From assembly GCF_000024425.1 (NCBI RefSeq), contig NC_013946.1, forward strand, positions 1,054,001-1,118,000: DNA of 64,000 bases, given 5' to 3'. Numbering within the stretch: the first letter of the stretch is position 1; each line of letters starts with the position of its first letter. The DNA comes from Meiothermus ruber DSM 1279 (GTDB taxonomy: Bacteria > Deinococcota > Deinococci > Deinococcales > Thermaceae). The position numbers and the translations under genes are program-made. The notes beneath the pieces are model-generated. The model saw only the letters and a list, made by a program, of their open reading frames with translations. It did no database searches and was not told the origin of the DNA. Below, one piece after another: positions 1 through 64,000 of the stretch.

Positions 1-359
1 TCCTGACGGGCGTAGCCGAAATAAGGAATCACCGCGTTGATGCGCCCCGCGCTGCTGCGGCGCGCTGCGTCGGCTAGCACCAGAAGTTCCATCAGGTGGT
101 CGTTGACTGGAGGGGCGGTGGACTGCAGCAGATACACGTCGTCGCCGCGGATGCTCTCCAAAAGCCGCACCTGCACCTCGCCGTCGGGGAAGCGTTCTAC
201 GGTGGCCTTGCCGAGCGAGATGCCCAGGGCCCGGGCCACCGCCTCGGCCAAGGGACGGTTGGCGTTGCCGCAAAACAATTTGACCTGCCCACCGTTGGCG
301 TGCCGTATTTCTTCTGCCTGTTCTGATCCCAGCCACTCTGTTATCGATGCGCCCCCCAT
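1..359 (-). CDS. prs: Ribose-phosphate pyrophosphokinase, 5' part only
   Basis: Makes PRPP from ribose 5-phosphate and ATP for nucleotide, histidine and tryptophan synthesis. Only the first 119 codons lie in the window; the gene continues past base 1. Visible family landmarks, read on the minus strand, are [44 protein letters not shown] and the PYFGYARQ segment just before the edge, which is the ATP-binding flag region. The ATG at 359 is preceded by a strong GAGGAGGAG ribosome site. It gives an N-terminal extension of about 25 residues before the usual start of the family, so a shorter form is possible. It lies downstream of the nucleosidase gene but has its own candidate promoter. Confidence 0.93.
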
Positions 360-416
360 GCTGTCTCCTCCTCGAGTACTAGCAAGCCGACCCCATCTGC
401 TCTATCTGGTGTTTTC

Positions 417-444
417 AGTATACCTTGGGTAACTGACCCCAAAA
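417..444 (-). promoter_or_regulatory. Candidate promoter of prs
   Basis: On the minus strand a TATACT -10 box (417-422) lies 16 nt after a weak TTTTGG -35 box (439-444). It would give a leader of roughly 50 nt that carries the GGAGG site of prs. The -35 match is poor, so this is a suggestion only. Confidence 0.4.
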
Positions 445-555
445 CCCTGGCAGCCCCCGGAACTGGCCTTAATCAAAGGCATCCTGGTCAAACCAGCCTG
501 AGAGGAGCATTGCTGCGGGGTCTGACTGCCAGAGCGAGAAGCGCTTGGCCCCTAC

Positions 556-1239
556 CTAACTGCTTAGAACCTGGCTGATTAACTGAGCCAGACGTTCGGA
601 GGCCCTTTCTAAAAAGGTCTCGAATGCGATGGGGGCCTCGCTGCCTGCCTGGTCGGTAATGGCCCGCAGAAGGGCCATGGGCAAGCCCAAGCGTCTGGCT
701 GTCCACAAAGCAGCGGCCCCCTCCATCTCCACGGCATCGGCGGCGAATACCCGGCGCACCTCTTCGGCCTCACCGCGGTGGGCCAGGAAGCGGTCGGCGC
801 TGGCAATTCGCCCTAGTTGAATGGGTAGGCCCATGGCCTGGGCAGTACGCAACACCTTTGAGGTGAGCCCGGCGTCGGCGGGGATGAAGCGCTCACCGGT
901 GGCCAGCTCGCCTGGGGCACGCCCGAAAGCCGTGATGTCCACATCGTACTGCACAGCGTCCTGGGCCAGTATGAGATCCATTGTTTTGAGTGTGGGGTTC
1001 AAAGCCCCAGCAACCCCTACCCAGAAGGCCTGCGCAGGGTTAAATCGAACCTTGGCATAGGCCACCGCGGCGGAGGCGGCCACCTTGCCCACCCCGGTTT
1101 CCACCAGCACCACGGGATAGCGCCCCAGCGATCCTTGGTGAATGATCCAGGGGCCGTCCAAAGTCTCTTTTAGGCTCAATAAGCGGCGCAAAGCCTGGGC
1201 CTCGAGGCCCTCGGCAGCGAACAGGGCAACCATGGGCAT
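556..1239 (-). CDS. mtnN: 5'-methylthioadenosine/S-adenosylhomocysteine nucleosidase
   Basis: Hydrolyses MTA and SAH to adenine plus a thio-ribose; in the cytosol it feeds S-ribosylhomocysteine to LuxS, whose gene is also in this window (6000-6485). The 227-residue length fits the family. Seen in the protein: the N-terminal acidic residue pair around E10-E13, the glycine-rich ETGVGKVAA segment near residue 50, the substrate-binding VEMEGAA near residue 170 and the RAITDQA segment carrying the catalytic Asp near residue 193. The start has no ribosome site, but a TAGTCT box 8 nt upstream suggests a leaderless mRNA. The identity of the subfamily (MTAN rather than another purine phosphorylase-like nucleosidase) is well supported but not absolute. 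Confidence 0.88.
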   Translation of the reverse strand: MPMVALFAAEGLEAQALRRLLSLKETLDGPWIIHQGSLGRYPVVLVETGVGKVAASAAVAYAKVRFNPAQAFWVGVAGALNPTLKTMDLILAQDAVQYDVDITAFGRAPGELATGERFIPADAGLTSKVLRTAQAMGLPIQLGRIASADRFLAHRGEAEEVRRVFAADAVEMEGAAALWTARRLGLPMALLRAITDQAGSEAPIAFETFLERASERLAQLISQVLSS

Positions 1240-1483
1240 ACCAGGCTAGACTAACATTCACCACCGGCCTATGCCAGCGCGCTGAGCCCGCTTGCTGCAT
1301 CACCATAGCCCCCTGTGGGGTTCTAAGATACTTTTTGATCTAAGTATAGAGTTTATTGTGAAATTTGCACCAAAAATGCAGCCAGTGCAGTTATGCCAAG
1401 TAACACGAGGCCCCTATCCGGGGGGTGCTTAATTGGGGTGACTTATGCCAATCTGTACTTAAGACGCATAAACGGAGAGGACT

Positions 1484-4225
<2,742 letters not shown>

Positions 4226-4228
4226 GTT

Positions 4229-4738
4229 ATGCAGATCAGGCGTCTCGAGCCCATCCTGCCCAGAAGATCGGGCCTCACGCTGGTTGAGATACTGGTGGTG
4301 ATGGCTATTCTGGGTGTTTTGCTGGCCATTGCCTCGGTTAATCTCAACGGGGCGCGCCAACGGGCGCTGGTGCGCGAAGCAGCGGCCTCAGTGGCCACAG
4401 CGCTGCTGCAGGCCCGCAGCGAAGCCCAGCGCTACAACAGCAACGTGGTGGTGAGGTTGGAAGTGGACGGCAGCGTGTTTACCATTACCCAGGTTCGCAA
4501 CGGCACACTGGTTAGTCGCACGGTGCGACTGCCCGCTGGAACAGTGGCCTTTGTGCCGGCTGGGGGGCCGAACACCCTAACCTACCGGGCGCCGTTTGGG
4601 GTGCTGGAGGGGGGAGGGGCTGCGTTCTGCTTCAAGCTGGCCAGCCAGAATCCGCCCTGCGACACGACGACAACCTCGATGCCCCGCAGCATTGTGAGTG
4701 TGGTGGGGTTGGTTGGGAAGGTGGTGGTCTTCAATTAG
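4229..4738 (+). CDS. GspH/FimT-like minor pilin
   Basis: Type IV prepilin of 169 residues. The class III signal is plain: basic leader, cut after G15, then LTLVEILVVMAILGVLLAIA with the conserved Glu at mature position 5, followed by the amphipathic helix typical of GspH/FimT pseudopilins. It would be inserted in the inner membrane, cut by PilD and added to the pilus tip complex. It starts 3 nt after the ComZ-like stop codon and is followed by two more prepilins, so the four proteins are probably made and assembled together for pilus priming or DNA uptake. Which Thermus PilA number it corresponds to cannot be told from sequence alone. Confidence 0.85.
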   Translation: MQIRRLEPILPRRSGLTLVEILVVMAILGVLLAIASVNLNGARQRALVREAAASVATALLQARSEAQRYNSNVVVRLEVDGSVFTITQVRNGTLVSRTVRLPAGTVAFVPAGGPNTLTYRAPFGVLEGGGAAFCFKLASQNPPCDTTTTSMPRSIVSVVGLVGKVVVFN

Positions 4739-4757
4739 AGCGGTAGGTAAGCAGCAA

Positions 4758-5195
4758 ATGTGCGTCCCAACCGGGGTGACCCTGGTTGAGTTGCTTATAT
4801 CCATTGTTTTGTTGGGGGCTTTGCTGGCTGCTGTGGCTGGGGCTGTGGCGACCATGTTTGGAGCTACCCGCAGCGCGCAATCGGGCATCAACGCCAACGC
4901 CCAGGCTCGAGAGGTGATGGAAACCCTTAGGGCTCAGTGGACCAACGGTTCAGCGGCCCGGGCGGCTTACGATGCCAACTGTATCAAGATCGCCCTGCCA
5001 GATGGGGCCATCGTTACGGTGGGGGCGGTAAACCCTGCGACCAATACCTATACGCCACAGCCGGTCAACGTTGTACCTCCTGAGGGCATCTGTCCGGCTG
5101 GAGGCTATAACCAGTCGCTCAAACGTATACAGGTGACCATACAGCACAATGGGCGAGCGCTAAGCCATCTAACCCTGGAACTGCCCCGGCCCTAG
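4758..5195 (+). CDS. Type IV minor pilin, PilV-like
   Basis: Prepilin of 145 residues with an unusually short leader: MCVPTG, then the VTLVELLISIVLLGALLAAV helix carrying Glu5. The ATG at 4758 was chosen because it gives a normal prepilin leader; an in-frame ATG at 4698 would add 20 tryptophan-rich residues and overlap the previous gene. Two cysteines further on (in DANCIK and EGICPAG) could pair as in other minor pilins. It lies in the middle of the pilin operon, 19 nt after the GspH-like gene. The PilV label rests on size, position and signal type and is tentative. Confidence 0.82.
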   Translation: MCVPTGVTLVELLISIVLLGALLAAVAGAVATMFGATRSAQSGINANAQAREVMETLRAQWTNGSAARAAYDANCIKIALPDGAIVTVGAVNPATNTYTPQPVNVVPPEGICPAGGYNQSLKRIQVTIQHNGRALSHLTLELPRP

Positions 5196-5204
5196 GAGAA
5201 GCCT

Positions 5205-5990
5205 ATGCGTAAACCTGGGATTACCCTTGTCGAACTGCTGGTGGCCCTGGCCATCCTGGGGGTTTTGATGGCAGCGTTTGCCGGGTTTTTCGTATCCACA
5301 CTGCGTACCACCAGCGACCTGGATCGTCGTAATGAGCTGCTACTGGATGGTCAGATTGCCCACCAATTGCTGGTCTCAAGGCTCCAGGAGGCTTGGTTTG
5401 TATATCCCAGCGGGCAGGCTGTTACCCTTAACGCACCTGCAGCATGGCAAAGCACCAACCCGAGCTCGGGAAGTAATCTCTGGACTGTGGGCAGCAACTT
5501 CGTGGCGGCGGTGCTGCCCCCCTTGCGGGTAGGTTCTGCCTGCAGCCCTGCCAGGCCCGATCAGACCGACGGCTGCTACCGTTTTTTTGCTTACTATCCC
5601 CTCCACCGGGCGGCCTATGTGGCCAATACGGCCAACGACATCCTGGCCCGCTTACCAGCCGAACCGGCCAACGCGGGGGGCTGGGTGCTGATGCAGTACA
5701 CGGCTTTTCTAGAACCCTCGGCGGTGGTATCGGGTAGCACCTCCCCCACGGCGGGGGCCTTGAGTACCATGGGTGGGGCGACGACGGCTTTGGTGGCCGA
5801 TTATCTGACGCCCGGTGGCTCTCTTTTCACTGTGGTGGATGTGGCCGCGGGGCCGCCAGCCATTCGTCAGATAAAGGTAACCCTGCAGCTTAGCCGCACC
5901 GTCCAGGGGCGAACCATTGCCGTGGGTGGGCCCGGCACCTCGCTGAGCTCGACCGTGCAGCCCCGCAACCAGGGGGTCTTGGCGCCGTAG
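5205..5990 (+). CDS. PilW-like minor pilin
   Basis: Prepilin of 261 residues, cut after G5 (MRKPG|ITLVELLVALAILGVLMAAF), with Glu5 present. After the helix comes a long domain with RRNELLLDGQIAHQLLVSRLQEA, the kind of extended helix seen in PilW/PilJ proteins, and a cysteine pair in SACSPARPDQTDGC. Last gene of the operon, 9 nt after the previous stop with a GGAGAAG ribosome site. It converges on luxS with only 9 nt between stop codons. Its likely place is the minor-pilin complex at the pilus tip together with the three preceding gene products. Confidence 0.83.
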   Translation: MRKPGITLVELLVALAILGVLMAAFAGFFVSTLRTTSDLDRRNELLLDGQIAHQLLVSRLQEAWFVYPSGQAVTLNAPAAWQSTNPSSGSNLWTVGSNFVAAVLPPLRVGSACSPARPDQTDGCYRFFAYYPLHRAAYVANTANDILARLPAEPANAGGWVLMQYTAFLEPSAVVSGSTSPTAGALSTMGGATTALVADYLTPGGSLFTVVDVAAGPPAIRQIKVTLQLSRTVQGRTIAVGGPGTSLSSTVQPRNQGVLAP

Positions 5991-5999
5991 GCGCTCTTG

Positions 6000-6485
6000 T
6001 TAGGCCTCCTGGGCGATCTCGATGGTTTCCTGCACATGGAGGTTGCTATGCAGCAGCCGTTCGGCCCAGGCCTTGGCGCTTTGGGGGTCGTGGTCGCGGT
6101 AGTTGCCGCACTCGAGCTCGCTCACCCCTGGCACCGGCTCGGTGTGGTTGACCACGTCCTGTAGTGTAGCCCTAAAAGCCTCCAGCACCTTTTGGGGCCC
6201 CGGCTGGCCCAGCACCACCAGGTAAAAGCCGGTACGGCAGCCCATGGGTGAGATATCCACCACCCCTTCCAGGTGGCTGCGGATATAGGTGGCCAGGAGG
6301 TGCTCGAGGGTGTGGATGGCCCCGGTGCTGAGGGCCTCCTGGTTGGGCTGGGCGAAGCGCAGGTCGTACTTTTCGATCAGGTCGCCTTTGGGGGTTTCCT
6401 TCACCCCGGCCAGCCGCACATACGGAGCCCGGACTTTGGTGTGGTCGAGGCGAAAAGACTCGGGGATCACAAGGGGTTTGGGCAT
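6000..6485 (-). CDS. luxS: S-ribosylhomocysteine lyase
   Basis: Cleaves S-ribosylhomocysteine to homocysteine and DPD, the precursor of autoinducer 2. The 161-residue protein has the whole active site: H58 and H62 in HTLEHL and C126 in ECGNYRDH as metal ligands, E61 as base and C83 in the MGCRTGFY motif. With the nucleosidase at 556-1239 it completes the two-step route from SAH to homocysteine. It follows trkH by 27 nt on the same strand, but a TAAACT box sits 6 nt before its ATG, so it may have its own leaderless transcript. No signalling receptor gene is nearby, so a metabolic role is enough to explain it. Confidence 0.96.
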   Translation of the reverse strand: MPKPLVIPESFRLDHTKVRAPYVRLAGVKETPKGDLIEKYDLRFAQPNQEALSTGAIHTLEHLLATYIRSHLEGVVDISPMGCRTGFYLVVLGQPGPQKVLEAFRATLQDVVNHTEPVPGVSELECGNYRDHDPQSAKAWAERLLHSNLHVQETIEIAQEA

Positions 6486-6512
6486 ACCCCCAGTTTACCG
6501 CCTTGCGGGGCT

Positions 6513-8000
6513 TTAGCCTTTAAGCTTCCGCCACAGCTCTGGGGTCAGCAGCAAGAAGACCGGAATCAGCTCGATGCGCCCCGCCCACATCTGAACAATC
6601 AGGATCAGCTTGGAGAGGGGCTCGAGGCCGGCGTAGCTGCCCATGGGCCCCACCTCGCCCAGCCCCGGCCCGATGTTGCCCACCGCCTGGGCGCTGGCGG
6701 TAAAACCCACCACAAAGTCGTTTTCGAGCAGGGAGATAAGCACCGCGCCCGCCGCTACCAAAGCCGCGTAGAGGGTGATGAAAGCGGCCACCGAGCGCAT
6801 TACGTCCTCTCCCAGGCTTTTGTTGCCCAGGCGCAGGGTCATGACCGCCTGGGGGTGCAGTGAGCGGATCAGTTCCCGTCGCACAATTGCCCCCACCACC
6901 AGCCAGCGAATCACCTTGATGCCACCCGCCCCCGAGCCTGCACAACCCCCCACGAACATGGCCGCCACCAGAATGGCCTGGGCTGCCGGAGCCCACAGCG
7001 CAAAGTCGGCGCTGGCGTAGCCGGTGGTGGTGATGATGGAGGTGACGTTAAAGAAGGCATGGCGGATGGCGTCGCTCCAGGTATAGTTCATGTCCTGGGC
7101 GTGGTGGGTTATCAGAAAGGCGGCCAGTGCTGTGCTAAACACCAGAACAATAAGGGTATAGACCCGCAACTCCACATCCCTCAGGAGCGGGCGGGGGTCG
7201 CGGGTGAAGAAAAGCCGGTACTGCAACACGAACCCCGCGCCCCCCAAGAACATGAACAAGGTACCGAACCACTGGGCCAGTGGGCTGTAGGTCTCGAAGC
7301 TGCGCGGGTTGGGACTAAACCCGGCGGCGGGCAGGGTGGTGAGAGCGTTGCAGATGGCCTCAAAGGCCGGCACCCCGGCGATCCAGTAGCATAGAGCAGC
7401 CGCCAGGGTGAGGCTGGTATACACCTTGAGAATGCTCAGCGCGGCGGTGCGCAAACGGGGGGTAAAGGGTTCTTTCTGGATGCCGGTGCTCTCGGTGATG
7501 AAAAGCTGACGGCCCGCCACGGCCAGATGGGCCAGCAACGCCACCACCAGCACCAGAATCCCCACGCCCCCGAACCACTGCATCAGGCTGCGCCAGAAAA
7601 ACAGGCTGTAGCCGAACTGCTCAAAGTTGGCCAGCACCGTCGCGCCGGTGGTGGTGAACCCGGACATGGCCTCGAACACTGCATCGAGGTAGTTCATGCC
7701 GCCCGCCACCCAGAAGGGAATTGCGCCCAGCAGGGGCACCAGCAGCCAGATCAGGGCGATGGAGAGCAGAGCCTCGGCGCGTCCCGGTTCGTGCCTGGGG
7801 TCGCCCAGGCTACGGAACCACCAGCCCAGCGAAAGCCCCACCGCGGTGCCCAGAAGAAACCCCCAGGGCGACTCGCCCAGCGCCAGCGAGAGCACCTCGA
7901 GCCCCAGCATGACCGCGCCCAGGGCCAGGTAGACCACGCCCAGGAAGTAGTAGGCAAAGCGCAGGTTGGTTATCAGCCAGGGTTTTGTTTTTCTTTTCAT
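6513..8000 (-). CDS. trkH: Trk-type potassium uptake protein, second TrkH copy
   Basis: Integral membrane K+ channel subunit, 495 residues, with the four pseudo-repeats of the TrkH/KtrB fold. Selectivity-filter segments can be seen in order: SGFTTTGATV, AAGFSPNPRS, ITTTGYASAD and VGNIGPGLGE. Long hydrophobic helices fill the rest, and a charged C-terminal stretch (KVIRWLVVGAIVRRELIRSLHPQAV) matches the conserved region before the fourth filter. It lies 12 nt after the stop of a close paralogue and downstream of trkA, so the three form one operon. TrkH must dimerise and be gated by TrkA; the two paralogues could form homo- or heterodimers. Confidence 0.92.
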   Translation of the reverse strand: MKRKTKPWLITNLRFAYYFLGVVYLALGAVMLGLEVLSLALGESPWGFLLGTAVGLSLGWWFRSLGDPRHEPGRAEALLSIALIWLLVPLLGAIPFWVAGGMNYLDAVFEAMSGFTTTGATVLANFEQFGYSLFFWRSLMQWFGGVGILVLVVALLAHLAVAGRQLFITESTGIQKEPFTPRLRTAALSILKVYTSLTLAAALCYWIAGVPAFEAICNALTTLPAAGFSPNPRSFETYSPLAQWFGTLFMFLGGAGFVLQYRLFFTRDPRPLLRDVELRVYTLIVLVFSTALAAFLITHHAQDMNYTWSDAIRHAFFNVTSIITTTGYASADFALWAPAAQAILVAAMFVGGCAGSGAGGIKVIRWLVVGAIVRRELIRSLHPQAVMTLRLGNKSLGEDVMRSVAAFITLYAALVAAGAVLISLLENDFVVGFTASAQAVGNIGPGLGEVGPMGSYAGLEPLSKLILIVQMWAGRIELIPVFLLLTPELWRKLKG

Positions 8001-8012
8001 GGGGTTGGTTCC

Positions 8013-9497
8013 TCAGGCCCTGAGCCGGCGCCAAAGCTCAGGCGTAAATAGCGAAAATACTGCAATAAGCTCGATGCGCCCAGCCCACATCTGGAAGATC
8101 ATCACGGCTTTGGAGATGGGGTGCAGGTCGCCGTAGTGGGCCATGGGCCCCACCGCGCCCAGCCCCGGCCCCACATTCCCAATGGCCGCGGCTGAAGCCG
8201 AAAAAGCCACCACGAAGTCTTCCTCCAGTATCCCCATCACCAGCACCCCCAGGGCAAACAGGCTCACGTACAGGGTGATGAAAGCCGCCACCGAGCGCAT
8301 TACGTCCTCGCCGATGTTCTTGTTGCCTACCCGCAAGGGCAGTACCGCCTGGGGGTGCAGGGCCCGCTGCAGCTCCCGCCGCACCAGGGCCCCTATAATC
8401 AGCCAACGGATGACTTTGATGCTGCCCCCCACGCTGCCGGCGCTACCCCCGATGAACATCAGCATGACCAGCAGGGTTTGGGCCGGGATGACCCACTGGG
8501 CAAAGTCGGCGGAGGCAAAGCCGGTGCCGGTGATGATGGAGGTGGTCTGGAAAAAGGCGTGGCGCAGGGCTGGCTCGAGGTCGTAGTCGTGGCGCGCGTA
8601 GAGCACGGTTGCCATCAGCAGGCCCACCACCAGGACGATCAGGGCGTAGGCCCGGAATTCGGGGTCGCGCAGGAGGGCGGTGTACTCGCGGCCAAAAATG
8701 GCCCGGTACTGCAAGAGCAGGTTCACCCCAGTCAGGAACATCACTCCGGCCGCGATCCACTGGGTGAGCGGGGTGTAGCTTGCAAAACTCTGGGGGTTGG
8801 GGCTGAAGCCGCCGGCAGAGACGCTCGAGAAGGTGTTGGTGATGGCTTCGAACAAAGGCACGCCGGTAACCAGATAGGCGGCTAGGGTGACGAAGGTCAG
8901 CAGCAGATAGACCCGCAGAATGTAGCTGGCGGTTTGGTGGAGTTTGGGGGTGAGCTGCTGTTTTTGTACGCCGGTGGTCTCGGCAAAAAACATCTGCCGC
9001 CCGGCCAGGGCCAGGTGGGGTAGCACCACGATAAACAGCAGCAGAATCCCCATGCCGCCAAACCACTGGCTGAGGCTCCGCCAGAAAAAAAGCCCGTAGC
9101 TGAACTGGTTGAAGTCGGCCAGGATGGTGGCCCCGGTGGTGCTGAAGCCCGAGGTGGCCTCGAACAGCGCATCCAGGTAGCTAAGGCCCCCCGAGATCCA
9201 GAAGGGGATGGCCCCCAGCAGGGGCACCATGATCCAGAGCCCGGCCACCGTCAGCAGGGCCTCGGCCCGGCGGGGCTCGGCCTGGGGGCTGCCCAGCCGG
9301 CGCAGGAGCATCCCCAGTGACAGCCCCAGGCCAGCCCCCACAAAAAATCCTCGGGCGTCCTCACCCAGGAGCGCGTCCACCAGCCCCAGGAGGCCCATCA
9401 CGCCCCCCAGCGCGACGTAGACGGTGCCGGTCATATAGGTGGCGACCGGGATGGGGTTGGCTGCGCGCGCTTTAGCGAACCTGGGCCAGGACTTCAT
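8013..9497 (-). CDS. trkH: Trk-type potassium uptake protein, first TrkH copy
   Basis: Paralogue of the next gene in the operon (494 residues, colinear along its length). Filter segments: SGFSTTGATI, AGGFSPNPQS, ITGTGFASAD and IGNVGPGLGA. The third filter reads TGTG where the neighbour has TTTG, one of the few differences in a conserved site. It overlaps the end of trkA by 26 nt if the ATG at 9497 is used, which suggests translational coupling. The overlap means a slightly later start is also possible. Function: transmembrane K+ uptake gated by nucleotide binding to TrkA. Confidence 0.92.
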   Translation of the reverse strand: MKSWPRFAKARAANPIPVATYMTGTVYVALGGVMGLLGLVDALLGEDARGFFVGAGLGLSLGMLLRRLGSPQAEPRRAEALLTVAGLWIMVPLLGAIPFWISGGLSYLDALFEATSGFSTTGATILADFNQFSYGLFFWRSLSQWFGGMGILLLFIVVLPHLALAGRQMFFAETTGVQKQQLTPKLHQTASYILRVYLLLTFVTLAAYLVTGVPLFEAITNTFSSVSAGGFSPNPQSFASYTPLTQWIAAGVMFLTGVNLLLQYRAIFGREYTALLRDPEFRAYALIVLVVGLLMATVLYARHDYDLEPALRHAFFQTTSIITGTGFASADFAQWVIPAQTLLVMLMFIGGSAGSVGGSIKVIRWLIIGALVRRELQRALHPQAVLPLRVGNKNIGEDVMRSVAAFITLYVSLFALGVLVMGILEEDFVVAFSASAAAIGNVGPGLGAVGPMAHYGDLHPISKAVMIFQMWAGRIELIAVFSLFTPELWRRLRA

Positions 9498-10809
9498 TGG
9501 CTACCTGCCGGTCGGTAAGAACCAGGAGTTTATCGCCACCGGTAACGGCCAGCATGGGGGAGCGCAGGTAGACCCGGGTACCGCGCTCGAGGGCCACCGC
9601 AATGGCCCCCTGGGGGAGCTGGAGCTTATCGAAGGGTGTTTCGCGGAAGTCGGCTGGCAGCTCGAATTCCAGCAGCTCGACCTGGTCTTCGATCAGCGCC
9701 AGATGGTCTACGTTGTCGGGGGCGATCCAGTCCACCACCTCGCGCACCGCCGCGGCGCGGGGGGTGAGGGGGATGTCAATGCCCACGTGCTCGAAGAGGC
9801 GGCGGTTCTCGCCCCGGTTAACCCGGGTGATCACCTTGGCTACCCCAACCTGCTTGGCCAGGAGTGAGACCAGCAGGTTTTTCTCGTCGTTTTCGGTGAC
9901 CGCTACCATCACGTCCACATGGTCGAGGCCTTCGGACTCCAGCAGCTCCAGGTCGGTGCCGTCGCCCTCGAGCACCAGCGCCCCCGGCAGGTGTTCGGCC
10001 AGCCAGGCGCAGCGGTCGGGGTTGTGGTCAATAACGGTGACCTCGAGGCGGTGCTTGAGCAGTTCTTTGGTGACCATGTACCCCACATTGCCGCCCCCCA
10101 CCACCATCACCCGGCGCACCCGTTCGCGCGGAGCGAAGCAGGCCTGGATGGCGTCGAAGCCCTGGGGGGTGGTCATGAAGAAGATGCGATCCTCGGCCTC
10201 GAGGGCGAGCTGGGCAAACTCGGGGTCGGTGGCCGCGATAAAACGGCCCTCGCGCAAAATACCGGCCAGCAGGCTGCCCGGAGGCCAGTCCAGCAGGGCG
10301 AGCTGCTTGCCGATGTAGGGGCCGCCCTCCCGCACCTGGTACTCCACAAAGCGCAACCGGCCACCGGCCAGCACCTCGGTGTCCACCGCCCCAGGGATTC
10401 GGATGACCTCTACAATTTCTTTGGCCAGCGAGCGTTGGGGCCAGAAGACCTGGTCGATGCGGGTGCCCAGAATTTCCACCGTGCGCGGGTCGGTCAGGAT
10501 ATCCACATAGGACTGCTTTCCCACAAAACACAGGGTTTCCTTGGCCCCCAGGCCCTTGGCCAGCATGCAGGCAATCAGGTTGACCTCGTCCCAGTTGGTG
10601 GTGGCGATAAAGGTGTCGCACAGATCTACCTTGGCTTCCCGCAGAATCTCGGGGTCGGTGACGCTCCCAATCACCACCTGCACGTCCAACCCCCCCAGGC
10701 GCTCCTTGGCCTCGGGGTTGGTGTCCACCACCACCAGGTCGTGCTGGGTGTGCAGGGCTTTAGCAATCTGTGAGCCGATCTCGCCGCCGCCGGCAATTAC
10801 GATGTACAT
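9472..10809 (-). CDS. trkA: Trk potassium uptake regulatory protein TrkA
   Basis: Cytoplasmic gating ring protein of the Trk K+ transporter, 445 residues. Two tandem RCK_N/RCK_C halves: the first begins MYIVIAGGGEIGSQIAKAL with the Rossmann GxGxxG signature and an acidic VVVDTNPEA strand end; the second begins near residue 227 with RRVMVVGGGNVGYMVTKEL and VTVIDHNPDR. The double form is typical of Proteobacteria and Thermus-group TrkA rather than of single-RCK KtrA. The start at 10809 was chosen because the Rossmann strand begins there and a GGAG site precedes it; 51 more codons are open upstream but look non-coding. First gene of the trkA-trkH-trkH operon. Confidence 0.93.
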   Translation of the reverse strand: MYIVIAGGGEIGSQIAKALHTQHDLVVVDTNPEAKERLGGLDVQVVIGSVTDPEILREAKVDLCDTFIATTNWDEVNLIACMLAKGLGAKETLCFVGKQSYVDILTDPRTVEILGTRIDQVFWPQRSLAKEIVEVIRIPGAVDTEVLAGGRLRFVEYQVREGGPYIGKQLALLDWPPGSLLAGILREGRFIAATDPEFAQLALEAEDRIFFMTTPQGFDAIQACFAPRERVRRVMVVGGGNVGYMVTKELLKHRLEVTVIDHNPDRCAWLAEHLPGALVLEGDGTDLELLESEGLDHVDVMVAVTENDEKNLLVSLLAKQVGVAKVITRVNRGENRRLFEHVGIDIPLTPRAAAVREVVDWIAPDNVDHLALIEDQVELLEFELPADFRETPFDKLQLPQGAIAVALERGTRVYLRSPMLAVTGGDKLLVLTDRQVANEVLAQVR

Positions 10810-10847
10810 AGCTGGCTCCGTTGGGGTGTAGGGCGAACCTTGGATAT

Positions 10848-10895
10848 ACCCCCCTGCCCAGGGCGTGGGAGGTGCGCATTCCCCGCCCAGGGGGT
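10848..10895 (-). promoter_or_regulatory. GC-rich stem in the trkA leader
   Basis: Between rimO and trkA the bases 10848-10865 and 10884-10895 can pair over two blocks (ACCCCC with GGGGGT-type ends and GGGCG with CGCCC) with an internal bulge. It could be a leader structure or remains of a terminator. It does not resemble the c-di-AMP riboswitch that controls many K+ transporters. Confidence 0.3.
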
Positions 10896-10974
10896 GGACC
10901 AGTACCTCTGATCTTGTAGAAAGTCCAAGCCCAGGCCGACTTGATAAGACTTCATAACCCAAACAGGCACTAGC

Positions 10975-12351
<1,377 letters not shown>

Positions 12352-12449
12352 TTCCTCTCCTGTGCGCCCGATGGCGCGACAACAGTCCCGAGTATAGCAG
12401 GTTTGTGGGGTTTGGGTATGGATCACACAGCTTTGCGCTGGAGCTCGAG

Positions 12450-13352
12450 CTACTGTCCAAAGCGCTGGGTGACCACCTGCCCCGCATTGCCCATGCGGCC
12501 CCGGTCTTGGCCGTTGACGATGGCCCGCACCACCCCGGCGTTGCCGACCCGCACCACCACCGGCAGGGGGTAGCTGAGCTGAGTACCGGCGGCTACGGTG
12601 CCCTCGTAGAGCTGCCGGCCTGTGCGCCCATCGGTAACGCGGATCCAGCTGGTGCCCTCAAACCGTAGCGTCAGGCCCGTGGCGGGCGCAGAAGTGGTGG
12701 GATTGGGGGAGGGCGAGGGGCTGGACGCGGGAGGAGCAGGTGTCAGGGTGAAGCTCAGGCTGCGATCGGTTTGCAGGGTGATTACCTGTTCGTACTTCTG
12801 GTAGCCGGGCGCTTCGATGCGAAGGGTGCGCTCGCCGGCCTCCACACGGGCCTCGAGGGGGGCTTGTCCAAGCAAGAAGCCATCGAGGTATACCCGTGCA
12901 CCGGTGGGCTGTGTGGCGATGCGCAAGCTGATTTGCTGTGGAGGGGATGGCGCGACAGGGGCCGGTGGGGTGGGGGTGGAGGTTCCAGGGCGGTACAGGC
13001 TGCGGTAGCCCCACCAGCCCAGCAGCAGCAACAGGATGACCAGGGGCACCACCCAGAGCCAGCCAGGGTTTGGGGCGGTGGGCGCCTTAGGGCTGGAAGC
13101 GCTCTCCAGCGCTGCAGGCTGGGCTGTACTCATCGGGTAAAGGGCCAACAAAGGGGCCGCATCTAGACCCAGCAGTTGGGCGTAGCGCTTGAGATAGCCT
13201 CGAGCCAAAGGGGGTTCGGGTAGCTCATCGAAACGACAGTCTTCCAGGGCTTCCAGAATAACCCGCCGCACCTTGAGCACCTCGGCTGCCTGGGCCAGAT
13301 CCAGCCCTTTGGCTTCACGGGCTTCTTTTAGCCGCTTACCCAGCTCGCACAT
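12450..13352 (-). CDS. RodZ-like helix-turn-helix membrane protein with PEGA domain
   Basis: Probable cell-shape protein that ties the MreB cytoskeleton to the wall machinery. Order of parts in 300 residues: RodZ-type HTH_25 domain (about 5-70), short linker, one membrane helix (98-115), proline-rich spacer, a PEGA-type beta domain (about 140-205, with [17 protein letters not shown]), a second Pro/Ser spacer, and a C-terminal DUF4115-like domain (about 226-290). The PEGA insert is not part of the standard RodZ plan and should lie outside the membrane, where such domains are thought to bind surface components. A TAGAAT box and a GAGG site both precede the ATG. Confidence 0.82.
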
Positions 13353-13411
13353 TTCGCCTCATTCTAAGCCTTAAACTCTGGCTGCACATAAGTAACGCCC
13401 GGGCCTGGGCG

Positions 13412-14296
13412 CTACTCCTGGGTGAGCGCAAGCGCAATTTGGGCGGCCAGACGGGCGTTTTCTTCCAGTAGGCGCAAATTGGCCTCGTCGGTCTGGCCCC
13501 CGCTCAGCTCGGAGATGCGCCGGAGCAAGAACGGCGTGAGGGCTTTGCCGCCGATGCCCAGCCGGGCGGCTTCCTGGGTGGCCTGTTCCACCCAGCGCTG
13601 TACCTGGGCGAAGTCCAGCCCCTTTGAGATGGGGTTGAGCACCAGGCTGGCCCCCGGCAACCCCAGCGCTCGAGCGGCCTTGTAGGCCCGGGCGGCTTCC
13701 AGGGGCGACTCCACCCGGGCGGGTAGGGGATAGGGGCTCGAGGGGCTGTGAAAGGCCGGCAGGTGGTTGGTTTTATAGCCCAGCAGGGCCACCCCCAGCG
13801 ACTCCAGGCGTTCCAGGGTGGCCGCAAGGTCGAGGATGCTCTTGGGGCCGGCCGATACCACCACAATGGGGGTGCGGGAGAGCTCGAGCAAGTCCGCCGA
13901 CTCGTCGTAGGGATGGGGGTGCACGCCGCCAATGCCGCCGGTTGCAAAGACCTGGATGCCGGCCCTGTGGGCCAGGAAAGTGGTGGAAGCCACCGTGGTG
14001 CCTGCGCTTTTGCCCTGGGCCACCAGCGCGCCCAGGTTCCATAAACTAGCCTTGTCGGCGCTCTCGTCGTTTGCGATGGCCTCGAGCTCCTCGGCGGTCA
14101 GACCCACCACCACCTGGCCTTTCAGGATGGCGATGGTGGCCGGGATTGCGCCGGCTTCTCGTACGGTCGCCTCGAGCTTGCGGGCCAGCTCCAGGTTCAG
14201 AGGGCGGGGCAGGCCGTGGGTAATGACGGTGGACTCCAGGGCCACGACGGCGCGGTGGGTTTGCAGGGCTTGGGAGACTTCGGGGTGTAGACGCAT
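13412..14296 (-). CDS. psuG: Pseudouridine-5'-phosphate glycosidase
   Basis: Splits pseudouridine 5'-phosphate into uracil and ribose 5-phosphate in pseudouridine breakdown. The 294-residue protein matches the indigoidine synthase A-like family: VVALESTVITHGLPRP near the start, the STTFLAHRAGIQVFATGGIGGVH phosphate and metal region near residue 105-127 and LLGYKTNHLPAF further on. The ATG at 14296 was preferred to a GTG two codons upstream because a TATGCT box lies 6 nt before it. No PsuK kinase gene lies beside it, unlike the usual psuK-psuG pairing, so the substrate phosphate must be made by an enzyme coded elsewhere. Confidence 0.93.
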   Translation of the reverse strand: MRLHPEVSQALQTHRAVVALESTVITHGLPRPLNLELARKLEATVREAGAIPATIAILKGQVVVGLTAEELEAIANDESADKASLWNLGALVAQGKSAGTTVASTTFLAHRAGIQVFATGGIGGVHPHPYDESADLLELSRTPIVVVSAGPKSILDLAATLERLESLGVALLGYKTNHLPAFHSPSSPYPLPARVESPLEAARAYKAARALGLPGASLVLNPISKGLDFAQVQRWVEQATQEAARLGIGGKALTPFLLRRISELSGGQTDEANLRLLEENARLAAQIALALTQE

Positions 14297-14353
14297 ACCC
14301 ACAGCATAAAGCAGGGGATGCAGCCCAGCACACAGTGCGAGCCCCCCAGGTGG

Positions 14354-16183
14354 CTACGCTGCAGGGCATACCCGGTTGCGCCCGGCCCGCTTTGCGGCGT
14401 AGAGCTGCTCGTCTGCGGCGGCCAGGAGCTTTTCGTGGTTGGGGAGGCTGGGGTCGCTGCTCACGCCGATGCTCACGGTGACCTTGAGGTCGGGGTGTAG
14501 CGCGGCCCAGTTGTGCTGTTCGATGCGCTGCCGTATCCGTTCACAGGCGATCAGGGCCCCGGGCAGGTCGGTCTGAGGAAAGACCAGGGCGAACTCCTCG
14601 CCGCCGTAGCGGGCCGCAAAGTCCACGCCGCGGCAGCTCGCCTCGAGAATCTGCCCGACGATGCGCAGCACATCGTCGCCAACCTGATGAGAAAAGGTAT
14701 CGTTGATCTGCTTGAAGTGGTCTATATCAACCAGGGCCACGCTTATAGGAAACTTGTAGCGTTTGGCTGCGGCAAACTCACGCTCGAGGTTCTCTTCCAG
14801 GTAGCGGCGGTTGTTGAGCCGGGTCAGGGGATCCTGACGGGCCAGCCGCTCCAGCTCGGCGGACTGCTGGCGCAGCTTGTCCAGCAGGCGCGATTTTTCG
14901 GCGTTGGCTTCCTTCAAGCGTTCGATGGCCAGGGCCAGCTCCCGGTTGGCGCGGGCCAGCTCGGTGTTGCGCAGGCGTTCAATCTCCGCTTCCTGGCGGG
15001 CTTTTTCCACCTGGAACCCCGCCAGCAAGGCGGTGGTTTTTTGCGCCTGCTGTTCTTTGTGCAGCCTGCGTTCGATCTCGAGGCCCCGTCGCAGGTGATA
15101 CAGCGCCAGTTCCAGCTTTTGCTGGGCCTCGAAGACATCGGCGATGGCCTGGTGGTACTCGAGCAACAGCTTTTGCGGCCCCAGAAGGGCGGCCTGCTCG
15201 AGGCCTTGCTGCAGTAACTGGATGGCGGCGGTAGACTGCCCCATCCGGCTCAGCAGAGAACCTACCTGCAGCAGCGCGCTCAGGGCGCCCAGGCGGTTGC
15301 CCGACTCCTGGTAGAGACCCTGGGAGGCCTGAAACAGACCCAGCGCGGTTTCCAGATGGCCCAGGGCGGCGTGGGCGCGGCCCAGGTTTTCCAGGCAGGC
15401 AGCCCGCACCTGGGGGCTGCCCAGTTGGTCGGCCAGGGCCAGGGCCTGCTGGTGGTAGTCCAGCGCCTCCTGCAGGCGGCCTAAGCGCTGGAACACCGTG
15501 CCCAGGTTGGAAAGCACCCTGGCCTGGCCCTGGCGATCGCCCTGGGCCTGCATGAGGGCGAGGCTTTCGCGGTAGAGCTGCGCCGCCCCCGAGAAATCGC
15601 CGATCTCGAGGTAGACCAGGCCCAGGCTGTTCAGGGTTTCAGCCTCGCTCAGGCGGTCGCCCAGCTCGCGCTTGAGGGCCAGGCTGCGCAGGAAGTACTT
15701 GGTGGCCTCCTGGTGGTTGCCCAGGGTGTACTGCACCGAGCCCACGCCGCTCAGGGCGTTGGCTTCCAGCGCTTTGTGCTCGTATGCACGGCTCAGCTCG
15801 AGCGCCTCGAGGTAGTACTCGAGGGCCTTGGGAAAATTGCTTTGTAAGAAGTGGAGTTGACCCAGCGCGCTGAGGGCCTCGATTTCGCCCTTAACCTCGC
15901 GGGCCTGGTGCAAAACCGCGAGGGCTTCCTCGAGGCAGCCCTGGGCTGCTGGCAGGTTGCCCTGGCGGTAGTGAAAATCGCCCAGGTTTTTGAGGGTCAG
16001 GCCCCGCCCTACTGAATGGCTGCCTGCATTGGACAAAATCAGCATCTCCTCGACGACCTGCCCGGCCCGTTGTAGGTCGTTTAGCCGTAGAAACTGGTAT
16101 AGTTCATCGAGCAGGCGCAGTTTCTCTGGTATGGCCTGGGTCTGATTGAGCTGAGCCTCGAGGGCCTGGAGGGTCGGGTTCAT
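14354..16183 (-). CDS. TPR-repeat diguanylate cyclase
   Basis: Makes the second messenger c-di-GMP from two GTP. The 609-residue soluble protein has a long N-terminal array of tetratricopeptide repeats (about residues 10-380, many with the ALEYYLEALEL or GDLSEAETLNSLGLVYLEIGD pattern), a coiled coil (about 385-445) and a C-terminal GGDEF domain. The active site reads GGEEF at 527-531 and an intact inhibitory RxxD site (R518-D521) lies five residues before it, so both activity and product feedback are expected. No membrane helix or signal peptide is visible; the TPRs would sense a protein or peptide. No EAL or HD-GYP phosphodiesterase is in the window. Confidence 0.93.
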   Translation of the reverse strand: MNPTLQALEAQLNQTQAIPEKLRLLDELYQFLRLNDLQRAGQVVEEMLILSNAGSHSVGRGLTLKNLGDFHYRQGNLPAAQGCLEEALAVLHQAREVKGEIEALSALGQLHFLQSNFPKALEYYLEALELSRAYEHKALEANALSGVGSVQYTLGNHQEATKYFLRSLALKRELGDRLSEAETLNSLGLVYLEIGDFSGAAQLYRESLALMQAQGDRQGQARVLSNLGTVFQRLGRLQEALDYHQQALALADQLGSPQVRAACLENLGRAHAALGHLETALGLFQASQGLYQESGNRLGALSALLQVGSLLSRMGQSTAAIQLLQQGLEQAALLGPQKLLLEYHQAIADVFEAQQKLELALYHLRRGLEIERRLHKEQQAQKTTALLAGFQVEKARQEAEIERLRNTELARANRELALAIERLKEANAEKSRLLDKLRQQSAELERLARQDPLTRLNNRRYLEENLEREFAAAKRYKFPISVALVDIDHFKQINDTFSHQVGDDVLRIVGQILEASCRGVDFAARYGGEEFALVFPQTDLPGALIACERIRQRIEQHNWAALHPDLKVTVSIGVSSDPSLPNHEKLLAAADEQLYAAKRAGRNRVCPAA

Positions 16184-16222
16184 AGATTTGGGCCGGGCTT
16201 ACTGCTTTCAAAATTCCTGCAT

Positions 16223-16252
16223 TTTATACCTCATAACGATTCTTGGCTGCAA
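16223..16252 (-). promoter_or_regulatory. Promoter of the diguanylate cyclase gene
   Basis: Minus-strand TTGCAG (16247-16252), 18 nt spacer, TATAAA (16223-16228), about 40 nt before the GGDEF gene start. Both boxes are good matches to a housekeeping sigma-70 type promoter. Confidence 0.55.
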
Positions 16253-16391
16253 TAAGGGTTCTGTGAGAAACCCCGTTTTTTGCCAGCGACGCCCATGAGC
16301 GAGGAAGCCCGCCCGGTGGCTAAAATCCACGCCAGCCCTAATTGCGTCAAAAGCCGCAGTTTTAGGTTTTACTGTATGCCATCCTGCCCTT

Positions 16392-17027
16392 ATGGCAAGG
16401 TGGTTGATACTGGCCCTTACCGGTTTTTTGCTGTTCCTGGCCCTGGCCGGCTGGGCGGCCTACGCTTTTCTGATCCGTCCGGCCCAGACACTGGTCAACG
16501 ATTTTCGACAGATCATCGCGCTGGACAGGAACGTAGAGCGACAGACCGCCTACACCCCTCCAGCCAACGGTCAGCTCAGCCCCGAACAGCTCCAGCGCTT
16601 TTTGCAGGTGCAGCGCTATGTCAAACAACAACTGGGGGAGCGCTACCAGCGCATCGAAGCCCGGCTTAATCAGCTAGCCAGCCAGCAGGTGGGACAGCTT
16701 GTGCTGGACTACCGCACCGCGCTTGATCTTTTCCGCGACTCGAGCTCGCTGGTACTGGACGCCAAGGGCATCCAGGTGCAGGCCCTCAACCAGCAGGGCT
16801 TTTCTGCGGAGGAGTACGCCTGGGTGCGGGCGCAGGTCTACGCTGCGCTGGGCTATGGGGTGCCCAACCTCAACCCGCAGGAGATTCTGCGCCAGATAAG
16901 CTCGAGGGACTTCAACCCGCGGGTAGATCTGTTCAAGCCCGAGGCCCCGGCGGCCAACGTGCGGCTGGTGGAGCCTTTTCGCGATGAGCTGGTGAGCTAC
17001 TATCCTTTCACCTGGTTTGGGCTGTAG
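16392..17027 (+). CDS. Unknown single-span membrane protein
   Basis: A 211-residue protein not recognised. One N-terminal hydrophobic helix (about residues 5-27, LILALTGFLLFLALAGWAAY) acts as a membrane anchor or uncleaved signal; the rest is polar, rich in Gln and Arg, and largely helical (QLSPEQLQRFLQVQRYVKQQ), ending with VSYYPFTWFGL. No catalytic motif is visible. It is transcribed divergently from the diguanylate cyclase and converges on the sulfur transporter across a strong hairpin. The start codon has no clear ribosome site. Coding potential is supported by codon position composition and by the coherent amphipathic pattern. Confidence 0.7.
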   Translation: MARWLILALTGFLLFLALAGWAAYAFLIRPAQTLVNDFRQIIALDRNVERQTAYTPPANGQLSPEQLQRFLQVQRYVKQQLGERYQRIEARLNQLASQQVGQLVLDYRTALDLFRDSSSLVLDAKGIQVQALNQQGFSAEEYAWVRAQVYAALGYGVPNLNPQEILRQISSRDFNPRVDLFKPEAPAANVRLVEPFRDELVSYYPFTWFGL

Positions 17028-17147
17028 GGGGCTGTATGGTGTTGCCAAATCATGCGTGGCTGGAGCTTTGATACCGGCTCCACCTGAACTTCACCGCCCT
17101 GCGCAGTCAGGGGTGAAGGATTCAAGCCGACCCAAGGTAGCAGAAAA

Positions 17148-17201
17148 GCATTTCGGCAGTATCGTTTAGGCTTGCCAGAGTGAACGATACCGCCGAAATG
17201 C
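17148..17201. repeat. 19-bp inverted repeat hairpin
   Basis: Arms 17148-17166 and 17183-17201 match at 18 of 19 positions, with the one difference a T/C change that keeps a G-U pair in RNA, around a 16-nt loop. It lies between two convergent genes, so it may act as a two-way terminator, but no T-run follows either arm. It could instead be a REP-like or miniature mobile element. Confidence 0.85.
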
Positions 17202-17236
17202 GTATGAAGACGTTTGGGGTACGCCCGTAAAGGCTC

Positions 17237-18478
17237 CTAGCAGACCGAGTCGGTGGGCCTGGGGTTGGATAGCCCAAACCAGGGGCGTAGCCGCAGCCCG
17301 GCACCGGTGCCCAGCAAAGCCATGACCAGCCAGACCCAGCCGTGCAGGCTGAAGGAGGCCACCCCCCCGATGTAGGCCCCGATGTTGCAGCCGTAGGCCA
17401 GCCGGGCCCCGTAGCCCATCAAGAGCCCGCCCAGCACGGCTGCCAGCAGGGCTTTCCAGCCCAAGCGGGGGTTTTTGCCGAATACCCCGGCAGCAGCGGC
17501 GCTGAGCAGCGCGCCCAGCAGGATGCCCAGGTTGGTCAGGGCGGTGGGGTGGCCCAGGGGGGAGCGTTCCAGGGGCGACTCGCCGTTCCAGAAGCCCCAG
17601 AAGGCTGGCTGGGCCAGGCCCAGGGCCTCCACGGCCTGTGAGCCCCACAGGGTCAGGCCGTAGGTGACCCCCCAGGGGCGCCCGCTCACATAGAGCACCG
17701 CTGCGTTGAGCACGGCCAGCACCAGCGCCGCCACCCACAGCGGCCAGGTGCCGCGCAGCACCCGGGCCCAGCCCTGGGAGCCTCGAGGCTGGGAAAGCGG
17801 TGGAGGCTGGCGCTTGCGAATGATCCACTCCGCCAGCAGGGCCAGCCCCCCCACCAAGGCCAGCGTGACGGCCAGGGCCCCCCACAGGCCCAGGTGTTCG
17901 GCCAGCGAGATGGGTGGCAGGGTGCCTGTGGCTCCCGGCCCGGTTGTCCAGAAATCGAGGTTCCAGGCCCCCAGCACCGAGCCTCCCATAAAGCTCACCA
18001 AGGCCACCAGGCCCAGCAGGCTGCCGCTGCCTGTGGCATACAGCGTACCCGAGGCGCACCCCCCGGCCAGCTGCATTCCCACCCCAAACAAAAAGGCTCC
18101 CAGCAGCAGGCCGGGCCCGATGGGGGCCAGGTAGCCGCTCAGGGGCTGGCCGCCCAGTCCCTGCCCCAGGGCAAACAGAAGGGCAAAAAGGGTCGCGGTT
18201 ACGCCCAGCAGCAGCATATGGGCCTGCAAAGCCCGTCCCTGCCCCACGCTCAGGAGCTGGCGGAAGGCCGAGCTAAAGCCAAACCGCGCGTGAAATAGGC
18301 TAAAGCCCAACCCCACCCCCAGCAGCAGCAAAAGGCCCTGGGCTGGGGGCAGTTGCACGTATAGCCACCCCGCTCCCAGCAGCCCCAGCCCAAGCAGTGC
18401 GTACTGGGGCCGGGTGGCCTGTTGGGACGGGGTTGAAGCAGCAGGCCTGGATGGTGAACCCTTGCGCAGTAGCGACAT
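17237..18478 (-). CDS. YeeE/YedE-type thiosulfate or sulfur transporter
   Basis: Membrane protein of 413 residues with about nine to ten hydrophobic helices, of the TsuA/YeeE/YedE family that imports thiosulfate or other reduced sulfur through conserved cysteines. The two family motifs are seen: GGCASGTLYATGSGS near residue 140 and AYGCNIGAYIGG near residue 355, each with the key Cys. A strong GGGGAGGATAG site precedes the ATG. An almost textbook palindrome (18535-18549) lies in the promoter zone. No tusA/yeeD gene follows, so the partner sulfur carrier must be elsewhere. The substrate is inferred from the family. Confidence 0.88.
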   Translation of the reverse strand: MSLLRKGSPSRPAASTPSQQATRPQYALLGLGLLGAGWLYVQLPPAQGLLLLLGVGLGFSLFHARFGFSSAFRQLLSVGQGRALQAHMLLLGVTATLFALLFALGQGLGGQPLSGYLAPIGPGLLLGAFLFGVGMQLAGGCASGTLYATGSGSLLGLVALVSFMGGSVLGAWNLDFWTTGPGATGTLPPISLAEHLGLWGALAVTLALVGGLALLAEWIIRKRQPPPLSQPRGSQGWARVLRGTWPLWVAALVLAVLNAAVLYVSGRPWGVTYGLTLWGSQAVEALGLAQPAFWGFWNGESPLERSPLGHPTALTNLGILLGALLSAAAAGVFGKNPRLGWKALLAAVLGGLLMGYGARLAYGCNIGAYIGGVASFSLHGWVWLVMALLGTGAGLRLRPWFGLSNPRPTDSVC

Positions 18479-18534
18479 CTATCCTCCCCGCTGGCCGGCT
18501 TTTTGACGACCAGTGAAGGTTAGATTATCAAAGA

Positions 18535-18549
18535 TTACAAACCTTGTAA
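18535..18549. promoter_or_regulatory. Palindromic operator upstream of the sulfur transporter
   Basis: A perfect dyad, TTACAA-ACC-TTGTAA, about 60 nt upstream of the transporter start. On the minus strand it overlaps a possible -35 box, followed by TAATCT 16 nt further on. The position suits a repressor or redox regulator; the binding protein is unknown. Confidence 0.5.
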
Positions 18550-18599
18550 ACTAAGCGAAAATAAAAAGGCCACCGGCCGGGTTTGCCATGCGGATGACC

Positions 18600-19061
18600 T
18601 CAGGTTTGCGGCTGATGATGGGCCTCGAGGAAGCCCCAAAGGGTGTTTTCCAGATCCCCGATGGCCTTTTTGCTCCCCACCACCAAAAGCGGGGTGGCGT
18701 TGCCGTCGTAGAGGTACAGCACCCGGATGGGGAAGAGCCAGTAGCTCACGAAGGCCAGCGCTGCCAGGGCCAGCGCGCCATACTCCAGCAGCACGGGGCT
18801 AATTTTTAGGAGCTGGGGGATGTTAAGCCAGCCCAACGAGCGCAGTCCCAGGCTAACCAGGCCCACAAAGAGTCCCACAAACGCCACCGCCAACAGCCAG
18901 TCGCGCATCTGGTAGGAGCGCTCGAGTCGTGTGACCTGCGGAAGGTGAATACGAACGGAGACGCTGCCATTCTTGAAGCATAGCCAACCGGTCTCAATAC
19001 AGGCTTCGCGAAAACGCGAACCGCTGGCCGAAAAGCGATGGGGTAGGGTGATTTTCTGCAT
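18600..19061 (-). CDS. Unknown membrane protein with two helices
   Basis: A 153-residue protein not recognised. It begins MQKITLPHRFSASG with an ATG well placed after GGAGGTTGC; 12 further codons are open upstream but lie beyond that site. A soluble, beta-rich N-terminal part (about 1-50) is followed by two membrane helices (about 53-75 and 87-107) and a cytoplasmic tail with the pattern VLYLYDGNATPLLVVGSKK. The tail resembles that of small DUF6232-like proteins, but this is only a likeness. Upstream of the sulfur transporter on the same strand, with a short GC stem and T-run between them, so joint transcription is doubtful. Confidence 0.7.
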   Translation of the reverse strand: MQKITLPHRFSASGSRFREACIETGWLCFKNGSVSVRIHLPQVTRLERSYQMRDWLLAVAFVGLFVGLVSLGLRSLGWLNIPQLLKISPVLLEYGALALAALAFVSYWLFPIRVLYLYDGNATPLLVVGSKKAIGDLENTLWGFLEAHHQPQT

Positions 19062-19206
19062 GCAACCTCCCGGTAAAGGATACCCTTTGGTAAGCAAGGG
19101 CCATCAAGACAGGCCCATTTTGGCATGAGGAAGGGGTTTTGCGTAGGGTGGGCAAATGGGCATTCCCGTGCAAATTGAGGGGCCTGACCTGGGCTAAAAT
19201 TTCGAT

Positions 19207-20499
19207 ATGGTATCGCGGTTCCGGCGCTTCTTTGCGGGCCGCCCCGTGGCGCAGGTGGTGGTGGTGTTGACCGCGCTTAACCTGAGCACGGTGCTGGCGT
19301 TTACCCTGCTGGTGCCGGCCAGGCCGCTCGAGGTGCCCACCGTTCTGCCCTGGCAAGACCCAGTGCAGGCTGCCTGGCGGCTGGGGGCAGCCCTGGCTTT
19401 GCTGGGGGTGGTCTTTTGGGCGGTGCGGCCCGGCCATCGCCAGGCCTGGGAGTTTGCCGTCCTGATCCTGATAGGGGTGGTGGTGGTGGCCTGGCTTAGC
19501 CAGAACTACCTACCTTTTTTGGCGCTGGGCCTGATTCCAGTGGTGGCCCGCTACTGGTTGCCGCTGTGGGCGGTGCTGCTCATCGTGCTGGGTCTGGGCG
19601 CTTTATCGGTCTGGTGGGCGCAGCGGGAACCCCTCCAGATCACCTTTGAAATTTTGCTGAGCCCGGGGCCGCAAGGCAACACCTCCTGGAGCGCTTTGCC
19701 AACGCCCGCTGAGTACCCTAATCTGAGCCTGGCCTTTTTTATCTTCATCGCGTTTTTATACTCAGGGTATGCCCTGTTTACCCTCGAGCTGCTGATAAGG
19801 GAGATTCGGGCCCGCGAGGAACTCGAGCGTACCCGCCGCGAACTCGAGCAGACCTCCCGCCAGGCCGGCATCCTGGAGGAGCGTCAGCGCCTGGCCCGCG
19901 AGATCCACGACACCCTGGCCCAGGGGTTTGCCAGCATCGTGGTGCAGCTCGAGGCCGCCGAGATGGCCTCGGAGCACGAGGCTTCGGCCACGCATTACCT
20001 GGAGCAGGCCCGCCAGGCCGCCCGGGAAGGCTTGTCGGAGGCCCGCCGGATGGTCTGGGCCCTGCGCCCGGAGATCCTCGAGAACACCTCGCTGCCCGAG
20101 GCCCTGCAACGCCTGCTTCAGCGCTGGCAGCAGGAAAGCGGGGTCAGAACCCAGTTTACCCTGACTGGAACGCCCCGGCCGCTGCACCCGGAGCTCGAGG
20201 TAGGCCTATTGCGCATCGCCCAGGAGGCCCTGACCAACATCCGCAAGCACGCCAAGGCCCGCCATGCCAACCTGACCCTCTCCTACCTGGACGATCTGGT
20301 TTTGATGGATGTGCAAGACGATGGGGTGGGTCTCCAGGCACCCACCACCGGTGGCTTTGGGCTGCGCTTGATGCGCGAGCGGGTGGAGTCGCTGGGGGGG
20401 CAGATGACGCTGGAAAGCGAGCCGGGAATGGGAACCACCCTGGCCGTTAGCCTGCCGCTGTACCGGCTTCCCTCGGCAACAAAGGTGGAAGCGCTATGA
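19207..20499 (+). CDS. NarL-group sensor histidine kinase
   Basis: Membrane sensor kinase of a two-component system, 430 residues. The N-terminal half (about 15-200) holds roughly six hydrophobic helices with short loops, so it probably senses a membrane or cell-wall state. A coiled coil with RAREELERTRRELEQTSRQ leads to a HisKA_3 dimerisation domain with the phospho-acceptor His in LAREIHDTLAQGF (near residue 237) and a HATPase domain with EALTNIRKHAKA (N box), DDGVG and GFGLRLMRERV. This is the LiaS/DesK/NarX class. The stop overlaps the regulator start by 4 nt (ATGA). A TAAAAT box 6 nt before the ATG suggests a leaderless transcript. Confidence 0.92.
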   Translation: MVSRFRRFFAGRPVAQVVVVLTALNLSTVLAFTLLVPARPLEVPTVLPWQDPVQAAWRLGAALALLGVVFWAVRPGHRQAWEFAVLILIGVVVVAWLSQNYLPFLALGLIPVVARYWLPLWAVLLIVLGLGALSVWWAQREPLQITFEILLSPGPQGNTSWSALPTPAEYPNLSLAFFIFIAFLYSGYALFTLELLIREIRAREELERTRRELEQTSRQAGILEERQRLAREIHDTLAQGFASIVVQLEAAEMASEHEASATHYLEQARQAAREGLSEARRMVWALRPEILENTSLPEALQRLLQRWQQESGVRTQFTLTGTPRPLHPELEVGLLRIAQEALTNIRKHAKARHANLTLSYLDDLVLMDVQDDGVGLQAPTTGGFGLRLMRERVESLGGQMTLESEPGMGTTLAVSLPLYRLPSATKVEAL

Positions 20500-21125
20500 T
20501 TCGGATTCTTCTGGTTGACGACCATCCCGTGGTGCGGGCGGGTCTTTTAGGGCTGCTCTCCTCGCAGCCCGACTTTGAGGTGGTCGGTGAGGCCTCCAAC
20601 GGCCTCGAGGCCCTGGGCCTGCTCGAGCGAGCTGGGGCCGATGTGGTGCTGATGGATCTGCGCATGCCCCAGATGGACGGGGTAGCGGCCATACGGCAGG
20701 TGCGGGCGCGTTTTCCCAGGGTTCAGATTCTGGTACTCACCACCTACGACACCGACTCCAAAATTGTGCGCGCGGTGGAGGCCGGGGCTACCGGCTACCT
20801 GCTCAAAGACGTGCCGCGCGAAGAGCTCTTCCGGGCCGTGCGGTTGTGCGCAAAGGGTGAGGCAGTACTCTCACCCCCGGTAGCAGCCCGCTTACTGGGC
20901 CGGATGCGCGGCACTGCCGAGGAAACCCTATCGGTGCGCGAGCTCGAGGTGCTGGCTTTGGTAGCCAAAGGTTTTTCCAACAAGGAGATCGCCCGCGAGC
21001 TCAAGATCAGCGAAGCAACCGTCAAAACCCACCTCCTGCACACTTTTGAAAAACTGGGTGTGGACGACCGCACGGCCGCGGTCACGGTGGCCATAGAAAG
21101 GGGTATTCTCCGGCTTGAAGGCTAA
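20496..21125 (+). CDS. LuxR/NarL-family response regulator
   Basis: Partner of the kinase just upstream, 209 residues. Receiver domain with acidic pair D8-D9, phospho-acceptor D54 in VLMDLRMP and the invariant Lys in LLKDVPREEL; a C-terminal LuxR-type helix-turn-helix with LSVRELEVLALVAKGFSNKEIA and SEATVKTHLLHTFEKLGV. It should bind DNA as a dimer after phosphorylation. Translation is coupled to the kinase by the ATGA overlap. The following small membrane-protein gene on the same strand could be a target or partner. Confidence 0.95.
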   Translation: MIRILLVDDHPVVRAGLLGLLSSQPDFEVVGEASNGLEALGLLERAGADVVLMDLRMPQMDGVAAIRQVRARFPRVQILVLTTYDTDSKIVRAVEAGATGYLLKDVPREELFRAVRLCAKGEAVLSPPVAARLLGRMRGTAEETLSVRELEVLALVAKGFSNKEIARELKISEATVKTHLLHTFEKLGVDDRTAAVTVAIERGILRLEG

Positions 21126-21147
21126 AAACTCGGTATTGTGTAGGGGT

Positions 21148-21534
21148 ATGAAGCTCCTGCGCTACCTTGTACCGGTGGGCATTGGACTCCTGATCGCTTT
21201 GGCCGACCTCGGCAACGTGGATCTGCTCTTTGCTGGAACCCTGCTGCTCTTGATGGGGTTTGTGGTGGGGTGGTGGTGGCCCCAGCAATGGTGGCTGAGT
21301 GGGCTTTTGATGGGGGGAATTCTGCCTTTGGTACAGCTATGGGCCTCGGTGGTGCAGTTTCCCATGCCCTATGTGCCCGACCCGCTGCAGGGCCTGTTGT
21401 TGCTGGTTCCCGCTCTGCTGATGGCGGGGTTTGGGGCCATCGTACACAACAAAACGCCCTACACCCCCGCCGCGCTGCGCGCCCGTTTGCGCCGGGCCCA
21501 GCAGGCCGACCACCACGACCACGAGCAGCCCTGA
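21148..21534 (+). CDS. Small unknown membrane protein with His-rich tail
   Basis: A 128-residue protein not recognised. Four hydrophobic segments (about 5-20, 27-45, 50-70 and 82-102), two of them tryptophan-rich, are followed by a basic and then histidine-rich tail (RRAQQADHHDHEQP). The ATG at 21148 was preferred to an in-frame ATG 11 codons earlier, which overlaps the regulator; a TATTGT box lies 8 nt before it and GTAGGGG could also serve as a ribosome site. Its place straight after a two-component system hints at a shared function. The His-rich end could bind metal. Confidence 0.72.
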   Translation: MKLLRYLVPVGIGLLIALADLGNVDLLFAGTLLLLMGFVVGWWWPQQWWLSGLLMGGILPLVQLWASVVQFPMPYVPDPLQGLLLLVPALLMAGFGAIVHNKTPYTPAALRARLRRAQQADHHDHEQP

Positions 21535-21540
21535 GCCCTG

Positions 21541-21864
21541 CTACCCAGCCTCGGTGGCCTTGCGCACCTCACGCACGAACTGCTGGGTTTTTTCGTCCAG
21601 GTCGTGTGTGGCCCAGGGCGCTGTTTTGGCTCCCGGCCAGCGCTCGAACAGGGTATTGAGCCATTGCAGCAGGAGGTCGGGGGTCATGGGCCCCGAGGAC
21701 TGGTAGTGTGTGTGGGCGTTGTGCAGGGTTACCTTGCTCAGGGCCTCGTAGTGGCTGGGGGAGGTGTGCCTGACCACGATGCGGAAGGTATCGCCCGAGT
21801 CCTGCCCCACGCACTCGAGCACCTGATGCTCGGCCAGGCTGTTGATTTTATGTAGCGTGAGCAT
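21541..21864 (-). CDS. Unknown small soluble protein
   Basis: A 107-residue protein not recognised. No signal peptide or membrane helix. The N-terminal two thirds look like an alternating beta pattern (HKINSLAEHQVLECVGQD, TFRIVVRHTS) and the end is helical and charged (DLDEKTQQFVREVRKATE). A TACCAT box 6 nt before the ATG suggests a leaderless mRNA. It converges on the preceding small membrane-protein gene with 6 nt between stops. It precedes leuS on the same strand order, but leuS ends 121 nt upstream of it, so it is probably transcribed alone. Confidence 0.65.
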   Translation of the reverse strand: MLTLHKINSLAEHQVLECVGQDSGDTFRIVVRHTSPSHYEALSKVTLHNAHTHYQSSGPMTPDLLLQWLNTLFERWPGAKTAPWATHDLDEKTQQFVREVRKATEAG

Positions 21865-21985
21865 GCCCTTATGGTAAGGAGCGGCCGGCCTGGTTTCCAG
21901 AGGCCCCCCAAAATCATAGGGCGGCTATCCTGCCATAGGGCACCGATAGCCGCCGTGGGCGAAAGTTGTTGGGGAGGGGAGGCCT

Positions 21986-24613
21986 TTATCCCTTTACCAC
22001 AATGTTGAGGAGTTTGCCCGGTACATAGATTTCCTTGACCACTTCCTTGCCCGCGATGTGCTGCTGCACGTTGGGCAGCGTGCGGGCAAGGCGCTTGATC
22101 TCCTCCTCGCTGGCCTGGGTACTGACGGTGGTTTTGCCGCGCAGTTTGCCGTTGACCTGCACCACCAGCTCGAAGCTATCGGCCACCAGGGCACTTTCGT
22201 CCAGGCGGGGCCAGGGGGCCTTGAACACCGAGTCGTCATAAAACTCGTGCCACAGTTCCTCGGCCAGGTGGGGGGCGAAGGGGGCCAGCATCTGGATGTA
22301 GCGCAGCACCGCCTCGCGGTAGACCGGGGTCACGCCGTGCTCTTTGCGGTAATCGCCCAGGGCGTTGAGCAGCTCCATCAGGGCGGCAATGGCGGTGTTG
22401 AAGCGCAGGGCCTCGAGGTCCTCGGTCACCTTTTTGATGGTCTGGTGCAGCTTCTGGTACAGGGCCTTGTGCGGGCCTTCCAGCGTGGCGGGCTCGAGCA
22501 GGTCGGGCTGGGCTTTCAGCTCCACCCGCTGTTCGGCCACCAGCCGGTACACCCGGTTCAGGTAGCGCCAGGCCCCCTGCACCCCCTCCTCGGTCCAGAT
22601 CATCTCGTTCTCGGGCGGGGCGGCAAACAGGATGGTCACCCGGGCGATGTCGGCCCCCTGCTCCTTGACAAAAGGCCCCACCATCACCCCGTTGCCCAGG
22701 CTCTTGCTCATCACCGCCGGTTTCCAGAAGTAGGTTTTGCCCCCTTCTTCGCGCAGCTCGGCCCCGCTCTTCTGGGCCTCCTCGAGGGTGAGGCCCTGCT
22801 CGAGCTCGAGCTTGCTGCGGCGGGCGTCATCCAAAAAGTAGATGCGCCCTTCGCGAACCTCCACCTCGCCCACGTTGGTCCAGCCCATCACCATGCCCTG
22901 GGTGAAGAGGCCCTCGAAGGGCTCCTCGGCCTCTACCAGGCCCAGGTCGTGCAAAAACTTGGTGAAAAACCGGCTGTACAGGAGGTGCAGAATGGCGTGC
23001 TCGATGCCCCCGATGTACTGATCCACCGGCATCCAGAAGTTGGCCTTTTCGGGGTCGAAGGGCGCTTGGGGGTTCTGGGCATCGGTGTAGCGCAGGAAGT
23101 ACCAGGACGAGTCGAAGAAGGTGTCCATGGTATCGGTGTCGCGCCGGGCCGGGCCGCCGCACTTGGGGCAGGTGCACTCGTAGAACTCGGGGTGCGCGGC
23201 CAGCGGGCTTTTACCCTTGGGCCGGATGTCCTCCACATCCTTCAGGGTGGGCAGCACCACCGGCAACTGCTCGTAGGGCACCGGCACGATGCCGCAGCTA
23301 TCGCAGTGGATCATGGGGATGGGGGTGCCCCAGTAGCGCTGGCGGCTGATCAGCCAGTCGCGCAGGCGGTAGTTGACCTTGCCCTCGCCGATACCCTTTT
23401 CCTCCATCCACTCGATGATCTTCTTCTTGGCCTCCTCCACATACAGGCCATTCAGGAAGCCGGAGTTGATGGCCGGGCCGTCCTCGGTATAGGCCTTGCC
23501 CTGCCAGCCCGCGGGCGGCTCGACGGTGCGGATAATCTCCAGCCCGAACTTCTCGGCAAACTCCCAGTCGCGCTCGTCCTGGCCGGGTACGGCCATGATG
23601 GCCCCGGTGCCGTAGCCCGCGAGCACATAGTCGGCGATCCAGATGGGGATCTCCTTGCCGTTGGCCGGGTTGATGGCGTAGGCCCCGGTGAAAACTCCGG
23701 TCTTCTCGCGGTCTTCCATCTGCCGCTCGACCTCGCTCTTCATGCGGGCCGCTGCCACATAGGCCTCCACGGCGGCTTTCTGTTCGGGCGTGGTGATGAG
23801 TGGTACCAGCTCGTGCTCGGGGGCCAGCACCATGAAGGTGGCCCCGAAAATGGTATCGGGGCGGGTCGAGAAGACCCGAATTTTGGCGGGGTGGCCCTTC
23901 ACCTGGAAGTCGAACTCGGCCCCCTGGCTCTTGCCAATCCAGGCCCGTTGCATGGCCTTGACCTTCTCCGGCCAGCGGGGCAGCTTGTCCAGGTCGTTCA
24001 AAAGCCGCTCGGCGTAGTCGGTAATCTTAAGGTACCACTGCTCGAGCTCGCGCTTTTCCACCAGCGCCCCACTGCGCCAGCCGCGCCCGTCAATGACCTG
24101 CTCGTTGGCTAACACGCTCTGCTCGACGGGATCCCAGTTGACCAGGCTTTTCTTGCGGTAGACCAGGCCTTTCTCGTACATCTTGAGAAAGATCCACTGG
24201 TTCCACTTGTAGTACTCGGGCAGGCAGGTGGTAACCTCGCGGCTCCAGTCGTAGCGGATGCCCATCAGGGCCAGCGACTCCTTGGACTGCTTTATGTTGC
24301 CAAAGGTCCAGTCGGCGGGGCTTACCCCAAACTTCAGGGCGGCGTTTTCGGCCGGCAGGCCAAAGGCATCCCAGCCGAAGGGGTGCAGCACGCTGTAGCC
24401 CTGCTGTACCCGGAAGCGGGCCAGCGCATCGCCCATGGTGTAGTTCTTGAGGTGGCCCATGTGCAGGTCACCCGAGGGGTAGGGGAACATCACCAGGATG
24501 TAGGCTTTTTTACCGGCCTTGCCCTCGGTGGCCTTCAGAAGTCCGATTTTTTCCCAGTATTGTTGCCATTTGGGCTCGAGCTCGTGGGGGTTGTACTTGT
24601 CGGTCGTGACCAT
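21986..24613 (-). CDS. leuS: Leucyl-tRNA synthetase
   Basis: Charges tRNA-Leu; class Ia synthetase of 875 residues, the usual bacterial length. Seen: [13 protein letters not shown] (HIGH motif), a zinc-binding segment with HCDSC and CTCPKC pairs before the catalytic WYFLRYTD region, the editing domain between, and VMSKSLGNG (KMSKS motif) near residue 645. The C-terminal end [18 protein letters not shown] is the typical leucyl tail domain. The ATG at 24613 matches the family start. A leader with a strong terminator hairpin lies 60-150 nt upstream and may adjust expression to leucine supply. Confidence 0.97.
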
Positions 24614-24672
24614 GGCGTTTCTCCGGTTTCCAACGGGTCATTGTATTGTGGCTGGGCTAAAAGGGGAACACC

Positions 24673-24762
24673 AAAAAAACTCCCCTGTGCTAAGGGGAGC
24701 CTCCCGGATGAGGGGCTTCCCTTAGGTTGGAGCTAGCCAAAAGCCACCCTGCATAGCTTCAT
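24673..24762 (-). promoter_or_regulatory. Possible attenuator leader of leuS
   Basis: On the minus strand a 6-bp stem (24694-24699 with 24680-24685) followed by seven T (24679-24673) is a typical intrinsic terminator, 60 nt before leuS. Its 5' arm can instead pair, as part of 24692-24701, with 24714-24723 (9 of 10 bases), forming an exclusive antiterminator. A nine-codon reading frame, MKLCRVAFG (24762-24733), stands in the leader-peptide position and has one CTA leucine codon. The hairpins are clear; the leucine-sensing role is inferred. T-box landmarks were not found. Confidence 0.5.
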
Positions 24763-24838
24763 GCTAGCACATACCCAGGAAACCGGGCGCGGTATGGCGG
24801 GGTGCTGGCGATAGGCCAGGGGGCGCGGCTAGATCAAT

Positions 24839-24865
24839 GGGGCCTCCCCGCTGGAGGGAGGCCCC
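24839..24865 (-). terminator. Hairpin after the RibY-like gene
   Basis: A perfect 10-bp stem (24839-24848 with 24856-24865, GGGGCCTCCC-type arms) with a 7-nt loop lies 18 nt after the stop codon of the binding-protein gene. No long T-run follows on the minus strand, so it is a likely but not classic terminator. Confidence 0.6.
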
Positions 24866-24883
24866 AGGTTGTCGGGCGGTAGG

Positions 24884-25861
24884 CTAGGGCTTCCGGGCCT
24901 GCACGCCCGGCTGCAAAAACTCGTTGGTGAAGAAGGTGCTGGCCGGCAGGTCGGTTTGGATCCGGCCGGTGGATTTTAGCAGGTTGAGGCTGCTCACCCA
25001 GGCCTGGGGGTTGCTGAAACCCAGCCCATTCTGCCGGGTGTAGGGCGACTCGTAGAGCCGGATGGAAGCCTGCAAAACGGCCATGCGCTCCTGGCCCAGG
25101 TTGGGTACGAAGCGCCGGGCGGCCTCGAAAGCCCGCTGGGGCTCGCGCAGGGTCAGGGCCAGGCCTTCTTGCGAGGCAGCCAGGAAGCGGCGCACGCGGT
25201 CGGGGTTTTCCAGCACCCGGTCGGTGGTGATAACGCCGTTGCCGGGGCTGCGGTTGTAGGGGCCGGCGGGTATGACGTTGAGTTTGACGCCTTTTTCACG
25301 CAGGAAGACCGGCTCGTTGTTGATAAAACCCATGGCCACATCCACCCGGCCCGAGACCACCGCCTCGGCCTGGGTAAAGCCGATTTGCAGAATCTTGACG
25401 TCGCTTTCCTTGAGGCCGGCGGCCCGCAGGATGGCCTGGAGTGAGGTCAGCGAGACCCCGAACATCCCCGGCATCCCGATGGTTTTTCCCTTGAGGTCGC
25501 GCACCGAGCGGATGTTTTTCTCGGCCAGGGAAAACAGGGCATTGGGCACCGACTGGTACATGGCCATCACGTACTTGAAGGGGGTGGCCTGGGGGTTCTT
25601 TGCGCGCAGCGCGATCACGTCTTCGGCGTCGCCCACCACAAAGTCGAGCCGACCCTGGGCCAGCAGGGGATACAGCTCGCTCACAAAGCCGTGCTGAAAC
25701 TCGACCTCGAGGCCCTGCTTGGCGTACAGGCCCTCCACCACCGCTGCGTAAAACGGGGCAAACTGCACATCCGGCAGATAGCCCAGCCCCACCCGCACCT
25801 TTTGACTTTGGGCCAGTCCCAGCGAGATCAACACAGCCAGCAGTAGTACAAGTTTGCGCAT
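24884..25861 (-). CDS. ribY: Riboflavin ABC transporter binding protein, RibY-like
   Basis: Exported substrate-binding protein of 325 residues in the NMT1/THI5/SsuA fold. Signal peptide MRKLVLLLAVLISLGLAQSQ; then VRVGLGYLPDVQFAPFYAA, GLYAKQGLEVEFQ, GRLDFVVGDAEDVI and GFTQAEAVVSGRVDVAMGF, all typical of the family. Sequence alone would also fit a thiamine-precursor or sulfonate binder. The gene is read from an FMN riboswitch (26013-26160), and RibXY transporters of this fold were predicted on just such evidence, so riboflavin is the best guess. The matching ATPase-permease is coded divergently as one fused gene. A TGAGGA ribosome site precedes the ATG. The gene symbol is by inference. Confidence 0.78.
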   Translation of the reverse strand: MRKLVLLLAVLISLGLAQSQKVRVGLGYLPDVQFAPFYAAVVEGLYAKQGLEVEFQHGFVSELYPLLAQGRLDFVVGDAEDVIALRAKNPQATPFKYVMAMYQSVPNALFSLAEKNIRSVRDLKGKTIGMPGMFGVSLTSLQAILRAAGLKESDVKILQIGFTQAEAVVSGRVDVAMGFINNEPVFLREKGVKLNVIPAGPYNRSPGNGVITTDRVLENPDRVRRFLAASQEGLALTLREPQRAFEAARRFVPNLGQERMAVLQASIRLYESPYTRQNGLGFSNPQAWVSSLNLLKSTGRIQTDLPASTFFTNEFLQPGVQARKP

Positions 25862-26012
25862 CTTTGTATATCCTCAACACACCGTGCTAACCATCACAGG
25901 CTCGAAGCAGGCACGAACTGCGTCCGAACCAACCGACTTAACCCGGGTTGTGATGAGGATTTTTTAGGTGGTATTACACATCCTACTTCGCCCAGGCACA
26001 GGGGCACCTGGG

Positions 26013-26160
26013 CTTCACCCCTTCTCCCATCCGGACTGTTACCGTCGGCTTGCGATTCTCACGCAATCGGGCCTGGATGTACGGCTGGATTTCCAGGCTT
26101 CGCGGGCTGAGGCAGACCTGCCATCACCGCCGGTGGGGACTTGCACCCCGCCCTGAAGGA
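26013..26160 (-). ncRNA. FMN riboswitch (RFN element)
   Basis: On the minus strand the conserved blocks occur in order: CTTCAGGGCGGGG with GTCCCCACCGGCGGTGAT, GCAGGTCTGCC, AGCCCGCGA, GCAAGCCGACGGT, and CAGTCCGGATGGGAGAAGG. These are the six-helix FMN aptamer signature. A further stem (25990-26013, GCCCAGG with CCTGGGC) follows, but no T-run, so control may act on translation or through Rho rather than an intrinsic terminator. It lies 150 nt before the RibY-like gene and should reduce its expression when FMN is plentiful. Confidence 0.95.
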
Positions 26161-26183
26161 ATCGGGCCATCCGGCCCACCCAG

Positions 26184-26212
26184 AGTTTAAAGGGAAACCC
26201 GGCCTGCGCAAA
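26184..26212 (-). promoter_or_regulatory. Promoter of the FMN riboswitch transcript
   Basis: Minus-strand TTTGCG (26207-26212), 17 nt, TAAACT (26184-26189), about 25 nt before the aptamer. A 7-bp inverted repeat GGCCTGC...GCAGGCC (26201-26207 and 26218-26224) overlaps the -35 box and could be an operator facing either divergent gene. Confidence 0.55.
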
Positions 26213-26278
26213 GTAGGGCAGGCCAGCTTTGGAGTTCCTGCTTGCAGTTAATCCACGCCCACCCAGTATGCTGAACCC

Positions 26279-27787
26279 ATGCGTGCCCGGCGCCTACCGC
26301 CTACCGCCAACCGGTCGCCTATGCCCGAAAATCCCCCAGGCCTGCCCCCCACGGTGATCCGGCTTACCGGCCTGGGGGTTCAGTTTGATGGGCGCGAGGT
26401 GCTTAAGGGCGTAGACCTCGAGGTGCGGAAGGGCGAGTTTATCGCCATCATCGGGCCTTCCGGTGGGGGCAAGAGCACCCTTTTGCGGGTGATTGCGGGT
26501 TTGCAAAAAGCCCACCAGGGCCGGGTGGAGGTGGCAGGACAGCCCGCCATGGTCTTCCAGGATTATCGGTTGTTGCCCTGGCGCAACGTGGAGCAGAACA
26601 TCCGGCTGCCCATCGAGCTCACCGGGCGCGGAAAAATCGAGACCCATCTGGGCATGAAGCCCTACCTGAAGCTTTACCCCCACCAGCTTTCCGGTGGGAT
26701 GAAGGCCCGGGTCGCCATCGCCCGTGCCCTGGCCCAGGAGGCCGAGGTGCTCCTGATGGACGAGCCCTTTGCGGCGCTGGATGCGTTGGTGCGGGAGCGC
26801 TTCAACCTCGAGCTCAAGCAACTGCACGAGCGCACCGGCAAAACCATTCTGTTCGTGACGCACAGCATCCGCGAGGCGGTGTACCTGGCCGACCGGGTGG
26901 TGGTGCTGACCGGGGGCCGGATTGACACCATCCTGGAGACCAAAGACCAGGGGCGTATCACCGCCTTTACCGACGGCCTCGAGGCTGAGCTGCGCGAGCG
27001 GCTGGGGGTGGCAGACTCCACCTTCATCGAGCCGCCGCCCAAGCCCCTGCGCCCACCCTGGGAAATCTTCGGGGTGCTGGGCCTGGGGGGCCTGTTTTTC
27101 CTGATCTGGAGCCTTCTGGCTGCACGTGTTCCGCTGTTTGTCCCCTCGCCGGCGGAGGTGGGGCGGGCCATGGCAACCAACTTCCCCTTGCTGCTGCAAA
27201 GCGCCTGGGCGACGCTCGAGGCGGCCTTCTTAGGCATCGCCGGCTCGCTTTTGCTGGGGCTGCCGCTGGGGTATGCCATGGGGCGCAGCCGGGCCCTGGA
27301 GCGGCTGCTCTCGCCCTTTATCGTGGCTTTGCAGGCAGTGCCCACCATCATCATCGCGCCTTTGCTGGTGATCTGGTTTGGCTATGGCCTTAGCTCCAAG
27401 ACCATTACCGTCATTCTCATCTCGATTTTTCCCGTTTTGGTGAGCACCATGGTGGGGGTGCGGGAGGTGGATCGGGTTTACCGCGAGGTCTTCCAGACCA
27501 TGGGGGCCAGCGCCTGGGGGGTGTTTAGCAAGCTCGAGTTCCCCGGGGCTTTGCCGGTGGTGCTGGGGGGGCTGCGCCTGACCGTTTCGCTGGCCTTGAT
27601 TGGGGCGGTGGTGGCGGAGTTCGTGTTTGGCGGGGCCGGCCTGGGCTACCTGGCCAACAGTGAGCGGCTCAACTTCCGCTACGCCAACGCCTTTGCTGCG
27701 GTGGGGGTTACGGTGGTGCTGGGCATTGCCCTGTACGGGCTGGTGGCCTGGCTGGAAAGCTACGTGCTGCGCTACCGGCGGCGCTAG
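26279..27787 (+). CDS. Fused ABC ATPase and permease, NitT/TauT family
   Basis: One 502-residue protein holds both parts of an ABC importer. Residues about 25-235 are the ATPase: Walker [10 protein letters not shown] (59-67), Q-loop Q94, signature LSGGM (137-141), Walker B LLMDEP (158-163) and H-loop H195. The helical subdomain between Q-loop and signature is about ten residues shorter than usual. Residues about 260-502 are a six-helix BPD_transp_1 permease with the cytoplasmic EAA-like loop [18 protein letters not shown]. These are normally two genes. With the divergent riboswitch-controlled binding protein it would form a riboflavin importer. A TATGCT box 6 nt before the ATG suggests leaderless translation; an in-frame ATG at 26321 is an alternative start. 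Confidence 0.88.
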
Positions 27788-27829
27788 GCTCCGCTTGCAA
27801 ACCGGCGGGGTCTGGGTTGAGATAGTAGG

Positions 27830-28258
27830 GTGCGGCTGGAACTGGAAAGCCTGCTCGAGCTGGCCGATGAGGGGGTGCACACACGGGGCGAGGCGCTTTT
27901 TTTGCGGGGGGCGGTGCTCGAGGCCGCCCGGAGCCGGGGCCGCCTGCAGGCGCGGGTACAGGGGAGCGCCCCTTTCCCTTACCGGGTCGAGATTAATCTG
28001 AGCCAGGGCGGGTGGGCCTGTACCTGCCCTTATGCCTGGGGGCCGGTGTGCAAGCACGTGGTGGCGGTGGCGTTGGCCGCCCTGGAAGCTCCCGAGATCT
28101 TCACCAGGAAAAAGCTGGGCCGGCGCGCACCCGTGAACTTGCAGGCGATACTCGAGCTGTCCGACGACGAACTGCTGCGCTTCTTGTGGCAACTGGCCGA
28201 GGTGCGCCCCGAGCTTATGCACGAGTTTGCCTACAACCTAATGCAGCGCTTTGAGTGA
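27830..28258 (+). CDS. SWIM zinc-finger protein
   Basis: A 142-residue protein with a SWIM-type zinc site, CTCPYAWGPVCKH (CxC...CxH), at about residues 62-74, after a short beta region. Such domains bind DNA or proteins and often occur beside SNF2 helicases; none is present here. The C-terminal half is helical and acidic (LELSDDELLRFLWQLAEVRPEL). It begins with GTG 42 nt after the transporter fusion and could share its transcript, though no link to riboflavin is evident. The start codon is not certain because no good ribosome site is visible. Function unknown. Confidence 0.8.
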   Translation: MRLELESLLELADEGVHTRGEALFLRGAVLEAARSRGRLQARVQGSAPFPYRVEINLSQGGWACTCPYAWGPVCKHVVAVALAALEAPEIFTRKKLGRRAPVNLQAILELSDDELLRFLWQLAEVRPELMHEFAYNLMQRFE

Positions 28259-28297
28259 TGTAAAACCCTGTGGTTCGTGCCGCTTCGGAGGCTGGCC

Positions 28298-29191
28298 TTA
28301 TATCGTGTCGCTCGAGCGCTCGGTCAGAGCTTTAGCTAAAACGGCCCCCACCAGCAGGATCCACATGGTTAGGTAAAAGCCCACCAGCGCCAGCAAAAAC
28401 CCCGCAATGGGCCCGTAAATCAGCTCGTACTGGGTGCGGGGCAGCAGCAGGGGCAGCCCTAAGCGCAGCCCCTCCCAGGCCAGAGCCGCCAGGGTAGCCG
28501 CGGCCATAGCGGCCAGCACCCTGGGGGTGGGGATGGGCAGCAGCATATAGGTCAGAAAGAAGAGCAGCATCGCCCCCAGAATGGGCACCACCACCTCTGT
28601 TCCATTGCGCAAAAAGCTGAGTTCTGCAGGCAGGTAGCGCAGCACAAAGCCCATGACCAGCCCCAGCAGGGCCAGCAGAATCAAGGCCAGTCCCAGCAGC
28701 AAGGGGGCCAGCAGGCCCGCGATGCGCCCGCGCAGGGCGGTCAGCAGGGCCGCCGCCCGCCCGAAAGCCCGCTGCGGGGGCCTGGCTTTAGCAGTGGGCG
28801 TTGGGGGGATGGCCGGTTCAGGCCGTGGGGCAACCCCGCCAAAGATGATGCCCAGGGCATAGGCCAGGGCGGCAAAGAAATTGCTGCTGGCCCACAGCAA
28901 TACCAGCAAGCTGGCCAGCGTGAGGGGAAAGGCCCCTCGAGTCAGAAAGTTCACCAGGGTCTGGGCCAGGTCGGGCTGGGTGGGGAAGAGCAGCACCACC
29001 AGTTCGATGAGCCGCACCAGCACCGCGTTGCGCAGGCCCTCGTTGCCGGAGAGCACAAAGCCAAAGACCCCGGCCAGCAGAATCAACAGGGGCATCAGGC
29101 TGAATAGGGCATAGTAGGCCAGCGCCGCCGCGAAAAACGGGATGTGCGAGCGCGTGTATAGCTGGTAAACCTGCCCGATGATGTGCAGCAT
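28298..29191 (-). CDS. YihY/BrkB-family inner membrane protein
   Basis: A 297-residue integral membrane protein of the YihY (formerly called RNase BN) family. Six hydrophobic helices are visible, with the family opening HIPFFAAALAYYALFSLMPLLILL, LLWASSNFFAALAYALG and the C-terminal YGPIAGFLLALVGFYLTMWILLVGA. Between the third and fourth helices lies a proline- and alanine-rich polar loop of about 40 residues (PRPEPAIPPTPTAKARPPQ), longer than usual. The family has no proven biochemical role; the old ribonuclease name came from a mix-up with the elaC product. It stands alone, 38 nt from the convergent SWIM gene. Confidence 0.88.
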   Translation of the reverse strand: MLHIIGQVYQLYTRSHIPFFAAALAYYALFSLMPLLILLAGVFGFVLSGNEGLRNAVLVRLIELVVLLFPTQPDLAQTLVNFLTRGAFPLTLASLLVLLWASSNFFAALAYALGIIFGGVAPRPEPAIPPTPTAKARPPQRAFGRAAALLTALRGRIAGLLAPLLLGLALILLALLGLVMGFVLRYLPAELSFLRNGTEVVVPILGAMLLFFLTYMLLPIPTPRVLAAMAAATLAALAWEGLRLGLPLLLPRTQYELIYGPIAGFLLALVGFYLTMWILLVGAVLAKALTERSSDTI

Positions 29192-29253
29192 GGGTGGGAA
29201 TCACGACCGCTCAATACGCAATAAATCCGGGTCTGGATGTTGACAGTGTGTTG

Positions 29254-30513
29254 TTAGTCGCGCACCTGCCCGCTGCCCAGGGCCACGAACTTGGTGGTGG
29301 TGAGCTCCTTGACCCCCATGGGGCCGTAGGCGTGGAGCTTGCTGGTGGAGATGCCAATCTCGGCCCCCAGGCCCAACTGAAAGCCATCGTTGAAGCGGGG
29401 CGAGGCGTTCACCAGCACCAGCGAGGCGTCCACCTCCCGCAAAAAGCGCATGGCGTGGGCGTGGTGGTTGGTGCAGATGGCCTCGGTGTGGTGCGAGCCA
29501 TAGCGGGCGATGTGCTCGAGCGCCTCTTCCAGCGAGTTAACCACCTTTACGGTCAGGATCAGATCCAGATACTCGGTCTGCCAGTCCTCGGGGGTGGCCG
29601 GTCTGGCCGGGATGAGGGCGCAGGTGGCCTCGTCGCCGCGCAGCTCCACCCCGGCCTTCTGCATGGCCTGGGCCAGCATGGGCAAAAACACCGGGGCGAT
29701 GCGCTGGTGCACCAGCACTTTTTCCAGGCTGTTGCAGGTGCTGGGGCGCTGGGTTTTGCCGTTCAGGGCTATCTGCACTGCGCCCCCTGGGTCGGCGCTT
29801 TCGTCCACAAACAGGTGATTGACCCCCTCGGCGTGGGCCAGCACCGGCATCCGGGCCTCGCGCTGCACCAGCTCGATGAGTTCCTTGCCGCCCCTGGGGA
29901 TTATCAGATCCAACAGGCCGGCCAGGTGGCACATCTCCAGGATGGCGCTGCGGTCGGTGGTGGGCACCAGTTGGATGGCTTCCCTGGGCAGCCCGGCTTC
30001 CTGCAGGGCGGCTTGCATCAGGCCGACCAGGGCGCGGTTGGAGTGCCAGGCCTCCTTGCCCCCCCGCAGCAGGATGGCGTTCCCGGCCTTGAGGCAGAGG
30101 GCGCTGGCCTCCACCGTGGCGTTTGGGCGCGACTCGTAGATGAAGCCAATCACCCCCAAGGGGACGCGCATCCGCCCTACCTGCAGGCCGTTGGGCCGGA
30201 TCTGCAAGCCTTCAATTTCGCCGACGGGGTCGGGCATCTCGGCGACCTGCTGCAGGCCGGTTCGCAGGTCGCGCAGCACCTTTTCGTCCAGTCGCAGCCG
30301 GTCGAGCTTGGCCTTGGAGAGGCCCGCGGCCTGGGCGGCCTCGAGGTCCTGGCGGTTGGCGGCAAAAAGGGCCTCTTGCTGGGCCTCGAGCTTCGCTGCT
30401 ATAGCCAAAAGTGCGGTGTTCTTGGCCCTGGGCGAGGCCGTCGACAAAGCCCGCGCGGCAGCCCTGGCCGCCTGGGCGTATGCCTTGAGTTCGGGAGAGG
30501 TGACCATGGTCAT
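29254..30513 (-). CDS. proA: Gamma-glutamyl phosphate reductase
   Basis: Second step of proline synthesis: reduces glutamyl 5-phosphate with NADPH to glutamate semialdehyde. The 419-residue protein belongs to the aldehyde dehydrogenase fold; seen are [20 protein letters not shown] (N-terminal), [20 protein letters not shown] and the catalytic Cys in [16 protein letters not shown] near residue 255. It starts 9 nt after proB and so forms a proBA operon. No proC or feedback-control gene is in the window. An ATG two codons later is an equally possible start. Confidence 0.96.
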
Positions 30514-30522
30514 TCCAACATA

Positions 30523-31656
30523 TCACTCGAGCTCCGAGGCCAGGGCAAAGTAGTCGCGGTGGATGGCCTCGTCGGTGTTTTTGTAGCCCAGCAGGGCCTC
30601 GATCTCCCTGGTTTTTCGGCGCTTGATGCGGGCGAGCTCGGCGGCGCTGTAGTTGACCAGGCCCACCCCGATCAGGTTGCCCTGCTCGTCCAGGCACCTG
30701 ACCGCCTCGCCCACCCCAAACTGCCCGCGCACCTCGAGGATGCCCGCCGGCAGGAGCGAGGCCCCGCCCTGGCGTAAGGCTTTCGCCGCCCCGGCGTCCA
30801 CCACCACCTCCCCCTGGGGCTTGGGGAGCTGGTACAGCCAGAGCTTACGGCCGCTGTAGCGGCGCTGCCCCCCGGCAAACAGCGTGCCCACCGGGGCGCC
30901 TTGCAGGGCCTCGGCGATGCTCTGGGGCCGGGTGCCGGGCAGCAGCAGGGTGGGAATCCCGGCGGCCTGGGCTTTTTCCGCGGCCAGCAGCTTGCTTTTC
31001 ATCCCGCCGGTGCCCACCCGGTTGGGACTGTCGCCTGCCATGCGCAGCACCCCGGCATCCACCCGCTCCACGTAGGGGATGGGCTGGGCTTCGGGGTGGG
31101 TGCGGGGGTCGGCCTCGTACAAAGCCTCGATGTCGGAGAGCAAGATCAGCAGATCGGCCCCTACCAGCGAAGCAATCAGGGCCGAAAGCTGGTCGTTGTC
31201 GCCAAACTTGATCTCCTCCACCATTACCGTGTCGTTCTCGTTGATGATGGGCACGATGCCCCACTCCAAAAGCGTCTCCAGGGTCTGCCGGGCGTTCAGG
31301 TAGCGGTGGCGGTGGGCCAGATCTTCGGCGGTGAGCAACACCTGGGCCACCTTCAGGTCGTACCAGCTAAAAGCCTGCTCCCACAGGAGCATGAGGGTGG
31401 GCTGCCCGACGGCGGCCAGGGCCTGTTTGCCGGGCATGGACTTGGGCTTTTCGGTCAGGCCCAGCTTTTGCATGCCGGTGGCCTGGGCCCCCGAGGAGAC
31501 CAGCACCACCTCGCGCCCCTCGGCCCGCAGGGCGGCCACCTGGGCGGCAATGGCCAGTTGGTGCTGCCGCCCCTGGGGCCCGCTCAGGACGGCGCTGCCC
31601 ACCTTGACTACCAGCCGGCGATGGGTTTGGGCGGTGAGGGGAAGACGACCGTGCAT
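30523..31656 (-). CDS. proB: Glutamate 5-kinase
   Basis: First and feedback-controlled step of proline synthesis. The 377-residue protein has the amino-acid kinase domain (RRLVVKVGSAVLSG, VVLVSSGAQATGM, IINENDTV, FGDNDQLSALIA and GGMKSKLLAA) and a C-terminal PUA domain of about 80 residues beginning near GEVVVDAGAAKAL. The start at 31656 (MHGRLPLTAQTHRR) was chosen because the 31 codons upstream have no family similarity. Together with proA, 9 nt downstream, it forms the proline operon. The upstream sequence has no clear ribosome site. Confidence 0.95.
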   Translation of the reverse strand: MHGRLPLTAQTHRRLVVKVGSAVLSGPQGRQHQLAIAAQVAALRAEGREVVLVSSGAQATGMQKLGLTEKPKSMPGKQALAAVGQPTLMLLWEQAFSWYDLKVAQVLLTAEDLAHRHRYLNARQTLETLLEWGIVPIINENDTVMVEEIKFGDNDQLSALIASLVGADLLILLSDIEALYEADPRTHPEAQPIPYVERVDAGVLRMAGDSPNRVGTGGMKSKLLAAEKAQAAGIPTLLLPGTRPQSIAEALQGAPVGTLFAGGQRRYSGRKLWLYQLPKPQGEVVVDAGAAKALRQGGASLLPAGILEVRGQFGVGEAVRCLDEQGNLIGVGLVNYSAAELARIKRRKTREIEALLGYKNTDEAIHRDYFALASELE

Positions 31657-31832
31657 AGCCTGCGTTATCGTAACGCTTCTTGGGGCATTTCTCACCCAGG
31701 CAGGCCGCCCACCCCTCCAGCGCCCGTGCGTGGCTGCTTGGACTCTCATTCCCTGAGGGCATGCAGCCCATCCCTACGGGCTGTTATTCGCAGCGTGTCC
31801 ATCAGCTCTAGGCCGCGCCCCTCCAGCAAGCC

Positions 31833-32076
31833 TCACCTGTACCGCTCGGGGTCATAGTTGAGGAGCAGGTCGTAAAGCGCTTGAACCCCCTCCAAGATGA
31901 CCGGATGACGCTCACCCCAACAGGCCTTGCCCTCCGGGGAGGCAATGTAGCGCACCAGGTCGCTCACGGCCTCGGTGTAAGGCTTTGGCCTGGCTGGGGT
32001 CAACGGCCCCTTTCACGTCGAAGGTGGCGGTTCCTTGCCGGAAGTCAAAGCCGTGATGCTCGTACCTTGTCAACAC
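31833..32076 (-). pseudogene. Frameshifted small gene relic, unknown family
   Basis: On the minus strand a GTG at 32076 opens 32 codons (MLTRYEHHGFDFRQGTATF...) ending in SQAKA; one extra base at 31980 then shifts the frame, after which 48 codons (YTEAVSDLVRYIASPEG... ending DLLLNYDPERYR) run to a stop at 31833. The two halves read as one coherent protein of about 80 residues, better than any single open frame in this 637-nt gap (31657-32293). It could be a decayed gene, a sequencing error or, less likely, a recoded gene. The product is not recognised. Confidence 0.45.
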
Positions 32077-32232
32077 GAAGTTACCTGGCTAATCCCATCC
32101 ACATCCTTCACCCAACTGCGTAAGTCCTAACCCTTTTTGATGCAGCATAACCGAGCCTCCTGGGTTGCAGGGCGGAAAGAGGATACCGGGAAGGTCAAAA
32201 AAACAAGATGGTGCTGGGTGTGTTTACTAAGT

Positions 32233-32270
32233 AAAAATTGTGGAAGGGAGAAGGCTTGCCCCCTTCCCCC
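32233..32270 (-). terminator. Terminator of the PepF gene
   Basis: Minus-strand stem 32262-32270 with 32246-32254 (8 of 9 pairs), 7-nt loop, followed by a tail with five T (32237-32233). It lies 24 nt after the PepF stop codon and fits an intrinsic terminator. Confidence 0.65.
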
Positions 32271-32293
32271 TCTTGGGTGGCCCTGCGCTACTT

Positions 32294-34120
32294 TCAGCGC
32301 GTTGTCTGCAGGTTTGAGTCCACCAGGCGCTCGAGCTCGTCCACCATGCTCGCTAGCACCGCAAACCCCCGCTCCACCGGCTCGGGGCTGTTCATGTCAA
32401 TCCCAGCGATTTTCAGCGCGTCCAGCGGATAGACCGAGTCGCCGGCCTTGAGGAAGTCCAGGTAGCGTTTGGCAGCGGGTTCGCCCTGCTCCAGTACATC
32501 CTTGGCCAGGGCATTGGCAGCGGCGATGCCGGTGGCGTACTGGTAGACATAAAAGGGGCTGTAGAGGTGGGAGAAGTTCATCCAGCCCGCACCCAGGCGT
32601 TCTTTGTCCAGCTCCACCTCGCCGCCGTAGCCCTCGGCGAAGAGTTCGGCCAGCCGCTCGATCAGGAAGGGTGCGGTGAGGGCTCCGCCTTTCTCGATGC
32701 GCTGGTAGAGCTCGAGCTCGAAACGGGCCAGGGTGGGCATCACAAACAAATAGCGGTGGAAGTTGCTAAAGGCCTCCTCCAGCACCGCCAGCTTGTACTC
32801 GGGCGTCGGGGCCTCGCGCAGCAGCATGGCCCGCACCATGGCCTGGTTGAAGTTGGAGGCCACCTCGGCGACGAACAGGCTGTAGCGGGCGTACACGATG
32901 GGCTGGGTTTGCCGGGTGAAGTAGCTGTGCATGGAGTGGCCCAGCTCGTGGGCCAGGGTGCTCAGCGAGAAGAGGTCGTCCGACCAGCTCATGAAGATGT
33001 AGGGGAAGGTGCCCTTGAGCCCTGAGGAGAAGGCCCCGGCCCGCTTGCCCTGGTTCTGCCCCCAGTCCACCCAGCGCTCCTCGAACAGGCCCCGGCGCAT
33101 GGGCTCTACGTACTCCCGCCCCAGGGGTTCCATGCCCCGGCAGATGGTCTCGGCGGCCTCCCAGAAGGTGATTTTGGGGCTTGGCACCAGGGGGGCCGGC
33201 GCGTCGTAGCTTCTGAGCTGGCCGCCCATGGCCTTTTTGCGGATGCGCCAGAAGCGGTGCCAGGTGGGCAGGTGGGCCTGGAAGGTGGCCAGCAGGTTGT
33301 CGAAGACGGCTTTGGGGATGTTGTCACCGCAGGTGCGGCTTACCGCCAGGGCCATCTCGAGGCTGCTGGCATAGCCGCGGGTGCGGGCCTGGAAGGCAAA
33401 GCTCTTGACGCTACCCTGCAGGGTGGAGGCCAGGGTGTTTTTGAAGGCCAGATGCCCATCGGCGTAGGACTCCCAGGCAGCCCGGCGTACCTCGGGGCTC
33501 TCGTGCACCAGAAGCTCGCCGATGGTGCTGTGGGAGACCGGGAGGGTCTGGCCCTGGTACTCCACCGGCCTGAACTGCATATCGGCGTTGGTGGCCGCCG
33601 CAGCGGTGGCGCTGTGCCCGCCCAGGGGATCGGAGACGGCGGCCAGCACGGTCTCCACCTCGCTGCTGCGCACGTGGGGCCTGCGGGCTTGCAGGGCTTC
33701 GAAGTAGTGCCGGTAGACGGCCAGGCCCGGTTCGGCCTGCATGAAAGTCTCGAGGGTCTCTTTGGGCAGGCTCAATAGCTCGGGCTCGAGGTAGGCCCCG
33801 GCGGCGGCGAGCGCTGCAACCACGGCGCGGGCCTCGCCCACCATGCGGATGAAATGGGGGTTGGTGCCCTCGGTCGAGAGCTGCAGCGAGGCGTACTGGG
33901 CCACCTTCATGGCCTCCAGCATCCGGGTGTAGTAGGTTTCCAGGGCCTGCAGCAGCACCTGCGGCGACTCGGCCAGCCGCCCGGCAAACGGCTTGACCTC
34001 CTCTACGCTTTGGGCCGCTTTTTCCAGGGCGGCCCGCCAGTGGTCTTCGGAGGCAAACAGGGCTTCCAGGTTCCAGGTCTGTTCTTTGGGTAGCTCCGAG
34101 CGTTTGGGTAAGGTACTCAT
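32294..34120 (-). CDS. pepF: M3-family oligoendopeptidase, PepF type
   Basis: Cytosolic zinc peptidase of 608 residues that cuts short peptides. The zinc site is plain: LAHELGHSMHSYF (HExxH) with the following Glu in FVAEVASNFNQAM. The N-terminal PepF/M3 helical domain begins with ELPKEQTWNLEALFAS. The ATG at 34120 was chosen because the family starts there and a TAGAAT box lies 7 nt before it, giving a leaderless mRNA; 46 more codons open upstream overlap the glucosidase gene. It follows the glucosidase by 26 nt. An intrinsic terminator follows. A role in peptide recycling is likely. Confidence 0.95.
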   Translation of the reverse strand: MSTLPKRSELPKEQTWNLEALFASEDHWRAALEKAAQSVEEVKPFAGRLAESPQVLLQALETYYTRMLEAMKVAQYASLQLSTEGTNPHFIRMVGEARAVVAALAAAGAYLEPELLSLPKETLETFMQAEPGLAVYRHYFEALQARRPHVRSSEVETVLAAVSDPLGGHSATAAAATNADMQFRPVEYQGQTLPVSHSTIGELLVHESPEVRRAAWESYADGHLAFKNTLASTLQGSVKSFAFQARTRGYASSLEMALAVSRTCGDNIPKAVFDNLLATFQAHLPTWHRFWRIRKKAMGGQLRSYDAPAPLVPSPKITFWEAAETICRGMEPLGREYVEPMRRGLFEERWVDWGQNQGKRAGAFSSGLKGTFPYIFMSWSDDLFSLSTLAHELGHSMHSYFTRQTQPIVYARYSLFVAEVASNFNQAMVRAMLLREAPTPEYKLAVLEEAFSNFHRYLFVMPTLARFELELYQRIEKGGALTAPFLIERLAELFAEGYGGEVELDKERLGAGWMNFSHLYSPFYVYQYATGIAAANALAKDVLEQGEPAAKRYLDFLKAGDSVYPLDALKIAGIDMNSPEPVERGFAVLASMVDELERLVDSNLQTTR

Positions 34121-34146
34121 CCAGGGCATTCTAGCTGACCCGCCGG

Positions 34147-35490
<1,344 letters not shown>

Positions 35491-35494
35491 TGCA

Positions 35495-36292
35495 TCAATC
35501 TACCCGCTCGGGCTGGAGTGGTACAACCTGCACCTGTGCCCCGTTGGGGTCGGTGAGGGTTTGGGGAGGGCGATTTCGCAGGGCGATTTGATAGGCGAGC
35601 AGCCCGGTTGAGTGGGCCGGTGCGGTGCGGCCCCTGGCCCACAGGTTGATGCCGATGTGGTGGTGGTAGCCGTCGGCGGCCAGGAAGCGGGCGCCGGGAT
35701 AATCCCCCTGCATGAGCCTCATCCCCAGCCCCTCGAAAAAAGCCTGCGCTTCGTCCAGATCGCGCACATGCAGGTGGATGTGTCCCAGGGCGGTCTGGGG
35801 GTCGAGCCCCTGAGCGGCCCTCGCTTCGGCCAGGAGGGCTTCCAGGTCGAGCCTTCTGGAGACCATGGCCAGACGGCCTTCCCGGAAGGGCCATTGGGCT
35901 CTGGGGCGGTCGCGGTAGAGCTCAATCCCGTTGCCCTCGAGGTCGGTCAGGTAGAGCGCCTCCGAGACCCCGTGGTCAGAGGCCCCCTGAAAATGGGGAT
36001 AGCGGGCCTCCACCAGCCGCCGGAAGACCGCGGCCAGGGCGGCCCGGCTGGGGAGCAAAAGGGCAAAGTGGTACAGCCCCAGGGTGGGCTGGGGGCGCAG
36101 GGGAGCACTGGGCTCATGCTGCAAGGTGAGGGTGAAGCGGCGGCCTGGCAGGGCCAGCTCGGTCTGCAGCCCCTGGCGCTGGACGACCTCGAGGCCCAGC
36201 AGATCGCGGTAGAAGGCCAGTTGGCGCTCGAGGTTCTGCACCCGCAGGGTCAGGCCGGTGAGGGCCAGGGTTTTGGTGGCGTCAAGAGTCAC
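35495..36292 (-). CDS. Two-domain VOC protein, catechol 2,3-dioxygenase (CatE) like
   Basis: A 265-residue vicinal-oxygen-chelate protein with two tandem domains. The first has LTLRVQNLERQLAFYRDLLGL, LYHFALLL and NGIELYRDRP, with the metal-ligand positions H and E; the second has LGHIHLHVRDLDEAQAFFEGLGM and GYHHHIGINLW. This layout matches the CatE family of extradiol-type proteins, but the true substrate is unknown, since VOC proteins vary widely. It starts with GTG, 6 nt after a TATCAT box, and is followed at once by the glucosidase gene. No other aromatic-degradation genes are near, so a catechol role is not supported by context. Confidence 0.82.
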   Translation of the reverse strand: MTLDATKTLALTGLTLRVQNLERQLAFYRDLLGLEVVQRQGLQTELALPGRRFTLTLQHEPSAPLRPQPTLGLYHFALLLPSRAALAAVFRRLVEARYPHFQGASDHGVSEALYLTDLEGNGIELYRDRPRAQWPFREGRLAMVSRRLDLEALLAEARAAQGLDPQTALGHIHLHVRDLDEAQAFFEGLGMRLMQGDYPGARFLAADGYHHHIGINLWARGRTAPAHSTGLLAYQIALRNRPPQTLTDPNGAQVQVVPLQPERVD

Positions 36293-36363
36293 TGTTTTAT
36301 GATATCCAAAGTGCTATGAAAAGTAAAGCATAAGAGGGGACAAGATTCGGATATGCTGTTGGG

Positions 36364-37215
36364 GTGCGGGTTTTTGTGACCGGGGGAACCGGTTATTTAG
36401 GGAGTACGCTGCTGCGGCTGGGGTCGGGTCGGCCCTGGGTTTTGGGTGCCAGTTACTGGAGCCAGCCGCCGGCGGTGCCGGGGGTGGCCTGGGTGCGGCT
36501 GGATGTACGGGATGCGGCGGCGGTGGAGCAGGCCTTGAAGGAGTTTCGTCCCGAGGTGGTCATCCACACCGCCTACAGCAAGGCCAGTCCAGCGGCGCTC
36601 GAGGCCATCACCGTACAGGGCACGGTTCATGTGGCCCGGGCCTGCCGGGCTCTTGGGGCCCGGCTGATCCACCTCTCCACCGACCAGCTTTTCGATGGCG
36701 AAAACCCGCCCTATGCCGAGTCGGCTGCGCCCAACCCCCTCACCGAGTACGGCCAGGCCAAGCTCAGGGCCGAACACTGGGTGCAGGCGATACTCCCCAC
36801 CGCCACCATCGTCCGCACCTCGCTCATCTGGGGCCTGAACCCCCTCGACGTGACCAGCCAGATGGTGCTGGAGTTGGCCGATGGCAAGCGGGAGGGCGGG
36901 CTTTTTAGCGACGAGTACCGCTCCTTTGTGTACGTAGAGGATCTGGCCCAGGCCCTGGGGGAGCTGGTGGGTCTGGACTATGCGGGCATCCTGCACCTGG
37001 GGGGTGCGGAGGTGTTGAGCCGGCTCGAGTTTGGACGACTGATTGCCCCTTTCCACGGACGCGACCCGGCCCGACTTCCGGCCCAGCGCCGCGCCGAGTT
37101 TCCCGGCCTACGTCCCGGTAATTGTGCGCTGGATAGCTCGCTGGCTCAGTCCCTGCTCCAGACCCGGCTGCGCGGGGTGCGGGAAGTGTTGCGCGCGCAC
37201 CGCCCTGTGGGATAA
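36364..37215 (+). CDS. RmlD-like NAD-dependent sugar reductase or epimerase
   Basis: Short-chain dehydrogenase of 283 residues, extended type. Rossmann motif VFVTGGTGYLGS at residues 3-14, STDQLFDGENPPYAES as in dTDP-4-dehydrorhamnose reductases, and the YGQAK catalytic Tyr-Lys pair. RmlD makes dTDP-rhamnose, but no rmlA, B or C gene is present, so a different nucleotide sugar or methionine-adenosyltransferase-beta-like role is possible. It begins with GTG 6 nt after a TATGCT box and probably has a leaderless mRNA. The pantothenate kinase gene follows 30 nt downstream. Confidence 0.82.
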   Translation: MRVFVTGGTGYLGSTLLRLGSGRPWVLGASYWSQPPAVPGVAWVRLDVRDAAAVEQALKEFRPEVVIHTAYSKASPAALEAITVQGTVHVARACRALGARLIHLSTDQLFDGENPPYAESAAPNPLTEYGQAKLRAEHWVQAILPTATIVRTSLIWGLNPLDVTSQMVLELADGKREGGLFSDEYRSFVYVEDLAQALGELVGLDYAGILHLGGAEVLSRLEFGRLIAPFHGRDPARLPAQRRAEFPGLRPGNCALDSSLAQSLLQTRLRGVREVLRAHRPVG

Positions 37216-37245
37216 CCCTCGCCGCTTTGCGTTATCCTGGGCCTG

Positions 37246-38067
37246 ATGCTGAAACTTGGCGTGGATTTTGGTCTTTCCAACACCGATGTGGTGCTGCTCG
37301 AGGGCGAGACCATCCTGGCGCACCAAACCATCAAAACCGGGCCGGCCAGCAGCCAAGCCCTGGCCGCCGTGTTGCAAAGCCTGGGGGTGCGGCCCGCCGA
37401 ACTCGCCACCATCGCCAGCACCGGGGGTTTATCGCGCCGCCTGCCCGATGCCCTCGAGGGGATTCCCATCCAGAAAATCGGTGAGGCCCAGGCAGTGGGG
37501 CGGGGGGCGCTGCGGCTGGCGGGCCTGGACGAGGCCCTGGTGGTCTCGGCGGGCACCGGCACAGCCATGATTGCTGCCAGGGGTAGTGAAGCCCAGCACT
37601 TCACCGGCTCGGCGGTGGGGGGTGGAACCTTGCTGGGTTTGTCCCGGCTGCTGCTAGGGACGGCCGATCCCCTCGAGGTGGCCCGCCTGGCCGAACGGGG
37701 CAACCCCAGCGGTGTGGATTCAACTTTGGTGGACGTGATTGGCGGTGGCATCGGCCACCTGCCCCCCGATGCCACCGCGGTCAACTTTGGCCGGCTGGTG
37801 GATGGTGTCAACCCCAGCCGCGAGGATCTGGCCGCCGGCCTGGTGACGCTGGTAGGCCAGGTTATCGCCATGATTGCCCTCAACGCGGTGCAGGCTGCGG
37901 GGCTCAAGCAGATGGTGATCGTGGGCCACCTGCCCGACCTGGCGCCCGTGCGCAAGGCCTTTGAGCGGGTCTGGTACTTTTACCAGGTTGAGCCCAGACC
38001 CCTCATTCCCCCCTTGGCCGGCTGGGCCACGGCCTACGGGGCCGCGCTTTTGGCGCAGGAGGTTTGA
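37246..38067 (+). CDS. coaW: Type II pantothenate kinase
   Basis: Phosphorylates pantothenate, the first step of coenzyme A synthesis. The 273-residue protein has the ASKHA fold of the eukaryote- and Staphylococcus-like type II kinases: LKLGVDFGLSNTDVVLLEG (phosphate 1), IASTGGLSRRL, SAGTGTAMIAA, and TGSAVGGGTLLGLSRLLLG near residue 125. Most bacteria use type I or III enzymes, so this class is less common; it resists feedback by CoA in Staphylococcus, but this cannot be read from sequence. A TATCCT box 7 nt before the ATG suggests a leaderless mRNA. Assignment is by motif; other ASKHA kinases are a remote alternative. Confidence 0.85.
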   Translation: MLKLGVDFGLSNTDVVLLEGETILAHQTIKTGPASSQALAAVLQSLGVRPAELATIASTGGLSRRLPDALEGIPIQKIGEAQAVGRGALRLAGLDEALVVSAGTGTAMIAARGSEAQHFTGSAVGGGTLLGLSRLLLGTADPLEVARLAERGNPSGVDSTLVDVIGGGIGHLPPDATAVNFGRLVDGVNPSREDLAAGLVTLVGQVIAMIALNAVQAAGLKQMVIVGHLPDLAPVRKAFERVWYFYQVEPRPLIPPLAGWATAYGAALLAQEV

Positions 38068-38094
38068 CACAAAAACCTGTCGTAAACTGAAGCC

Positions 38095-38523
38095 ATGAAA
38101 CCCCCTGAGGGCTTCTGGGCCTACCTCGAGGACGACAACAACTACGACAACCTCAAACTGGTTTTGTCGGATGGGGTGGGGGAGGAGGTGCTGTGGCTCT
38201 CGGCGCTCGAGCTGGCTGGGGGTCTGGCCCATCTCGAAGAAGATGAACTGCTTGACCCCAACGAATCAGCCTGGCTGCACGAGGCTGTGGAGGTGGCCGA
38301 GGCGCCGGCGGCCCCCCTCGAGCTGGCCCAGCGCCACCCCCGCCTCGAGGGCGCTTACTGCGCCGCCCAGGTTGAACTTTATAACCCGCCAGGCCTTCTG
38401 CTTTTGCGCCGGGTGGTAGAGGAGGGGGGCGATCTGCTGGAGATCACCACCCCCAACGGCTCGGTTTATACCTTCGAATACGATCGGGTTCGCGCCTACC
38501 TGCGCCCGCTTTTGCCCCACTAG
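38095..38523 (+). CDS. Unknown acidic protein
   Basis: A 142-residue soluble acidic protein not recognised. No signal peptide or membrane helix. The N-terminal part begins MKPPEGFWAYLEDDNNYDNL and the C-terminal part (EEGGDLLEITTPNGSVYTFEYDRVR) has a beta pattern. A TAAACT box 6 nt before the ATG suggests a leaderless transcript. It lies 27 nt after coaW and 16 nt before the SpoU gene, so it could be in one transcription unit with both, but no function follows from that. Confidence 0.7.
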   Translation: MKPPEGFWAYLEDDNNYDNLKLVLSDGVGEEVLWLSALELAGGLAHLEEDELLDPNESAWLHEAVEVAEAPAAPLELAQRHPRLEGAYCAAQVELYNPPGLLLLRRVVEEGGDLLEITTPNGSVYTFEYDRVRAYLRPLLPH

Positions 38524-38539
38524 CCCACCGAATCAACCC

Positions 38540-39340
38540 ATGCGCATTACCTCAACGGCCAACCCCCGCATCAAGGCGGCTGCTGAACTCAAAGAACGCA
38601 AGAACCGCGAGCGAACGGGTACGTTTTTGATTGAAGGCGCTCGCGAAATCGAGCGGGCGTTGGCAGCCGGCCTCGAGGTCATCGAAGCCTACTGCGGCGA
38701 GCCTCTCAGCCCCGAGGAGGCCCGCGCCGTTGCTCATTTATCTCGAGCCCTCGGCCTGGAGGTGCACGAGCTTTCCGAGGCAGCCCTCAAGAAAATCAGC
38801 AGCCGCGAGCACCCGGCCGGGGTGCTGGCGGTGGCCCGGATGCCCCGCCCTTCCCTTGCGGCCTTCCAGCCTTCTTCCAATGCTTTGCTGCTGGTCTCGG
38901 TGGGGCTGGAAAAACCCGGCAACCTGGGGGCTTTGCTGCGCTCAGCCGACGCCGCCGGGGCCGATGCGGTGCTGGTGGCGGGGGGGGTAGACCTCTACAG
39001 CCCCCAGGTCATCCGCAACTCCACCGGGGTGGTGTTTTCCTTGCCTACCTTTGCCGCCCCCGAGCAGGCCGTGCTGGACTGGTTACTGCAGCACAATATC
39101 CCCATAGTAGCCACCACCCCCCACACCCACCAAACCTACTGGGACGTGGATCTGCGGGGGCCTGTGGCCATTGTGCTGGGCACGGAACACCAGGGGTTGA
39201 GCCAAACCTGGCTCGAGCGGGCCGCACGAAAGGTCAGGATTCCCATGCAGGGCCAGGCCGACAGTCTTAACGTCTCGGTAACAGCCGCCCTGATGCTATA
39301 TGAGGCTGTACGGCAGCGCCAACCCCGCCCGTTGCCTTAG
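38540..39340 (+). CDS. TrmH/SpoU-family RNA 2'-O-methyltransferase
   Basis: Methylates ribose in rRNA or tRNA with SAM. The 266-residue protein has the N-terminal RNA-binding substrate domain (ITSTANPRIKAAAELKERKNR, GTFLIEGAREIERAL) and the C-terminal SPOUT knot with LVSVGLEKPGNLGALLRSADAAG (motif 1), AIVLGTEHQGLS (motif 2) and IPMQGQADSLNVSVTAALMLYEA (motif 3). This is the 23S rRNA/RlmB-like or TsnR-like group; the exact target nucleotide is not clear from sequence. It ends 190 nt before groES. Confidence 0.93.
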   Translation: MRITSTANPRIKAAAELKERKNRERTGTFLIEGAREIERALAAGLEVIEAYCGEPLSPEEARAVAHLSRALGLEVHELSEAALKKISSREHPAGVLAVARMPRPSLAAFQPSSNALLLVSVGLEKPGNLGALLRSADAAGADAVLVAGGVDLYSPQVIRNSTGVVFSLPTFAAPEQAVLDWLLQHNIPIVATTPHTHQTYWDVDLRGPVAIVLGTEHQGLSQTWLERAARKVRIPMQGQADSLNVSVTAALMLYEAVRQRQPRPLP

Positions 39341-39441
39341 GGAATCCCTCGAGCTTGTACCGGGTAAAACAGGGAGTCGCTTAGCTGAAGCTACTTGATA
39401 TAATCAGACTCAAGTGTCTTGGGTCTTTCTTCCCAGCCCTC

Positions 39442-39509
39442 TTGACATTCTTATGGAAAGACCCGAATAATATAGAGCTGGGTTGACACTCAAAACCCAC
39501 GACTGTCAA
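39442..39509 (+). promoter_or_regulatory. groESL promoter region with inverted repeat
   Basis: Two TTGACA boxes lie before groES. The first (39442-39447) has AATAAT at 39466-39471 (18-nt spacer). The second (39483-39488) is one arm of an inverted repeat with TGTCAA at 39504-39509 (15-nt gap), placed after the presumed start of transcription from the first. No CIRCE element (TTAGCACTC-N9-GAGTGCTAA) was found. The repeat may be a heat-shock operator of another type. Confidence 0.5.
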
Positions 39510-39533
39510 TAAACCCTGTAAGGAGGAAATTCT

Positions 39534-39830
39534 ATGGCAACCGCAACCATGCTCAGACCCCTCGGTGATCGTGTGGTGGTCAAGCGCATCGAAGAAGAAG
39601 CCAAGACCAAAGGGGGCATCGTGTTGCCCGATACCGCCAAGGAAAAGCCCCAGCGGGGCAAGGTAATTGCCGTGGGTAGCGGGCGGGTGCTGGACAACGG
39701 CACTAAAGTGCCTCTAGAGGTAAAAGAGGGCGATACCGTGGTGTTTGCTAAGTACGGCGGCACCGAGATCGAAATCGACGGCGAGGAGTACATCATTCTC
39801 TCCGAGCGCGATCTGCTGGCCGTTTTGTAA
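39534..39830 (+). CDS. groES: Co-chaperonin GroES
   Basis: Lid of the GroEL folding chamber, 98 residues as expected. The motifs [21 protein letters not shown] (mobile-loop start), [17 protein letters not shown], and [25 protein letters not shown] are typical. Strong AGGAGG site 7 nt before the ATG. First gene of a groES-groEL operon, 46 nt before groEL. See the promoter entry for possible control. Confidence 0.99.
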
Positions 39831-39852
39831 ACCGACAGAAGTCGTTTATTAA

Positions 39853-41514
<1,662 letters not shown>

Positions 41515-41530
41515 AGCGATTTACAGTTCG

Positions 41531-41561
41531 AACCCCCTCTTCGCGCAAGGAAGAGGGGGTT
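41531..41561 (+). terminator. groESL terminator
   Basis: A 12-bp perfect stem (41531-41542 with 41550-41561, AACCCCCTCTTC and its complement) with a 7-nt loop, ending in TTTCTT. Located 17 nt after groEL. Confidence 0.93.
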
Positions 41562-41614
41562 TCTTGACGTGAAACGGTCTATTCCCAGTGGCCCTGCTGG
41601 AACTGCGTTGTGCG

Positions 41615-41926
41615 TCAGGGGGTTTTCAGGGCGGTTTGGCTCCAGGCGGCCAGGGCCTCGAGGGCCGGCTGCAGGGCCTCGCCCAGGGGGGTGAGGGCAT
41701 ACTCCACCCGGGGGGGCACCTCCTGGTACTCGGTGCGACTGATGAGGCCCATCTCCTCCAGATCCCTCAGGCGCAACGATAGACTTCTTGGTGGCAGGGC
41801 GGTGGCTTGCTGCAGGGCCCCAAAGCGCAGCGCACCCTGCTGCAGCGCGCGCAATATGGAGTAGACCCCACGCTGGCCCAATAATTCCAGCACTTCCTCG
41901 AGGGGCTGTTTTTTAGATTGGACCAT
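41615..41926 (-). CDS. HxlR-family transcriptional regulator
   Basis: A 103-residue winged-helix regulator of the HxlR group: RGVYSILRALQQGALRFGALQQAT, SLSLRLRDLEEMGLISRTEYQEVPPRVEYALTPLG, the standard recognition helix and wing. The ATG at 41926 was preferred because TACGGT stands 6 nt before it; 15 more codons are open upstream. It lacks the N-terminal Cys that many redox-sensing HxlR proteins carry. It lies on the minus strand between groEL and a second HxlR gene. Confidence 0.87.
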   Translation of the reverse strand: MVQSKKQPLEEVLELLGQRGVYSILRALQQGALRFGALQQATALPPRSLSLRLRDLEEMGLISRTEYQEVPPRVEYALTPLGEALQPALEALAAWSQTALKTP

Positions 41927-42029
41927 ACATATACCGTATCCAAGAGATTTTCGAACCAAATACACCAGCACTACAAAGCGACCATATGGTTAGTTTGGGA
42001 AATTTTCCAGAATAAAGGTGAAGACCGGC

Positions 42030-42395
42030 TTATCGCTCGGGTGGTTTGGGAAGGTACTGCCGGCCCCAGCGATCTATGGCCTCGATTACCGCCTGTAGGG
42101 CCTGCCCCGCCTCCGTCAAGGCATAGCTGGTGCGCGGGGGCATGGTGGAGTGAATTGTTTTGGAGATGATACCCAGGTGCTCAAGCTTCTCCACGCGCTG
42201 GGCCAGGGTGGCCGGGTTGCAGCCGCCCACGGCCCTGGAAAGCTCGTTAAAGCCTTTCGAACCATCCAATAAGCTGCGAATAATGTGTAGCGTCCACTTC
42301 TCCTGCAGTACGTTGATGGCTTCGTATACAGGGCAAAAGCTGTGGTCTACTTCGGTGGTTTCCGGGGCAATGGCTTTAGCCATACTGCTTTTCAT
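42030..42395 (-). CDS. HxlR-family transcriptional regulator next to yceI
   Basis: A 121-residue winged-helix protein of the HxlR group: SFCPVYEAINVLQEKWTLHIIRSLLDGSKGFNELSRAV, NPATLAQRVEKLEHLGII and the wing MPPRTSYALTEAG. It has the single conserved Cys before the first helix (HSFCPV), the site that senses quinones or electrophiles in some relatives. Divergent from yceI across 112 nt, so it probably controls that gene and itself. A TAGTGT box 6 nt before the first ATG fits a leaderless mRNA; an ATG four codons later is also possible. Confidence 0.9.
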   Translation of the reverse strand: MKSSMAKAIAPETTEVDHSFCPVYEAINVLQEKWTLHIIRSLLDGSKGFNELSRAVGGCNPATLAQRVEKLEHLGIISKTIHSTMPPRTSYALTEAGQALQAVIEAIDRWGRQYLPKPPER

Positions 42396-42428
42396 CTTAG
42401 CACACTATTACTTTCTTTGCCCAAACGC

Positions 42429-42458
42429 TTGACATAACAAACTGCTATAAAATAGTAT
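42429..42458 (+). promoter_or_regulatory. Promoter of yceI
   Basis: TTGACA (42429-42434), 18-nt spacer, TAGTAT (42453-42458), about 50 nt before the yceI start. The HxlR promoter faces the other way in the same interval, so this is a likely target of that regulator. Confidence 0.6.
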
Positions 42459-42507
42459 GCGCTTGTTGATCCGAAGCATGAGCCGGATCAAGCTGGAGGA
42501 GAAGCAC

Positions 42508-43044
42508 ATGAATTGGAACCTGGACAGCAGTCATACCACCGTGGCCTTTGCCGTAAAGCACATGGGCTTCTTTACTGTGCGCGGCCAGTTCAAAAAAGTG
42601 GCCGGTACCGTTACGACCAACGAGCAGGGGGTGCCAAGCCAGATTAGCGTTTCGATTGAGGCCGCCAGCATCGAGACGGGCGAGGCCCAGCGGGACGCTC
42701 ACCTGCGTTCGCCCGACTTTCTAGATGCCGAGCAGTATCCTCAAATACGCTTTGAGAGCAGCCAGGTTGAAGCCCTGGGGCAGAACAGATACAAGATTCA
42801 CGGCAACCTGACCATCCGGGACACCACCCGTCCAGTGACCCTCGAGGCCGAGGTAAGCCCTGCCATCAAAGACCCCTGGGGCCTCACCCGTATTGGGGCA
42901 ACGGCCACGGGTGTGATTAACCGCAAGGACTGGGGGCTCACCTGGAACCAGGTGCTCGAGTTTGGCGCTTTGCTGGTAGGCGAAGAGGTAAAACTCAACA
43001 TCGAGGTCGAGGCGGTTGCGGCGCAGGCCGAAGCAGCGGCCTAA
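42508..43044 (+). CDS. YceI-family lipid-binding protein
   Basis: A 178-residue lipocalin-like beta barrel of the YceI family (the Thermus thermophilus member, TT1927B/TTHA0802, binds a polyprenyl lipid). The body begins [28 protein letters not shown] and has [35 protein letters not shown] and the typical C-terminal [12 protein letters not shown]. No signal peptide is seen at this start, so it is cytosolic here. The ATG at 42508 follows GGAGGAG; an in-frame ATG at 42457 lies inside the promoter. Probably controlled by the adjacent HxlR repressor. An intrinsic terminator follows. Confidence 0.93.
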
Positions 43045-43058
43045 ATCCCTCGAGCCCT

Positions 43059-43092
43059 GCCCGGCACCTGCCAGCAAAGGTGGGTGCTGGGC
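43059..43092 (+). terminator. Terminator after yceI
   Basis: A 10-bp stem (43059-43068 with 43083-43092, one G-U pair) with a 14-nt loop, followed by TTATCT. A moderate match to an intrinsic terminator. Confidence 0.6.
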
Positions 43093-43168
43093 TTATCTGG
43101 GCCTCGCCTTGCGGCAGGATCGTGCTTTAGGTTGATGTGAGAAGCCGGCCGCGGCGCTAACTTAAGCT

Positions 43169-43735
43169 ATGCGCTTTACGCTGGCGCTGTTTGTGTTATG
43201 GTTGGCGGCCTGCGCCCCGACTCACCTGGGGAGCGTGCCCTACTACCCCTACAACCTCGACGATTTTCCCATCTTCACCAGCCCCGCAGGCCAGCCCCTA
43301 TATGGCTGGCGGCGCTATGAGGAGCGCCGCTGGACGGCTGTGGCCCGTAGGCCGCCTGGCGCTTTTGACTTCTCCATCATCCTGGAGCTGGGCCACCCGC
43401 ACTGGCCCAGGCCTCCTTTCCCCAACCCCGTGGACGCCTGTCGCTTTGCTAGGGGTGAGGCGCAACCGGCCTCCATACGCTTGGTGCTGCTCGAGGCCCC
43501 GCCGGGTTTTGGCGTGCGGCTGCAAGAAGCCAATTACAAATTAAGCTGCGGCCGCCTCGAGCGCGACCCGGAGGGTTTTGAGGTGCTGCGCTACGCCACC
43601 TGGCTCGAGGTGCTCTACCGCTTCGAGATACCCCCGGTGGCCCCCGGCACCTACGGTTTGCGCTGGCAGCTTTGGGAGGGGGAGCGGATGCTTGCTGAGG
43701 AAGACCGGCGCTTTACTTTAAGCGCAGGCCGTTAG
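43169..43735 (+). CDS. Predicted lipoprotein of unknown function
   Basis: A 188-residue protein with a short signal peptide and lipobox: MRFTLALFVLWLAAC, cut before C15. The mature part is rich in Pro, Tyr and Trp, with beta patterns (VRLQEANYKLSCG, VLYRFEIPPVAPGTYGLRWQLWEG) suggesting an Ig-like or beta-sandwich domain anchored outside the inner membrane. A TAACTT box lies 5 nt before the ATG. It stands alone between yceI and the acyl-CoA dehydrogenase operon. No family was recognised. Confidence 0.72.
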   Translation: MRFTLALFVLWLAACAPTHLGSVPYYPYNLDDFPIFTSPAGQPLYGWRRYEERRWTAVARRPPGAFDFSIILELGHPHWPRPPFPNPVDACRFARGEAQPASIRLVLLEAPPGFGVRLQEANYKLSCGRLERDPEGFEVLRYATWLEVLYRFEIPPVAPGTYGLRWQLWEGERMLAEEDRRFTLSAGR

Positions 43736-43800
43736 CGCTGGAAGTGCATGGTGGGTATGTGGTAGGGCCGATTGACGGCTTTAGGCTTTGCCGCTAAACT

Positions 43801-43830
43801 TTGACTCAGTATAACTTTGTAATGAGTCAA
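43801..43830. promoter_or_regulatory. Palindromic operator before the acyl-CoA dehydrogenase gene
   Basis: TTGACTCA (43801-43808) and its exact complement TGAGTCAA (43823-43830) flank 14 bases that include a TATAAC box (43810-43815). A TTGCCG box 16 nt upstream of TATAAC could be the -35. A bound repressor would cover the promoter; a TetR-family fatty-acid regulator is a natural guess but is inferred only. Confidence 0.6.
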
Positions 43831-43850
43831 AAAAGGCGTGGAGGTTGGCT

Positions 43851-45596
43851 GTGATTGCAGACAAAAAACTCTCAACCAAAGGCGGTGGCTGGCTCCTGGA
43901 GAAGCCCGAGCAGATCTTCACCCCCGAGGACTTCGACGACACCACCCGCATGATTCAAGAGACCGTGCGGCAGTTTGTGGAGAAAGAATACCGCCCGGTG
44001 GCCGAAGCCCTGGAGCACGGCGAGCTCGAGCACAACATCCCGCTGCTCCGAAAGGCCGGTGAGCTGGGCCTGTTGGGCGTAGAGGTCGGTGAGGAGTACG
44101 GCGGCCTCGACCTGCCCAAAACCGTCAGCACGGTGATTGCCGAGGCCCTGGCCGGCACCGGCGGCTTCAGCGTGACCTACGGGGTGCAGACCTCCATTGG
44201 CCTGCTGCCGCTGGTCTACTGGGGCACCAAGGAACAGAAAGACAAATACCTGGCCAAACTGGTCTCGGGTGAGCTAATCGCGGCCTACTGCCTGACCGAG
44301 CCGCAGTCCGGCTCCGACGCCATGGGGGCCAAGACCCGCGCCGAGCTTTCCGCCGATGGCAAATACTACATCCTGAACGGCACCAAGATGTGGATCTCCA
44401 ACGCCGGCTTTGCCCACCTCTTTACCGTCTTCGCCAAGACCCCGGAGGGCCTGACCGCTTTCCTGGTCGAACGCGACACCCCCGGCCTGCGCCTGGGCGG
44501 CGAAGAGAAGAAGATGGGCATCAAGGCTTCCAGCACCCGCCAGGTCTTCCTGGAAGACGTGAAGGTGCCGGTCGAGAACGTGCTGGGCGAGCTGGGCAAG
44601 GGTCACAAAATCGCTTTCAACGTGCTCAACGTGGGGCGCTACAAGCTGGGGGCGGGGGCCATTGGCGGCGCTAAAGGGGCCCTGGCGCTCTCGGCCAAGT
44701 ACGCCCAGGAGCGCGTGGCCTTTGGAAAGCCCATTGCCCAGTTCGGCCTGATTCAGCAAAAGCTGGCCGAGATGGCCGCGCGCATTTTTGCCGGCGAAAG
44801 CGCGGTCTACCGCACCATGGGCATGATTGACCAGGCCCTGAGCAACCTGGACAAAGCCAACGCCGCCGAGGCGGTGCTCGCCGGCATCGAGGAGTACGCC
44901 ATCGAGGCCAGCATCATCAAGGTGCTGGGCTCCGAGGTGCTGGACTACGTGGTGGACGAAGGGGTGCAGATCCACGGCGGCTATGGCTACTCCGCCGAGT
45001 ACGAGATCGAGCGGGCCTACCGCGACAGCCGCATCAACCGCATCTTCGAGGGCACCAACGAGATCAACCGCCTGCTGATTCCGGGCATGCTCCTGCGCCG
45101 GGCCATGAAGGGCGAACTGCCCCTCTTCGATGCAGCCATGAAGCTGCAAAAAGAGCTGCTGGAGCCCAGCTTCGAGGAGCCCGAGGACAAGGAGCTGGCC
45201 CAGCTCGAGGGCCTCAAAAAGCTGGCCCTGGCGGTGCTGGGTCTGGCCGCCCTCAAGTACGGCAAGCAGATCGAAGAAGAGCAGGAGGTGCTGGCGGTGG
45301 CCGCCGACATTCTGATTGATGTGTTTGCGGCTGAAAGCGCCCTGCTGCGGGCCCGCCGGCTGGGCGGTGGGGTGTATGCCGAGATGGCCGCGCTCTACCT
45401 GTACCAGGCCCTCGACCGGGCCCAGGCCGCGGCGCTCTCGATTCTGCCGCGCCTGGCCGAGGGCGACGATATGCGTCTGATGGCCTCGGCGGCCCGCCGC
45501 CTGACCAAGCACGACCCCGCCGACCTGGTGGCGCTGCGCCGCCGGATTGCCCAGAAGGTGCTGGAAGCGGGCGGCTATCCCCAGCCTAAAGCCTGA
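43851..45596 (+). CDS. Long acyl-CoA dehydrogenase, VLCAD-like
   Basis: FAD enzyme for the first oxidation step of fatty-acid beta-oxidation. At 581 residues it is longer than the common 380-residue form and carries an extra C-terminal helical domain (about 420-581) as in very-long-chain enzymes. Seen: AYCLTEPQSGSDAMG, MWISNAGFAHLFTVFAK, ENVLGELGKGHKIAFNVLN, GGYGYSAEYEIERAYRDSRI and FEGTNEINR. The GTG at 43851 was preferred because GGAGG lies 6 nt before it; a TTG two codons earlier would sit on the ribosome site. It has its own operator and is followed by a relic and then an ACAD11-like gene. Confidence 0.92.
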   Translation: MIADKKLSTKGGGWLLEKPEQIFTPEDFDDTTRMIQETVRQFVEKEYRPVAEALEHGELEHNIPLLRKAGELGLLGVEVGEEYGGLDLPKTVSTVIAEALAGTGGFSVTYGVQTSIGLLPLVYWGTKEQKDKYLAKLVSGELIAAYCLTEPQSGSDAMGAKTRAELSADGKYYILNGTKMWISNAGFAHLFTVFAKTPEGLTAFLVERDTPGLRLGGEEKKMGIKASSTRQVFLEDVKVPVENVLGELGKGHKIAFNVLNVGRYKLGAGAIGGAKGALALSAKYAQERVAFGKPIAQFGLIQQKLAEMAARIFAGESAVYRTMGMIDQALSNLDKANAAEAVLAGIEEYAIEASIIKVLGSEVLDYVVDEGVQIHGGYGYSAEYEIERAYRDSRINRIFEGTNEINRLLIPGMLLRRAMKGELPLFDAAMKLQKELLEPSFEEPEDKELAQLEGLKKLALAVLGLAALKYGKQIEEEQEVLAVAADILIDVFAAESALLRARRLGGGVYAEMAALYLYQALDRAQAAALSILPRLAEGDDMRLMASAARRLTKHDPADLVALRRRIAQKVLEAGGYPQPKA

Positions 45597-45671
45597 ATTC
45601 TCCGATATCCTTTGGGGGCGCATGGCCATGCGCCCCCTGTCTTTTCGATGCTACAATCACCCTAACGCAGC

Positions 45672-45788
45672 CTCGAGGTCTTCGAACGCAGCCAGGGCTG
45701 GCAGGGCGTGCGGCTGGGGTCGGGCGGCGCGCAGGTGGCCTGCCTGGGCCTGGAGGTGCGCCTCGAGGATGTCTTCGGTGTGGCCTGA
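45672..45788 (+). pseudogene. Relic of the end of an unknown (Uma2-like) gene
   Basis: An open stretch without start codon, reading LEVFERSQGWQGVRLGSGGA and ending CLGLEVRLEDVFGVA before a stop. The ending resembles the C-terminus of Uma2/DUF820 family proteins, which are common in this phylum. No N-terminal part is present in the window. It may be a remnant left by deletion; the family link is weak. Confidence 0.35.
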
Positions 45789-45828
45789 GCCTGCCATTAC
45801 CAAACTCCACGCGGTAGACTAAGGCCAA

Positions 45829-47022
45829 ATGACCGCACAAACCACCGACCTGGCGCTGGAAGTTCGCAGGTTCCTCGAGGCCGAGGTGCTGCCCCTCGAG
45901 CCCATCTTCCTGAAGCACGGCTTCAAGGCCGTTCTGCCCGAGCTGGAGCGGGTTCGGCAAAAGGTGAAGGAAAAGGGCTGGTGGCTGCCCCCGCTGCAAA
46001 AGCCGCTGGGTATGGGCCTGGGCCTGGGGGTCTTTGCCCGCCTGAGCGAGGAGCTGGGCCGCAGCCCCCTGGGCCACTACGTCTTCAACACCCAGGCCCC
46101 CGACATCGGCAATATGGAGGTGCTGCTCAAACACGGCACGCCGGAGCAGAAAGCGCGTTTTCTGGAGCCTTTGGCAAAGGGCGAGGTTCGCAGTTCCTTT
46201 GGCATGACCGAGCCCGGGTACCCCGGTTCCAACCCGGTCTGGATGAACACACGGGCGGTGCTCGAGGGCGACCAGTGGGTTATCAATGGGCACAAATGGT
46301 ACACCACCGGCTTCGAGGGCTCGAGCTTCTGTATCGTGATGTGCATCACCGACCCCGAGCAGCCCAACCCCTACGCCCGGGCCAGCCAGATCATCGTGCC
46401 CACCGATGCCCCCGGCTTCCAGCAGGTGCGCAAAATCTCGGTGATGGGGGAGGAGGGCGAGGACTGGATGAGCCACTCCGAAATCCGGCTTGAAAACGTG
46501 CGGGTGCCCCAGGAGAACCTGCTGGGTGCGCGCGGCAAGGGCTTCGCCATCGCTCAGGAGCGGCTGGGGCCGGGGCGCATCCACCACTGCATGCGCTGGA
46601 TTGGCATCGCCCAGCGCAGCCTCGAGCTGATGTGCGCCTACGCCGCCCGGCGCGAGCTTGCCCCCGGCAAGCCCCTGGGTTCGCGCCAGGCCATCCAGCA
46701 CCTGATCGCCGAGTCCCAGGCCGAGATTCACGCGGCCCGGCTGATGGTGCTGGATGCTGCCGAGAAGGTCGAGCAAAAAGGGGCCGAGGGGGCTCGAGTG
46801 GAAATCTCGCTCATCAAATTCTTTGTGGCTGGGGTGTTGCAGCGGGTGCTGGACCGGGCCATCCAGGTGCATGGGGGCCTGGGGATGTCCGACGACCTGC
46901 CGCTCTCGTTCTTCTACCGCCACGAACGGGCCGCCCGCATCTACGATGGGGCCGACGAAGTCCACAAGACCGTGGTGGCTCGAGCCCTGCTCAAGGACTA
47001 TGGCCTGGATATCTCGCTCTGA
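45829..47022 (+). CDS. ACAD10/11-type acyl-CoA dehydrogenase
   Basis: A 397-residue acyl-CoA dehydrogenase, FAD-linked. Seen: RSSFGMTEPGYPGSNPVW (FAD/substrate signature), INGHKWYTTGFEGSSFCIV, and GGLGMSDDLPLSFFYRHERA. In place of the common FEGTNEI the C-terminus reads YDGADEVHKTVVARALL, as in ACAD10/11 and LvaC-like proteins. It is followed 15 nt downstream by an aminoglycoside-phosphotransferase-like gene; in human ACAD10/11 these two units are one polypeptide that handles 4-hydroxyacyl-CoAs. A TAGACT box 8 nt before the ATG suggests a leaderless transcript. Confidence 0.9.
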   Translation: MTAQTTDLALEVRRFLEAEVLPLEPIFLKHGFKAVLPELERVRQKVKEKGWWLPPLQKPLGMGLGLGVFARLSEELGRSPLGHYVFNTQAPDIGNMEVLLKHGTPEQKARFLEPLAKGEVRSSFGMTEPGYPGSNPVWMNTRAVLEGDQWVINGHKWYTTGFEGSSFCIVMCITDPEQPNPYARASQIIVPTDAPGFQQVRKISVMGEEGEDWMSHSEIRLENVRVPQENLLGARGKGFAIAQERLGPGRIHHCMRWIGIAQRSLELMCAYAARRELAPGKPLGSRQAIQHLIAESQAEIHAARLMVLDAAEKVEQKGAEGARVEISLIKFFVAGVLQRVLDRAIQVHGGLGMSDDLPLSFFYRHERAARIYDGADEVHKTVVARALLKDYGLDISL

Positions 47023-47037
47023 CCCAAGGGTACTGCC

Positions 47038-48084
47038 ATGACCGACCAACTCGCCCCCATCCGACCCGGCGAAGAGCTGGACATCGCGCGGCTACAGGCC
47101 TACCTGCTGGAGCACCTGCCAGGGGCCGAAGGCCGCCTCGAGGTGCTGCAGTTCCCCAGCGGTTTTTCCAACCTGACCTACCTGCTCAGGCTGGGCGGGC
47201 AGGAGCTGGTGCTGCGCCGCCCGCCGTTTGGGGCCAACATCAAGACCGCCCACGACATGGCCCGGGAGTACCGGATTCTCTCGGCCCTCAAGCCGGTCTA
47301 CCCCAAGGTGCCCCGGCCCTTGCTCTACTGCCCGGATGATTCGGTGATCGGTGCGCCCTTTTACCTGATGGAGCGCCTGCACGGGGTGATTCTGCGCACC
47401 CAGCCCCCGCCCGACCTGACCCCCGAGCGTATGCGCAAGATTTGCGAGGCCGCGCTCGAGGCCCTGGTCGAGCTGCACAGCCTGGACTATCAGAAAGCTG
47501 GCCTGGGCGACCTGGGCCGGCCCGAGGGCTATGTGGAGCGGCAGGTGCGGGGCTGGACGGAGCGCTACCAGAAGGCCCGCACCGAGGCGGTGCCCGGCAT
47601 GGAGCAGGCCATGGAGTGGCTGGCCGCCCACATCCCGCCAGGCTCGAGCGCCGCCCTGATCCACAACGACTTCAAATACGACAACCTGCTACTGAACCCC
47701 GCCGACCTAACCCAGGTAATGGCCGTGCTGGACTGGGAGATGGCCACCCTGGGCGACCCCCTGATGGATCTGGGCACCACCCTGGGCTACTGGGCAGAGC
47801 CCGACGACCCGCCGGGCCTGCGGCGCTTTGGCCTGACCCACCTGCCGGGCAACCTGCGCCGGGCCGAGCTGGTCGCGGCCTACGCGGCCCGCAGCGGTCG
47901 TAATGTGGATAACATCGTGTTTTATTACGTGTTCGGGCTCTTTAAGGTGGGCGTGATCATGCAGCAGATTTTTTTCCGCTACCAGAAGGGCTACACCCGC
48001 GACCAGCGCTTCGCGGTGCTGATACACCTGATCCGCGAAATCGGTCAGAAGATACAGAAAGCCATCGCCACAGGCGAGGTTTAG
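47038..48084 (+). CDS. APH-family kinase, LvaA/ACAD11-N-terminal like
   Basis: A 348-residue kinase of the aminoglycoside phosphotransferase fold. Seen: FPSGFSNLTYLLRLGGQELVLRRPP (nucleotide Lys region), LIHNDFKYDNLLL (catalytic HxDxxxxN) and VLDWEMATLGDPLMDLG (metal-binding DWE). Paired with the ACAD gene just upstream, it matches the kinase half of ACAD10/11 and the LvaA protein of the levulinate pathway, both of which phosphorylate 4-hydroxyacyl-CoA before dehydrogenation. Antibiotic resistance is unlikely from this context. No ribosome site is obvious, so translation may be coupled to the upstream gene. Confidence 0.88.
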   Translation: MTDQLAPIRPGEELDIARLQAYLLEHLPGAEGRLEVLQFPSGFSNLTYLLRLGGQELVLRRPPFGANIKTAHDMAREYRILSALKPVYPKVPRPLLYCPDDSVIGAPFYLMERLHGVILRTQPPPDLTPERMRKICEAALEALVELHSLDYQKAGLGDLGRPEGYVERQVRGWTERYQKARTEAVPGMEQAMEWLAAHIPPGSSAALIHNDFKYDNLLLNPADLTQVMAVLDWEMATLGDPLMDLGTTLGYWAEPDDPPGLRRFGLTHLPGNLRRAELVAAYAARSGRNVDNIVFYYVFGLFKVGVIMQQIFFRYQKGYTRDQRFAVLIHLIREIGQKIQKAIATGEV

Positions 48085-48110
48085 AGGTATAAGGTACTTT
48101 GTATGGCGTG

Positions 48111-48140
48111 TTGCTGGGCGCTACTACAAAAGCCCAGCAA
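48111..48140 (+). repeat. Perfect 9-bp hairpin before the agmatinase gene
   Basis: TTGCTGGGC (48111-48119) and its exact complement GCCCAGCAA (48132-48140) around a 12-nt loop, 27 nt after the kinase stop codon and 21 nt before the next start. No T-run follows, so it may be a weak terminator, a leader structure or an operator. Confidence 0.6.
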
Positions 48141-48161
48141 TTCAAACTAGGGATATACCTT

Positions 48162-49079
48162 ATGCGATACACCGAACTCGCCTTTACCGGCCCGGCCACC
48201 TTTTTCAAAGCCCCCTACCGGCCCCTTACTGAGCCCTGGCAGGCCGAGGTGGGGCTGTTGGGCCTGCCCTACGACTTTGCCGTGGGCTACCGCCCGGGCG
48301 CCCGTTTTGCCCCCAATGCCCTGCGCGAGGCCAGCGGACGCTACGCACCGGGGCCGGAGGGGTGGTTCGACCTCGAGACCGAGACCTACCGCCTCCAGGG
48401 GGTGCACCTTGTGGACGCGGGCGACGTAGACCCGGCCCAGCTCGAGTACCACGAGACCTTCCGCCGCATTACCGAGGCGGCCCGCGCCCTGCGCGGGCGG
48501 GTGAAACTGCCGGTGTTTGTGGGGGGCGACCACTCGGTTACCTACCCGGTTTTACGGGCCTACGACGACCTCGAGGAACTCCACATCGTCCAGCTCGACG
48601 CACACCTGGACTTCTCGGACAGCCGCAACGCCACCCGCTTTTCCAACAGCAGCCCCTTCCGCCGGGCGGTGGAAGATGTTCCGGGGCTCAAGCAGATCAC
48701 CGTGGTGGGGCTGCGCGGCCTGCGCACCAACCCCGAGGCCTACCAGGCCGCCAAAAACCGGGGCCACACCCTGATTACCGCCCGCACGGTGCGCGAGAAC
48801 CTGCATGGGGTGCTCGAGCGGCTCCCTAAAGGCCAGCGGGTTTACATCAGCTTCGATGCCGACGTGCTCGACCCCTCTATTCTGCCCGGCACCAGCAGCC
48901 CTGAGGTGGAGGGCCTGAGCTACACCCAGGCCATGGCGGTGGTGCGGCAAACGGTTACGCAAAACCAGCTTGTGGGCTTCGACCTGGTCGAACTGGCCCC
49001 CAACCTCGACCCAGGGGGGCTTTCGGCCCTGGTGGGGGCGCGGCTCTTGGCCGAGGTGCTGGCCTGCTGGGCCGGCTGA
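48162..49079 (+). CDS. Agmatinase/arginase-family ureohydrolase
   Basis: Dinuclear manganese enzyme of 305 residues. The three metal motifs are present: GGDHSVTYP, VQLDAHLDFS and ISFDADVLDPS. In Thermus a homologue works as N1-aminopropylagmatinase in the route from arginine to spermidine; this is the likeliest job, but agmatinase and guanidinobutyrase cannot be excluded from sequence. The ATG at 48162 (MRYTELAF) was chosen because upstream codons lie in the hairpin zone. No speA or speE is nearby. Confidence 0.9.
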   Translation: MRYTELAFTGPATFFKAPYRPLTEPWQAEVGLLGLPYDFAVGYRPGARFAPNALREASGRYAPGPEGWFDLETETYRLQGVHLVDAGDVDPAQLEYHETFRRITEAARALRGRVKLPVFVGGDHSVTYPVLRAYDDLEELHIVQLDAHLDFSDSRNATRFSNSSPFRRAVEDVPGLKQITVVGLRGLRTNPEAYQAAKNRGHTLITARTVRENLHGVLERLPKGQRVYISFDADVLDPSILPGTSSPEVEGLSYTQAMAVVRQTVTQNQLVGFDLVELAPNLDPGGLSALVGARLLAEVLACWAG

Positions 49080-49089
49080 ACAGGCGGGT

Positions 49090-51150
49090 TCATGCAGCCC
49101 GGGTGTTGCCCCGAAAAACCAGCAGCGCCCATAGCAGCAGGTGCAGGCCTAAGGCCACACCGGCTAGCACAACCCCCCAGTCGTTGCCCAGCCGCCACAG
49201 CCATAGACCGCCGCCGAATGCCAGCAAGACGAGCAGGCCCCAGCCCTGGCTGTAGGTAGGGCTGCCGGGGAAAAAAAACTGCACTGCTCGCCGCCAGGCC
49301 GGGCTGGGGGCCGCGCTTTGCGGCTTGGGGAGGAAGAAACACAGCAGGTGGTAGGCTGCGAACAGCAGGATGAGCGCAGCAGCAGTCCAGGCCCACAGCG
49401 GGCTGGGCCAGATGGGCAGGTTGCGCCAGGTGGCCGGGAAATCTGAAGCCAGGGCCTGCAAATTGCTCAGGCCCACCGCTGCGGCAATGATTCGGGGCGT
49501 GGGAACAGCCTCCCGCGCCACGCCAGCCTGGTGGTAAACAGCCGTCCAAAAGTCGCCCCCAAGGCCCAGGGCCTCCCGCACGGCCGCCGAGGTGGGGGCC
49601 CGCTGATAGGCCTGGGCCAGGGCTTCAGGGGTGCCGCGCCCCACCAGGACGTAAGTCCAGGGGGGGGCTTCCTGGTAGAGCCGCTGGGACTCGCTGGGGT
49701 TTTCTTTGGCCAGGGCATAGGCCAGCAGGCCGCGCAGTGGTGCGGTGTTGGCAAAACTGCGCAGGGCTTCTGCAGCAGCGCTCGAGCGCAGTGTACCCCG
49801 CATGAGGCTATCCTGGGCCAGGAGGGCTTCGGAGCGGGCCATAACACCCCAGGCCAGCAAGGCTGAAGCGGCCAGTAGAAACAGCAGCAGCAACACAGCC
49901 CGCTCGCCCAGGGTGGTGTAGGCTAGCACGCTGTGGCGCAGCCGCAGCAAAGGATGCCGCAACCAGCCCAGCAGCCAACCCCCGCTTGGGCGTACCCCGC
50001 GTAGCTGAGCCGGCAGGTAGATCAGGGTCAGGTACAGCAGCACCAGGCCGTACAACCCGAGCAGCACCCAGGTTGCCAGGGAAAGGTTGGCGGAGGTCAG
50101 GGGGGTCTGCCAGCCGGCCACCTGTCGCAAGGCTGCGCGGTAACGCTGGCCCAGATCGGGGCGACCCTGGGCCTCGAGCCAGCCCACCTGCTCCCATAGC
50201 ATGGCTTTGGCACCGGGTAGCTGGGGTAAATACTTTAGGAAAAAGTCCGACCACAGCAGGCTCTGCTCGAGCCCCTGCCGGCGTGCAACCCGGATCTGCA
50301 ACAACCAGGGCTCGAGCCAGCGCATGACCCCTTCTCCCCAGGCCAGCTCGGGGCGGTGGCCGCGCTGCAGCAAGTCCCGGCCGACCGCCTCGAGGTCGGC
50401 CGGGTGGAGGCTGTTGGCGTCGAGGCTAAAGTAGTACCAGTAGGGGCGGTTGGATTCCGGGCTCTGATCCAGCCCGCTGGCATTGGCGGCGGCCAGCGTG
50501 TCGCGGTACTCCCGAATGACCGCCAGGCTTTCCCAGCGCCCTTCGTAGGGCCTGCCAGCAAAAGCCCCGAGGCCCAGCCGCCGACCATCCTCTAACAAAA
50601 CGGTCAGCTCGCTATCGGCCTCCAGGGCCCGAACCTCCCCTGGCGGGTAGTGCTGGGCCACCACCCTCGGCGTTTGCAGGTCAATTTCCAGCACCAGCGG
50701 GCCGCGAGCGATAAAAGCCCGCTGGCCCACCACCTTTGGGCCGATCCAGCTCCCCTTGAGCGGGAGCTTCCAACTGCCCACCACCAGCCCATCGGGGGCT
50801 AGGGTTGGTGGCCCTGGCTCGGTCTGCGCCGGTGGGGTGGACTGGGTGGCGGGGGGGGATGGGGCAGCGCGCACCGTGGTTCTGGCCTCGAGGGTGCGCT
50901 CGCCTATCTGGATGCTGATTCTGTACTCACCCGCGGCCGGGGGCGTCCAGGTGGCGGCCAGACTGCCCTCAGGGGCCTCGAGGTCGAGTTCGGTGGAGGT
51001 GTTTTCGGAAGCGATCTTCAAAACATAGCGACCTGGAGGGAAGTCGGCCCCTCGGATTTCCAGGGGCTGCCCAACCTGGGCTTCAGGCGGTACGGTTAGG
51101 CTCTGGGCCAGCGCCATACCCAAAAGGAGAACACCCGCTATCCAGCGCAT
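49090..51150 (-). CDS. Large unknown membrane protein with extracellular Ig-like domain
   Basis: A 686-residue protein not recognised. A signal peptide (MRWIAGVLLLGMALAQS) is followed by an Ig/IPT-like beta domain (about 17-95), a Pro/Thr-rich linker (95-120), a beta-rich region (about 120-210), a helical region, and then about five membrane helices (near 363-383, 419-442, 585-605, 640-655 and 660-680) with a helical domain of about 130 residues between the second and third. It converges on the agmatinase gene. No enzymatic motif is visible; a structural or envelope role is only a guess. Confidence 0.75.
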   Translation of the reverse strand: MRWIAGVLLLGMALAQSLTVPPEAQVGQPLEIRGADFPPGRYVLKIASENTSTELDLEAPEGSLAATWTPPAAGEYRISIQIGERTLEARTTVRAAPSPPATQSTPPAQTEPGPPTLAPDGLVVGSWKLPLKGSWIGPKVVGQRAFIARGPLVLEIDLQTPRVVAQHYPPGEVRALEADSELTVLLEDGRRLGLGAFAGRPYEGRWESLAVIREYRDTLAAANASGLDQSPESNRPYWYYFSLDANSLHPADLEAVGRDLLQRGHRPELAWGEGVMRWLEPWLLQIRVARRQGLEQSLLWSDFFLKYLPQLPGAKAMLWEQVGWLEAQGRPDLGQRYRAALRQVAGWQTPLTSANLSLATWVLLGLYGLVLLYLTLIYLPAQLRGVRPSGGWLLGWLRHPLLRLRHSVLAYTTLGERAVLLLLFLLAASALLAWGVMARSEALLAQDSLMRGTLRSSAAAEALRSFANTAPLRGLLAYALAKENPSESQRLYQEAPPWTYVLVGRGTPEALAQAYQRAPTSAAVREALGLGGDFWTAVYHQAGVAREAVPTPRIIAAAVGLSNLQALASDFPATWRNLPIWPSPLWAWTAAALILLFAAYHLLCFFLPKPQSAAPSPAWRRAVQFFFPGSPTYSQGWGLLVLLAFGGGLWLWRLGNDWGVVLAGVALGLHLLLWALLVFRGNTRAA

Positions 51151-51319
51151 GGCGCCATTTTATTCCACGGAAAAGTGAGTTCGTAAAACCCATCTCGAGC
51201 AGCCGCGGCAACCAACTGCGATAAGATCGGGCAAAACCCGTGTTTTATGCTGGTCGGGCGTGGGCTGTACTATACTGGGATGGGGTCTACCTTGGGTAGA
51301 CTCTTGGAGGTTTTGTTGA

Positions 51320-51799
51320 ATGGCCGATAAAAAACCGGTATACCTTACCGCAGAAGGCAAGGCGCGGCTCGAGCAGGAGCTGGCCTACCTGAAAACCGAG
51401 AAGATGCAGCAAATTGCCGAAGAGATGGGCCGGGCCATCGCCGAGGGCGATTTGCGTGAGAATGCCGGTTACGACGAAGCGCGCCGGGCCATGTGGCAGA
51501 ACAACAGCCGCATTGCCGAGCTCGAGGACATCCTTAGCCGGGTGCAGATTGTGGAGTCGGGGAATGGCATCCCCACCGAGGTACAAATAGGCGTAACGGT
51601 GGCGCTTGAGACCGCTACCGGCCAGCGCATGAGCGTAACCATGGTGGGCAGCCATGAGGCCGACGTGTTCAGCGGCAAGATTTCCAATGAATCACCCCTG
51701 GGCCAGGCCCTGATGGGCAAAAAGGTGGGCGATGAGGTGCAGGTCAAGGGCCCCAAGGGCAGCCAGACCTATGTGGTGGTCGAACTCGTATACGCTTAG
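51320..51799 (+). CDS. greA: Transcription elongation factor GreA
   Basis: Cleavage factor that rescues backtracked RNA polymerase. The 159-residue protein has the N-terminal coiled coil with the acidic tip D44 and E47 (EGDLRENAGYDEA) and the C-terminal FKBP-like domain. These residues and the GDLRENA motif separate it from Gfh1, the Thermus paralogue that inhibits polymerase. A GGAGG site precedes the ATG and a 7-bp stem (51285-51291 with 51295-51301) lies in the leader. A TATACT -10 box near 51270 is the likely promoter. Confidence 0.95.
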   Translation: MADKKPVYLTAEGKARLEQELAYLKTEKMQQIAEEMGRAIAEGDLRENAGYDEARRAMWQNNSRIAELEDILSRVQIVESGNGIPTEVQIGVTVALETATGQRMSVTMVGSHEADVFSGKISNESPLGQALMGKKVGDEVQVKGPKGSQTYVVVELVYA

Positions 51800-51885
51800 A
51801 GGCGCTTCGGGACAGCATTGAGTAAAAAGGTTGGGTGATACCCGGGCCTACCGCCCTGGGGCTGTAGCCCTTAGGCTGTTTGAGT

Positions 51886-52659
51886 ATGCGAATTTTAGTA
51901 GCCAACGACGACGGTATCTTTTCGCCTGGAATCAAGGCGCTGGCCTTTGCTTTGCGCGAGCTGGCCGAGGTTAACGTGGTGGCCCCCGATGTGGAACAGT
52001 CGGGGGTGGGGCATAGCATCACCTTCCGACGTCCCCTGCGCTTCAAGCACACCGCCTCGGCGGGCTTTGGTGAGATTCCGGCTTACCGGGTGGATGGCAC
52101 ACCGGCCGACTGCGTGGTGCTGGGCAGCCGGCTGCTGGGCTGGCCGGATCTGGTGGTCTCGGGGATTAACATCGGGGTCAATATGGGCCTGGATCTAACC
52201 CATTCGGGCACGGTGGCGGCGGCTTTGGAGGGGGCCTCGTTGGGCATTCCCTCGATTGCCTTCAGCCTGGACGCCTCCGGGGAGGAGCTGCGCTTTGAGG
52301 AGGCGGCCCGGTATGCGGTGCCAATTGTGCGCTGGGTGTTGAAGCATGGCCTGCCCAACAAAACCCTGCTCAACGTAAACTTTCCTAACCGCACCCCACA
52401 AGGGGTCAAGGTAACCCGTCTCTCCACCCACCGCTATGAAGACTCCATCGTCGAACGGGAAGACCCCGATGGGCGGCCTTACTACTGGGTGGCCGGCAAG
52501 CCCACCGCCGAACTGGAGGAAGGTACCGATTACTGGGCGGTGCAGCAGGGATTCATATCCATTACCCCCATCTCCCTGGACTACACCAACTACGCATTTG
52601 CGGAAGAGCTCGAGCGAAAGTTCAGGGTGCGCGCCCCCAAAAAGACAGCCAGAGGTTGA
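51886..52659 (+). CDS. surE: 5'-nucleotidase SurE
   Basis: Dephosphorylates nucleoside monophosphates; linked to survival under stress. The 257-residue protein has the metal-binding ANDDG (D8, D9), SGVGHSITFRRPL and VSGINIGVNMGLDLTHSGTVAAA motifs. The ATG at 51886 lies 8 nt after a TAGGCT box (51872-51877), and an in-frame TTG two codons earlier was rejected. It follows greA by 86 nt on the same strand but appears to have its own promoter. Confidence 0.95.
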   Translation: MRILVANDDGIFSPGIKALAFALRELAEVNVVAPDVEQSGVGHSITFRRPLRFKHTASAGFGEIPAYRVDGTPADCVVLGSRLLGWPDLVVSGINIGVNMGLDLTHSGTVAAALEGASLGIPSIAFSLDASGEELRFEEAARYAVPIVRWVLKHGLPNKTLLNVNFPNRTPQGVKVTRLSTHRYEDSIVEREDPDGRPYYWVAGKPTAELEEGTDYWAVQQGFISITPISLDYTNYAFAEELERKFRVRAPKKTARG

Positions 52660-52707
52660 CCTGGCTGCGGGCACACGAGGAAACCCCGGCCTGCTCATAG
52701 GATGGGC

Positions 52708-54129
52708 CTAGGCCAGTTGGGGGTGGGGGGCTGTGGCCTTCTTAAGGGAGATGCTGAAAACGGAGCCTTTGCCCGGCTCGCTCTCGGCCCAGACATGGCC
52801 CCCATGGGCCTCCACAATTGAACGCACGATGGCCAGCCCCAGCCCGCTACCACCGCGGGCGCGGTCGCGGGCTTTATCAACGCGATAAAAGCGCTCAAAC
52901 AGGTGGGGGAGGTGCTCTTTGCTGATGCCCTCACCGTTGTCCTCTACCCGGATAACAACCCGCTCGGCCAGGTCAAGCGCGATGAGCCTGATCCGGGTAG
53001 CACCGGCTTTGATGGCGTTGGAAACCAGGTTGGCCATGACCTGGTGCAATCGTTCAGGGTCGCCCAGCACCCATACGTGCTCGGGGGCCTGCACCTCAAT
53101 CTGGCCTTCGAAGCTTTTGCTGTATTCTTCCTCAATCTCGTTGAGCACGGTTTTTAGGTGCACCGAACCCAGCTCGATCTTCCAGCTTCCGCCGGTTTTG
53201 GAGAGTTCGAGCAGATCCCCCACCAGCTTTTGCATCCGCTCGGACTCACGCTTGATGATCTCGAGGCTTTCGCGCTGCTGCTCAGTAATCTGCGTGCGCC
53301 GAAGCAGGTAGTTAACGTGCCCCAGAATGGCTGTTACCGGTGTGCGCAGCTCGTGGGAAGCGTCGGCCAGAAAACGGCCCTGGGTTTCCCAGGCGCTCTC
53401 GAGCCGCGAGAGCATGCGGTTGAGTGACTTAACCAGCGAGGCCACCTCGTTGTTGCCTTCCAGCTCCGGGAGTTTTTCGGGTTTATTGCTGACCTGTTCG
53501 GCTTTTTTAGCTACCCACTCGAGGGGCTCGAGGGTTTGCCGAACCAGCCGGAAGGCCAGCAGACCACCAAAAACCAGCACCAGCAGCGCGGTGGCCGTAT
53601 AGGTACGGGCAAAGTCGGTGAGGGTGCTCTGGATGCCCTCGGTGGACTTGCCCACCATCAGGATGACCAACTGGGGGCCTTGGGGAATGCCGGCGATCTC
53701 GGTTACCAGGCGCTCGGCCCGCAAGCGCAAGGGGATCTGGCTGCCATCTGGACGGGTGAGGGTGGTTTGGGTGTAAAAACCGCCGGAGCGCAACACCTCC
53801 TGTAAGCCTTTTTCCGAAAGGGCCAGGGTGGCATCGCCCATGGCCAGCGACTTGGCGATGGGGATGGCAGCCCCTTGCAGGATGTCGCTGGGGGTGGGGT
53901 TGGGGTAGGGCACCCATAAGGCCTGGCCGTAGACGGTGAGTGGCAAGCCCTCCAGGTCGCCCTGTTCGCGGATGAGGCGTTGGGCTGTTTGCGAAGTCTC
54001 GATTAGTTCCCGGCGCAGATTATCGTAGAGGGTAAACTGCAAGCTGCCGTAGACCGAACCCCCGATGAGCAGCAGGGAAAAAGCCAGCAAAGCCAGCGTG
54101 AGCAGGGTAATGCGGGTGCGGAGGGTCAT
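52708..54129 (-). CDS. OmpR-class sensor histidine kinase
   Basis: Sensor kinase of 473 residues: membrane helix 1 (about 8-28), extracellular sensor of about 130 residues, membrane helix 2 (about 163-183), HAMP (LVRQTLEPLEWVAKKAEQV), HisKA with the phospho-His in ADASHELRTPVTAIL, and HATPase with VMANLVSNAIKAG (N box), VEDNGEGIS and GGSGLGLAIVRSI. The ATG at 54129 was chosen because upstream codons have no family similarity. It lies 130 nt downstream of its likely partner regulator; the pair is conventional and the stimulus is unknown. Confidence 0.93.
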   Translation of the reverse strand: MTLRTRITLLTLALLAFSLLLIGGSVYGSLQFTLYDNLRRELIETSQTAQRLIREQGDLEGLPLTVYGQALWVPYPNPTPSDILQGAAIPIAKSLAMGDATLALSEKGLQEVLRSGGFYTQTTLTRPDGSQIPLRLRAERLVTEIAGIPQGPQLVILMVGKSTEGIQSTLTDFARTYTATALLVLVFGGLLAFRLVRQTLEPLEWVAKKAEQVSNKPEKLPELEGNNEVASLVKSLNRMLSRLESAWETQGRFLADASHELRTPVTAILGHVNYLLRRTQITEQQRESLEIIKRESERMQKLVGDLLELSKTGGSWKIELGSVHLKTVLNEIEEEYSKSFEGQIEVQAPEHVWVLGDPERLHQVMANLVSNAIKAGATRIRLIALDLAERVVIRVEDNGEGISKEHLPHLFERFYRVDKARDRARGGSGLGLAIVRSIVEAHGGHVWAESEPGKGSVFSISLKKATAPHPQLA

Positions 54130-54259
54130 GGGTGGGCCTTGGTGCGCTGAACGGTACCGTCGAGCATCGCGCGCTGCTACGGCAATCATTGTATGAGCAG
54201 ATCGCCCGACTGTGCGCGCCCCAGGGTGCTGGCGGTGGAAGAGATCGCGTGTTCTGGGT

Positions 54260-54943
54260 TCAGTCTTCCCGTAACACGTAGCCCACACCCCGCACGGTGT
54301 GTATCAGGCGGCGCTCACCGGCGCCCTCGAGCTTCTTCCGCAAGTAGCCGATGTACACATCGACCACGTTGGAGCCGCCCTGGTAGCCGGGCCAGACCTT
54401 TTCCTCGATTTCGAAGCGGCTGAACACCTTGCCGGGGCTCTTGGCCAGCAACTCCAGGAGCTCGAACTCCTTGTTGGAGAACTCGATGCGCCGGCCTGAA
54501 CGGTATACCTCGCGGCCCTCGAGGTTGATGATCAGGTCGGAGACCCGAATTTCGCCGGTAATGGCGGGGGTTACCCGGCGCAGGTGGGCGCGGATGCGGG
54601 CCAGCAGCTCCTCGATGCTGAAGGGCTTCACCAGGTAGTCGTCGGCGCCGGCATCCAGGCCCTCCACCTTGTCTTCGACCCGGTCTTTGGCGGTCAGGAT
54701 AACGATCGGTACATTGGAGGTCTTGCGAATCCGGCGGGCCACCTCGAGGCCGTCCATGACTGGTAGCATCAGGTCCATCACCACCAGGTTGGGGTTGGTC
54801 TCACGAAAGCGCGATAGGCCGGTGATGCCGTCGTAGGCCACCTCGGTACGGTAGCCCTCGGCCTGAAGCTCGAGCTCAATAAAGCGGGCGATATCCTTTT
54901 CGTCTTCGACGATCAGGATCAGGGGTTGATCCATGCTTTCCAT
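54260..54943 (-). CDS. OmpR/PhoB-family response regulator
   Basis: A 227-residue regulator: receiver domain with E14-D15 pocket, phospho-acceptor D57 (VVMDLMLP), Lys in DDYLVKPFS, and a winged-helix DNA-binding domain ([51 protein letters not shown]). It precedes the kinase gene in the same orientation. A TACCCT box 6 nt before the first ATG suggests a leaderless mRNA; an ATG three codons later has GGAAAGC before it and is possible too. The upstream palindrome could be its own binding site. Confidence 0.94.
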
Positions 54944-54949
54944 ACCAGC

Positions 54950-54978
54950 AGGGTAGCCGCACTTCTCATGAGAATGAT
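54950..54978 (-). promoter_or_regulatory. Promoter with palindrome before the response regulator gene
   Basis: The -10 box TACCCT (54950-54955) lies just before the start codon. A perfect 12-bp palindrome, TTCTCATGAGAA (54963-54974), fills the space between it and the -35 region, so a bound protein would block or tune the promoter. Direct autoregulation is a guess. Confidence 0.5.
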
Positions 54979-55041
54979 GGCTATCTAACTAAGTATTTTC
55001 TCATTTGTAGGCATCTTTATGAGAGCAGGCGCATGCCTTTT

Positions 55042-57294
55042 TCAGATGCGCAGATGCACCACGGTGACCCCATGGCCGCCCTCGTAGGGCACTGCGTCGT
55101 GGAAGCTCTCCACCCGACGGTCGCGCTTGAGCGACTCCCGCAGCGCGTTGCGTAAAGCCCCGGTGCCCTTACCGTGCAGCAAGCGGACGGGGGTGGTGGC
55201 GGTGGCTTTGGCCTCGGCCAGGTAGTCGTCCACGGCCAGCAAGGCTTCTTCAACGGTGAGGCCGCGCAGATTGAGCTCGGTGGGAATTTTGGCTTTATGG
55301 GCTACACGGCCGGCTGAGGGCTTGGACTGGTGGGCCGGCTGGGGCTGGAGGCGCGCTACCGGAACGGTGAGCCGCACAGCCCCCATCTGCAAGACGGCCT
55401 CCTGGCCCCTAAGCTCCACCACGGTGGCCTGGCCCCCATACTCGGGCACCTCGACGATGGCCCCTACCTGCAAGCCGGGGTTGCTGGGGGCGGCCTTCTC
55501 CGGGCGCTGGTAGCGGCTTCGGAGCTGAATAAGCTCTTGCAGGGCCTGGCCCTGGCCCTGGGTTTTGCTGCGCTCGCGGGTCTGTCGGATGCGCTCCTGG
55601 GCTTCTTTGACGATCTGTTCGGCCTGGGCTTTGGCCTCCTCGATCAGGCGCTCTTTGTGTTCGGCCAGCTCGGCCAGTTGCCGCGCCAGTTCCTGCTGGA
55701 GCCGGGCGGTTTCCTGCTGCTGGGCCTGGGCCTTTTGATGGAGGGTGTACAGGCGTTCACGTTCGGCCTCGAGCGCGGCCAGCAGGCGTTCCAGACGCCC
55801 TCCCTCGGGCCCCAGCAGGGCTTCGGCCCGCTCGAGCTGCTCGCGCGGAAAGCCCAGCCGGCGGGCGATTGAGAGGGCGTAGCTGCGTCCAGGAGCCCCG
55901 ACCACTAGCTGGTAGGTGGGGCGCAGGCGCTCCAGGTCGAAGCGCATTGAGGCGTTTTGCACACCGGGGGTGTCCTGGGCAAAAGCCTTGAGGGGGGAAA
56001 GGTGGGTGGTGATCAGGCCGCGCACCCCTTTGGCTAGCAGCCCTTCCACGAAGGCCTGGGCCAGGGCGGCGCCTTCCTCGGGGTCGGTGCCCGAGCCCAG
56101 TTCGTCGATCAGGGCCAGGCTGTGGGGGGTGGCGGCTTCCAGCACCTCTTTGAGGCGCAGCACGTGCGCGGCAAAGGTCGAGAGGCTCTCCTGCAGCGAC
56201 TGTTGATCGCCGATGTCCACGAATAATCTGTCCGGAAAGGCCAGCTCGGCCTGTTCGGCGGCCACATACAGCCCACACTGGGCCATCAGCACGGCCAGAC
56301 CCAGGGTCTTTAGCAGCGCGGTCTTGCCCCCCATGTTGGGGCCGGTGATGAGCAGGATGCGGTTATGCGGGGTGAGTGTAATATCGTTGCTAACGGGATT
56401 GGCAATCAGAGGGTGGCGGGCGGCTTGCAGCCGGTACAGCCCATCCCGGTTCAGGCGGGGTCGCACCAGCCCCCAGTCCTCGGCCAGGCTGGCCGCGGCC
56501 CGGGCCATGTCGAGCTCGGTCAGGGCCTGCAGGGTGGCCTCGAGCTCCGGGTCGTTGGCCAGAGCAGCCGAGAGTTCGAAGAGCACCCGGTTTACCTCGG
56601 CCTCTTCCTCGAGCCGCAAACTGGCCAGCTCGTTGTTCAGCGGCACCACCGAGGCGGGCTCGAGGTAGACGGTGAGTTTGGAATCGGACTGATCCAGCAC
56701 GATGCCGGGGAGTTTATTCTGGTGGCTGGCTTTGACTGGAATAACGTAGCGGTCGCGTCGGAGGGTTACGAAGCGCTCCTGGATGGCCTCTGGGTGTCGA
56801 TCCATGAGCTGGTAGAGCCTGTCCTGAATCCGTTCGCGCACTGGGTTGACCCGCCTGCGGATCTCCCGCAGCCGGGGGGTGGCCTCGTCGCGCACGTTGC
56901 CGGCTTCGTCGAGCGACTCCCGGATGCGCCGCAAAAAATAGGTGTGTTCGCCGATCCGGCCCGCCAGGGCTTTCAGATGCACACCGATCTCCAGCAGCTC
57001 GTGCTTGAGCGCCACAATGGCCTCGAGGCTCGCTGCCACCTCCCGTAGCTGGGGGCCTTCCAACCGGAGGCCCTCGCGGGCGGCGGCCAGGGGAGGGCGC
57101 AGGTCGACGATGCCCCCCAGCCGATAGGGATAGGCCAGGGCTTCGGCTACGATCTCCTGTTGCCTCTGGGCTTCCTCGAGGGTGCTTTTGGGCTGCAGGG
57201 CTAGCAGGGCTTCCCGGCCAATGAAGGTGGCGGCCCGCTCGGCCAGGGCCTGGCGAACACGGTCAAAGTCCAGCGATGCGGTGACCTCGAGCAT
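55042..57294 (-). CDS. mutS2: MutS2 ATPase-nuclease with Smr domain
   Basis: A 750-residue MutS2 protein, which suppresses recombination and, in recent work, rescues collided ribosomes. It has the MutS core and clamp (about 1-290), the ATPase with Walker A GPNMGGKTALLKTLGL (near 330) and Walker B LALIDELGSGTDPEEG, a coiled coil (about 510-600), a KOW-like patch and a C-terminal Smr nuclease domain with LNLRGLTVEEAL and LLHGKGTGALR. The N-terminal mismatch-binding domain of MutS is absent as expected. The ATG at 57294 matches the family start. Confidence 0.96.
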   Translation of the reverse strand: MLEVTASLDFDRVRQALAERAATFIGREALLALQPKSTLEEAQRQQEIVAEALAYPYRLGGIVDLRPPLAAAREGLRLEGPQLREVAASLEAIVALKHELLEIGVHLKALAGRIGEHTYFLRRIRESLDEAGNVRDEATPRLREIRRRVNPVRERIQDRLYQLMDRHPEAIQERFVTLRRDRYVIPVKASHQNKLPGIVLDQSDSKLTVYLEPASVVPLNNELASLRLEEEAEVNRVLFELSAALANDPELEATLQALTELDMARAAASLAEDWGLVRPRLNRDGLYRLQAARHPLIANPVSNDITLTPHNRILLITGPNMGGKTALLKTLGLAVLMAQCGLYVAAEQAELAFPDRLFVDIGDQQSLQESLSTFAAHVLRLKEVLEAATPHSLALIDELGSGTDPEEGAALAQAFVEGLLAKGVRGLITTHLSPLKAFAQDTPGVQNASMRFDLERLRPTYQLVVGAPGRSYALSIARRLGFPREQLERAEALLGPEGGRLERLLAALEAERERLYTLHQKAQAQQQETARLQQELARQLAELAEHKERLIEEAKAQAEQIVKEAQERIRQTRERSKTQGQGQALQELIQLRSRYQRPEKAAPSNPGLQVGAIVEVPEYGGQATVVELRGQEAVLQMGAVRLTVPVARLQPQPAHQSKPSAGRVAHKAKIPTELNLRGLTVEEALLAVDDYLAEAKATATTPVRLLHGKGTGALRNALRESLKRDRRVESFHDAVPYEGGHGVTVVHLRI

Positions 57295-57375
57295 ACCTAA
57301 CCCAAAGGGCCAGTATAGCCCAGCCGGCTCGACAGGATAGGATCTATCTCAGGTTTTGGGGTGAGCGGCCCGGGC

Positions 57376-57987
57376 CTACTCCTGTAGGGGCTGTTCTTTG
57401 CGAGCCCGTCCGAGCTTGTGGGCCTCGAGCAGTTGCCGCAAGGCCTTGCCCCGGTGGGAGTATGCAGCCTTTTCCTCGAGGGTCATCTCTGCAAAAGTCT
57501 TACCTGCTTCGGGTAGATAAAATAAAGGGTCGTAGCCAAAGCCCCACTCCCCACGGGGGGCCTCGAGGATCTCTCCCTCGGTCTCACCCCGGTAAAGTTC
57601 CATGTAACCATCGGGGTAGGCCATCACCAGCACGGCTACAAACCGGGCCTTGCGCTCGGCCCGGGGGACGCCCTTGAGACGCTCGAGCAGGTACACGTTG
57701 CGCTCAGTGTCGGTGCTTTTGTTGCCGTAACGGGCCGAGTAGACCCCAGGCTCCCCGCCCAGGGCGGCGACCTCGAGGCCCGAGTCATCGGCCAGGGTGG
57801 GCAGTCCGCTATGCTTAGCAGCGAAGGCCGCTTTAAGCACGGCATTGTCCTCAAAGGTAGAGCCCTCCTCAGGCGGCAGCTTGAAGGGGTAATCGAGCAA
57901 GGAAAACAGCGTCCAACCCAAAGGCGCGAGCCCTTCCCGAATCTCACGAAACTTGCCTGGGTTGGAAGTGGCGATCAGCAGGTGCAT
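57376..57987 (-). CDS. rdgB: XTP/dITP diphosphatase (non-canonical purine NTP pyrophosphatase)
   Basis: House-cleaning enzyme that hydrolyses dITP, XTP and ITP to monophosphates. The 203-residue protein has LLIATSNPGKFREI, PEEGSTFEDNAVLKA, LADDSGLEVAAL, GEWGFGYDPLFYLP and SHRGKAL, the whole Ham1 signature. A TAAGAT box 7 nt before the ATG suggests a leaderless mRNA. It is 81 nt upstream of mutS2's stop-end order, in a minus-strand cluster with rph, which in many bacteria forms an rph-rdgB pair. Confidence 0.96.
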   Translation of the reverse strand: MHLLIATSNPGKFREIREGLAPLGWTLFSLLDYPFKLPPEEGSTFEDNAVLKAAFAAKHSGLPTLADDSGLEVAALGGEPGVYSARYGNKSTDTERNVYLLERLKGVPRAERKARFVAVLVMAYPDGYMELYRGETEGEILEAPRGEWGFGYDPLFYLPEAGKTFAEMTLEEKAAYSHRGKALRQLLEAHKLGRARKEQPLQE

Positions 57988-58060
57988 CTATACTATCTTA
58001 TCCATAAAAAGCCGAACGAACGGGTTGTTGTGGCATTGATGAGGGGTTTGAGACGCTCCC

Positions 58061-58777
58061 TCAGACGCGGTTCTTGAGCTGGGCATGCACCCGCCGCACC
58101 AGCTCGGGTATATGGGCTAGACCCATCTCCAGCATGGCCTGGTAGGTGCTTCTGGGCACTGGACGGCCTTCCCCTGCGCCGTGCAACTCGATAATATCGC
58201 CGGACTGGGTCGCCACCACGGTCAGGTCGGCCCAGGCGTTCTCGTCTTCGATCTGGGTTAGGTCGAGCAGCAGGCTATCGTCGCTCATCCAGCCCACGCT
58301 CACCGCGGCGAACTCGGTAAGGGGCCACTCATCCAGCTTGCCCTGGTTGACCAACCGATCCATGGCCATATGCAGCGCCGCATAGCCCCCCAAGAGCGAG
58401 GCCACGCGGGTGCCACCGTCGGCCTGAATTACATCGGCGTCAATCACCACGGTTTTGTTGGGCAGCAAACTCAAATCCAGTGCAGCGCGGAAAGCCCGCC
58501 CCAAAAACCGCTGAATCTCCGCTGTGCGGCCCGAAATTTTCTGGCGTTCGCGTTCCTTGCGCTCTTTGGTGGAGCGGGGCAGCAGGTTATACTCGGCCAT
58601 GAGCCAGCCTTCGCGGCCCGAGACGTGCCGGGGCACCCCATCCGTCAGCGAAACGTTGACCAGCACCTTGGTATGCCCCAGCTCTACCAGCGCCGAACCC
58701 TCGGCGTAATGCACATAGCCCATGCGTAGTGTGAGGGGGCGCAGCTCCTGGGCCGCGCGGCCATCCTTGCGTTTCAT
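58061..58777 (-). CDS. rph: Ribonuclease PH
   Basis: Phosphorolytic 3'-5' exoribonuclease that trims tRNA 3' ends; 238 residues. Seen: EGSALVELGHTKVLVNVSL, MAEYNLLPRSTKERKERERQ, RSLRAA-type RFLGRAFRAALDLSLL, TVVIDADVIQADGGTRVASLLGGYAAL and the C-terminal VVATQSGDIIEL. Catalytic Asp residues in the DADVIQADGGT motif are present. A TAAAGT box 7 nt before the ATG suggests a leaderless mRNA. It is upstream of rdgB on the same strand and divergent from a tRNA gene, a fitting neighbour. Confidence 0.96.
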   Translation of the reverse strand: MKRKDGRAAQELRPLTLRMGYVHYAEGSALVELGHTKVLVNVSLTDGVPRHVSGREGWLMAEYNLLPRSTKERKERERQKISGRTAEIQRFLGRAFRAALDLSLLPNKTVVIDADVIQADGGTRVASLLGGYAALHMAMDRLVNQGKLDEWPLTEFAAVSVGWMSDDSLLLDLTQIEDENAWADLTVVATQSGDIIELHGAGEGRPVPRSTYQAMLEMGLAHIPELVRRVHAQLKNRV

Positions 58778-58786
58778 CGCCGAGAC

Positions 58787-58815
58787 TTTACCACATGCGC
58801 TCTTGCCGCTAAAAT
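58787..58815 (+). promoter_or_regulatory. Promoter of tRNA-Thr
   Basis: TTTACC (58787-58792), 17-nt spacer, TAAAAT (58810-58815), 11 nt before the tRNA 5' end. It overlaps the 5' end region of the divergent rph promoter. Confidence 0.6.
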
Positions 58816-58826
58816 AACCAAGGCCT

Positions 58827-58901
58827 GCCGGTGTAGCTCAGCGGTAGAGCACTCGATTCGTAATCGAGCGGTCGTCGGTTCAAATCCGACCACCGGCTCC
58901 A
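58827..58901 (+). tRNA. tRNA-Thr (anticodon CGU)
   Basis: Complete cloverleaf: 7-bp acceptor stem GCCGGTG/CACCGGC, D arm GCTC...GAGC, anticodon stem CTCGA/TCGAG with loop TTCGTAA (anticodon CGT), T arm GTCGG-TTCAAAT-CCGAC, discriminator T and encoded CCA. Reads ACG codons. Confidence 0.97.
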
Positions 58902-58915
58902 GTCCAGGACGCAAA

Positions 58916-58943
58916 AAACCCGAGGGTGCGAATCCTCGGGTTT
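58916..58943. terminator. Two-way terminator between tRNA-Thr and the phosphatase-fold gene
   Basis: A 10-bp stem AAACCCGAGG with CCTCGGGTTT around an 8-nt loop. On the plus strand it ends GTTTGCGTTTT; on the minus strand six T follow. It can end both the tRNA transcript and the convergent gene at 59030. Confidence 0.87.
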
Positions 58944-59029
58944 GCGTTTTGACCCCAATAAAGTTTGGGTCGTGCCTGGAGGGCTGGCTTGAGGAAAAGT
59001 TGTCTCCTGAGTGAAACCGATCCCGGCGG

Positions 59030-59857
59030 CTACGCCTCGAACTGTCGCTTGATCCAAGGCGCCAGGTCGGTCAGCGAGTGCATGGCTGGAACCTTTCCTG
59101 CCAAGGCCCCATAGACGATGAGGGGCACCGGGTTGAGGGTGTGCTGGGTATGCCAGGGTTCTTCGGCGTTGCCGTGGTCGGCGGTAAGAACCAGGGTGGC
59201 GGTGGGATTGGCGTTCAGGAAGCCCTCGAGGAAGCGATCCAGCTCGAGCCAGCGCTCGTCCAGCTTTTCCGGCATGCGATGGGCTGCGTAATCCAGCGCC
59301 CAGTATTCCAGGATGGTCAGGTCGTGTTGCTGGGCTATCTGGGCAAAGCGTGCGCCAGCGGCCTCGGGTTCGGGCCAGAAAGCCGGTAAGAGGGCCTGAG
59401 GGTGGTGCATGGGCAGAAGCTCGAGCCGGGCGGCCCTGGCCGCGAAGCCAAAAGCCGAGAGCAGGTTGCGGCGGCTGGTCTGTACTCTTTCCAGGTATTC
59501 CGGGCGGTAGGCGTTGGCGTGCAGTACCCGCAAACCCCGCTGGGTGGCCCAGACCTGCAAGCTATCCTGCTGCAGAAGGGTTTGGAGCTTGCTTAATGGG
59601 TGCGGCCCCTGGTGGTATCCCAGCACCTGGGCCGCATTGAGCCCGGTCAGCAAGGCGGTCTGGCCGGTGCCCGACTGGGGCAGGCCCTCCACCCCCAGCC
59701 GGGCGTCCAGGACGCGGTAAGCCAGGCCGGGCCGACTGAAGGGCCCCTGGCTGAACCCGCCGCTTAAAGCCCTTAGCGTGGGCAAGTCCAGGCGCTTTAG
59801 GGCGCTGCGGGGGTCGTGGGAAAGCCCCAGCCCATCCACGAATAAGAAGGCCAGCAC
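59030..59857 (-). CDS. Alkaline-phosphatase-superfamily metalloenzyme (phosphopentomutase/iPGM-like)
   Basis: A 275-residue protein with the metal core of the alkaline phosphatase superfamily: MLAFLFVDGLGLS (first Asp), PQSGTGQTALLTGLNAAQVLG (nucleophile region) and VLTADHGNAEEPWHTQHTLNPVPLIV (DHGN and following His). The layout is close to phosphoglycerate mutase or phosphopentomutase, but at 275 residues it lacks the extra domain of those enzymes. Substrate unknown. The GTG start at 59857 gives a short hydrophobic opening; an alternative start was not obvious. It ends at the two-way terminator. Confidence 0.8.
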   Translation of the reverse strand: MLAFLFVDGLGLSHDPRSALKRLDLPTLRALSGGFSQGPFSRPGLAYRVLDARLGVEGLPQSGTGQTALLTGLNAAQVLGYHQGPHPLSKLQTLLQQDSLQVWATQRGLRVLHANAYRPEYLERVQTSRRNLLSAFGFAARAARLELLPMHHPQALLPAFWPEPEAAGARFAQIAQQHDLTILEYWALDYAAHRMPEKLDERWLELDRFLEGFLNANPTATLVLTADHGNAEEPWHTQHTLNPVPLIVYGALAGKVPAMHSLTDLAPWIKRQFEA

Positions 59858-59970
59858 GAGGGCATTGTGCGCTCACGAGCCAGAAAGGTCAAACCGCACC
59901 CCAACTTGCAACCTGCGACACATCCAAACCTGAAGGGCTAATTGCATGATAGGGGTCGAAAGGAGCTGGT

Positions 59971-60390
59971 ATGCCTGTACGTTCGGCCCAAGCGGTTTGG
60001 AAAGGTACGCTAAAAGAAGGTCAGGGACACCTGAAGCTGGAGAGCGGGGTTTACGAAGGGCCTTACACCTGGGCCTCGCGTTTCGCCGAGGCCGGCGGAA
60101 CCAACCCGGAGGAGCTAATTGGGGCGGCCCATGCTGGGTGCTTTGCCATGTTTTTGTCGGCCCTCCTGACCAACAACAACACCCCCCCCGAAGAGCTGCA
60201 CGCCACCGCCAGGGTGCACCTGGGGGAGGGGCCGACCATCACCAAGATCGAGCTACACCTCGAGGGCAAGGTACCCGGCCTTAGCCCGGAGAAGTTTCAG
60301 GAGCTGGCCCAGGAGGCCAAGGCCAAATGCCCCATCTCCAAGGCCCTGGCCGCGGTGCCCGAGATCAGCCTGGAGGCCAAGCTGCTCTGA
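59971..60390 (+). CDS. OsmC/Ohr-family peroxiredoxin
   Basis: A 139-residue OsmC-type hydroperoxide reductase. The two reactive cysteines lie in AAHAGCFAMFLS and AKCPISKAL, and VRSAQAVWKGTLKEGQG and the SRFAEAGGTNPEELIGAAHA motif are typical of OsmC. It reduces organic peroxides with a dithiol partner. A strong AAGGAG site precedes the ATG. It lies 87 nt upstream of the ECF sigma factor gene on the same strand and could be a target of that stress-type regulator, which is an inference. Confidence 0.94.
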   Translation: MPVRSAQAVWKGTLKEGQGHLKLESGVYEGPYTWASRFAEAGGTNPEELIGAAHAGCFAMFLSALLTNNNTPPEELHATARVHLGEGPTITKIELHLEGKVPGLSPEKFQELAQEAKAKCPISKALAAVPEISLEAKLL

Positions 60391-60477
60391 GGCCCTAAAA
60401 GATCGTGGTAAAGCGCACAGCGCCCTTGCTTTGATCCACATTTCACTTAAACATCTATAGCACCAGGGCCCACCGTA

Positions 60478-61047
60478 GTGTTGAATGGAGGCGTGGAGCC
60501 GGACGCCGAACTGATGGCGCGACTTGCCAAAGGGGATGAGCGTGCCTTGGAAGAGTTATACCGCCGCTATAGCCCCTCGCTGTACGCCCTGCTCCTGCGG
60601 ATGCTCCAAAGCCATGAGGAGGCTGAAGAGATCTTGCAGGACAGCTTTGTACAGCTTTACCGGGAAGCCGCCCGCTACCAGCCTGAGCGCGGGGGGGTGG
60701 CGGCTTTTCTGTTCACCATCGGGCGCAACTTTGCCCTATCGCGTCTGCGTAGCCGCAAGGCCCGCCCACAAAAGCTAGAAGGCCACGACCTGCACAACCC
60801 CGAGCAGGAGCTGGGTCTTTGGCGGGAGGACGACCCCACCGATCGGATTCTGGTGAGGCGGGCCTTGTGTAGGCTCGAGCCCACCGACCGTAAGCTGCTG
60901 GAAGAAGCCTTTTTCGACGGCTACAGCCACAGCGAGCTGGCCGAGCGCCACAACCTGCCCCTGGGCACGGTCAAAACCCGGCTGCGGCGGGCCCTGCTCA
61001 AACTGCGCGCGTACCTGGGGGGGAAAGCGGTCTCGGAGGAAGCATGA
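60478..61047 (+). CDS. ECF-type RNA polymerase sigma factor
   Basis: A 189-residue sigma-70 family factor of the ECF group, with region 2 (ELYRRYSPSLYALLLRMLQSHEEAEEILQDSFVQLYREAARYQ, giving the -10 contact) and region 4 (LEPTDRKLLEEAFFDGYSHSELAERHNLPLGTVKTRLRRAL, the -35 helix-turn-helix). No region 1.1 or 3. It begins with GTG at 60478; ATG at codon 12 (MARLAKGDERA) is a fallback. The stop overlaps the anti-sigma start by 4 nt, so the two are translated together. Confidence 0.93.
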   Translation: MLNGGVEPDAELMARLAKGDERALEELYRRYSPSLYALLLRMLQSHEEAEEILQDSFVQLYREAARYQPERGGVAAFLFTIGRNFALSRLRSRKARPQKLEGHDLHNPEQELGLWREDDPTDRILVRRALCRLEPTDRKLLEEAFFDGYSHSELAERHNLPLGTVKTRLRRALLKLRAYLGGKAVSEEA

Positions 61048-61679
61048 ACGACCTCCGCGAACTGCTCCCCGACTACGCCCTGGGCCTTCTGGAAGGCGAG
61101 GAGAAAGCCCGGCTCGAGCAGGCCCTGCAAACCTCGCCCGAGCTACAGGCGGAGCTGGCTGAGCTCAGGGCGGTCTTGTACCGGCTGCCGGAAAGCCTCC
61201 CACCGGTTGTGCCGCCCCCGAGGGTCTGGGCCCAGGTGCAGCGCAGGGTTTCTCCCAGGCGGGATTTCCTGCGCTGGGCTGCGGCGGGCCTAGTCCTGCT
61301 GGGGCTGGGCGGCTTCGGGGTGGAACAGTACCGTCGCTATCAGGCTCTGGCCGAGGAGCAGGCCAAGCTGGCCCGCTGGCTGAGTGATCCTGAGGTCAAG
61401 TGGCAGCTCATCCGAAACGACCAGGGCCAGGCCTTTGGCACCATGCTCTGGCGGGAAGAGGGGCCCTGCCTGATGGTAATGCGCGAGCCGCCGCCTCGCG
61501 GCAAAGTCTATCAGGCCTGGGGCCGCAAGCACGGTGCACCCCCGGTCTCGCTGGGGGTCTTCACGGGGCGGGTTTTTGAGACCAACTACGAAGGCTTCGA
61601 CCTGATGGGGGTAAGCCTCGAGCCCCCCGGCGGTAGCCCCACACCCACCCAGCCGCTGGGCCGGGTGCCTACTTCATAG
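61044..61679 (+). CDS. Anti-sigma factor, RskA-like
   Basis: A 211-residue single-span membrane protein. The N-terminal 60 residues (LLPDYALGLLEGEEKARLEQAL, SPELQAELAELRAVLYRLPES) form the sigma-binding helices; a membrane helix lies at about residues 73-94 and the remaining part is an extracellular RskA domain with VYQAWGRKHGAPPVSLGVF. The HxxxCxxC zinc motif of classic ZAS anti-sigma factors is absent. Expected to hold the upstream sigma factor at the membrane until a signal triggers proteolysis. Its end overlaps the convergent aldehyde dehydrogenase by 6 nt. Confidence 0.9.
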   Translation: MNDLRELLPDYALGLLEGEEKARLEQALQTSPELQAELAELRAVLYRLPESLPPVVPPPRVWAQVQRRVSPRRDFLRWAAAGLVLLGLGGFGVEQYRRYQALAEEQAKLARWLSDPEVKWQLIRNDQGQAFGTMLWREEGPCLMVMREPPPRGKVYQAWGRKHGAPPVSLGVFTGRVFETNYEGFDLMGVSLEPPGGSPTPTQPLGRVPTS

Positions 61680-63275
61680 CCGGTACCACAGGCGGTAGAG
61701 CCACTTGAGGGCCCTGAGCGCGGCGGTTGCGATGCGCCCGTACCAGCCCCTGGGCAGCCAGGCCGGGCCGGTGACGGGCATGAGGCGCTCAATGGCAATG
61801 GTCTGTAGCTCGGTAAAGCGGTACAGCCCCTCCTGGCCGTGCCGCCGCCCCAGGCCCGAGGCCTTGAACCCCCCCATGGTCGCGTCCATCGAGGCCCAGG
61901 CCGCGGCGTAGCTCTCGTTGATGTTGACCGTGCCGGCCTGGATGCGGGCGGCCAGCGCGCGGGCTTTGCCCAGGTCTTTGCTCCAGATGCTGGCGTTGAG
62001 GCCATACTCGCTGTGGTTGATCTGGGCCAGCACCTGCTCGAGGTCGCTAAACTTGTACAGGCTGACCACCGGGCCAAAGGTTTCTTCGTGGTATACGCGC
62101 ATCTCGGGCGTTACATCGGTCAGGATGGTGGGCTCGAAGAACAGGGTCCCCAGGTCGGGCCGGGGTCGGCCCCCGGTGAGCACCTTGGCCCCTTTCGCCA
62201 CGGCGTCCTGCACGTGGGCCAGCACGGTATCGAACTGCCGCTGGACTGTGAGGGAGCCCATCTGCGAGCGGTGATCCAGGGTGGCCCCCAAACGCAGGCT
62301 CGAGGTTTTTTCCACGAAGCGCCGGGTGAAGGCCTCGAAGACCTTTTCGTGCACGTAGATGCGCTCGAGGGAGACGCAAAGCTGCCCGGCATTGGCGAAC
62401 GCTCCGCGAACAGCGCCCTCCACGGCGGCCTCGAGGTTGGCGTCCTCCAGCACCAGCATGGGGTTTTTGCCCCCCAGCTCCAGGCTCACCCCAATAAGCC
62501 GTTCTCCGGCCTGGCGGGCCACCTTGCGCCCGGTGGGGGTGCTGCCGGTCAGGGCAATGAAATCCGCGGTAGCCACCAGGGCCTCACCCACCTCGCCACC
62601 CCCGGTCACAACCTGAAAAAGATCGCGCGGCAGCCCGGCCTCCTCCAGTAGGGACTGAATCCAGAGGGCCGTAAAGGTGGTCTGCAGGTCGGGCTTGAGC
62701 ACCACCGCGTTGCCCGCCATCAGCGCGGGAATGGGCTCGCTCACCGCCATCACCAGCGGATAATTCCAGGGCGAGATGACCCCCACCACCCCCACCGGGT
62801 GGCGGTACTCCCAGGTCTGGGTCAGGCCCAAAAAAGTACCGCCCACCCGCCGGGGACGCAGCCAGCCCGGGCTGCGGGTGGCGTAGTACTGGGCCACAAT
62901 GGCCGTGTCCAGCAGCTCTTCCTGGGCATCGCGGCGGGCCTTGCCGGTCTCGTACTGGGTCAGGTCGAGGATCTCGGCCTGCCGCTCCAGCAGCAAGTCG
63001 TGGAAGCGCAGCATGATGCGGGCTCGAGACCTGGCATCCATTCGGGCCCAGGCCGGCTGGGCCTGCCGGGCACGCTCCACGGCCTGGCGCACATCCTGGG
63101 CGTTGCTCAGCGGAAAGACACCCAGCACCCTTCCATTGAAGGGGGAGTACAGGGTGTAGGGGGTGTGGGGCTTCGACGCAGAGACTCGCTGCGCCAGCCG
63201 CTCGAGCAGCTCTGGGGTGAACAGGGGTGTTTCCCGCGGGGGATTGATGGCGCGCAGCCGGCCTGTTTCGATCAT
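61674..63275 (-). CDS. NAD(P)-dependent aldehyde dehydrogenase (succinate-semialdehyde type)
   Basis: A 533-residue aldehyde dehydrogenase. Seen: VGVVSPWNYPL-like VVGVISPWNYPLVMAVSEP, FTGSTPTGRKVARQAGE-like ALTGSTPTGRK, the general-base Glu in VSLELGGKNPML, catalytic Cys in NAGQLCVSLERI, and VYHEETFGPVVSLY. It is longer than usual at the C-terminus (WLPRGWYGRIATAALRALKWLYRLWYRL, amphipathic and basic), perhaps a membrane-associating tail. Of the family, succinate-semialdehyde dehydrogenases of the GabD2 kind are nearest by motif. Divergent from the MalF-like gene. Confidence 0.88.
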   Translation of the reverse strand: MIETGRLRAINPPRETPLFTPELLERLAQRVSASKPHTPYTLYSPFNGRVLGVFPLSNAQDVRQAVERARQAQPAWARMDARSRARIMLRFHDLLLERQAEILDLTQYETGKARRDAQEELLDTAIVAQYYATRSPGWLRPRRVGGTFLGLTQTWEYRHPVGVVGVISPWNYPLVMAVSEPIPALMAGNAVVLKPDLQTTFTALWIQSLLEEAGLPRDLFQVVTGGGEVGEALVATADFIALTGSTPTGRKVARQAGERLIGVSLELGGKNPMLVLEDANLEAAVEGAVRGAFANAGQLCVSLERIYVHEKVFEAFTRRFVEKTSSLRLGATLDHRSQMGSLTVQRQFDTVLAHVQDAVAKGAKVLTGGRPRPDLGTLFFEPTILTDVTPEMRVYHEETFGPVVSLYKFSDLEQVLAQINHSEYGLNASIWSKDLGKARALAARIQAGTVNINESYAAAWASMDATMGGFKASGLGRRHGQEGLYRFTELQTIAIERLMPVTGPAWLPRGWYGRIATAALRALKWLYRLWYRL

Positions 63276-63329
63276 CCTGAGCCCATGTTGGGATGCAGGG
63301 GTTGTCCAGTCAAGCCCCCGGATTTATAA

Positions 63330-63337
63330 AAGCGCTT
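63330..63337. promoter_or_regulatory. Candidate LacI-type operator
   Basis: The palindrome AAGCGCTT lies in an AT-richer stretch (TTTATAAAAGCGCTTCC) between the divergent aldehyde dehydrogenase and MalF-like genes. The central CG of such a site is the LacI/MalR hallmark, but the dyad is short. Confidence 0.35.
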
Positions 63338-63468
63338 CCACATCGATTAGAAGCCCGTATTCGCACTCCAGTGGTCTTACAAAATGGGGCCTTCGAGTAT
63401 ATGCTATGGGCGTTCAAAAAGGTACGTTGGTTGGGCAATCCCAAGCAACGCCCACGACGGAGGTCTAT

Positions 63469-64000
63469 ATGCATCGTTCTCCACCTGGCGCTCGAGGTTT
63501 TTTGATCGCTATTGGGCTGTTGGGCGGGGCCCTGACGGTGGCTGCGCTGGCGGGGCTCCTGCTGTTCTGGGCCTTGCAGGCGGCTTTCCCCAGGCCGGTA
63601 GAAGAAGGTTATCCGGGCTACCTGATCCTGATTTTTGGCGCGCTCGTCCTGATTCCCATTCTGGTTGTACTGGGGCGCAGGGTGCCCTACCTCACCGACT
63701 GGTACTACCTGCTTCCAGCCATCACGTTCTTGCTAGCGTTCACGGTATTTCCCATCATCCTGACCACTTATTACGCTTTTACCGATTACACCGGCCTGCG
63801 CAACGGCAAACCCGACCGCTCCACCGAAACCGCCATCGTGCGGGTAGAGGGGCGGCAGTTATTCGTGGAGGGCAATGCCCACGACCTCTTGCGCTGCGAT
63901 GAGCCCGACTGTGCCGGCCAGGCCCTGGAGATCACCACCCGCACCCAACGGGCCCGTGTCCGGGTCGAGCAGGCCAGCGGCAATACCATCACCCTCACCG
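63469..64000 (+). CDS. MalF-like sugar ABC transporter permease, 5' part
   Basis: The gene starts at ATG 63469 after a GGAGG site and runs off the window after 177 codons without stop. It begins with MHRSPPGARGFLIAIGLLGGA, two to three hydrophobic helices (about residues 10-35, 45-65 and 70-105), then FPIILTTYYAFTDYTGLRNGKPDR and an extracytoplasmic part. These are features of the MalF subunit of maltose/trehalose importers in Thermus relatives, with a MalF-type extra domain after the third helix. Substrate inferred from family. A malE or malG gene is expected beyond the window. Confidence 0.8.
   Translation, partial: MHRSPPGARGFLIAIGLLGGALTVAALAGLLLFWALQAAFPRPVEEGYPGYLILIFGALVLIPILVVLGRRVPYLTDWYYLLPAITFLLAFTVFPIILTTYYAFTDYTGLRNGKPDRSTETAIVRVEGRQLFVEGNAHDLLRCDEPDCAGQALEITTRTQRARVRVEQASGNTITLT

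What the first reader, a model, noticed from the sequence alone, without database searches (positions are those of the whole stretch)
24884..27787. FMN riboswitch-controlled riboflavin importer with a divergent fused ABC component
An FMN aptamer with all conserved blocks drives a NMT1-fold binding protein gene, and the opposite strand starts a one-gene ATPase-permease of the NitT/TauT family. Binding proteins of this fold with FMN riboswitches were predicted as RibY of RibXY riboflavin uptake systems. Here the transport machinery is not in the same operon but divergent, and only the binding protein would be shut off by FMN; the machinery is outside riboswitch control. This implies that supply of binding protein alone sets uptake, or that the fused pump serves several binders.
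Basis: partly seen in the sequence, partly recalled or inferred. Interest (0 to 1): 0.78.

Follow-up and report, generated by a model that had tools for sequence, protein, structure and literature searches.

The report
Vitamin B2 importer, half FMN-controlled
In Meiothermus ruber and its relatives a vitamin B2 sensor in the messenger RNA switches only the catching protein of a vitamin B2 importer, while the pump itself, fused into one protein, is made from its own promoter without that control; many of these relatives have lost the ability to make vitamin B2 and appear to depend on this pair.

Summary
An intact FMN aptamer (101 bits) precedes an NMT1-fold binding protein (RibY), and divergent to it lies a 502-aa ATPase-permease fusion. 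Across 111 Deinococcota genomes the two genes go together: 29 of 31 genomes with either have both; the exceptions are incomplete assemblies. The divergent order is local to the M. ruber group (3 genomes). Elsewhere the order is pump, aptamer, ribY in tandem (14), or the genes are unlinked. No pump locus examined has an aptamer upstream. The pump's start codon follows a TANNNT -10 box at 6-7 bp in 25 of 27 genomes (0.44 expected), the leaderless promoter of this phylum; ribY has its own promoter before the aptamer. Chloroflexota and Actinomycetota homologues are RFN-headed operons. Of 24 near-complete genomes without lumazine synthase, 19 carry the pair. So it is a new variant of the RibXY(Z) riboflavin importer, and supplies the permease reported missing in 2015, when monocistronic ribY with an FMN riboswitch was noted in 'some Deinococci'. 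FMN probably gates RibY alone. Riboflavin binding, the regulatory consequence and the translational mechanism remain inferred.

The parts
24884..25861 (-). ribY: periplasmic NMT1-fold binding protein, 325 aa with signal-like N-terminus
   Evidence: PF09084 E 1.1e-41; AlphaFold2 pLDDT 93.9, nearest solved folds are the thiamin-bound SBP 4nmy and ThiY 3ix1; groups with RFN-linked RibY of Chloroflexota and Actinomycetota
26015..26164 (-). FMN riboswitch aptamer (RFN element, RF00050)
   Evidence: 101.1 bits, full length
26184..26189 (-). TAAACT, putative -10 box of the ribY transcript
   Evidence: a TANNNT box 24-27 nt before the aptamer in 22 of 23 genomes
25990..26013 (-). hairpin GCCCAGG/CCTGGGC directly after the aptamer, without a U tract
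   Evidence: stem pairing kept with sequence changes in Calidithermus-type leaders; no terminator-like site found
25954..25960 (-). AUCCUCA, putative anti-Shine-Dalgarno stretch
   Evidence: exact complement of UGAGGAU at 25870-25876; pairing not significant in all relatives
25870..25876 (-). UGAGGAU, Shine-Dalgarno of ribY
   Evidence: sequence; GAGG kept in most relatives
26267..26272 (+). TATGCT, -10 box of the leaderless pump transcript, 6 nt before the ATG
   Evidence: TANNNT at 6-7 bp in 25 of 27 pump genes, expected 0.44; exact TATGCT in most Thermaceae; leaderless rule from PMC12340547
26279..27787 (+). fused pump: ATPase (residues ~27-223) and NitT/TauT-type permease (residues ~270-502) in one 502-aa protein
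   Evidence: PF00005 and PF00528; Walker A, Q-loop, LSGGM, Walker B and H-loop residues invariant or nearly so in 20 homologues

Best explanation
This is a RibXYZ-type riboflavin ABC importer in which the ATPase (RibZ) and permease (RibX) are fused into one protein and separated in regulation from the binding protein (RibY). The pump is transcribed constitutively, or at least independently of FMN, from a leaderless promoter, so it has no 5'UTR that could hold a riboswitch. RibY has its own promoter and a 5' leader with an FMN aptamer. When cytoplasmic FMN is high, the aptamer folds and RibY synthesis falls, most likely by hiding the Shine-Dalgarno, so the standing pump is starved of loaded binding protein. 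When FMN is low, RibY is made and uptake starts without new membrane protein. Shown by sequence: both genes, aptamer, promoter motifs, co-inheritance, link with loss of riboflavin synthesis. Inferred: riboflavin as ligand, RibY-pump contact, response to FMN, translational mode.
For: Aptamer intact. RibY and pump occur in the same genomes, 29 of 31, including genomes where they are unlinked such as G032. RibH absent from 24 of 85 near-complete genomes, 19 of which carry the pair, against 10 of 61 with RibH (Fisher p 9e-8, not corrected for phylogeny). GTP cyclohydrolase II is also missing in those listed, while flavokinase is kept in 84 of 85. No RibU-family S component over cut-off in the 19, and no PnuX-type protein in 13 of them. 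Homologous Chloroflexota and Actinomycetota loci are RFN-(ATPase)-permease-RibY operons. Fused permease nearer to RibX (mostly 36-44% identity) than to the genome's own other permeases (31-37%) and placed among RibX proteins. Leaderless promoter of pump; ribY promoter; no aptamer upstream of any pump locus examined.
Against: No binding or uptake data. The nearest solved structures bind thiamin or a thiamin precursor. Five RibH-less genomes (G073, G091-G094) lack both the pair and any RFN, so other flavin sources exist. SD-anti-SD pairing is significant in only 7 of 18 leaders and absent in 3. Four relatives (G001, G003, G007, G109) keep RibY without an aptamer. The homologue scan was seeded with the DVQFAPFY motif, so that motif's conservation is partly by selection. 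Some pump start codons were chosen with the -10 motif in view.
Confidence: 0.83

Rival explanations
1. The fused pump is a general NitT/TauT pump used by several binding proteins, RibY among them.
For: Pump and RibY are unlinked in several genomes; the pump is not under FMN control.
Against: The two other strong NMT1-fold binding proteins of M. ruber sit beside their own ATPase and permease genes, and the weaker ones look like phosphonate-type, TRAP-type or MqnA-like proteins. The pump is found only where RibY is found; Thermus has neither.
Confidence: 0.08
2. The system imports a thiamin precursor or another small molecule, and the aptamer only couples that uptake to flavin status.
For: Nearest solved structures are thiamin and formyl-aminopyrimidine binders.
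Against: Presence tracks loss of ribA and ribH; RFN link in three phyla; Chloroflexus RibXY rescues a riboflavin auxotroph (PMC4418817); the W and H of the thiamin-type WxPNxxH motif are Y and F in RibY.
Confidence: 0.06
3. RibY and pump form a riboflavin importer, but separate control has no regulatory meaning: the pump is controlled by some other FMN-dependent means, or RibY is never limiting.
For: Absence of the aptamer in four relatives that keep RibY suggests that control is dispensable.
Against: No pump locus examined has an aptamer upstream, and the leaderless promoter motif is kept in five families.
Confidence: 0.3

Closest known systems
RibXY(Z) riboflavin ABC importer of Chloroflexi and Actinobacteria (PMC3766115; PMC4418817)
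   Same: RibY homologue, RibX-like permease, RFN control, riboflavin supply in genomes lacking biosynthesis
   Different: There the aptamer heads the operon and all parts lie downstream of it; here ATPase and permease are one protein with a leaderless promoter, and only RibY lies behind the aptamer
Monocistronic ribY with FMN riboswitch in 'some Deinococci' (PMC4418817)
   Same: Very likely the same gene family in this lineage; those authors inferred that the permease must lie in another, unregulated unit or be replaced
   Different: They did not identify the permease in the text; here it is identified as the fused pump by co-inheritance and phylogeny
ThiXYZ thiamin-precursor importer / ThiY and THI5 fold
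   Same: Binding-protein fold and transporter family
   Different: No TPP riboswitch; binding-site motif differs; presence follows riboflavin and not thiamin genes (thiamin genes themselves were not searched)
ECF-RibU riboflavin transporter
   Same: Substrate-specific part made separately from the energy-coupling part
   Different: RibU is a membrane S component of an ECF transporter; none over cut-off in the genomes tested

Membership tests
FMN riboswitch (RF00050) | Match over the curated gathering score with the conserved core | tested here: met
   101.1 bits against 66.2, positions 1-138 of 138
FMN riboswitch (RF00050) | Binds FMN and changes expression of the downstream gene | not testable with these tools
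   needs in-line probing or a reporter
RibXY(Z) riboflavin importer | RibY homologue (COG0715/NMT1) related to RFN-linked RibY proteins | tested here: met
   33-40% identity to most RFN-operon RibY of Chloroflexota; Deinococcota clade 97/99 beside them
RibXY(Z) riboflavin importer | RibX permease (COG0600 type) as partner | tested here: met
   permease half 36-44% identical to most RibX, placed among them in the tree, with long-branch outgroups
RibXY(Z) riboflavin importer | ribX and ribY co-transcribed under one FMN riboswitch | tested here: not met
   pump has its own promoter motif and no aptamer; ribY alone lies behind the aptamer. The 2015 paper already allowed for this in Deinococci, so it marks a variant
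RibXY(Z) riboflavin importer | Transports riboflavin | not testable with these tools
   indirect support only: co-occurrence with loss of ribA and ribH
Leaderless -10-motif genes of Deinococcota | TANNNT about 6-7 bp before the start codon | tested here: met
   25 of 27 pump genes, expected 0.44; rule from PMC12340547
Translational (SD-sequestering) riboswitch | Anti-SD stretch pairing with the SD, no intrinsic terminator | tested here: inconclusive
   no terminator in the M. ruber leader; complement present in M. ruber, duplex p<0.05 in 7 of 18 leaders

The most novel reading that the evidence does not exclude
Across Deinococcota, riboflavin uptake is set by binding-protein supply alone: an FMN riboswitch gates RibY while a standing, leaderless-expressed fused ATPase-permease waits for it, a split-control design for an ABC importer evolved from an RFN-headed operon by fusion and by moving the aptamer behind the pump.
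Probability: 0.5. Interest if true: 0.62.

Novelty: new variant of a known kind. Interest (0 to 1): 0.47.

Why it matters
It supplies the permease that was reported missing for riboswitch-controlled ribY in Deinococci in 2015, predicts riboflavin auxotrophy and its remedy in 19 near-complete Deinococcota genomes, and gives a clean natural test of whether binding-protein supply alone can set the rate of an ABC importer.

Tried and rejected
Pump serving many binders: rejected, the other NMT1-fold proteins have their own transport genes or look like other protein types. Divergent order as the essential feature: rejected, 3 genomes only; nearest relatives are tandem. Transcription terminator as expression platform: none found in M. 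ruber. SD sequestration as conserved platform: tested and inconclusive. RibU and PnuX as alternative importers: RibU-type absent over cut-off; PnuC/PnuX-type present in 6 of the 25 genomes tested. Whole-leader fold energy: not unusual (z -1.23). The RibY tree has very long outgroup branches, so the root is not trusted.

Full report
What is there. The window lies in a 3,097,457-bp one-contig genome, the published size of the Meiothermus ruber type strain (PMC3035268). An FMN riboswitch aptamer is at 26015-26164 on the minus strand (101.1 bits, gathering score 66.2, full length). 153 nt after it starts a 325-aa NMT1-fold protein with a signal-like N-terminus (24884-25861 -; PF09084). On the other strand, 26279-27787 encodes one 502-aa protein with an ABC ATPase and a NitT/TauT-type permease domain. 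The ATPase motifs are invariant or nearly so across 20 homologues.

Co-inheritance. In 111 Deinococcota genomes RibY was found in 30 and the pump in 30, with 29 in common. The two that differ, G002 (58% complete) and G042 (85%, pump at a contig edge), are incomplete. The Thermus-like genomes (g4, 27 of them) lack both. In several genomes the two genes lie on different contigs (G003, G007, G008, G030, G033, G036), and in G032, with large contigs, they are truly apart. Both are kept all the same, so the tie is functional and not only positional.

Arrangement. Divergent and adjacent: G000, G038 and G043 (M. taiwanensis, from the named copy), plus G097 with several kb between. Tandem, pump then aptamer then ribY: G005, G006, G023-G029, G031, G034, G035, G037 and G040, often with a small SWIM-domain gene in between. 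Tandem without aptamer: G001 and G109. The nearest relative of the divergent group by RibY, G031 (M. rufus), is tandem, so divergence is derived. Rfam scans of the pump loci found no aptamer upstream of any pump.

Promoters. The pump start codon follows a TANNNT box by 6-7 bp in 25 of 27 genomes from five families, against 0.44 expected from start-like codons in the same loci. In most Thermaceae the box is exactly TATGCT. This is the -10 motif that produces leaderless mRNAs in this phylum (PMC12340547). A leaderless mRNA has no room for a riboswitch. Some starts were chosen with the motif in view, but the aligned position in Thermaceae is unambiguous. RibY has its own -10 box (TAAACT in 16 genomes) 24-27 nt before the aptamer in 22 of 23 genomes, in tandem ones too. 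The two genes are thus most likely separate transcription units whatever their order. In G001 and G003, which lack the aptamer, ribY itself looks leaderless (TATCCT or TATCAT, 6 nt, ATG).

Expression platform. No intrinsic terminator is seen in the M. ruber leader. AUCCUCA (25954-25960) is the exact complement of the UGAGGAU that holds the Shine-Dalgarno. The duplex is better than shuffled sequence (p<0.05) in 7 of 18 leaders and absent in 3. Translational control is the likelier mode in M. ruber but is not settled.

Link with riboflavin. Lumazine synthase is missing from 24 of 85 near-complete genomes, and GTP cyclohydrolase II is missing from all of these that the output lists. Flavokinase is present in 84 of 85. 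Of the 24, 19 carry RibY and pump; of the 61 with lumazine synthase, 10 do (Fisher p 9e-8, not phylogeny-corrected). G038, whose RibY is 96% identical to that of M. ruber, has lost biosynthesis and keeps the pair. None of the 19 has a RibU-family protein over the cut-off, and 13 have no PnuC/PnuX-family protein. RibN, ImpX, RfnT and RfuABCD were not searched. Five RibH-less genomes (G073, G091-G094) lack the pair and any RFN, so they must use something else.

Origin. Homologous loci in Chloroflexota and Actinomycetota are operons headed by RFN: permease-RibY, permease-RibY-ATPase or ATPase-permease-RibY (nine of twelve scanned confirmed by Rfam). In L175 the ATPase and permease genes overlap by ATGA, the arrangement from which a fusion would arise. 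The fused permease half is 36-44% identical to most RibX and falls among them in the tree, against 31-37% to M. ruber's other permeases. The RibY tree puts the Deinococcota proteins in one clade (97/99) beside the RFN-linked proteins, with the caution that the outgroups are long.

Dedicated or shared pump. M. ruber's two other strong NMT1-fold binding proteins lie beside their own ATPase and permease genes (L133, L134). The weaker matches look like a phosphonate-type system (L135), TRAP-type binding proteins (L136, L137) and an MqnA-like protein (L138); those four labels rest on position and sequence starts, not on a domain scan. The shared-pump idea is not supported.

Structure. AlphaFold2 gives a confident model (pLDDT 93.9). 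Its nearest solved folds are a thiamin-bound binding protein (4nmy) and ThiY (3ix1). Profile search agrees. The thiamin-type W.PN..H motif (DWTPNTNH, DWYPNAVH) reads GYLPDVQF in RibY, so the pocket probably differs.

What is known. RibXY was predicted in Chloroflexi (PMC3766115) and shown by complementation for Chloroflexus aurantiacus (PMC4418817). The second paper also reports monocistronic ribY with an FMN riboswitch in 'some Deinococci' and says that the permease must be in another unit. So the aptamer-ribY part is known. The partner pump, its fusion, its leaderless promoter, its co-inheritance and the tie to biosynthesis loss were not found in the papers searched; subscription journals and supplementary tables were not readable here.

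Verdict. A real and functionally coherent system, a new variant of RibXYZ. The strongest new claims are the identity of the pump and its independence of the riboswitch; the weakest is that RibY supply sets uptake, which needs experiment.

Noticed in passing
window 27830-28258 (+); L102-L107, L129: A small SWIM zinc-finger gene sits between pump and aptamer-ribY on the opposite strand in most tandem Meiothermus genomes and downstream of the pump in M. ruber; a BrkB-family gene flanks the pump as well. No link with riboflavin is evident.
   Followed up: partly
L194 3224-3871 (G034), L195 3667-4314 (G036), G035 contig C1 about 4422-4991 (in L196), L197 3541-4188 (G032): Orphan riboflavin synthase (RibE, two Lum_binding domains) divergent to a fadB-like gene, kept in three genomes that lack RibA and RibH (G034, G035, G036); it could use imported lumazine, or serve another role.
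   Followed up: partly
G000 C1:1282298-1282961 (L132): In M. ruber the second FMN riboswitch drives a ribD-type gene on one strand while ribH is divergent from it, so lumazine synthase also lies outside riboswitch control.
   Followed up: no
G073, G091, G092, G093, G094: Five near-complete Deinococcota genomes (family f5) without lumazine synthase, any RFN, RibY, RibU-type or PnuX-type protein but with flavokinase: their riboflavin source is unknown.
   Followed up: partly
G001 (L113) and G003 (L127): RibY without aptamer but with a leaderless-type -10 box 6 nt before its ATG, suggesting loss or absence of FMN control in that family.
   Followed up: partly
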